33,108 nt of DNA, taken from the NCBI GenBank assembly GCA_011390205.1, contig JAABSX010000045.1:1-33108 (forward strand), given 5' to 3'. Positions 1 to 33,108 of the stretch are shown here, one piece after another. Numbering within the stretch: the first letter of the stretch is position 1; each line of letters begins with the position of its first letter. The notes beneath the pieces are model-generated. The model worked only from the letters and a program-made list of their open reading frames with translations, made no database searches and was not told the DNA's origin. This DNA comes from Microscillaceae bacterium (GTDB lineage Bacteria > Bacteroidota > Bacteroidia > Cytophagales > Microscillaceae). Position numbers and translations under genes: made by a program.

Positions 1-2469
1 GCGTGCTGTTGCTACATCGTACACTGTGATATACACCGTAGTAGTGGCTGTTTGCCCATCGGTATTCTCTATGGTATATGTAAAAGTTACTTTACCCACA
101 AACCCTGTAACAGGTGTAAAGGTATAAGTGCCATTGCTGTTCAAAGTTACACTACCAACAGTTGGGCCTAAATCAAAAGGACTACCAATAGCAGTATTAC
201 CATTGATTGCTGTTACCGTCAGAACTCCACCAGCAGGATTACTGTCATTGCTAAGGACATTGCCACTCACTGGCTGATTTATGAGTGTGCTATTGATATC
301 AGGCTGTGCGTCTGGTCTTGCCCTTACTACGGGTACCCCTACCATATCGGGAGTGCGGTTATTGGTATAATTGCACTCTAAGAAGCGGTAGTTATCTGCT
401 ACCCCAGTGATAGGCACTGTGGCAGAGGCAAGTAAGTTGGCTACTGCAAACAAGTCAAAATCTCCACCTACATAATTAATATTGATAGTAAGATTCAAAA
501 AACCATTGGGTGCAATGCTGACATCATTGGGGGTGATGAACTCTCCTAGCAGTGTAGCTCCAGCTATGGTAGGATTGCCACTATAGAATGCCACTCTGGT
601 CTGGGGAGGCAAGGCTGCTGCGGCAGCTGCCGTATTGGTCAAGTTAAAATTGATGTTGAGGTTATTGCCAATTAGTTTTGCCTCATTGATGGTAACTGCT
701 GCATCGGCGGCAGAGCGGAAATAGTCACCTGTCTTATCATAAGAAGATGCCTGCACCATGAAGTTATTGAAAATCCTTCCACTCGCACCAAAACTAGCTG
801 CATTGCTTTGCTGCTGACGGGGAATGGTCAAGTTATCATTGACATTCATTACGTGATAGCTATACTGATTCCATACTTTGCGAGCAGGTGCCCAGGGCTG
901 TGAAGGAGATTGATAAACCCTCAGTTTTCCTTGCTGTGATGTACTGTTTACTCCACAAGGCACACAGATTTCAGCCGCTCCATTGCCTGTAATATTGGCA
1001 ATAATCGGATTCTCAGCTCCTGTACCCGAAAAGCAAACCACTGTCTGAATGTCAGTAGGAGTAGCTGTACTTCCATCTATTACTCTGAGTGTGGTTTCAT
1101 CTCTATAAACAATTTCTTGTTTGCCATCTTGGTTAAAGTCAAACATAGTGAGGGCTGTTTCGCCTGAGGTATCATTGGTATTGATTACCCAAAACTCCTG
1201 TAAAGTAGTTGTGCCATTATATTTATAGGCTATCAGACGTTCTTTACGCACAACACCTATTTCAGGTGCACCATTAATGTCTCCATCCATATCTCCTATA
1301 AAGGGAGGTCCCACATTGTCTTCACCTCCACCACCTCCAGAAGTAGGCATAGCTGTGGAAGCTATGAGTGTAGGCGTTGTTCCATTCAGATAATACACAT
1401 ACAGGCGTGAAGTAGTGGCAGTTCCTCCCGAGCCAACTACTACATCTAATTGCCCATCAAGGTTGATGTCTGCAATAGAAGTATAGCCATCTCTCAGGTT
1501 TCCATCTACAGTAATATTATAGGCAGTCATAGTGTTGCCTGTTGTGCCATTAGGATTGCCAATGTTTACCTTATAAATAGTATAACCCGCTGCTAATTCT
1601 AAATCATTCCGATTTGCATCCAAGTTAGCAGCTATGGAATTTGCAATAGAACCTATTTGTGCTTCATCTTGTCGCTGCACGCCTATTCCATTCGCTCCAC
1701 CTCCTGCTAATTTGACACCTGTTTGTGCATTGAAAATTTCATTGTAGATATACACCTCAGGGATACCGTCTTGGTTAAAATCCGCTAAAGCTGGTGTAGC
1801 ACCATATCGGTAAGTGGCATTATCTCCATATTGTGTATCAGATATCCATTGTTCTACCCATACACCTGAAGCATTGCGTTTGTAGCAAACCAGTCTTGCT
1901 CTTTTCCCTACAGCATTGGATGTATGGTTGGTCGTTGCTACAATGATTTCGGCAAAACCATCACCATCAATATCTCCTACTACAAAGGGAGTAGGCCCCG
2001 CCCAACTGTAAAAGTCAGTAGTTATCACAAATTTCTGCGTGCCTGTACGCCCGTCAAAAACTCGGAGATCTTTGGTGCGTCTGGGAGTTCCAGTCTGAAA
2101 GCTATTATTGCTCGCCATAATAATATCCGTAAAACCATCACCATCAACATCAGCGGCAAGGGGTGTTACATAAAGGGCTACATCTTGTGCAGATTCCCAG
2201 CGTTGCTCAAAAGCAAAGAAACTAAAACCCGTAGTAAACTGACAGCCATCAGCACAGTAGCCAAAGAAGTTTTCTAGGTTACAAGGGCAATCAGGGTCAA
2301 AGAAATCTACAAAGCCATCTCCGTCATCGTCTATGCCATTATCGCAGATTTCTTGGGCTTGTAAAGAAAAGGTAATAAATGATAAGAAAATCCACAAAAA
2401 ACTGGATTTTCGCCAAGTCTTTAAAAATGATTGGGAATCATTCTGGGGTTTGGGTAGGTGTTGGTGCAT
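1..2469 (-). CDS. Large secreted FG-GAP/VCBS-repeat protein with Ig-like domain (3' end outside window)
   Basis: An open frame of 823 codons runs from the ATG at 2469 to the window edge without a stop. The product starts with a basic stretch and a hydrophobic segment (WIFLSFITFSLQA, residues 26-38), read as a Sec signal peptide. Next comes a thrombospondin type-3-like Ca-binding motif (DNGIDDDGDG, about residues 43-52), then repeated FG-GAP/VCBS motifs such as DVDGDGFTDI, DIDGDGFAEI, DFNQDGIPEV, DINLDGQLDV and DFNQDGKQEI, which predict a calcium-binding beta-propeller. The last visible part (NGTYTFTPVTGFVGKVTFTY) resembles the Ig/cadherin-like tandem repeats of bacterial adhesins. In Bacteroidota such proteins usually end in a type IX secretion sorting domain; that end lies outside the window, so export by T9SS is an inference. 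Probable surface or extracellular protein; ligand unknown. Confidence 0.85.
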   Translation of the reverse strand, partial: MHQHLPKPQNDSQSFLKTWRKSSFLWIFLSFITFSLQAQEICDNGIDDDGDGFVDFFDPDCPCNLENFFGYCADGCQFTTGFSFFAFEQRWESAQDVALYVTPLAADVDGDGFTDIIMASNNSFQTGTPRRTKDLRVFDGRTGTQKFVITTDFYSWAGPTPFVVGDIDGDGFAEIIVATTNHTSNAVGKRARLVCYKRNASGVWVEQWISDTQYGDNATYRYGATPALADFNQDGIPEVYIYNEIFNAQTGVKLAGGGANGIGVQRQDEAQIGSIANSIAANLDANRNDLELAAGYTIYKVNIGNPNGTTGNTMTAYNITVDGNLRDGYTSIADINLDGQLDVVVGSGGTATTSRLYVYYLNGTTPTLIASTAMPTSGGGGGEDNVGPPFIGDMDGDINGAPEIGVVRKERLIAYKYNGTTTLQEFWVINTNDTSGETALTMFDFNQDGKQEIVYRDETTLRVIDGSTATPTDIQTVVCFSGTGAENPIIANITGNGAAEICVPCGVNSTSQQGKLRVYQSPSQPWAPARKVWNQYSYHVMNVNDNLTIPRQQQSNAASFGASGRIFNNFMVQASSYDKTGDYFRSAADAAVTINEAKLIGNNLNINFNLTNTAAAAAALPPQTRVAFYSGNPTIAGATLLGEFITPNDVSIAPNGFLNLTININYVGGDFDLFAVANLLASATVPITGVADNYRFLECNYTNNRTPDMVGVPVVRARPDAQPDINSTLINQPVSGNVLSNDSNPAGGVLTVTAINGNTAIGSPFDLGPTVGSVTLNSNGTYTFTPVTGFVGKVTFTYTIENTDGQTATTTVYITVYDVATAR

Positions 2470-2845
2470 CTTACTAAATTATGTAATTGCTGAATAGATT
2501 TTCAACACTGCAAAAAAAGACATAAAATAACAAGTTTACAAGCCATAAAAATACTAAAAAGTGTATCAAGGGTTCTAAGAATGAATCATTAAAAGTACGC
2601 TTTTTTTTTATCCATTATCCCCTTAGCAAATATGATAAAACAAATTAATGAGCTAATTTGGTCAATAAATAGAATTTACTGGTATTTCTTACTTTTCCAG
2701 TATAATGTAATATTGTGATTTTTTCAAATGAAAAATACAATTAATAAATAAATCTTACATGTAATACTGGATAAATATTCAAGTAATGCTATTATTTTTT
2801 ATGTACTCGCAGCTGCAAAACACTTAAAACAAGTATCCAATAAAC
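2470..2845. other. AT-rich intergenic stretch
   Basis: No convincing gene on either strand. It is very AT-rich and holds the 5' side of the FG-GAP gene, so that gene's promoter must lie here, but I see no clean TAnnTTTG box on the minus strand. A weak inverted repeat is present (CCAGTATAATGTAA near 2697 against TTACATGTAATACTGG from 2755), including the palindrome TTACATGTAA at 2755-2764. Function unknown. Confidence 0.5.
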
Positions 2846-2885
2846 AAAAAAAGCCAAGAATACGGATTCGTATTCTTGGCTTTTT
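2846..2885 (-). terminator. Rho-independent terminator of hppA (bidirectional)
   Basis: A perfect 12-bp stem (GCCAAGAATACG 2853-2864 with its complement 2869-2880) encloses a 4-base loop, with A-tract and T-tract on the two sides. It lies about 30 bp beyond the hppA stop and could work in both directions. Confidence 0.9.
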
Positions 2886-2915
2886 ACTTATAAAACCTTT
2901 GGGTATATTCTCTGA

Positions 2916-5111
2916 TTAGGCTACCAAATAAGGAGCGATTACCAGTGCAACTACAGACATTAATTTCAAAAGGATATTCAATGAAGGGCCAGAAGTATCT
3001 TTGAAAGGGTCTCCCACAGTATCACCTACTACGGCTGCCTTGTGAGGCTCAGAGCCTTTGTAATAAATTTTTCCGTCTATTTCTACACCTTCTTCAAACA
3101 TTTTCTTGGCATTGTCCCAAGCACCACCCGCATTAGATTGGAAAATCGCCATCAATACACCCGTTACGGTTACACCAGCGAGCAATCCGCCAAGCATCTC
3201 AGGACCACCACCGAAGCCAATGGCTACAGGTGAAATCACTGCAATAAGTCCTGGCAATACCATCTCACGGATAGAAGCTGTAGTAGAGATTTCTACACAT
3301 TTTTTGTAATCGGCATATCCATCGGCAGCATCAAAAGTGTCTTGATCAGCTTTAGACCATTCTTCTTTTTCTTTGCCGTCATTGCGTCTCATTACTTCTA
3401 AGGCAGCTTTGAGCTGAGGAATGTCATTGAACTGACGGCGTACTTCCTGAATCATAGAAAGGGCTGCTTTTCCTACTGCATCCATTGCCATGGCAGAGAA
3501 TAAGAAAGGAAGCATACCTCCTAAGAATAGACCAGCCATTACGGTAGGGTTTGCTACGTCAATAGAAGTGATTTTGGCAGTTACCATAAAAGCACTAAAA
3601 AGGGCTAGGGCAGTCAAAGCAGCCGAGCCAATCGCAAAGCCTTTTCCGATGGCAGCCGTTGTGTTTCCTACGGCATCCAGTTTGTCCGTGCGCTTACGCA
3701 CTTCTTTAGGCAATTCACTCATTTCGGCAATACCGCCAGCATTGTCGGAGATAGGACCATAAGCATCTACAGCAAGCTGAATGCCTGTGTTGGCGAGCAT
3801 CCCTACGGCAGCAATCGCAATACCGTACAAACCTGCAAAATGAAATGCCCCGATAATCGCAGCGGCAATGATGATGATGGGAATGGCAGTTGAGCGCATG
3901 CCTACACCCAAGCCCGCAATGATGTTGGTGGCTGCACCCGTAGAAGATTGCTTTACTATAGACCTCACAGGACCAGTGCCTGTACCCGTATAATATTCTG
4001 TAATCAATCCGATGAAAAGACCAGCTGCCGCTCCAATGATGGTGGCAATAAACACGCCTAATGAAGAAAATTCAGTCTCTATTCCACTCACGTTGGCTGT
4101 CCACTGAGCGGGAAGCATAAACGTAATGATAAAGTAAGAAAACACTACCAAGATGCCTGTAGAGCCAAATTCACCCACATTCAGGGCTTTTTGAGGATTA
4201 CCGCCTTCTTTTACATTGACCATAAAAGTCCCGATAATAGAAGTCAAGATACCTGCTCCCGCCAATACCAAAGGCAAAAGTACTGCACTCAATACACCGA
4301 AAGGCAAGCTTGCGAAAGCAGTTACTTCCATAAATACTACACCCAATACCATCGTACCTACGATAGAGCCTACATAAGATTCAAAAAGGTCAGCACCCAT
4401 ACCCGCTACATCTCCTACATTATCACCTACGTTGTCGGCAATTGTGGCAGGGTTAAGGGGGTGGTCTTCAGGAATGCCTGCTTCTACTTTTCCTACCAAG
4501 TCAGCACCTACATCAGCAGCTTTGGTATAAATACCGCCACCCACACGCGCAAACAAGGCAATGGAAGATGCTCCAAAAGAAAAACCAGTGATGATGTTAA
4601 TCACACGGGTTACTTCATCAGGAGTCGTAAAATCAAATAAGTTACTGTAAATCGATAGCAAGCCTCCTAAGCCTAGCAAGCCCAAACCTACTACACCAAG
4701 CCCCATCACTGAGCCACCTGTAAAGGCTATTTTGAGTGCTTTGCTGAGACTTTCACGTGCAGCATTGGTCGTACGGACGTTTGCCTTGGTGGCTACACGC
4801 ATCCCGATAAAACCAGCCAATGCAGAGCAAATAGCCCCTACTATAAACGAAACAGCTACCAGATAATGTGAGCTCTCTTGGCTTGCGCCACTTACTCCTA
4901 AAATGATTGCGACCACGAATACGAAAATAGCCAGAATACGATATTCAGCTTTTAAAAAAGTCATTGCTCCATCGGCAATGTTTTTGGCAATTCTTGCCAT
5001 GCGCTCCGTCCCTACTTCCTGACGGCTTACCCAATTAGACTTAATAAAGGTAAATAAAAGCGACAAAATCCCTAGTATGGGAATCAATAAAATAAGATTA
5101 GAGGATGTCAT
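2916..5111 (-). CDS. hppA: Membrane-bound (K+-stimulated) ion-translocating pyrophosphatase
   Basis: A 731-residue, about 16-helix integral membrane protein that couples PPi hydrolysis to H+ and/or Na+ export. The family substrate-site signature DVGADLVGK is at residues 200-208, followed by the Asp-rich loop DNVGDNVGD (226-234); a second Asp-rich region is near [12 protein letters not shown] (449-460). At the position that separates K+-dependent from K+-independent enzymes the sequence is [10 protein letters not shown] (482-491), with Ala486 and Gly489; independent enzymes have Lys and Thr there. This places it in the K+-dependent branch, which in Bacteroidota includes Na+- and Na+/H+-pumping forms; the pumped ion cannot be settled from these residues. 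Monocistronic: promoter upstream and terminator downstream. Confidence 0.97.
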
Positions 5112-5158
5112 ACAGGCTTTTAATTTTTTTTATGAATATACTTGTAATTAACGGAGGG

Positions 5159-5195
5159 CAAAGATAGAATAAGAATGTTTAAAATCTATCTAAAA
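5159..5195 (-). promoter_or_regulatory. Candidate hppA promoter
   Basis: On the minus strand TATCTTTG (5166-5159) fits the Bacteroidota -7 box TAnnTTTG, about 48 bp upstream of the ATG. A T-rich stretch about 23 bp further upstream is only a weak match to the TTTG -33 element. Confidence 0.5.
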
Positions 5196-5280
5196 AAAAA
5201 GATAAAAAGTACAAATTCTAAGAAGATACACCCCTCATCTCAGTATGTTTTTGGCTAAACTCAAATTTTATTGCTTGTTT

Positions 5281-5313
5281 TTTGATAGAGCCGTAAATTC
5301 GTATGTAAATTTG
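5281..5313 (+). promoter_or_regulatory. yebC promoter (Bacteroidota sigma-A type)
   Basis: TTTG at 5281-5284, a 21-bp spacer, then TAAATTTG at 5306-5313, a full match to TTTG-N(about 20)-TAnnTTTG. Transcription would begin near 5320, which fits the ATG at 5345 and argues against the in-frame TTG at 5321. Confidence 0.7.
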
Positions 5314-5344
5314 TGATTTATTGAAAATACATAACAAATTAAAT

Positions 5345-6058
5345 ATGGGACGTGCTTTTGAATATCGTAAAGCCCGCAAGATGAAACGCTGGGGCTTCAT
5401 GGCAAAAACTTTTACAAGGATAGGCAAAGACATTGCGCTGGCAGTCAAAGAAGGTGGACCTGACCCTGATACCAACTCACGCTTGCGTGCCATTATCCAG
5501 AACTCTAAGGCAGTCAATATGCCCAAAGAGAATGTGGAAAGGGCCATCAAAAAGGCCTCTTCCAAAGACCAAGAAGATTACAAAGAAATCGTCTATGAGG
5601 GCTATGCCCCACACGGCATCGCCATCGTGGTAGAATGTACTACTGATAACCCTACCCGCACTGTAGCCAATGTACGCAGCTACTTCAACAGGTCAGGAGG
5701 AAGCCTAGGCACCACAGGTTCTCTAGATTTTTTGTTTGACCGAAAATGTGTCTTCAAAATCGTAAAAGCAGATTTTGATGTAGAAGAGATGGAACTGGAG
5801 CTGATTGACTATGGTGCTGATGAGGTATTCGAGGATGAAGAAGAAGGGGAAATTGTGGTTTATGGTGGCTTCCAGGATTTTGGGGCAATCCAGAAGGTAC
5901 TTGAAGAAAAAGGCTGTGAAATCAAACAAGCAGAGTTTGAGCGAATCCCCCTTGATACCAAGACGCTAGACGAAGAAGCAGAGGCCGAAGTACAAAAACT
6001 CCTTGATAAATTTGACGATGATGATGATGTCCAGAATGTCTATCATACAATGGGCTAA
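5345..6058 (+). CDS. yebC: YebC/PmpR family protein (TACO1 family)
   Basis: 237 residues, the usual length for the family. It starts with MGRAFEYRKARKMKRW, the N-terminal form common in Bacteroidota, followed by the conserved stretch around LAVKEGGPDPDTNSRLR and the block NMPKENVERAIKK (about residues 60-72). The acidic patch EDEEEG and the C-terminal block end in a DDDDD-rich tail. The family was first annotated as transcriptional regulators; newer work on bacterial YebC proteins and mitochondrial TACO1 points to a role in translation, relieving stalls at proline-rich stretches. The ATG at 5345 is chosen because family members start there and the promoter lies just upstream; an in-frame TTG at 5321 adds only eight residues. 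No partner gene adjoins it. Confidence 0.95.
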   Translation: MGRAFEYRKARKMKRWGFMAKTFTRIGKDIALAVKEGGPDPDTNSRLRAIIQNSKAVNMPKENVERAIKKASSKDQEDYKEIVYEGYAPHGIAIVVECTTDNPTRTVANVRSYFNRSGGSLGTTGSLDFLFDRKCVFKIVKADFDVEEMELELIDYGADEVFEDEEEGEIVVYGGFQDFGAIQKVLEEKGCEIKQAEFERIPLDTKTLDEEAEAEVQKLLDKFDDDDDVQNVYHTMG

Positions 6059-6067
6059 ATGATGGCA

Positions 6068-6108
6068 CAGCACAAAGTGTATCTTGGGGTAAGATGCACT
6101 TTGTGTTG
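6068..6108 (+). terminator. Hairpin terminator after yebC
   Basis: A long stem begins 13 bp after the core of the stop region: 15 bp (6071-6085 with 6091-6105, one G-T pair) around a GGGGT loop, extendable by three pairs. The T-run after it is weak, so it may act as a terminator or as an mRNA 3' end stabiliser. Confidence 0.6.
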
Positions 6109-6274
6109 CTTTATGCGGATGTTTTTTGTAGTGAAAGAAGCTTTTCTCTTAGATAATTAGATTAAACTGTAATTATCGGTGTTGAATGATGGTTTGGCAT
6201 AGTTTTTCTTGTATTTATGGTAAAATGACTCTGCCCAAAGAAAATTTTGAGTGGCTTACCAAAATCAATACACA

Positions 6275-8443
6275 ATGCAATTACCCTTCAATAAAATACG
6301 CTCTAAATACCAGTTTTACTCCCTCTCACTGGTGCTGCTTGCCGCAGGTTTAGGACTGCTGTTTTATGTATATACTTTGCGCATAGACGAATACCACACT
6401 TACCAAAGCCAGCTCAACAAACTCCCACTCATCTATGCCAAAATCCATCAATCTACACAAAGATTTCAGAGTGAAGAGTCCAATACTATGCGTTTTCTCA
6501 GTACTGGAGAAAGCAAATATTTAGATGAATATGAGCAGAATTTTCGCCGTTTTGAAAAAGCCTTAGAAGCCCTCTTACCCAGTGCTGTCTCAGGGATGCT
6601 ACAAAAATCAGAAAATTTAAAACAACTTGATAGACACCTCAAACAACACAGAAAGTATCTTTATGAGCTTGTAAATAAAACCAAACAACTCGGCAAAGAT
6701 GACACAGGCCTAGAAGGAGGTATCAAGAAAGAACTTATCAGACTAAAATCCTCTGACATTATCACGGCAGCGCAAATGCTGACACTTCAAAAGTATAAAA
6801 ATGATTTTTTGATTTACAAAAATCCTGAGTCTATCAAAAATCTTAAAACAGAGACACACAGTATCTTAGATGAAATAAGCCTCCGTATCAATCTGGAAGA
6901 TAGCACAGGCAGGGCAAAAATGGCATATGCCGTACACAGCATAGAAAAATACAAACACAGTATTGATAGACTCCTTGCTGCTCACCAAGAGATAGGGCTC
7001 AATATGCAAGAAGGCCTGCAAGCAAAAATAAATAAAGAACATCAATACATTGACCATCAGCTCACTCTGCAGCAAGAAAATGCCGAAGCTAGCATCGCAC
7101 TACTTATCAAAAAATCTAAATCCTTTATCTGGACTATTTTCTTGATTACTTTGATGATTACAATTTTACTCTCCTTAATCATCTCCAAAATAGAAAGTAA
7201 TGCTATAGTAGGGCTAGACAGAATCACAAAATCTCTCAGAATGGGTATCCGAAATCAAGAAAAATTGCTTAACCACAATATATTCAAACGCAATGATGAG
7301 ATAGGAAGTATTGCCAGAAACTTTCAGTATTTTATTGCCAAATTTAAGAAAGCTCTAGGGCAAATCACAGAAAAAAATCTAAAGTTAGAAGAAGTAGCAC
7401 AGCAAGAAAAATTAAGAAAATGGCATACAGAGGGGATGAATCTTATGAAAGATATCTTCCGAAAAAATTATCAAAATCCTGAGCAACAATCTTTTGAAAT
7501 CATCTCAGAACTGGCAAAATACACCCACAGCCAGCAGGGAGGGCTTTTTGTTATGCACCCAGAAATCAAAGAAAAACTCGAACTCAAAGCTTGTTATGCC
7601 TATGAAAGACAAAAATATAGAAAGAAAACCATTGAAATGGGAGAAGGACTTGTAGGCACAGCTTGGAAAGAAAATAAAACCTTGCTCATCACTGATATAA
7701 TCCCTAATTATGCTTATATCACTTCATCTCTTGGCAAGACAGCCCCCAACTCCCTGCTGCTGATTCCGCTAAGAGTAGAAGATAAAGTAGTGGGTGTCAT
7801 AGAGTTAATGTCTTTAAAGCCTTACCAAAAACACGAAATAGAATTTATAGAAAACGCTGCTACACGCATCGCCAACGCAGTAATAGCCACACAAGCCAAT
7901 GAGCAAAATCAAACGCTTCTCAAAAACACAGAACAACTTGCCAAAGAAGCCCAAGAAAAAGAAATGAAACTACAAGAGCAAATCAAAAACTATCAATACT
8001 GGCTAAAAGAATTTGAAAATAAACTCAAACAATCCACAGATAGCCAAGAAGTTTATCAATCTATCCTCCACAAAATGTACAAAGGAATGATTGTAACCAA
8101 TGAAAAATTTCGAATCATTATGGTCAATAATTTTATCTTAAAAAGATTCAATCATCAAGAAGAAACACTCTTAAACCAGCCCTTAGAAAATCTCTTAGAC
8201 ACTGATTATGAAAATATCCTTGACCTCAGAGAAAGCAAACTAAAACTCAACACGCCTACTTTTGATAAAAATCTGAAAAGCAGAATCATAGACCAAAAAG
8301 GCAAAACCATTGCAGTAGAAAGTATCTCCGGTAAACTAGAAATTGAAGACAAAGTAGTCTATGTATTTCTGATTAATGAACAAAAAACAGACAGTGCCGC
8401 ACAACAAAATAATGGCAACTCCCAACTGAAAGTAGCTAGCTAA
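6275..8443 (+). CDS. Membrane sensor protein with HAMP-GAF-PAS and no output domain
   Basis: About 722 residues. Numbering from the alternative GTG start at 6251 (8 residues longer): transmembrane helix 1 at 23-43, a long helical periplasmic region of about 250 residues, transmembrane helix 2 at 292-312, HAMP-like linker 313-375, GAF domain about 390-548 (GEGLVGTAWKE near 464-474, LLLIPLRVEDKVVGVIELMS 502-521), coiled coil about 550-600, and a PAS-like fold about 605-710 (GMIVTNEKFRIIMVNN). No histidine kinase, cyclase, GGDEF, phosphatase or MCP signalling tip is visible, and the protein ends soon after the PAS domain. It may signal through a partner protein. I chose the ATG at 6275 because it places MQLPFNKIRSKY as a short basic cytoplasmic tail; GTG 6251 cannot be excluded. 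It stands alone between yebC and the cassette. Confidence 0.85.
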   Translation: MQLPFNKIRSKYQFYSLSLVLLAAGLGLLFYVYTLRIDEYHTYQSQLNKLPLIYAKIHQSTQRFQSEESNTMRFLSTGESKYLDEYEQNFRRFEKALEALLPSAVSGMLQKSENLKQLDRHLKQHRKYLYELVNKTKQLGKDDTGLEGGIKKELIRLKSSDIITAAQMLTLQKYKNDFLIYKNPESIKNLKTETHSILDEISLRINLEDSTGRAKMAYAVHSIEKYKHSIDRLLAAHQEIGLNMQEGLQAKINKEHQYIDHQLTLQQENAEASIALLIKKSKSFIWTIFLITLMITILLSLIISKIESNAIVGLDRITKSLRMGIRNQEKLLNHNIFKRNDEIGSIARNFQYFIAKFKKALGQITEKNLKLEEVAQQEKLRKWHTEGMNLMKDIFRKNYQNPEQQSFEIISELAKYTHSQQGGLFVMHPEIKEKLELKACYAYERQKYRKKTIEMGEGLVGTAWKENKTLLITDIIPNYAYITSSLGKTAPNSLLLIPLRVEDKVVGVIELMSLKPYQKHEIEFIENAATRIANAVIATQANEQNQTLLKNTEQLAKEAQEKEMKLQEQIKNYQYWLKEFENKLKQSTDSQEVYQSILHKMYKGMIVTNEKFRIIMVNNFILKRFNHQEETLLNQPLENLLDTDYENILDLRESKLKLNTPTFDKNLKSRIIDQKGKTIAVESISGKLEIEDKVVYVFLINEQKTDSAAQQNNGNSQLKVAS

Positions 8444-8454
8444 AATAGATGATG

Positions 8455-8621
8455 TCAGAATCAGAAAAGCAGCTGTTCAAACTCACTAGACAAAACAAAA
8501 CATCCTCTGTCTAGGGATTCTCACTACGTCTAATAGCATCAAAGAAAGATGCTTTTCGAGCACCAAAACAGAAGTAAATTTCATCATTGAAATGGCTCAA
8601 ATCTTTGAAAAACTAAGCTAA
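8455..8621 (+). pseudogene. Remnant of a T5orf172-type gene (C-terminal part)
   Basis: Two short stretches match the C-terminal end of the intact T5orf172 gene at 32731-33108. From 8455 the frame reads SESEKQ, like LESEQQ in the intact gene. In another frame up to the TAA at 8619-8621 it reads IKERCFSSTKTEVNF, then IIEMAQIFEKLS. Against the intact end EWFLLTEEDVAFF, then VAIARTFEKFR, it aligns without gaps, with Phe, Thr, Val, Phe, Ala and Phe-Glu-Lys kept, and with the conserved Trp codon changed to Cys. At least one frameshift and internal losses are needed. As in the intact locus, it ends a short distance (24 bp) before the HTH gene. Confidence 0.6.
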
Positions 8622-8645
8622 AACAGTAATTTTACATAAAAAAGT

Positions 8646-8846
8646 ATGCGCAAAGAAACAACACAATTCACAGGAGAAAAACTAAAAGAACTCAGAAAAA
8701 AACACGGACTCAAACAGCAAGAAGTCGCTGATGGAATTGGATCTGCAAGAGAAAGAATATCTCAATGGGAGAACGCCAAACATCCAATATCAAAGTCTTA
8801 TCAAAAGTTACTCAGCCTATTTTTTGATAATATTGAAAAAAAATAA
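8646..8846 (+). CDS. Small Cro/C1-type HTH regulator (cassette copy 1)
   Basis: 66 residues, a single HTH_3 domain. The first 28 residues (ETTQFTGEKLKELRKKH, then LKQQEVADG) are almost identical to the HTH protein at 32499-32699, while the recognition-helix region differs (SARERISQWE here, VKRTKISEWE there). Such short proteins are typical repressors in phages, plasmids and toxin-antitoxin loci. It sits 24 bp after the remnant and 68 bp before the antirepressor pseudogene, the same order as the intact locus. The frame is intact although both neighbours have decayed, so it may still be active. Target unknown; the palindrome at 8867-8880 is a candidate. Confidence 0.85.
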   Translation: MRKETTQFTGEKLKELRKKHGLKQQEVADGIGSARERISQWENAKHPISKSYQKLLSLFFDNIEKK

Positions 8847-8866
8847 ACTAGAATTTGTCTTTATTT

Positions 8867-8880
8867 GTATAATATTATAC
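8867..8880 (+). promoter_or_regulatory. 14-bp perfect palindrome, possible HTH operator
   Basis: GTATAATATTATAC reads the same on both strands and lies between the HTH gene and the antirepressor pseudogene, where an operator for the antirepressor promoter would be expected. The equivalent gap of copy 2 has no such sequence (it has TTTAAATTTAAA at 32438-32449), in line with different recognition helices, but AT-rich palindromes also arise by chance. Confidence 0.35.
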
Positions 8881-8914
8881 ATTTTTAGAGTATTAACCTT
8901 TAATTATCAATCCA

Positions 8915-9735
8915 ATGGAAAATCAACAACAACTCCTCATTAAAACTCAATTTCAAGACCTTACACTCACTATCAAACCAGATGAAACTCACGAATGGCT
9001 CATAGAAACCAAACTCGTGGCAGAGGGCTAGGGGTGAGTGAAAGTACTCTATGCTCTGTTAAAAATAGACATCAAGATGAACTGATAAAAGGTAAACATT
9101 TTATTAGCGTTGCAAATTGCAACGCTAATCCAAGGGCTGGAATCCCACACATTCAAACCTTCTGGACAAAGCGAGGCGTAATCCGTTTAGGCTTCTTCAT
9201 TAAATCAGCAAGGGCAAAGCCATTCAGAGATTGGGCATAAGACTTGATTGTCAAGCATTTAAGCCCAGATAATCAACCTGATAAAGCAGATTTATTAGAA
9301 GCCAAAATGCACCAATACCCTGATGCACTCAATACGAAAATCAATAAAAATCACACAGAAATCAAAGAACTTATCCACAATCTAAGCAAACGTGTGGATA
9401 AACTAGAAAATAAAAGAGCCCTAGCCCTAAACTCCAGCCCAAGACCCTCTTATGTCTATCTCATCAGAAAAGTAGGCACAAACGAATACAAAATAGGCAA
9501 AAGCATTGACCCTGAAGCAAGACTAAAACTCTTTAAACAAGGAGGTACGGAAGCAGAATCCATCCTCATCATTGAATTTCCCAATGATGAAACAGCCTTT
9601 TTGTGGGGAAAAACACTCCAACACACCTCCAAAAATCTACGATTGCAAGGAGATTGGTTCATCTTGCAAGCTGCAGATGTAGAGATGATTAAAAAAATAT
9701 CAGAGACATTTGAAGGATTTTATGACCAAAAATAA
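8915..9735 (+). pseudogene. Broken antirepressor (BRO-N-like)/T5orf172 gene, cassette copy 1
   Basis: Starts with MENQQQLLIKTQFQDLTL, nearly the same as the intact paralogue at 31589-32425, also at DNA level. One base is missing after 9030 (ggcta-ggggtgag here, ggctatggggtgag in the paralogue), which creates an in-frame TAG at 9029-9031. In the shifted frame homology continues (GVSEST ... WTKRGVIRLGFFIKSARAK) to a nonsense TAA at 9238-9240, where the paralogue has Glu in DWAEDLI. After that the frame stays open to 9735 with the coiled coil and the T5orf172/GIY-YIG-like domain (SYVYLIRKVGTNEYKIGKS ... LQGDWF). Restoring one base and the Glu codon gives 273 residues, against 278 in the paralogue. 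The 3' part from a TTG at 9244 or an internal ATG near 9307 could still be translated as a separate domain. Confidence 0.88.
9371..9401. other. Inverted pair of perfect DnaA boxes inside the pseudogene
   Basis: TTATCCACA at 9371-9379 and TGTGGATAA at 9393-9401, 22 bp from start to start. They encode the Leu-Ile-His-Asn and Arg-Val-Asp-Lys parts of the coiled-coil linker. The same arrangement occurs in both paralogues. Confidence 0.7.
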
Positions 9736-10045
9736 AACAATTACGATGCTTAGGCATACAGACAACTCAAATATCCAAAAACCAGCACAAAGCCTTACAA
9801 AATAAGAAGATACTTTATAAACGAAAATAAGATGGTTTAGAAATTAATTACTAGATTTATACTTTGAAGATGTGGGTGTGTATTTATAAATTTAAGCGAA
9901 TGTGTTAATTAGTTGATTTAACAAGCATTAATTATCAGTAAATTACATGAAATACAGTAAACTAAATATGTTCAAGCATTTATCACTCAATAAACCTAAT
10001 TTACCAAAAAAATTTATATCATCCCTCCTACGTTATTTTTAAATC
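9736..10045. other. Intergenic stretch without a gene
   Basis: AT-rich; no frame with family resemblance, no strong hairpin and no perfect promoter box seen. It should carry the promoter of pgeF. There is no obvious terminal repeat marking the end of the cassette. Confidence 0.4.
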
Positions 10046-10864
10046 ATGCTTAATCTCATGCAAAAATCAGTCAGGTATCTTACCTTTGATATTTTCAGGC
10101 AATTTCCTGAAATCAATCACTTCGTCTCTACTAGGCTAGGAGGTGTAAGCACAGGTGCTTACCAAAGTCTCAATATCAGTCTGAACACTTCGGATTTGCC
10201 CGAAAACATATTGCTTAACCGGCAGCTCTTATCCAAATCAACACAAATACCCGCTTCTGGTATGTGCTTTGCGCAGCAGATTCACGGACAAAATGTAATA
10301 GAACTAAAAATGTCTGATAGAGGGGCAGGACAAGAAGAGATGACTACAGCTATTTCCGGCTGTGATGCCATGGTAAGCAATACACCGGATATCTACCCCG
10401 TAGTGATGGCTGCGGATTGTGTTCCTATTCTTATTTATGACCCTAAGCACAGAGCCGTAGGAGCAGTACATAGCGGATGGCGTGGCACTGTCCAGAAAAT
10501 CATCTTAGAAACACTCAAAACCATGCACACACTTTATGACACATCTCCTAAAGATATTTATGTGGGCATAGGGCCTTGTATCAAAGCAGAAGTCTATGAA
10601 GTGGGTGAAGAAGTAGTGCAGGCAGTCAAAAAATCTTTTGGCACTGAAGATGATTACCTAATGGAAAACCCCTCTACAGGGCGCAAGCATTTTGACCTTA
10701 TCTATACCAACTGGCAGATGCTCTGGGAGGCTGGTGTCCCTGACAGCCAGATAGAAGTCATGCCTTTTTGCACATTTCAGAGCCCTGATTTATTTTTTTC
10801 GGCGAGGAGAGATGGCAGACACAGTGGCAGATTCGGGGCAGGCATAGGGCTCATAGCCAAATAA
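10046..10864 (+). CDS. pgeF: PgeF/YfiH/LACC1 family purine nucleoside-processing enzyme
   Basis: 272 residues. The family zinc site is complete: His80 (QIHG), Cys125 (AADC) and His142 (VHSGWRG). Other family blocks are STRLGGVS (28-35), GCDAMV and VGIGPCI. Members have been described as a polyphenol oxidase (laccase domain), as an enzyme removing wrongly incorporated L-Ser from the peptidoglycan precursor (PgeF), and as purine nucleoside phosphorylase/adenosine deaminase (LACC1); the role here cannot be chosen from sequence. The start is uncertain by four codons (Met5 is also possible). The following gene is 122 bp away, so an operon is not certain. Confidence 0.93.
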   Translation: MLNLMQKSVRYLTFDIFRQFPEINHFVSTRLGGVSTGAYQSLNISLNTSDLPENILLNRQLLSKSTQIPASGMCFAQQIHGQNVIELKMSDRGAGQEEMTTAISGCDAMVSNTPDIYPVVMAADCVPILIYDPKHRAVGAVHSGWRGTVQKIILETLKTMHTLYDTSPKDIYVGIGPCIKAEVYEVGEEVVQAVKKSFGTEDDYLMENPSTGRKHFDLIYTNWQMLWEAGVPDSQIEVMPFCTFQSPDLFFSARRDGRHSGRFGAGIGLIAK

Positions 10865-10986
10865 GTACAAGTAAATTTGTTGATTTGGTAATGCACTAAT
10901 TACCAATACGTTATATAAAAAACAATGCAGACTAAATAAGTTTACATACTTACACTTCATTTTTTAAACTAAACACGCTCCCACTC

Positions 10987-12051
10987 ATGAACAAACCCAA
11001 TGATTCAAACCACTCTATGGGCATTTATCTGGTCATACCCGCACTCATAGGAGTCGGGTTTTTGCTACATATGATGCAGTCATTCATGATTCCCTTTGCG
11101 ATTGCTACCTTGCTCGCCATTTTGTTTGCACCCATTCAATTAATATTATCTAAAAATGGAATCCCTGAGTGGGTGGGAAGTATCTTTATTTTTATCCTTA
11201 TTTTCAGTTTGATGACTGTGATGGGGCTTTTGCTCTATGGCTCTATCAGTGCCGTGATTGAGAACTCTGATAAATATACCCAAAGATTCCATGAAATCAC
11301 GGAAAGTGTGTTTTCATTTACCAAAAAAAGATTTGACTATGACATAGAGAAAGAAATCTGGAACAATGAAAACCAAGAGTTACTCACAATTCTATCCCCC
11401 GATTCTATCTTCAACACACTTGCGGGCAGTCTGGGTAATTTTGTTACCTTTTTCTCCAATTTAATGACTATGCTCCTTTTCCTGATGTTTATGCTATTGG
11501 GTCGTAAGAGGCTTTCAGAGAATATTTATAATTTTTTGGAAGCCCAACAACTAGATACAGACAAGAGCCACAGTATTATCAAATCTATAGGCACACAGAT
11601 TCAAGATTATCTTTGGCTAAAGACCCTCATCAGTGTGGGCACAGGCTTGGCAGTATGGGCAGTTTCTCTAGCTATGGGCTTAGATTTTGCAATTATTTGG
11701 GGCTTTTTGGCATTTTTGCTCAACTTTATCCCGTCTATAGGCCCTATGATTGCGTCTATACCTCCCGTTTTATTGTCTATCTTTCAGTTTAATGACCAGC
11801 TCTTGTGGGCATTGCTGGTGTCTTCAGTGATTTTAAGTATTCAGTTCCTATCAGGCAATGTCATAGAGCCTAAGTTAATGGGTGATCGCCTTAATCTCAA
11901 TATCATCGTAGTGCTGCTGTGCTTGTTTATCTGGGGAAGTATTTGGGGCTTTGTAGGGATGGTGCTTTCTGTGCCGCTTACTGCAAGCATTAACATCATC
12001 CTTTATAACTCTCGCAGATATAAAAGTATCAGCATTTTGCTCAGTAGTTAG
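10987..12051 (+). CDS. AI-2E family transporter (UPF0118/PerM type)
   Basis: 354 residues with paired N-terminal transmembrane helices, a soluble middle part with amphipathic helices (about 85-150), and a C-terminal set of helices with the family motif FIPSIGPMIASIPP. The block ending in GNVIEPKLMGDRLNL is the most conserved part of the family. Members include TqsA, linked to AI-2 export, and Na+/H+ antiporters; the substrate cannot be deduced, and quorum-sensing transport should not be assumed. A TAAATTTG at 10872-10879 could be a -7 box but lacks a clear -33 partner. Confidence 0.9.
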   Translation: MNKPNDSNHSMGIYLVIPALIGVGFLLHMMQSFMIPFAIATLLAILFAPIQLILSKNGIPEWVGSIFIFILIFSLMTVMGLLLYGSISAVIENSDKYTQRFHEITESVFSFTKKRFDYDIEKEIWNNENQELLTILSPDSIFNTLAGSLGNFVTFFSNLMTMLLFLMFMLLGRKRLSENIYNFLEAQQLDTDKSHSIIKSIGTQIQDYLWLKTLISVGTGLAVWAVSLAMGLDFAIIWGFLAFLLNFIPSIGPMIASIPPVLLSIFQFNDQLLWALLVSSVILSIQFLSGNVIEPKLMGDRLNLNIIVVLLCLFIWGSIWGFVGMVLSVPLTASINIILYNSRRYKSISILLSS

Positions 12052-12166
12052 ACCTAAAACAGGCCTTTGTGCTCAAAACACTGATTATAGCCCATTTATG
12101 ACAAAAACTAAAATAAGCCATTCAAGAGACAGCTTTGGTACAGAGCATCAGAAGTAATTTTATTTT

Positions 12167-12201
12167 TTTGAGGTAAATAGAAGATAGAAAGTGTATATTT
12201 G
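12167..12201 (+). promoter_or_regulatory. Candidate purA promoter
   Basis: TTTG at 12167-12170, a 23-bp spacer, then TATATTTG at 12194-12201, a full match to the Bacteroidota -7 box. The spacer is at the long end. It would give a 5' leader of about 105 bases before the ATG at 12316. Confidence 0.6.
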
Positions 12202-12294
12202 TGGTCTAAGTGTATTTAGTGTATGAGGCTTGTATTCATCTATTTATCTAAACATCAGACAAGAATACCTAGCTATACTAAATATAAGTATTGA

Positions 12295-13602
<1,308 letters not shown>

Positions 13603-13650
13603 TCCTGAGTGGCAAAGCATAGGTGCTGTTTATAAGGTAAGAAGCCTTCG

Positions 13651-13689
13651 AGTTTCTTTATTAAGCCCAGTTTAAGTAAAGAAACTGGG
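13651..13689 (+). other. Two mutually exclusive hairpins after purA
   Basis: AGTTTCTTTA (13651-13660) pairs perfectly with 13677-13686, and CCCAGTTT (13666-13673) pairs perfectly with 13682-13689. The two right arms overlap, so only one can form. They lie upstream of the terminator; role unknown. Confidence 0.45.
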
Positions 13690-13698
13690 AGAGTGTAT

Positions 13699-13743
13699 AA
13701 AAATCCATGGCTTGGTCAACACATCTACAGCTATGGATTTTTT
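13699..13743. terminator. Bidirectional terminator between purA and the STAS gene
   Basis: AAAAATCCATGGCT (13699-13712) pairs with 13729-13742 apart from one G-T pair, with a 16-base loop. An A-tract on the left and a T-tract on the right let it serve both convergent units. Confidence 0.8.
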
Positions 13744-13754
13744 GGTGTATTATA

Positions 13755-14099
13755 TCAAGAAAGAAAGCACTTGAGGGCTTCCTCTTCATTCTCTACTATG
13801 CTAAATATAGCTACCAATTTGGTGATGATGAGCATTTTTTGTATACTCTCAGAGGGTCTTATAAGACAGACTTCCCCCCCTATATTTCTAAACCTTACCA
13901 ATACACGCATCAAAAGCCCTATGCCTGCACTGTTAATCATGTCTAGTTTAGAAAGGTCTATGGCGGCATATTTCACACCATTTTGCTGATACTCTTCTAC
14001 TTGGTCTAGCAAAAGTACATCCTGATTATTGCCCAATAGTTTTCCCTCTAGCTCTATGAAGATGATTTTTTCTTGTTTTTTTTCTATTTTATAATTCAT
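13755..14099 (-). CDS. STAS-domain protein, anti-sigma-factor antagonist type
   Basis: 114 residues, a single STAS domain. The conserved loop is DLSKLDMINSAGIGLL (48-63), with Ser57 at the position phosphorylated in SpoIIAA/RsbV proteins. Such proteins release a partner protein (often an anti-sigma factor) in the unphosphorylated form; no kinase, phosphatase or anti-sigma factor of this type is visible nearby, so the partner is elsewhere. Its ATG overlaps the fur stop (ATGA, 14096-14099), so it is co-translated with fur as the last gene of a rel-fur-STAS operon. Confidence 0.9.
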   Translation of the reverse strand: MNYKIEKKQEKIIFIELEGKLLGNNQDVLLLDQVEEYQQNGVKYAAIDLSKLDMINSAGIGLLMRVLVRFRNIGGEVCLIRPSESIQKMLIITKLVAIFSIVENEEEALKCFLS

Positions 14100-14560
14100 T
14101 GGGGGCGGTTTTCACAGTTTTCTTTTTTGCACTCACCTCTAAATATGAGTGAGTGATGTTGGATATTAAATTGGAGCAAATCCCCTATCATATTTTGTAT
14201 ATTTTGGATTCTTGGGTCACAAAACTCTATAACCTTCTGGCAGTCTGAGCAGATAAGGTGGTCATGCTGTTTATATCCGTGGGCTTTTTCGTATTGGGCT
14301 AGGTTATCTCCAAACTGATGCTTCACCACTAAGTTGCAATCTACTAAAATATCTAGGGTATTGTAAATGGTGGCACGGCTGACCCTGTAGTTTTTGTTTT
14401 TCATACTATCGTAGAGTCTTTCCACATCAAAATGTCCTCCACGTGTGTATATTTCTTCTAGTATTGCAAACCTTTCGGGCGTTTTTCGGAGGGCTTGTTT
14501 TTCTAGGTAACTGATAAAGATAGACTTTACTTCTTGGAGTATCTCGGTATCTGCTGTCAT
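14096..14560 (-). CDS. Fur-family metal-dependent repressor
   Basis: 154 residues. The N-terminal winged helix has the DNA-recognition segment SRATIYNTL (61-69); the dimerisation domain contains HDHLICSDC (99-107), and two Cys pairs (Cys104/Cys107 and Cys144/Cys149) look like the structural zinc site. The linker has the usual His43 (GGHFDVERLY) and the HQFGDNLAQYE block. Whether it responds to iron, zinc or peroxide (Fur, Zur or PerR) cannot be settled. Its start lies 10 bp after the rel stop and its end overlaps the STAS gene, so all three form one operon. Confidence 0.93.
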   Translation of the reverse strand: MTADTEILQEVKSIFISYLEKQALRKTPERFAILEEIYTRGGHFDVERLYDSMKNKNYRVSRATIYNTLDILVDCNLVVKHQFGDNLAQYEKAHGYKQHDHLICSDCQKVIEFCDPRIQNIQNMIGDLLQFNIQHHSLIFRGECKKENCENRPQ

Positions 14561-14570
14561 AGTTTAGTAT

Positions 14571-16868
14571 TTAATCTTGGCTTTCTTCATAATCATATCT
14601 TCTTACGCTCTCTATTCCTTCTATTTGCTCTAGGGCACTTCGGAGTCGTTCTAGGTGTGTATCATCTCTGACATATAACTTGATTTGCCCTTCAAAGATT
14701 CCTTCCTGAGTAGTACCTAGGCTGATGGAGTGGATATTTACTTTCAAATCATTAGAGATGGCTTGTGTTACATCTCGGGCGATGCCTATTCTGTCATTGC
14801 CTATTATTTTTAGATTTACCAAAAAGAGTATGTCATTGTTTGATTTCCAGACTGTACGGATGATTCGGTAAGAGTATTTAGACATCATCTCTATGGCATT
14901 GGGGCAGTCTATGCGGTGCACTTTTACACCTTCGGAGATGGTGATAAACCCAAAAATCTCATTGCCTGGCACAGGATTACAGCATGGTGATAGTGTGTAG
15001 GGCATTCTGGTATTTTCTTCACCCACGATGAGTGTGTCTTTTTTGAGGTCAAAATCTAGCTCATTGGGGTTATAATTGACACTTTCGATTTTTTTGGCTT
15101 CTTTTTCTACATTGTTTTGTTTGTTTTCAGGGGTTTTGATGGGTTTAATTTTTTGCTTACAAAACTGATGAATCTGTTTTGGGCTGACATACTTCATCCC
15201 TACATCATAAAAAAGTGCTGATTGGCTTTTGAGATTTAGGTGGCTACAAAGTTGTTTGATATTTTGGTCTGAAAAATCTAATTTGAACTGCTGAAATTTT
15301 TTCTCTATAATATCCTTTCCTTCTATGATTTGCTGTCTTTTTTCTTGTCGGAGATAATCTTTAATATTACTTTTTGCTTTGGAAGTAACCACGAACCTAA
15401 GCCAATCTGCATTGGGTTTGGCTTGTTTGGATGTGATAATTTCTATTTGGTCTCCATTTTTAATTTTGTAGCTCAGTGGTACAAGTCTCTGATTTACTTT
15501 AGCCCCGAAGCATTTAAGCCCTACTTCACTGTGTATCTCAAAGGCAAAATCTAGGGCAGTAGATTCAGAGGGTATTTTTTTGAGGTCTCCTTTTGGGGTA
15601 AATGCAAATATTTCATCTCTAAAAAAATTATTCCTGAAAGCCATCACAAACTCCATCGAAGACACATTGTCTTTTCCTTGATACATATCTCGGACGCTCT
15701 GCAGCCAGGCATCTAAGCCTTGGTTTCCTTTTTTGCGGGGGGGCAGGTCTCCAGCACTTTTTTCTTGTGATTTATATTTCCAATGTGCTGCGTAGCCATA
15801 CTCTGCGATTTCGTCCATCCTTTTGGTTCTAATCTGTACTTCTACCCACTTTCCTTCGGGCCCCATCACAGTAGTGTGTAGAGATTCATATCCATTGGCA
15901 CGGGGGTTACTAATCCAGTCACGGAGCCTGTCTATATTGGGCTGATAAATATCCGTAACAAGTGAATATACCCTCCAACAGTCTGATTTTTCATCTTCTC
16001 TTTTTTCAGATTCTATTACTATCCTGATGGCAAACAAATCATATATTTTCTCAAAGGTTACATTTTGCTTATTAATCTTATTCCATATAGAATAAATAGA
16101 TTTAGGCCTACCAAAAATTCTGACCTTAAAGCCTGCCTCTTCAATATTTTTTTTGATAGGTGCTATAAACTCATTGACGAATCTGTTTCGCTCTTCTCTG
16201 GTCTTGCTTAGTTTGTCAGCAATATTTTTATAGACATCATTCCGCGTGTATTTTAGATGAAGGTCTTCTAGCTCTGTTTTGATTTTATACAATCCTAATC
16301 TATGTGCTAGTGGAGCATAGATATAAATAGTTTCGTAAGCTATTTTAAGTCTTTTGTGGAGTTCCATACTGCCCAGCGTGCGCATATTGTGCAAGCGGTC
16401 AGCCAATTTTACCAGAATCACCCGTACATCATCTGATAAAGTCAGAATCATTTTCTTAAAATTCTCGGTCTGCTCTGATACTCCTAGCTTAAGGTCAAGT
16501 TTTTTAGAAGACTGGATTTTGGTCAATCCATCTACGATGGTAGCTATTTTTTTACCAAACTCTTTTTCTATCTCCTCTATGGTCCATTCAGTATCCTCTA
16601 CTACATCATGCAGCAGTGCAGCAGCTACAGCCGTAGGGCCTAAGCCCATTTCTTTTACTACGATGAGCGCCACTGCCAAGGGGTGTAATATATAAGGCTC
16701 TCCAGACTTTCGTCTCATCTCTTTGTGTGCTTCATTGGCTATTTTGAATGATTTTTGGATAAGTTCTACATCCCCTTCATCTAAATATGGGTCTATGGCT
16801 TGACGTAATTTTCGATATTCTTTTAAAATACTCCGCCTTTCTAGTTCAAAGTCTTCTGCTGTTTCCAT
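14571..16868 (-). CDS. rel: Bifunctional (p)ppGpp synthetase/hydrolase
   Basis: 765 residues with the full long-RSH architecture. The hydrolase domain carries His62 (YILHPLAVA) and HDVVEDT (87-93), so hydrolysis should be active. The synthetase domain contains GRPKSIYSIWNKI and the block PRANGYESLHTTVMGPEG, then VEVQIRT and AEYGYAAHWKYK. TGS follows (FAFTPKGDLKKIPS ... NGDQIEIITS), then a helical region, a Cys-rich segment (LSPCCNPVPGNEIFGF) and a C-terminal ACT domain. It makes and degrades the stringent-response alarmone. It is first in an operon with fur and a STAS gene, which would put the stringent enzyme and a metal regulator on one transcript. Confidence 0.97.
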   Translation of the reverse strand: METAEDFELERRSILKEYRKLRQAIDPYLDEGDVELIQKSFKIANEAHKEMRRKSGEPYILHPLAVALIVVKEMGLGPTAVAAALLHDVVEDTEWTIEEIEKEFGKKIATIVDGLTKIQSSKKLDLKLGVSEQTENFKKMILTLSDDVRVILVKLADRLHNMRTLGSMELHKRLKIAYETIYIYAPLAHRLGLYKIKTELEDLHLKYTRNDVYKNIADKLSKTREERNRFVNEFIAPIKKNIEEAGFKVRIFGRPKSIYSIWNKINKQNVTFEKIYDLFAIRIVIESEKREDEKSDCWRVYSLVTDIYQPNIDRLRDWISNPRANGYESLHTTVMGPEGKWVEVQIRTKRMDEIAEYGYAAHWKYKSQEKSAGDLPPRKKGNQGLDAWLQSVRDMYQGKDNVSSMEFVMAFRNNFFRDEIFAFTPKGDLKKIPSESTALDFAFEIHSEVGLKCFGAKVNQRLVPLSYKIKNGDQIEIITSKQAKPNADWLRFVVTSKAKSNIKDYLRQEKRQQIIEGKDIIEKKFQQFKLDFSDQNIKQLCSHLNLKSQSALFYDVGMKYVSPKQIHQFCKQKIKPIKTPENKQNNVEKEAKKIESVNYNPNELDFDLKKDTLIVGEENTRMPYTLSPCCNPVPGNEIFGFITISEGVKVHRIDCPNAIEMMSKYSYRIIRTVWKSNNDILFLVNLKIIGNDRIGIARDVTQAISNDLKVNIHSISLGTTQEGIFEGQIKLYVRDDTHLERLRSALEQIEGIESVRRYDYEESQD

Positions 16869-17078
16869 ATAATTTTAATGCATTTACCCTAATATCGTAA
16901 AAAAAAAACAAATCAAAAAATGTATTGTACTTGATTTTGATTTTTTACCCTCCAAGTGTAGCAGAAGAGACTCCTACAAACAAAGCCAAGCTAAAAAAAA
17001 CACCTAAGATGCTTGCTTTTACTGACAACGCCCCAATCCCATAGAAAGAAAAAAATAATTAAAAATACAGCAGTAATA

Positions 17079-17110
17079 TTTGCTTAAAAAAAAATATTGT
17101 TTTAGATTTG
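17079..17110 (+). promoter_or_regulatory. tRNA-Leu promoter (Bacteroidota sigma-A type)
   Basis: TTTG at 17079-17082, a 20-bp spacer and TAGATTTG at 17103-17110, an exact match to the consensus, 17 bp before the mature tRNA 5' end. It may also serve tig, since no terminator is seen between the two. Confidence 0.8.
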
Positions 17111-17127
17111 CACTCCTAAATAGAACA

Positions 17128-17209
17128 GCGGATGTGGCGAAATTGGTAACCGCACTAGACTTAGGATCTAGCGCCGCAAGGCTTGGGGGTTCGAGTCCCT
17201 TCATCCGCA
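17128..17209 (+). tRNA. tRNA-Leu, anticodon UAG
   Basis: Perfect 7-bp acceptor stem (GCGGATG 17128-17134 with CATCCGC 17202-17208) plus discriminator A. The anticodon stem CTAGA/TCTAG encloses the loop CTTAGGA, anticodon TAG, reading CUA. A long variable arm and the T-loop GGTTCGAGTCC fit the leucine class. The 3' CCA is not encoded. Confidence 0.97.
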
Positions 17210-17298
17210 CAACCACAACCCTCAACTGTTTTAAAAAAGTTGGGGGTTTGTTTTATGTATGTGTACAAAGATATTTATCAATCCAAAAAATCTGAGCC

Positions 17299-18717
17299 TT
17301 GAATATTACATTAGATAAAGTAGCAAATACCAAAGCCTTCATCAAAATTGATCTTGAAAAATCAGACTATCAACCCACAGTAGATAGCACACTCAAAGAT
17401 TATCGCAAAAAGGTACAACTCAAAGGCTTTCGCCCAGGAAAAGTACCCACAGGCTTGGTAAAAAAAATGTACGGCAAAAGTGTACTCGTAGAAGAAGTGA
17501 ACCGCCTTGTGTCTAGCTCTTTGATGAACTATATCCGAGATAATCAACTCAATATAGTAGGAGACCCTGTACCAGATACGGAGCAAGATGCAGCCATTGA
17601 TTGGGATAACCCTGATACACTCAAATTCTCGTTTGAAGTAGGGCTGGCAAGTGATTTTGAAGTGAATGCCGAAGAACTTAGCCTCACCAAATACAAAATC
17701 ACTTATAATGATGAATATTTCCAAAAAATAGTCCATAATTACCTCGACAACTATGGCACACAAGAAGACCCCGACACCATCCAATCAGAAAAAGATGAGG
17801 TAACTGCCATCCTTCAGCCCGTAGGCTTCGAATTCACAAAAAAAAGTGAAGAAGAAGAAGAATCTGACACAGAGGACAGCTTCCCTACTTCCATCATTTT
17901 TACTCTTAAGGATGTAAAAGAAGAAGCTTTAGAAAAAGTAAAGGCATTGAAAAAGGAAGAAATGACTGTATTGCCCATACACGAGATTTTCTTCGAAAAA
18001 CTACACAAATTCATGCCCCTTTTTGAAAGAGAAGCAGCAGATGATCTTGAAGGAGATTTTGAAATTACGATAGAAAGCATCAGCCATAAAAAACCCGCAG
18101 AAATGAATGAAGAGTTCTTCAAAAAAGTACTTCCTCCAAGTGAAGAAGTACCCACAGAAGAAGATTTCTATGCCTTCGTCCGTAAACAAATAGAAGAATA
18201 TCACGAGCAAGAGTCAGAAAGAAAAGCATTCATTGATGTACAAAAAGCAATCATAGAACAAGTAAATGTAGAGCTTCCCGATGAATTTTTGAAGGACTGG
18301 CTCGTCAAAATCAATGAAGGTAAATTTGAACGCTCACAAATAGAAGAAGAATACGAAAGCTTTGCAGAATCTCTCCGATGGGATTTAATTACAGCCAAAG
18401 TAGCACAGCAAGAAGAAGAAAAATTAAATACCGAAGATTCCGAAAACCAAAAGCCTTGGATTGGCTACGAAGAAATCAAAGAAGCTGCTTATGCTGCTGT
18501 GCTAGGTCAGTTTGGGATGCCTATCAATGCCATCAGTGAAGAAATGAAACCACAATTTGAAAAAATCGTGAATGAGTATCTGATGCAAGAAAATGGTAAA
18601 AATTATCAACAACTCTACAATGAAGTGGGTGGGAAAAAAGTATCTGAACTAATGCTAAAGAGTGCTAGCACTGTAGAGCAAGAAATAGACATAGAAGATT
18701 TTTACAAAAATATCTAA
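17299..18717 (+). CDS. tig: Trigger factor (ribosome-associated chaperone)
   Basis: 472 residues with a TTG start at 17299; the N-terminus MNITLDKVANTKAFIKIDLE matches Bacteroidota trigger factors, and no ATG lies in this position. The ribosome-docking signature GFRPGKVP is at 43-50. The middle part is acidic and poorly conserved (EEEEESDTEDS about 188-198) where the FKBP-like prolyl isomerase domain would be; I do not see its usual active-site pattern, so isomerase activity is doubtful. The C-terminal part is helical and charged, as in the substrate-binding arms. It follows tRNA-Leu by 89 bp, ends in a strong terminator, and clpP comes next, repeating the common tig-clpP-clpX order with one extra gene inserted. 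Confidence 0.95.
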   Translation: MNITLDKVANTKAFIKIDLEKSDYQPTVDSTLKDYRKKVQLKGFRPGKVPTGLVKKMYGKSVLVEEVNRLVSSSLMNYIRDNQLNIVGDPVPDTEQDAAIDWDNPDTLKFSFEVGLASDFEVNAEELSLTKYKITYNDEYFQKIVHNYLDNYGTQEDPDTIQSEKDEVTAILQPVGFEFTKKSEEEEESDTEDSFPTSIIFTLKDVKEEALEKVKALKKEEMTVLPIHEIFFEKLHKFMPLFEREAADDLEGDFEITIESISHKKPAEMNEEFFKKVLPPSEEVPTEEDFYAFVRKQIEEYHEQESERKAFIDVQKAIIEQVNVELPDEFLKDWLVKINEGKFERSQIEEEYESFAESLRWDLITAKVAQQEEEKLNTEDSENQKPWIGYEEIKEAAYAAVLGQFGMPINAISEEMKPQFEKIVNEYLMQENGKNYQQLYNEVGGKKVSELMLKSASTVEQEIDIEDFYKNI

Positions 18718-18741
18718 CGCTATCCCTCAATAATTATATAC

Positions 18742-18769
18742 AAAAAAGCCCTAGTCAGGGCTTTTTTTT
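18742..18769 (+). terminator. Terminator of tig
   Basis: AAAAAAGCCCT (18742-18752), loop AGTC, then AGGGCTTTTTT and further T's to 18769. A perfect stem with an ideal T-tract. Confidence 0.93.
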
Positions 18770-18910
18770 ATGCCTATACACTTCTACTTTAAGAACTTTC
18801 TGGCATCAAAAAGAGTTTTCAACTCTGATTATCTGCAATAAAAAATTAAAATCTCTTGAAATTTTAATTTTTGACCTATATTTACTCAAAATACTAAATA
18901 CCCAAGTATC

Positions 18911-19642
18911 ATGAAAAAAGAAAACTTTTTCAATAAATATGCACTCACCAGCCAATACGATGCCGCCGAAGTACGTGCGACACAAAGCTCAGAGTTTCGC
19001 AAATTTGCCAAATCACTGCCCAACATGAGTGGCTCTGTGGTGGATCAATACTTAGATCAGGTAACTAACCTGACACCCTACATCATAGAAGAACGCCCCA
19101 TGAATGTGGCTCAAATGGATGTATTCTCTAGACTTATGATGGACAGAATCATCTTCTTAGGGCAAGGAATCAATGACCAAGTCTCTAACATCGTAGTGGC
19201 TCAGTTATTATTTTTAGAATCTTTAGATGCCAAAAAAGATGTATTACTTTACCTCAATAGCCCTGGAGGCTCAGTATATGCTGGAATGGGTATCTATGAC
19301 ACCATGCAATACATCAAACCCGATGTAGTTACTATCTGCACTGGATTGGCGGCTTCTATGGGAGCTATCTTGCTCACAGGCGGAAGCAAGCATAAACGTT
19401 CTGCATTAAAGCACTCACGCATTATGATTCACCAGCCCATGGGCGGTGCTGGAGGGCAAGCCTCTGATATTGAGATTACGACGCAGCAAATCTTATCACT
19501 ACGCAATGAACTATATGAGGTGCTTGCGCATCACAGTGGCAAAACCGTAGATCAAATCGCTGCTGACTCTGACAGAGATTACTGGATGACTGCCGTAGAA
19601 GCCAAAGAATATGGCATCATAGATGAAGTATTGGGGAGATAA
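18911..19642 (+). CDS. clpP: ATP-dependent Clp protease, proteolytic subunit
   Basis: 243 residues, longer than usual through an N-terminal extension of about 45 residues that may be processed. The catalytic triad is complete: Ser149 (GLAASMGA), His174 (MIHQPMGG) and Asp223 (DRDYWMTA). The handle and oxyanion block NSPGGSVYAGMGIYD is at 116-130. It forms the tetradecameric chamber that works with ClpX and probably ClpA/ClpC. The upstream sequence TATATTTA near 18877 resembles a -7 box with one mismatch. A terminator follows directly, so clpX is not on the same transcript by default. Confidence 0.97.
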   Translation: MKKENFFNKYALTSQYDAAEVRATQSSEFRKFAKSLPNMSGSVVDQYLDQVTNLTPYIIEERPMNVAQMDVFSRLMMDRIIFLGQGINDQVSNIVVAQLLFLESLDAKKDVLLYLNSPGGSVYAGMGIYDTMQYIKPDVVTICTGLAASMGAILLTGGSKHKRSALKHSRIMIHQPMGGAGGQASDIEITTQQILSLRNELYEVLAHHSGKTVDQIAADSDRDYWMTAVEAKEYGIIDEVLGR

Positions 19643-19736
19643 GTAAATATGTTATTTTTTTTATAATATTACATAAAAACAATACAAACTGCATATACCT
19701 AAACACCTCAATCAATGACTTCCTGAAATTTTCATG

Positions 19737-19778
19737 AAAACTCCATATCAAGTCAAAACTTTGTATGGAGTTTTTTTT
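19737..19778 (+). terminator. Terminator of clpP
   Basis: AAAACTCCATA (19737-19747) pairs with 19764-19774 across a 16-base loop, and T's run on to 19778. Confidence 0.85.
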
Positions 19779-19854
19779 AATAAAACTGATGGCCTGTCTA
19801 ATTTTTATCTCTTGTCTTTTTTATCCATCATCATTCACCTAAAAACACCTATCA

Positions 19855-20922
19855 ATGCACCTATTTAAAAAATTTGAAAATGCTTGCCAAACATTTTGGA
19901 ACTGGTTTCAACAAAATGAAAAAAAATTCGCCAAAGTCATCAGAGAAAATGGCAATATCGAAGAAGATTTTTTTCGCGAACTAGAAATTCAACTAAACCA
20001 AATCAAAGAAGAATTTCTCTACCTCACTGGTATCGTAGATAACAAAATAGAGTTGGTCTTTACCGTAGATGGTGATGTGAAAAATATCTTTTTTATAGAA
20101 GAGTTCGTCAAAACAGCACCACACATAGAAGGTTGGATATTTACGGCACTTAAGCCTCCCCTTGACATTACTGACATAAGTATTGAAATGGAAGGCTATG
20201 AATTTCGTGCTGATAATATCTACTTTTGTGCCAATCAATACGAAGATTTCCCTGATGAAATTGATATATCTGTCATTCATGATGATTTGACCCAAGAAAA
20301 CAAGCGCATCATCAGCCACGGAATCTATCTTTTTTTAGACAACTATCTCGGTGAGTTAAATTTTGCAACAGATATTGATTCAATGAGGTTCATTACAAAA
20401 ACAGAAGCAAAGCAAGAGCTTATTCCGATTACAAAACTAAGAGATTACCTCGTCTGGAGGCAAAAAGAATTTGTAGAAAAATACGAAGAAGTCTGGGGCA
20501 ATAGAGAATACAATACTTTTACCATATTAAGTGCAGAACTAGAAAATGGCCATGTGATTCTTGCAAATATCAATACAGATTTGCTCCAGTGGGATGGCAA
20601 GCCCTCGCACCCCTGGATACTGAAGGTAAGCCTAAGCTATGAAAGCCAAGACAATATAGGAATGCCTACAGACAAAGACTCCAAACAGCTAGGAGAAATA
20701 GAAGATTATCTTCTGGCAAACCTCGGAGATTTTGAGGGCTACCTCAATATTGGCAGACAAACGGCAGAAAATATTAGAGAAATTTATTTTGCTTGCAAAG
20801 ATTTTAGAAGACCTTCACAAGTAATCTATGAATTACAGCTCAAATATGCCAAAAAACTAGAGATTGATTATACCATCTATAAAGACAAATACTGGCAATC
20901 TTTAAACCATTATATGTCTTAA
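19855..20922 (+). CDS. DUF695-domain protein of unknown function
   Basis: 355 residues, no signal peptide or membrane segment, so cytoplasmic. Its C-terminal half resembles the DUF695 family: YNTFTILSAELENGHVILAN, then a Trp-rich block (SHPWILKVSLSY), GMPT, LGEIEDYL and EIYFACKDF. The N-terminal half starts with FWNWFQQNEKKF and contains FTVDGDVKNIFF and a GWIFTALKP block; I do not recognise it as a separate family. No catalytic motif is evident. The gene lies between clpP and clpX on the same strand but is cut off from clpP by a terminator and separated by 314 bp from clpX, so a link to the protease is only suggested by position. Confidence 0.75.
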   Translation: MHLFKKFENACQTFWNWFQQNEKKFAKVIRENGNIEEDFFRELEIQLNQIKEEFLYLTGIVDNKIELVFTVDGDVKNIFFIEEFVKTAPHIEGWIFTALKPPLDITDISIEMEGYEFRADNIYFCANQYEDFPDEIDISVIHDDLTQENKRIISHGIYLFLDNYLGELNFATDIDSMRFITKTEAKQELIPITKLRDYLVWRQKEFVEKYEEVWGNREYNTFTILSAELENGHVILANINTDLLQWDGKPSHPWILKVSLSYESQDNIGMPTDKDSKQLGEIEDYLLANLGDFEGYLNIGRQTAENIREIYFACKDFRRPSQVIYELQLKYAKKLEIDYTIYKDKYWQSLNHYMS

Positions 20923-21236
20923 ATAACTATAAAACCATACTACTATACAAAATAAAAAACCATATAGAATCATAGGACAAATAAAGCGATTTTTGTGGCA
21001 GTTTAGGAGTAACTTGTATATAAATCAGACAAATTATAAATCTTGTTCATCCTGAAATCCTGTCTGACAAGTCTTTTGTATAGTAGTATGCTATAAAACA
21101 TTAGATGAGTGTGATTTTAGATAGATTTAATCACGTTAAAATTACTGAAAACCAATATTTTGCACTATACTTGTACAGCATGTGGGGCGGCGAAGCCTCC
21201 ATCAACTTGTAAACATTAGATCATTACCAAACCCTT
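20923..21236. other. Intergenic stretch before clpX
   Basis: No gene found. It holds a wide-spaced inverted repeat TCAGACA/TGTCTGA around 21027-21065 and a TATACTTG at about 21167, one base off a -7 box, that could serve clpX. A GC-rich spot (GGGGCGGCGAAGCCTCC, about 21184-21200) can fold into a small hairpin 40 bp before the clpX start; its role is unknown. Confidence 0.4.
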
Positions 21237-22463
21237 ATGGCACAACTTACCTGCTCTTTTTGTGGCAAGAAAAAAAACGAAGTCCTAATTATGGTCTCAG
21301 GGCTTAGTGGGCATATCTGTGATGAATGTGTATTTCAGGCACACGAAATAGTCTTAGAAGAGATGAAGCCAAAATCTGAGGGCATACCTCCTAAGTTTAA
21401 CCTCATCAAGCCCAAAGAAATGAAAGCCCATCTTGACCAATATGTCATAGGCCAAGATGAAGCCAAAAAAGTACTCTCTGTAGCAGTCTATAACCACTAT
21501 AAAAGACTTATGCAGCCCGAAAAGGATGACGATGAAATCCTCATAGAAAAGTCAAATATTATCATGGTAGGTGAGACTGGCACAGGCAAAACCTACCTTG
21601 CCAAGATGCTTGCCAAGATACTACAAGTGCCATTTTGTATTACAGATGCGACCGTGCTGACCGAAGCAGGCTACGTAGGTGAAGATGTGGAAAATGTGCT
21701 TACGCACCTGCTCCAATCCGCAGATTATGATGTAGAAGCCACAGAAAGAGGCATTATTTATATAGATGAGATAGACAAAATCGCAAGAAAATCTGCCAAC
21801 CCCTCTATCACACGGGATGTGAGTGGAGAGGGAGTGCAGCAGGCACTTCTCAAAATGTTGGAGGGCTCTGTGGTCAATGTGCCTCCACACGGAGGTAGAA
21901 AACACCCAGAGCAAAAAATGATTCCTATCAATACCAGTAACATTCTGTTTATCTGTGGAGGAGCCTTTGATGGCATCAAAAGAATGATTCAGAGCCGTGT
22001 AAAACAAAGAGCCTTAGGATTCAATACAGAAGAGGAAGCTCCAGACATCAGCCCAGAGAATTTACTACAGTATGCCACATCCCAAGATTTAAAACAATTT
22101 GGATTGATCCCTGAGCTGGTAGGCCGTTTGCCTATCCTGACTCACTTACAACCTCTTGACCACAAAAGTATCAGAAGTATTTTGACAGATCCTAAAAATG
22201 CACTTGTCAAACAATACCAAAAATTATTTGCCTTAGAAGGAATACAACTAAAATTTAGTGTGGATGCTCTAGACTACATTGCTGAGAAAGCACTACAATC
22301 TAGGCTAGGGGCGAGAGGCTTACGCTCTATCTGTGAAGCCATTCTGACGGATGCTATGTTCGAGTATCCTTCACAAAAAGAAATCAAACACCTCACTATT
22401 ACGCTGGAATATGCACACGAAAAATACGAAGGCTCTATTCTTAGCCATTTAAAAGTAGCTTAA
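21237..22463 (+). CDS. clpX: ATP-dependent Clp protease, ATP-binding subunit ClpX
   Basis: 408 residues with all landmarks of ClpX. The N-terminal zinc domain has Cys6, Cys9, Cys28 and Cys31. Walker A is GETGTGKT (112-119), pore loop GYVGED (145-150), Walker B IIYIDEID (173-180). The segment [11 protein letters not shown] carries the LGF loop that docks in the ClpP pocket. [14 protein letters not shown] is the C-terminal sensor-2 block. It unfolds substrates and feeds them to ClpP. Strong terminator downstream, shared with the convergent sigma-factor unit. Confidence 0.97.
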
Positions 22464-22496
22464 TATCTCAACTTTGGCATCGCATTACAAAAAAAC

Positions 22497-22540
22497 AAGC
22501 TCACTTTTATCTTAAAAAATAAAAGTGAGCTTATTTTTTT
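22497..22540. terminator. Bidirectional terminator between clpX and the sigma-factor operon
   Basis: A perfect 14-bp stem (AAGCTCACTTTTAT 22497-22510 with 22519-22532) around an 8-base loop. A T-run follows at 22534-22540. The stop codon of the minus-strand gene lies at the edge of the stem (22531-22533). Confidence 0.88.
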
Positions 22541-22767
22541 GACTTTGTATTGGCCTCTCTTGAGTATCGAATGATGTTATCGATTACTCTGTCAGGAGGA
22601 CTAGAAGTATTGCCTTGAAGCCCTTCTAAGGCAGCTTTGAGTGTTTGATATTCGGCATTAAATTTGGTATCAGTTGCTATTAAGACCTCAATTACCTTGT
22701 TTTCTTCTAAGGAAGTTTCTTGATAAATGTACCTGATTAAATCATTTTTAGAAAATACTTTGGTCAT
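22531..22767 (-). CDS. Small protein encoded with the ECF sigma factor, possible anti-sigma
   Basis: 78 residues, soluble, no transmembrane helix and no His-x3-Cys-x2-Cys zinc motif. It begins MTKVFSKNDLIRYIYQETSL, predicted helical, with an acidic middle (EENKVIEVLIATDTKF) and a basic end. Its start lies inside the sigma gene (20-bp overlap), so the two are translationally coupled. Genes in this position usually encode the anti-sigma factor, and the pattern 'LIRYIYxET' with a following run of Glu-rich residues is like the N-terminal part of such proteins, but the membrane and sensor part is absent. The function is therefore an inference from position and size. Confidence 0.8.
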   Translation of the reverse strand: MTKVFSKNDLIRYIYQETSLEENKVIEVLIATDTKFNAEYQTLKAALEGLQGNTSSPPDRVIDNIIRYSREANTKSKK

Positions 22768-23380
22768 ACGTTACATTATATTTTTGCATTTGCTTACGCA
22801 GGTTAATAAGTGCGTATCGCATTCGCCCTAATGCAGTATTGACACTGACCTGAGTGGCATCGGCAATTTCTTGGAAACTCATCTCGGCATAGTGCCTCAT
22901 AATGAGTACCTCACGTTGCTTCTCAGGAAGCTTCTCTACCATAAGGCGTAGTTTACGATAAGTCTCTTTTCTAATCTGTGCAGACTCTACGGAGTCTTCT
23001 GAGAAACTTAACGTGTTAAAGACGTGAGAGTTGTCATCCATGATTGTAGTAGGGTAGCGTCGCTCTTTTCGGAAGTAATCAATGGCCAAGTTATGAGCTA
23101 TTCTGCTAATCCAAGGCAAAAACTTACCTTGCTCATTGTACTTGCCTGACTTGATAGTTCTGACGGCTTTGATAAAAGTATCCTGAAGTAAATCTTCTGC
23201 GATACTGGTTTCTTTCACAATCAAAAGAATTGTTGTAAACACTTTATCTTTGTGGCGGTTCACTAGCTCTTCAAAAGCTTTTTCATCGCCTTGAATATAA
23301 AGTGTGATTAATTCGCTGTCATTGATGCGTTCTTCTCTCACTTTTTTTGTACTTTTATGGAACGTAGGGTTTTGTAACAT
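22748..23380 (-). CDS. ECF-family RNA polymerase sigma factor
   Basis: 210 residues. Sigma-2 spans about 24-108 (LIVKETSIAEDLLQDTFIKA, then KFLPWISRIAHNLAIDYFRKE), and sigma-4 about 140-197 (LPEKQREVLIMRHYAEMSF, QEIADATQVSVNTALGRMRY). It is a SigW/RpoE-like extracytoplasmic-function sigma factor. An N-terminal extension of about 20 residues precedes sigma-2. It overlaps the 78-residue gene downstream. Its upstream region is shared with mtgA and carries four TTTGTCAG boxes, so control of cell-wall synthesis is a reasonable hypothesis, not shown. Confidence 0.94.
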   Translation of the reverse strand: MLQNPTFHKSTKKVREERINDSELITLYIQGDEKAFEELVNRHKDKVFTTILLIVKETSIAEDLLQDTFIKAVRTIKSGKYNEQGKFLPWISRIAHNLAIDYFRKERRYPTTIMDDNSHVFNTLSFSEDSVESAQIRKETYRKLRLMVEKLPEKQREVLIMRHYAEMSFQEIADATQVSVNTALGRMRYALINLRKQMQKYNVTYDQSIF

Positions 23381-23422
23381 ATTGTTTTGGGTCTTAATTT
23401 TACTCTATTATAGTAGCTTTTT

Positions 23423-23492
23423 CTGACAAAAGTTGTGGCTTATTTGTCAGTTTGGGGATTTGCTTTGTCAGTTTGGGGATTTGCTTTGTCAG
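23423..23492. promoter_or_regulatory. Four TTTGTCAG boxes at two-turn spacing between the sigma factor and mtgA
   Basis: TTTGTCAG occurs at 23443, 23464 and 23485 as the start of a 21-bp tandem unit (two full copies plus 8 bases), and once inverted (CTGACAAA) at 23423-23430. Centres are 20, 21 and 21 bp apart, about two helical turns, so a protein would meet them on one face. The region is the divergent control region of the sigma-factor operon and mtgA. It may be an operator or simply a replication-slippage duplication. Confidence 0.6.
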
Positions 23493-23593
23493 AGAGAAAC
23501 AAAAAATTTGTAAAATGGGTAAATTCACTTGTAAATATCGTAACAGTATATAACTTGCTTTCGCTTCATCAATTATATAATTTTATCAAAAAT

Positions 23594-24316
23594 ATGTCTC
23601 AGACTGCCTCTATTACACGCCCCCTTTGGAAGAGAATCTTACAGTTTTTGCTGCGTAGTTTTTTATGGATTTTTGGATTTCTAATATTCTGGATTGTCCT
23701 CTTAAAATGGATGCCCATTTTATTTACACCCACTATGCTTTTAGACAGCCTATCAGCCTGGGCTACAGGCAAAGACGCACGCATCTACTACGAGTGGAAA
23801 AGCTATGAGGCTATCTCCGACCATGTGAAAGTAGCCGTAGTCGCCTCCGAAGACCAGCGCTTCCCCACACACGGAGGGCTTGACTTTGCAGCCATCAAAC
23901 AAGCTATGGAAGAAAATAAGCTTAGAAGTAAAAAAAGAGGTGCAAGCACCATCAGCCAGCAAGTAGCCAAAAATGTATTCTTGTGGCAAGGCGGAGGATA
24001 TGTCAGAAAAGCCCTCGAGGTGCCCATTACTTATCTAATAGAATTTATCTGGGGTAAAAAAAGAATTTTAGAAGTCTATCTAAACATTGCCGAAATGGGC
24101 CCTCAGACTTATGGCGTGCAAGCCGCCTCTAAACGGTTTTATCAAAAAAATGCCCAGCAGCTCACCGCCCTAGAGGCCGCACGCATTGCCGCAGTATTGC
24201 CTAATCCAAAGGTATATCTCATCCAAAATCCATCTCCTACCGTGATTTACAGGCAAAACCACACACTCTACCAAATGCAACTCTTGGGAGGCATCTCTTA
24301 CCTCAAAGATTTATAG
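23594..24316 (+). CDS. mtgA: Monofunctional peptidoglycan glycosyltransferase (GT51)
   Basis: 240 residues from the ATG at 23594. A longer frame exists from 23435, but its first part is encoded by the 21-bp tandem repeat and has no family resemblance. One N-terminal transmembrane helix (about 20-39) anchors the enzyme, followed by the GT51 motifs: ASEDQRFPTHGG with catalytic Glu86, RGASTISQQVAKN (115-127), and RILEVYLNIAEMG with Glu160. It polymerises lipid II into glycan strands at the outer face of the inner membrane; no transpeptidase domain is present, so it is MtgA rather than a class A PBP. Divergent from the ECF sigma factor. Confidence 0.95.
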   Translation: MSQTASITRPLWKRILQFLLRSFLWIFGFLIFWIVLLKWMPILFTPTMLLDSLSAWATGKDARIYYEWKSYEAISDHVKVAVVASEDQRFPTHGGLDFAAIKQAMEENKLRSKKRGASTISQQVAKNVFLWQGGGYVRKALEVPITYLIEFIWGKKRILEVYLNIAEMGPQTYGVQAASKRFYQKNAQQLTALEAARIAAVLPNPKVYLIQNPSPTVIYRQNHTLYQMQLLGGISYLKDL

Positions 24317-24471
24317 AAATGCCTTCATTCACCATAAATCTCTCTGGTCTGGGAAAGTTAAAATTATTTAAAACCCAAAGAAAAAATACAACTTATCAAG
24401 GATTATTAAGATTTTTTTAGAATTTTGGTTTGATTACTCAAAAATATCAGAAGTCAAAACCAAAATATATC

Positions 24472-26199
24472 ATGACAAACACAGTGATACACTGGCAGCA
24501 GTACGCATGGATAAGCAAAATTACTTTATTCTTTATAGGACTGAATAGTTGGTTTTTAATAAGCTGCTCTAACCAGATGCAGCCTGATGGAGGGCCCAAA
24601 GATAGCTTACGCCCTTTCGTCAAGAATAGTATCCCGAAAAACCAAAGTACACAATTTAAAGGGCAAAAAGTAATCATAGAGTTTAATGAATGGGTCAGAG
24701 AAAAAAATATCAGGCAAGAACTCCTCATCACACCTCCCAACACTAAATACACCCACAAAATCATCAAAAACAGGGTAGAAATCATATTTGAAGAACCCCT
24801 CAATGAAAATACCACTTACAGTCTTAATTTTAGAGAAGCCATAGAAGATATTACCGAGGGCAATAAAGCCCTCATAGACACCCTCAGCCGAATCCCCCTC
24901 AAAATAGCCTTTAGCACAGGAGAAGTCATTGACTCTATGAAAATAGCAGGGGAGGTAAAAAACCGACTAAGCAACAAACTACTCGAAAAAGCAACCATCG
25001 CGCTCTACCGCACAGATGATACACTCCAGATTGATGAAGATGCCCCCTACTACTACACCATCACTGACAAAGAAGGCAAATTTAGACTAGAAAATATCAA
25101 AGCAGGAGAATATAAAGTGTATGCCTTCTTAGATAAAAATGGCAATAATAAATATGATGAATCAGAAGCCATTGACTTCTACGCACAAGCCACAAGGCTC
25201 AGTGCAGACAGCGCCGACCTAAGAGGCTTGGTTTTTAAAATAGCTCCCGAAGACCATACAGCACCCAAAATAGAATCGAAAAGTAACTCAGATACTGGCT
25301 ATGAAGTACTTTTTGATGAAGGACTACAGCAGCTAGATATAAAACTCATCAACGATACCGAACTCACAAAACTGTACTACCAGCTCAAAAACAAAGGCAA
25401 AACCATTGAATTCTATAATCCGCAAAGCTTCTATGATAGTATCCGTGTAGAACTCAAAACAAAAGACTCAGTAAATAACCTTTCTCAGCACGAGATTAGC
25501 TTTGCTTTTAAAAAACCCGAAGAAGAACGCCGAAACCGAAACCGCAAAGACAAAGGTATATCCTCCTCTGCACTTGGTTTTGACATCAAATCTGCAGGAG
25601 GAACAGGCTTCGAGAAAGATTTTGAACTCAGTATAGAGTTTGAAAAACCCGTCAAACAAAGTTATTTTGAAAAACTGACCTACATCCCCGATGATGACAG
25701 CAGCCGCATCAGCATCTTATTGACACGAGACAGCACAAGGTTTTATGAATGGAACAATACCCAAACTGAGTTAAAAATCAAGTATCCCCGATTCCCATTC
25801 AATAAAAAAATACGAATCTTGGCAGATACGGCCGCTTTCATTTCTATCTTAGATGACTCTAGCAAGGCGTTTAGTAAGGTGATTGAGCGAAAAGATATTG
25901 GGGATTTTAGCAGTATTTATGGGCAAATCAGTACACAAGAGGCAAACTATATCCTACAATTACTTGACGAGAAAGGCAGCATCTTATCTCAAAGAATAAA
26001 TCCAATAAAATATGATTTTAACTACCTCCGCCCTGGCACTTATCAGCTCAGAATCATCATAGATACTAACCAAAATGGCAAATGGGATGCCTCCGACTGG
26101 CTCAATAATGTGCCAGCAGAAGAGATTATTTTTCCTAGCATTCCCAATGAAGGCAAGCTCAGAGAACGCTGGGATATAGAGGCTTTGATTGAATTTTGA
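24472..26199 (+). CDS. SbsA Ig-like (Big_5) lipoprotein
   Basis: 575 residues from the ATG at 24472; a TTG frame start at 24430 is less likely. The signal peptide ends in the lipobox LISC, with the lipidated Cys at residue 32, followed by SNQMQPDGGPKDS, a pattern common at the start of Bacteroidota Ig-like lipoproteins. Then comes an SbsA Ig-like domain (FNEWVREKNI ... PLNENTTYSLNF) and beta-rich regions with Ca-loop-like motifs DKNGNNKYDESE and DTNQNGKWDASD. An Arg/Lys-rich spot (RRNRNRKDKG) sits in the middle. Predicted outer-membrane lipoprotein, facing the periplasm or the surface. Function unknown. It follows mtgA by 155 bp and ends about 25 bp before the DnaA-box cluster. Confidence 0.88.
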   Translation: MTNTVIHWQQYAWISKITLFFIGLNSWFLISCSNQMQPDGGPKDSLRPFVKNSIPKNQSTQFKGQKVIIEFNEWVREKNIRQELLITPPNTKYTHKIIKNRVEIIFEEPLNENTTYSLNFREAIEDITEGNKALIDTLSRIPLKIAFSTGEVIDSMKIAGEVKNRLSNKLLEKATIALYRTDDTLQIDEDAPYYYTITDKEGKFRLENIKAGEYKVYAFLDKNGNNKYDESEAIDFYAQATRLSADSADLRGLVFKIAPEDHTAPKIESKSNSDTGYEVLFDEGLQQLDIKLINDTELTKLYYQLKNKGKTIEFYNPQSFYDSIRVELKTKDSVNNLSQHEISFAFKKPEEERRNRNRKDKGISSSALGFDIKSAGGTGFEKDFELSIEFEKPVKQSYFEKLTYIPDDDSSRISILLTRDSTRFYEWNNTQTELKIKYPRFPFNKKIRILADTAAFISILDDSSKAFSKVIERKDIGDFSSIYGQISTQEANYILQLLDEKGSILSQRINPIKYDFNYLRPGTYQLRIIIDTNQNGKWDASDWLNNVPAEEIIFPSIPNEGKLRERWDIEALIEF

Positions 26200-26224
26200 A
26201 AAAAAACTCAAAACTTTACTAAGA

Positions 26225-26735
26225 AAAAATGTGGATAACTTTGTGGATAAACTTACATCTTTTCCACATTAACACAAAAACACCTGTGGATAAAATCACT
26301 TTGGCATAGCAGCCCAAAAAAATCGATATCCACATTTCATCAAAAATCTGTGGATAAACCCCCTCTTTTTTGTGGATAAACCCCCAAGTTATCCACTTCG
26401 AGGGTGGATAACTTGGGGATAATTATATAGAGCTTTTTGAGACTGTGTATAATCCACAAGTTATGCACTAGTTATACACCTTGTTATCCACCATAAACGT
26501 TGACTTATCCACGCTTATATATTGAGCAATCTTTGAATAATGACTGTGGATAAATATGTGGATATGTTTGTAACTGCTTATTTAACAGAAACTTAATATG
26601 TTAATAATGATTAGCAAAATATGCTCTTCAATACATATACTTGGTATTTCCAAAGTTATCCACGCCATGATGACAATGACCATTTATATATATAAAATAT
26701 AGTCTTTAATGATTAGAAGGCTTTAAAAAAATGCT
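26225..26735. other. oriC: Probable chromosomal replication origin (oriC)
   Basis: Six perfect DnaA boxes (TTATCCACA or its complement) at 26230, 26242, 26285, 26349, 26371 and 26545. A further ten sites differ by one base (26260, 26326, 26389, 26403, 26444, 26450, 26484, 26505, 26557, 26656). All sixteen lie within about 435 bp in a gap without genes. The left half is mostly in the TGTGGATAA orientation, the middle right mostly in the other. AT-rich DNA follows (about 26577-26650 and TTTATATATATAAAATATAG near 26684-26703), a candidate unwinding element. In Bacteroidota oriC is commonly not next to dnaA, so the lack of dnaA or dnaN here is no objection. A plasmid-like or DnaA-titrating site is the main alternative. 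Confidence 0.9.
26382..26418. repeat. 15-bp inverted repeat holding two DnaA boxes
   Basis: CCCCAAGTTATCCAC (26382-26396) and its exact complement (26404-26418), separated by 7 bases, in the middle of the cluster. Each arm carries an 8-of-9 DnaA box, so the two boxes face each other across the symmetry axis. It could form a cruciform or a DnaA dimer site. Confidence 0.85.
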
Positions 26736-26780
26736 TTGCTTGCTTTTTTCGTTTATCTCTCAGAATGGATTTTTGGGAGA

Positions 26781-26812
26781 TTTGAAAAGCCCATTTATTT
26801 TATCTAATTTAG
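26781..26812 (+). promoter_or_regulatory. Candidate promoter of the TPR gene
   Basis: TTTG at 26781-26784, a 20-bp spacer and TAATTTAG at 26805-26812 (one mismatch to TAnnTTTG), 28 bp before the ATG. It lies at the edge of the proposed origin. Confidence 0.5.
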
Positions 26813-26840
26813 AGGTCTAAGATTTAAAAATTATCCGCCC

Positions 26841-28670
26841 ATGCATGCACACAAGATTATTTTTCTGACGCTCATTCTAGCATTCACAGCACCTGCTATT
26901 CGGGCACAGGGGGATGCCCAGAATTTAGAACTTGCCGAAGAATATTTTGGAAGGCAGGAGTATGACAAAGCGACCGAACTCTATGGCAAAATAGCCAACA
27001 ACCAACAGTACCTGCCCATCATCTATAAAAACTACCTACTTAGTCTGTTTAAGCTCGAAGATTTTAAGGAATCCGAAAAACTTATCAAAAAACTCAACAA
27101 GCAAGAACCACAAAATCCCATCTATGCTATTGACTATGGGCTCTGGTGGGAGATGCAAGGCAAAGCAGACAAAGCAAAAAAAGAATACGAAAAAGTAATC
27201 AGTGATTACAAAAAGATAAACACCAATGTCATACGGGCTGCAGAACATTTTCTGAAAATCCAACAAAATCAACTTGCCCTCGATATGCTGGCAGCAGGAC
27301 GAAAAAGCGACTCGAACCCCGCAGCTTTTGCTCTAGAAATGGCAGAAGTCCATAGAATACTAGGGCAACCCGATAAAATGATTGAAGAATACTTACTCTT
27401 TGCCATCCAAAGTCATAACAATGCCGAGCAAGCCAAAGGACTCTTGCAAGATAGGCTTACCAAAGCCGAAGATTTTGAGAGGCTAGAGCAAGTCTTGCTC
27501 ACGCAGCTTCAAAAAGATGCCCGTGAAGTGACTTACAATGAACTTTTACTGTGGCTTTATATCCAGCAAAAGAGGTTTTACAGGGCTTTTATACAAGCCA
27601 AAGCACTTGACAAAAGATACCGATTAGAAGGAAGCGAACTTTACAGCATTGGGCTTATCAGCATGCAAAATCATGATTATAAAAGTGCACAGACCATCTT
27701 TGAATATATCATAGAAACCTACAAAGGAGGTGAATATTACTCACAAGCACGCAGCCAATATATCAAAGCAAAAGAGGAGGTAATCAAAAGCACTTATCCG
27801 CTAGACCTTGCAGAAATACGCTCACTTATATCTGATTATCAGTTACTTATAGCTGAACTCGGGAAAAATTATCGTACTTTTGATGATATTAGAAGCATGG
27901 CACAGCTCCATGCTTTTTATCTCAATGAAAAGGATACGGCTATCCAAATTTTAGAAGAAGCCATACAGCTAGGCAGAGGCAGGAATGATTTTGTGGCAGA
28001 ATGTAAGACAGACTTAGGAGATATTTATTTGCTCAAAAATGAGCCATGGGAAGCCACACTTCTCTACTCACAAGTAGAAAAACTCAAGCCCGAGCACCCA
28101 CTAGGTTATGAAGCAAAGCTCAGAAATGCCAAGCTATCTTATTACAAAGGCGATTTTGAGCTTGCACAAGAGCATCTTGATATTCTTAAAGAAGCTACCA
28201 CACGCGAAATAGCCAATAATGCCATGGAGTTAAGCCTGCTTATTAGAGATAATCTTTTATTTGATACCACAGGTACCGCTTTGAGAGAGTTTTCCCAAAT
28301 TGAGCTTACACTGTTTCAACATGATGACGAAAAAGCCCTCAAAGATTTAAAAAATATGCTCACAGACTACCCAAAACACAGCATCAGAGATGAAGTACTC
28401 TGGAGAAGGGCAAACCTACTCTTGAAAATGTCAAAACCAGAAGAGGCATTGATTGATTTGGAGAAGATTATCACAGAATATGCTGAAGATATTTGGGGGG
28501 ATGACGCCCTCTTTTTGATGGGTAAAACCTATGAAGAAACACTCAAAAACAAGGATAAAGCCCAAGAAATCTATAAAAATCATTTGCTCAAATACCCAGG
28601 AAGTATCTACACGGCAGAAGCCCGAAAAAGATTCAGAACATTGAGAGGTGATTTTGTGGAGATACGCTAA
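26841..28670 (+). CDS. Secreted tetratricopeptide-repeat protein
   Basis: 609 residues. A signal peptide (IIFLTLILAFTAPAIRA, about residues 6-22) is followed by Gln23. The rest is helical with many TPR-like units, for example LAEEYFGRQEYDKATELYGK (31-50), QGKADKAKKEYEKVISDYK, LISMQNHDYKSAQTIFEYII, NEPWEATLLYSQVEKLKP and NKDKAQEIYKNHLLKYPGS. The last units resemble those of YbgF/BamD-type periplasmic scaffold proteins, with the typical YPGSIYTAEARKRF end. No enzyme motif seen. Likely periplasmic protein-protein scaffold; partner unknown. First gene to the right of the origin, transcribed away from it. Confidence 0.9.
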   Translation: MHAHKIIFLTLILAFTAPAIRAQGDAQNLELAEEYFGRQEYDKATELYGKIANNQQYLPIIYKNYLLSLFKLEDFKESEKLIKKLNKQEPQNPIYAIDYGLWWEMQGKADKAKKEYEKVISDYKKINTNVIRAAEHFLKIQQNQLALDMLAAGRKSDSNPAAFALEMAEVHRILGQPDKMIEEYLLFAIQSHNNAEQAKGLLQDRLTKAEDFERLEQVLLTQLQKDAREVTYNELLLWLYIQQKRFYRAFIQAKALDKRYRLEGSELYSIGLISMQNHDYKSAQTIFEYIIETYKGGEYYSQARSQYIKAKEEVIKSTYPLDLAEIRSLISDYQLLIAELGKNYRTFDDIRSMAQLHAFYLNEKDTAIQILEEAIQLGRGRNDFVAECKTDLGDIYLLKNEPWEATLLYSQVEKLKPEHPLGYEAKLRNAKLSYYKGDFELAQEHLDILKEATTREIANNAMELSLLIRDNLLFDTTGTALREFSQIELTLFQHDDEKALKDLKNMLTDYPKHSIRDEVLWRRANLLLKMSKPEEALIDLEKIITEYAEDIWGDDALFLMGKTYEETLKNKDKAQEIYKNHLLKYPGSIYTAEARKRFRTLRGDFVEIR

Positions 28671-29008
28671 ATATCAATAAGGCTGACACAGACTGATTGT
28701 ACTCTAGCAAGACGAAATAAGAGTAAACTCTCAAAAAATAAAACAAGCCATAGGTCAAAATATACCATGTAAGCATTGAATCAAAAAACAATTATTTTAT
28801 GGTAAACTATTTGATAAATACGCAAACATAAGCCAAAAACATTCTATAGAATAGAACTCGAGAATGGACTATAATTTCTTTTTTTTCGTATAATGGCAAC
28901 TTTGTCTTAAAAAACAAGTAATTTACTCCTAAATAAAGGTATTTACTTACAAAAACATACATTTAATAAAAATTTTCATAAACACATATATCTAACTCTA
29001 TACACATT
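28671..29008. other. Intergenic stretch before gmd
   Basis: No gene. AT-rich. TATAATGG and CAACTTTG near 28892-28906 resemble parts of promoter boxes, the latter one base off TAnnTTTG; either could start the gmd transcript. No strong terminator for the TPR gene is seen. Confidence 0.4.
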
Positions 29009-30124
29009 ATGTCAAAAGTTGCACTTATTACAGGTATCACAGGTCAAGATGGTGCTTATCTTGCCGAATTATTACTCAATAAAGGATACACTGTACATGG
29101 CATCAAACGCCGTAGCTCTCTCTTTAATACTGACCGAATAGATGGGCTTTATCAAGACCCACACGAAAAAGAGCTCAGATTTATCTTGCATTATGGCGAC
29201 TTAACAGACTCTACCAACATCATTCGGATTATCCAAGAGGTACAGCCCGACGAAATCTACAACCTTGGTGCTATGTCACACGTCAAAGTCAGTTTTGATG
29301 CACCAGAATATACTGCCAATGTAGATGCACTCGGAACACTTCGTATCTTAGAAGCTGTCAGACTATTAGGGCTTACTAAAAAAACCAAAATCTACCAAGC
29401 CTCTACCTCTGAGCTATATGGTTTGGTACAGGCAGTGCCACAAAGTGAAACGACGCCTTTTTACCCTCGTTCACCCTATGCCGTAGCAAAAATGTATGGC
29501 TACTGGATTATCGTAAATTACCGTGAAGCTTATGGTATGTATGCCTGCAATGGCATCCTCTTTAACCACGAAAGCCCACTAAGAGGTGAAACGTTTGTAA
29601 CTCGCAAAATAACCCGTGCCGTTTCTCGTATTGCCCTAGGTCTGCAAGATAACCTCTACCTGGGAAACCTTGATGCCAAACGTGACTGGGGACACGCCAA
29701 AGATTATGTAGAAGCCATGTACCTGATGCTTCAGCAAGAAACTCCCGAAGATTTTGTAGTAGCCACAGGTGTAACCACCACAGTAAGAGATTTTGTCAAA
29801 ATGGCTTTCCAGGAAGTAGGCATAGAGGTAGAATTTAAGGGAGAAGGTATCAATGAAAAAGGCTACGTAGTCGCCTGTGATAGCTCTGAATATCAAGTAG
29901 AAATAGGAAAAGAAGTAGTGGCTATAGATGAGCGTTATTTCCGACCGACAGAGGTAGAACTCCTTATAGGAGACCCCACCAAAGCACAGCAAAAGCTTGG
30001 CTGGACACCAAAGTATGACTTACCTATGCTCGTGAATGATATGATGAAATCAGACCTTGCACTCTTCAAGCGTGACCAATACTTGCGTGAAGGTGGTCAT
30101 AAGACTATGAATTACCACGAATAG
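29009..30124 (+). CDS. gmd: GDP-mannose 4,6-dehydratase
   Basis: 371 residues, extended short-chain dehydrogenase. The NADP-binding motif TGITGQDG is at 8-15; the active site has Thr133 and Glu135 (ASTSELYG) and the Tyr157-xxx-Lys161 pair (SPYAVAKMY). [16 protein letters not shown] is the GDP-mannose-binding block. It converts GDP-D-mannose to GDP-4-keto-6-deoxy-D-mannose, the first step of GDP-L-fucose synthesis. It forms a pair with fcl; the 109-bp gap between them is filled by GC-rich repeats. The product probably feeds capsule, O-antigen or surface glycoprotein synthesis. Confidence 0.97.
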
Positions 30125-30125
30125 G

Positions 30126-30230
30126 AAGCCCCCCAACCCCCAAAGGGGGAGCGAAAGGGCTTTATGTAAAATAAGAATTAAAAAATAAATCATAAAACAA
30201 AAATCCCCCCCTCGGGGGCTAAGGGGCTTT
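30126..30230 (+). repeat. Two GC-rich REP-like palindromic elements between gmd and fcl
   Basis: Two imperfect hairpin elements, at about 30126-30163 and 30201-30230, each made of C-runs followed by G-runs and each ending in GGGCTTT, with about 37 bp of AT-rich DNA between them. Their composition is very unlike the surrounding sequence. Elements of this look (CCCCCAACCCCC and GGGGG runs) are seen scattered between Bacteroidota genes. The second ends 3 bp before the fcl start, so it may control fcl translation or reduce read-through. Confidence 0.7.
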
Positions 30231-30233
30231 ACA

Positions 30234-31166
30234 ATGGAAAAAAACAGCAAAATATATGTAGCTGGGCACAGAGGAATGGTAGGTTCTGCCATCGTCCGTA
30301 AGTTTCAGCAAGAAGGCTTTGCCAATTTCGTATTGCGTACTTCCAAAGAACTAGACCTGCGCAATCAGCAAGCCGTAGCAGATTTCTTTGCCGAAGAAAA
30401 ACCCGATTATGTATTCTTGGCAGCTGCCAAAGTAGGAGGTATCTTGGCAAACAATACCTACAGAGCTGATTTTATTTATGAAAATCTGATGATTCAAAAT
30501 AATGTCATTCATCAATCTTACCTAAACGGGGTAAAAAAATTGATGTTTTTGGGCTCATCTTGTATCTATCCTAAAATGGCACCGCAGCCGCTCAAAGAAG
30601 AATATCTGCTTACAGGCTTGCTAGAACCTACCAATGAACCGTATGCCATTGCCAAAATCTCAGGTATTAAGATGTGTGAGGCTTATCGCGAGCAATATGG
30701 ATGTAATTTTATCTCGGTGATGCCCACCAATCTATATGGTGAAAATGACAACTATGACCTACAAAACTCACACGTACTGCCCGCACTCATGCGTAAGTTT
30801 GTGGAGGCTCGACAAGAAAGCAAAGAGTTTGTAGAAATTTGGGGCACAGGAAGCCCTCTAAGAGAGTTTCTGAATGTAGATGATCTAGCAGATGCTTGCT
30901 ACTTTTTGATGCAAAATTACGATGAAAAGGGCTTTGTAAACATAGGTACAGGCGAAGACATTTCTATCAAAGATTTGGCACTGCTCGTCAAAGAGCTGAG
31001 TGGCTACAAAGGCGAGCTAAGATTTGACACCTCTAAACCCGATGGTACACCACGCAAACTCATGGATGTGAGCTACCTCAAAAACTTAGGCTGGAAAGCA
31101 AAAATCACCTTGCGTGAAGGCATCAGCAAGATTCTTCAAGAGAAGTTTGATTTGGAGATGGCTTAG
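30234..31166 (+). CDS. fcl: GDP-L-fucose synthase
   Basis: 310 residues. NADP-binding motif [10 protein letters not shown] (11-20); active-site Ser108 or Ser109 (LGSSCIYPK), Tyr137 and Lys141 ([11 protein letters not shown]); conserved blocks [12 protein letters not shown] (63-74) and [20 protein letters not shown]. It performs the 3,5-epimerisation and 4-reduction of the Gmd product to give GDP-L-fucose. No fucosyltransferase or polysaccharide genes follow; a terminator closes the unit 30 bp after the stop. The start codon lies directly behind a GC-rich repeat. Confidence 0.97.
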
Positions 31167-31588
31167 TCCGTTTAGCCATAATACTCATCATATGACCATA
31201 TAAAGTTCTGTACTTTATGTGGTTTTTTAGGTGAGTTTTCTTTTTTAGTTTGATAGTATCAAAAGATGAGGTATTTTACATCTATGCTAGTTTCTGGTTT
31301 GATATCAAATTTATAAAAAAAGAAGTATTTGTCGGACTTATCGAAGTCTTATTTTAGTTTTCTTTTTTAGTCTTTACCTTGTCAATATGCCTTTATTTTT
31401 CGGAGCATTGTTTGGGGAGATATTGATAAGTTTTTTTGAAGGAAGTATTTGGGAATGAACCCTTATTAGGCATTCAACTTATTTATCATCTTCACTCAAA
31501 AACATTATCAAGAACTTAAGCTTATGTACACAGCCCCTTAGATATTGAGAAAATCATAATATGAAGCCACATACTCATAATCAATGAG
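31167..31588. other. Intergenic stretch after fcl
   Basis: Apart from the fcl terminator and the hairpin at the end of the cassette, nothing with coding resemblance is seen. It is T-rich on the plus strand and may mark the left border of the inserted cassette, but no terminal repeat or target duplication is obvious. Confidence 0.4.
31196..31228 (+). terminator. Terminator of gmd-fcl
   Basis: CCATATAAAGT (31196-31206) pairs with 31212-31222 (one T-G pair), loop TCTGT, followed by six T's. Confidence 0.88.
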
Positions 31589-31603
31589 TTATGTGGCTTT
31601 TTT
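31564..31603. terminator. Hairpin at the 3' end of cassette copy 2
   Basis: AAGCCACATA and CTCAT (31564-31578) pair with 31584-31599 apart from one bulged T; loop AATCA; six T's follow on the plus strand. The stop codon of the minus-strand gene (31589-31591) lies within the stem. The T-run favours termination of plus-strand transcripts. Confidence 0.7.
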
Positions 31604-32425
31604 AATTTCATAGAAATCATTAAAAGCTACTGAGATTCCTCTGAGTAGTTCTACTTCTTGTGGAGAGAATAAAAACCATTCTCCTTTTAGGTTGAGGTCT
31701 TTAAAGGTTTTTTGCAGGGTTCTTTCCCAAAGTAGTGCCATGGCTTCATTTGGAAATTCAATAGTAAGGATAAGTTTCGTGTCTGTACCCGCATTCTCAA
31801 AGGCCCTAATTCTATCAAGTGGGTCATTGCTTTTTCCAATTTTATATTCATTCGTGCCTATCTTGCGGAAGAGATACATATATGATTTTTGTTCTTCGAG
31901 CTGATGAGGGAAGAGCATAAATTTCTCCAACTTATCCACACGATTGCTTAGATTGTGGATAAGTGATGTGAGTTCTATATGATTCTTATCAATTTTCTTC
32001 TGAAGCATTTCATACATCGCACTCATGTACTGATGCATTTTAGCCTCTAGTAAATCTACTTTATCAGTTTGCTTATTTTTCTCTAATTCTCTGATAATCA
32101 GGTCTTCCGCCCAATCTCTGAATAACTTTGCCCTTGCTGATTTGATGAAAAAGCCTAGACGAATTACACCTCGTTTTGTCCAGAAGGTTTTGAGAGAACC
32201 ACCTTGTCCTACGGTGTCGGTATTTTCGACACCGATAAAATGCTTGCCATCTGTTAGTTCATCTTTATGAAGTCTTTTATGATCTCTAATAGTACTTTCA
32301 CTCACCCCATAGCCTTCGGCTACAAGCCTAGTTTCCATGAGCCATTCGTGGGTTTCGTGAGGTCTTACATAGAGGGTAAGCCCTTCAAATTGGGTTTCGA
32401 TGAGGAGTTGTTGTTGATTTTCCAT
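31589..32425 (-). CDS. Antirepressor-type (BRO-N-like) protein with C-terminal T5orf172/GIY-YIG-like domain, cassette copy 2
   Basis: 278 residues. The N-terminal domain (about 10-115) has the pattern of phage antirepressors: VAEGYGVSESTIRDH (35-49), DGKHFIG, TFWTKRGVIRLGFFIKSARA (80-99), FRDWAEDLI, close in form to the end of BRO-N domains. A coiled-coil linker follows (115-168, with LIHNLSNRVDKLE). The C-terminal domain (about 180-255) fits the T5orf172/MUG113 branch of the GIY-YIG superfamily: YMYLF, YKIGKSNDPLDRIRAF (Arg205) and KGEWF (Glu249). BRO-N/KilA-N fusions to T5orf172 are known from phages and large DNA viruses. It follows the HTH gene by 73 bp on the same strand, likely as its antagonist. 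The nuclease activity of this branch is unproven. Confidence 0.88.
   Translation of the reverse strand: MENQQQLLIETQFEGLTLYVRPHETHEWLMETRLVAEGYGVSESTIRDHKRLHKDELTDGKHFIGVENTDTVGQGGSLKTFWTKRGVIRLGFFIKSARAKLFRDWAEDLIIRELEKNKQTDKVDLLEAKMHQYMSAMYEMLQKKIDKNHIELTSLIHNLSNRVDKLEKFMLFPHQLEEQKSYMYLFRKIGTNEYKIGKSNDPLDRIRAFENAGTDTKLILTIEFPNEAMALLWERTLQKTFKDLNLKGEWFLFSPQEVELLRGISVAFNDFYEIKKAT
31932..31962. other. Inverted pair of perfect DnaA boxes inside cassette copy 2
   Basis: TTATCCACA at 31932-31940 and TGTGGATAA at 31954-31962, 22 bp from start to start, in the coiled-coil part of the reading frame. Confidence 0.7.
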
Positions 32426-32498
32426 TGTGTTGGGAGTTTAAATTTAAAATTATCATAAATGTAGTGAACGACACTTTAAAAAACAAATTTTTTTTGTT

Positions 32499-32699
32499 TT
32501 ATTTTTCATATTTATCAAAAAATAATTTTAGTAATTGTTGATAAGCATTTGAAATAGTTTTGTAACGTCCAGTTTCCCATTCAGAAATTTTGGTTCTTTT
32601 AACATTTAGCCCATCAGCCACCTCTTGCTGCTTTAAATTGTGCTTTTTCCTCAGTTCTTTGAGTTTTTCTCCTGTGAATTGTTTGGTTTCTTTGCTCAT
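32499..32699 (-). CDS. Small Cro/C1-type HTH regulator (cassette copy 2)
   Basis: 66 residues from the ATG at 32699. A longer frame (to 32759) would run into the upstream gene, and MSKETKQFTGEKLKELRKKH matches the start of the copy-1 protein (MRKETTQFTGEKLKELRKKH), so the short form is chosen. A single HTH_3 domain; the recognition-helix part reads VKRTKISEWETGRY, different from copy 1. It starts 31 bp after the T5orf172 gene ends. On the minus strand TACCTTTG at 32752-32745, inside the 3' end of that gene, matches the -7 box and could give the HTH gene its own promoter, though no -33 element at the right distance is seen. Confidence 0.88.
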   Translation of the reverse strand: MSKETKQFTGEKLKELRKKHNLKQQEVADGLNVKRTKISEWETGRYKTISNAYQQLLKLFFDKYEK

Positions 32700-32730
32700 A
32701 AGATATGTTTTTTTGTGTAAAAATAGGGTT

Positions 32731-33108
32731 TTATCTGAATTTTTCAAAGGTACGAGCAATTGCTACAAAGAAAGCTACATCTTCTTCTGTGAGTAAAAAC
32801 CACTCCCCTTTGATTCTTTTGTCTTTGAAATAGGTTTTAAAAGTATTTTCCCATAGCAGTGCTTGTTGCTCTGATTCAAGCGTAAAGTAATCTACTAGTT
32901 CAAGGTCTTCGCCAGCTACTTCAAGTTCTTTTCGTCTTTTGCTAGGGTGAACGCTTTTGCCGAATTTATGTATGTGTGTGTCTATTCTTCGCATAAGGTA
33001 GGTAGAGGCTTCTCTTTGTTCTGTTTTTTGAGGGAGTAAAGTAGGGTTCTCTAACTTATCCACACGAGTAGCTAGATTGTGGATAAGTAGCATTACCTCA
33101 GCATGGTT
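32731..33108 (-). CDS. T5orf172/GIY-YIG-like protein, cassette copy 3 (5' end outside window)
   Basis: The frame is open to the window edge (126 codons including the stop). The first visible residues, NHAEVMLLIHNLATRVDKLE, align with NHIELTSLIHNLSNRVDKLE in copy 2, so the ATG at 33093 is internal and the gene continues upstream, probably with an N-terminal antirepressor domain. The visible C-terminal domain reads STYLMRRIDTHIHKFGKSV, HPSKRRKELEVAG and IKGEWFLL, a T5orf172/MUG113-type domain. The first GIY-YIG tyrosine pair is changed (TYLM, HKFG in place of YMYL, YKIG). It is followed by the HTH gene of copy 2 after 31 bp and is probably co-transcribed with it. Confidence 0.82.
   Translation of the reverse strand, partial: NHAEVMLLIHNLATRVDKLENPTLLPQKTEQREASTYLMRRIDTHIHKFGKSVHPSKRRKELEVAGEDLELVDYFTLESEQQALLWENTFKTYFKDKRIKGEWFLLTEEDVAFFVAIARTFEKFR
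33056..33086. other. Inverted pair of perfect DnaA boxes inside cassette copy 3
   Basis: TTATCCACA at 33056-33064 and TGTGGATAA at 33078-33086, again 22 bp from start to start and in the same part of the protein frame as in the other two copies. Confidence 0.7.

Follow-up and report, generated by a model that had tools for sequence, protein, structure and literature searches.

Positions 26230-26731 of the DNA analysed here very probably form a chromosomal replication origin (oriC). This reading, already advanced in the original prediction, is supported by the density of DnaA boxes in the gap, by the genome's densest group of perfect boxes, by a position and polarity conserved beside a TPR gene in relatives, and by a flip of GC skew at the homologous site of the genome G067. 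The window, by which we mean the whole stretch analysed, is one entire contig (C64, 33,108 bp) out of the 124 that make up the 4.51-Mb draft genome, and the features of the candidate origin are collected in Table 1.

The DnaA-box cluster

Allowing up to one mismatch, TTATCCACA occurs 31 times in the window, compared with 10.0 ± 3.1 in dinucleotide shuffles, and 0 of 100 shuffles reached 31. Over the length of the cluster only 0.13 boxes of this quality would be expected (Poisson P of at least 17, about 10^-29.6), and the perfect ones, at 26230, 26242, 26285, 26349, 26371 and 26545, all lie on the minus strand. The gene-free cluster described beforehand is thus real in extent and placement, and Pfam agrees with the Ig-like and TPR identities that had been given to its flanking genes. 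Sixteen boxes had been counted there; the six perfect ones stand, the ten one-mismatch boxes become eleven, and the overlap of the one-mismatch boxes at 26444-26452 and 26450-26458 may explain the difference.

Table 1. Features of the candidate origin and its flanking genes, in window coordinates
Feature	Position	Strand	Remarks
Ig-like protein gene (LIP), left flank	24430..26199	+	Pfam PF13205 Big_5, E 6.7e-12
Cluster of 17 DnaA boxes (putative DnaA platform)	26230..26664 (435 bp)	.	6 perfect TTATCCACA and 11 one-mismatch boxes
Second AT-rich stretch	26590..26639	.	1.34 percentile of stability; between boxes at 26557 and 26656
Last box, TTATCCACG	26656..26664	+	Points at TPR gene; proposed start of strand opening
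Degenerate trinucleotide repeat, ATGATGACAATGACC	26667..26681	+	Preceded by 2-base spacer; resembles relatives' DnaA-trio-like repeats
Proposed DNA unwinding element	26682..26731	.	AT-rich; no other 50 bp of the gap are less stable; duplex stability at the 0.06 percentile of the window
TPR protein gene, right flank	26841..28670	+	Pfam TPR_6, E 1.2e-11; constant neighbour of the box cluster

Genome-wide, where perfect boxes only were scanned, 64 are found in the draft assembly, and the six that fall within 324 bp at this gap make it the densest cluster; a denser one elsewhere, which would have spoken for another locus, was looked for on this basis and none exists. Box-like words might conceivably build up by chance in such DNA, gap and box both being AT-rich. 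The shuffles refute this, as does the presence of clusters in this position in 29 of the 60 genomes compared (below), and the reversed box pattern yields 33 matches genome-wide against the 64 of the true pattern; we regard chance accumulation as having next to no probability. The second perfect-box group of the genome is three boxes in 55 bp on contig C11 (L033, G000:C11, 2031-2085), at the end of what we take, by eye, to be a trpA-like gene and upstream of a presumed hisI-like gene.

Position relative to dnaA

A single match to dnaA was found, on contig C115 (11 kb), where no 500-bp stretch holds more than one box at up to one mismatch. The candidate origin therefore lies away from dnaA, as had been claimed, in agreement with the available text of PMC4755523, from which it is already known that Bacteroidetes origins are commonly far from that gene. 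The origins of Prevotella intermedia and other Bacteroidetes treated in that text are likewise remote from dnaA and were predicted from DnaA boxes and skew; the likeness drawn here is one of description, and the portion available names no TPR neighbour. Relative to bacterial origins with R-type boxes more widely (Escherichia coli, Bacillus subtilis and the predictions in DoriC), the gap shares a cluster of TTATCCACA in an intergenic space with an AT-rich unwinding element and differs in that it is not of the type adjacent to dnaA, in having the TPR gene and, in part, the Ig-like gene as neighbours, and in its 17 boxes.

Conservation upstream of the TPR gene

The TPR protein is present in 83 of the 96 genomes searched, the present one included, and the DNA around its gene was compared in 60 of these 83, counting perfect and one-mismatch boxes over the 1 kb upstream. 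Between 6 and 27 boxes were found there in 29 genomes, drawn from 8 of 14 families, and 0-4 in the remaining 31, among them 5 of the 13 members of the present family; the comparison of this gap in related genomes, which had been proposed as a check, thus bears out the cluster in about half of the sample and fails to do so in the rest. Families with TPR-side clusters are f1 (the present family, 8/13), f4 (2/6), f5 (5/5), f9 (2/2), f11 (4/4), f17 (1/1), f18 (4/5) and f22 (3/3), and those without are f2 (0/6), f3 (0/1), f10 (0/1), f13 (0/5), f15 (0/5) and f20 (0/3). Beyond the 29, G065 (f4) carries eleven TTATTCA cores in place of standard boxes. The sole distant named relative from the contig scan, a Polaribacter MAG with 30% identity, shows no cluster.

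A homologue of LIP lies on the opposite side, within 1.5 kb, at 15 of the 29 box-bearing loci (the present one included) and at 7 of the 31 others, and none was found within the 15-18 kb examined in G067, G042 and G004. For these reasons the TPR gene is taken as the constant neighbour and LIP as a partial one, with the full order of the window, LIP-boxes-TPR-gmd-fcl, kept in G009. Neither neighbour had been recognised as an origin marker in the original prediction; within this order the TPR gene is usable as one, and it supplies a sequence address for the origin in those 8 of the 14 families sampled. With the address fixed in this way, origin, box and initiator can be compared in their evolution between families.

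The same conservation bears on two other explanations. The gap could belong to a plasmid, a second replicon or a mobile element and not to the main chromosome, since the contig, at 33 kb, is a short one that terminates in copies of MUG113/T5orf172-type genes. That contig, however, also bears what we take from the translations to be purA, relA/spoT, tig, clpP and clpX, and the arrangement is common to several families and sits on a single 9.0-Mb contig in G018 and on a 4.1-Mb contig in G067, so that an extrachromosomal origin appears very improbable. Sites of the datA or DARS kind and DnaA-controlled promoters likewise bear DnaA boxes, and promoter control would be expected to place boxes ahead of a single conserved gene in genome after genome, as is seen here; the gap might thus be a DnaA-titrating or regulatory site, perhaps a DnaA-controlled TPR promoter, with the origin elsewhere. 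Against this the genome has no denser cluster of perfect boxes, and the evidence of polarity and of skew is given next.

Polarity and the proposed unwinding element

AT-rich DNA had been noted beside the boxes, and the proposed unwinding element is indeed among the least stable DNA of the window. The cluster adjoins it with a fixed polarity, which speaks against a titrating or regulatory site: the 50 bp of lowest stability lie on the TPR side of the boxes in 24 genomes out of the 25 tested, G086 being the exception. These 25 are the 29 box-bearing loci minus G012, G037, G046 and G070. Of 27 loci displayed, 26 show a box in forward orientation, or a word resembling one, followed by a short spacer, a trinucleotide repeat (e.g. 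CTAATAATAACAATAA, and ATGATAATAATAATA in relatives of the same family) and then the least stable DNA; these 26 segments were chosen by eye, and none was seen in G007. A profile built from 19 other loci, one per genus with the window excluded and a choice of remaining loci that was not blind, has its best match in the window at 26656-26703 (12.2 bits, E 0.011), the second match reaching 5.0 bits (E 2.5).

This order of parts resembles that of the basal unwinding system (BUS), which in the available text of PMC8287927 likewise runs in one direction from box through short spacer and trinucleotide repeat into AT-rich DNA, and for which the rule is given there as three or more 3'-NAN-5' trios no farther than 16 bp from a DnaA box. 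The window differs in that the middle-A trios are interrupted at box 26656, where the run is of two and the strict rule fails, and that rule was dropped as a label for the window. Runs of 3-5 trios accompany 7 of the 17 window boxes, box 26656 not among them, where the chance rate is about 44%; at the element itself they occur in 17 of 26 genomes against the same 44% by chance, and in 16 of 26 against 20% when the spacer is held to 5 bases. By analogy, the box-repeat element resembles the BUS in how it may work, and we do not class it as one.

GC skew

Plain GC skew of 20-kb samples was of no use; it tracked gene direction and was therefore replaced by skew at fourfold-degenerate sites with a coding-strand correction. 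In G067 the best change point over 0-520 kb lies at 266.9 kb, with a 95% set of 256.7-271.3 kb and a gain of 46.7 relative to no switch, and the cluster, at 261.6-262.1 kb, falls inside that set; the mark tested, 260.8 kb, lies roughly 1 kb from the cluster and its fit falls short of the best by 0.76. On the coarse map of G067, with the circle set to 4.7 Mb for a contig of 4.11 Mb, the cluster (261.8 kb) outdoes 100 of 100 grid origins. This switch of skew at the homologous site also speaks against a titrating or regulatory site, which we consider improbable despite the want of a significant flip in the window.

Other genomes give a less favourable picture. In G012 the skew peak falls at the cluster (162,558) and is not significant, the gain being no more than 2.1 and the 95% set covering almost the whole contig, and in G005, of the present family, the peak at 236 kb is 26 kb from the cluster, which the 95% set excludes. 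A site at 3.86 Mb is favoured over the cluster at 3.67 Mb in G018 (gain 7.9 against 3.4, with 0.3 for dnaA), and one at 2.26 Mb over the cluster at 2.06 Mb in G049 (15.6 against 8.0); grid origins fitting better than the cluster number 27 of 100 and 17 of 100, respectively. In the window itself a switch at 26.5 kb is right in sign and not significant on 22 genes, and uncorrected cumulative skew changes direction at about 30 kb. The absence of a significant flip in the window, the skew of G005, G018 and G049, the lack of significance in G012, the 31 of 60 genomes lacking the cluster and the failure of the trio rule at box 26656 all count against the origin reading.

The records of both G049 and G050 start at dnaA, although the G049 cluster is far off and dnaA has no positive skew fit in G049 or in G067 (where it lies at 2.05 Mb). 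That G049 cluster consists of 12 perfect boxes at 2,058,889-2,059,576 (L252 about 6890-7577), 2.06 Mb from dnaA and far from the TPR gene as well; neither LIP nor TPR was matched within the 16 kb examined. It lies between a gene that we read as glutamate dehydrogenase and another gene. We treat it as a candidate relocated origin; if it is an origin, then the origin has moved in family f2.

A possible mechanism of initiation

If the gap is oriC, what is known of oriC biology suggests how it may operate. DnaA, encoded at a distant gene, would fill the 17 boxes and then presumably grow out from box 26656 in the direction of the TPR gene, covering the trinucleotide repeat next to that box. It would open the AT-rich segment 26682-26731, and two helicases could be loaded there.

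Box changes and DnaA residue 438

At the same address some relatives carry other boxes: 15 copies of TTATTCACA in G051, with TTATTCA cores also in G065, G098, G099, G102 and G086, 6 copies of TTATCAACA in G060, and TTTTCCA cores in G038 and G092. The DnaA recognition helix was compared in 57 genomes (residues numbered by E. coli equivalent), of which the 33 with at least 4 copies of a core box were counted and 24 set aside, including G046 and G073 (Val, mixed boxes). All 22 genomes with TTATCCA or TTTTCCA have Ile at position 438, and 10 of the 11 with TTATTCA or TTATCAA have Ser, Thr or Val there (8 in f4, 2 in f18). The discordant genome, G006, has Ile with four TTATCAA cores and no cluster (1 box at up to one mismatch in 1 kb), and G078, in f4, has Ile at 438 with 21 TTATCCA cores.

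There is precedent for such a pairing in Epsilonproteobacteria, many of which, in the part of PMC5043019 available, have T5 in the box and Ser438 in DnaA. The same source gives weaker binding of Helicobacter pylori DnaA to the C5 box and indifference to base 5 for the DnaA of E. coli and Mycobacterium tuberculosis, and because of this indifference a simple rule joining residue 438 to base 5 is disfavoured. Family f4 is alike in pairing T5 with Ser438 (e.g. G051, G065, G098 and G102), often with Lys at 432; the change here differs from the published one, as far as that text goes, in lying inside one order with the origin neighbour kept, and in f18 having Val and an altered box position 6 as well. 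The present genome, with C5 in the window boxes and Ile at 438, is outside the epsilonproteobacterial type.

It is conceivable, and to us slightly short of an even bet, that within one order the origin address has stayed constant beside the TPR gene while the boxes changed from TTATCCACA to TTATTCACA (f4, some f18) or TTATCAACA (f18, G060), and that Ile at DnaA residue 438 gave way to Ser, Thr or Val in step with the boxes, this residue determining which bases are preferred at positions 5-6. On the tree there are two independent pairs on well-supported branches (three on all), of which one is concordant and one shows no difference; since two such comparisons are too few for significance, the association is a lead and not a test. 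If true, the epsilonproteobacterial correlation would have recurred independently in other bacteria, with the origin address held constant. A fixed address also reduces the question of how DnaA selects its box to a few swaps, residue 438 against base 5.

Further box drift is possibly to be found in G017, G036 and G100 (f4; L025, L026 and L212), whose LIP-TPR gap is without TTATCCACA boxes and whose DnaA has Gln for His at residue 434. TTGTTCA and TTATTCA are weakly enriched in the gap of G017 and G036, and the boxes of all three genomes look decayed or replaced. Neither a TPR-side origin address nor a box change at a fixed address was found in the literature titles and abstracts searched, and some of these origins may already be listed as predictions in DoriC. 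The address across families and the lineage-specific box changes with residue 438 are thus apparently new, the box changes amounting to very few independent events.

Other features of the contig

All six perfect boxes of the window outside the candidate origin belong to three inverted pairs, TTATCCACA-N13-TGTGGATAA, at 9371-9401, 31932-31962 and 33056-33086. Each pair lies within an ORF, and both of the ORFs scanned carry a MUG113/T5orf172-type domain; the pairs may be either a coding repeat or a DnaA-titrating site. Two adjacent ORFs (8995-9240 and 9244-9735, together 8995-9735) resemble by eye a disrupted copy of the gene at 31589-32425, of which a further part-copy occupies 32731-33093 at the contig end, as if the repeated gene had halted assembly there. 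At gathering threshold Rfam matches the window only once, at a tRNA gene (17128-17209) between the relA-like and tig-like genes.
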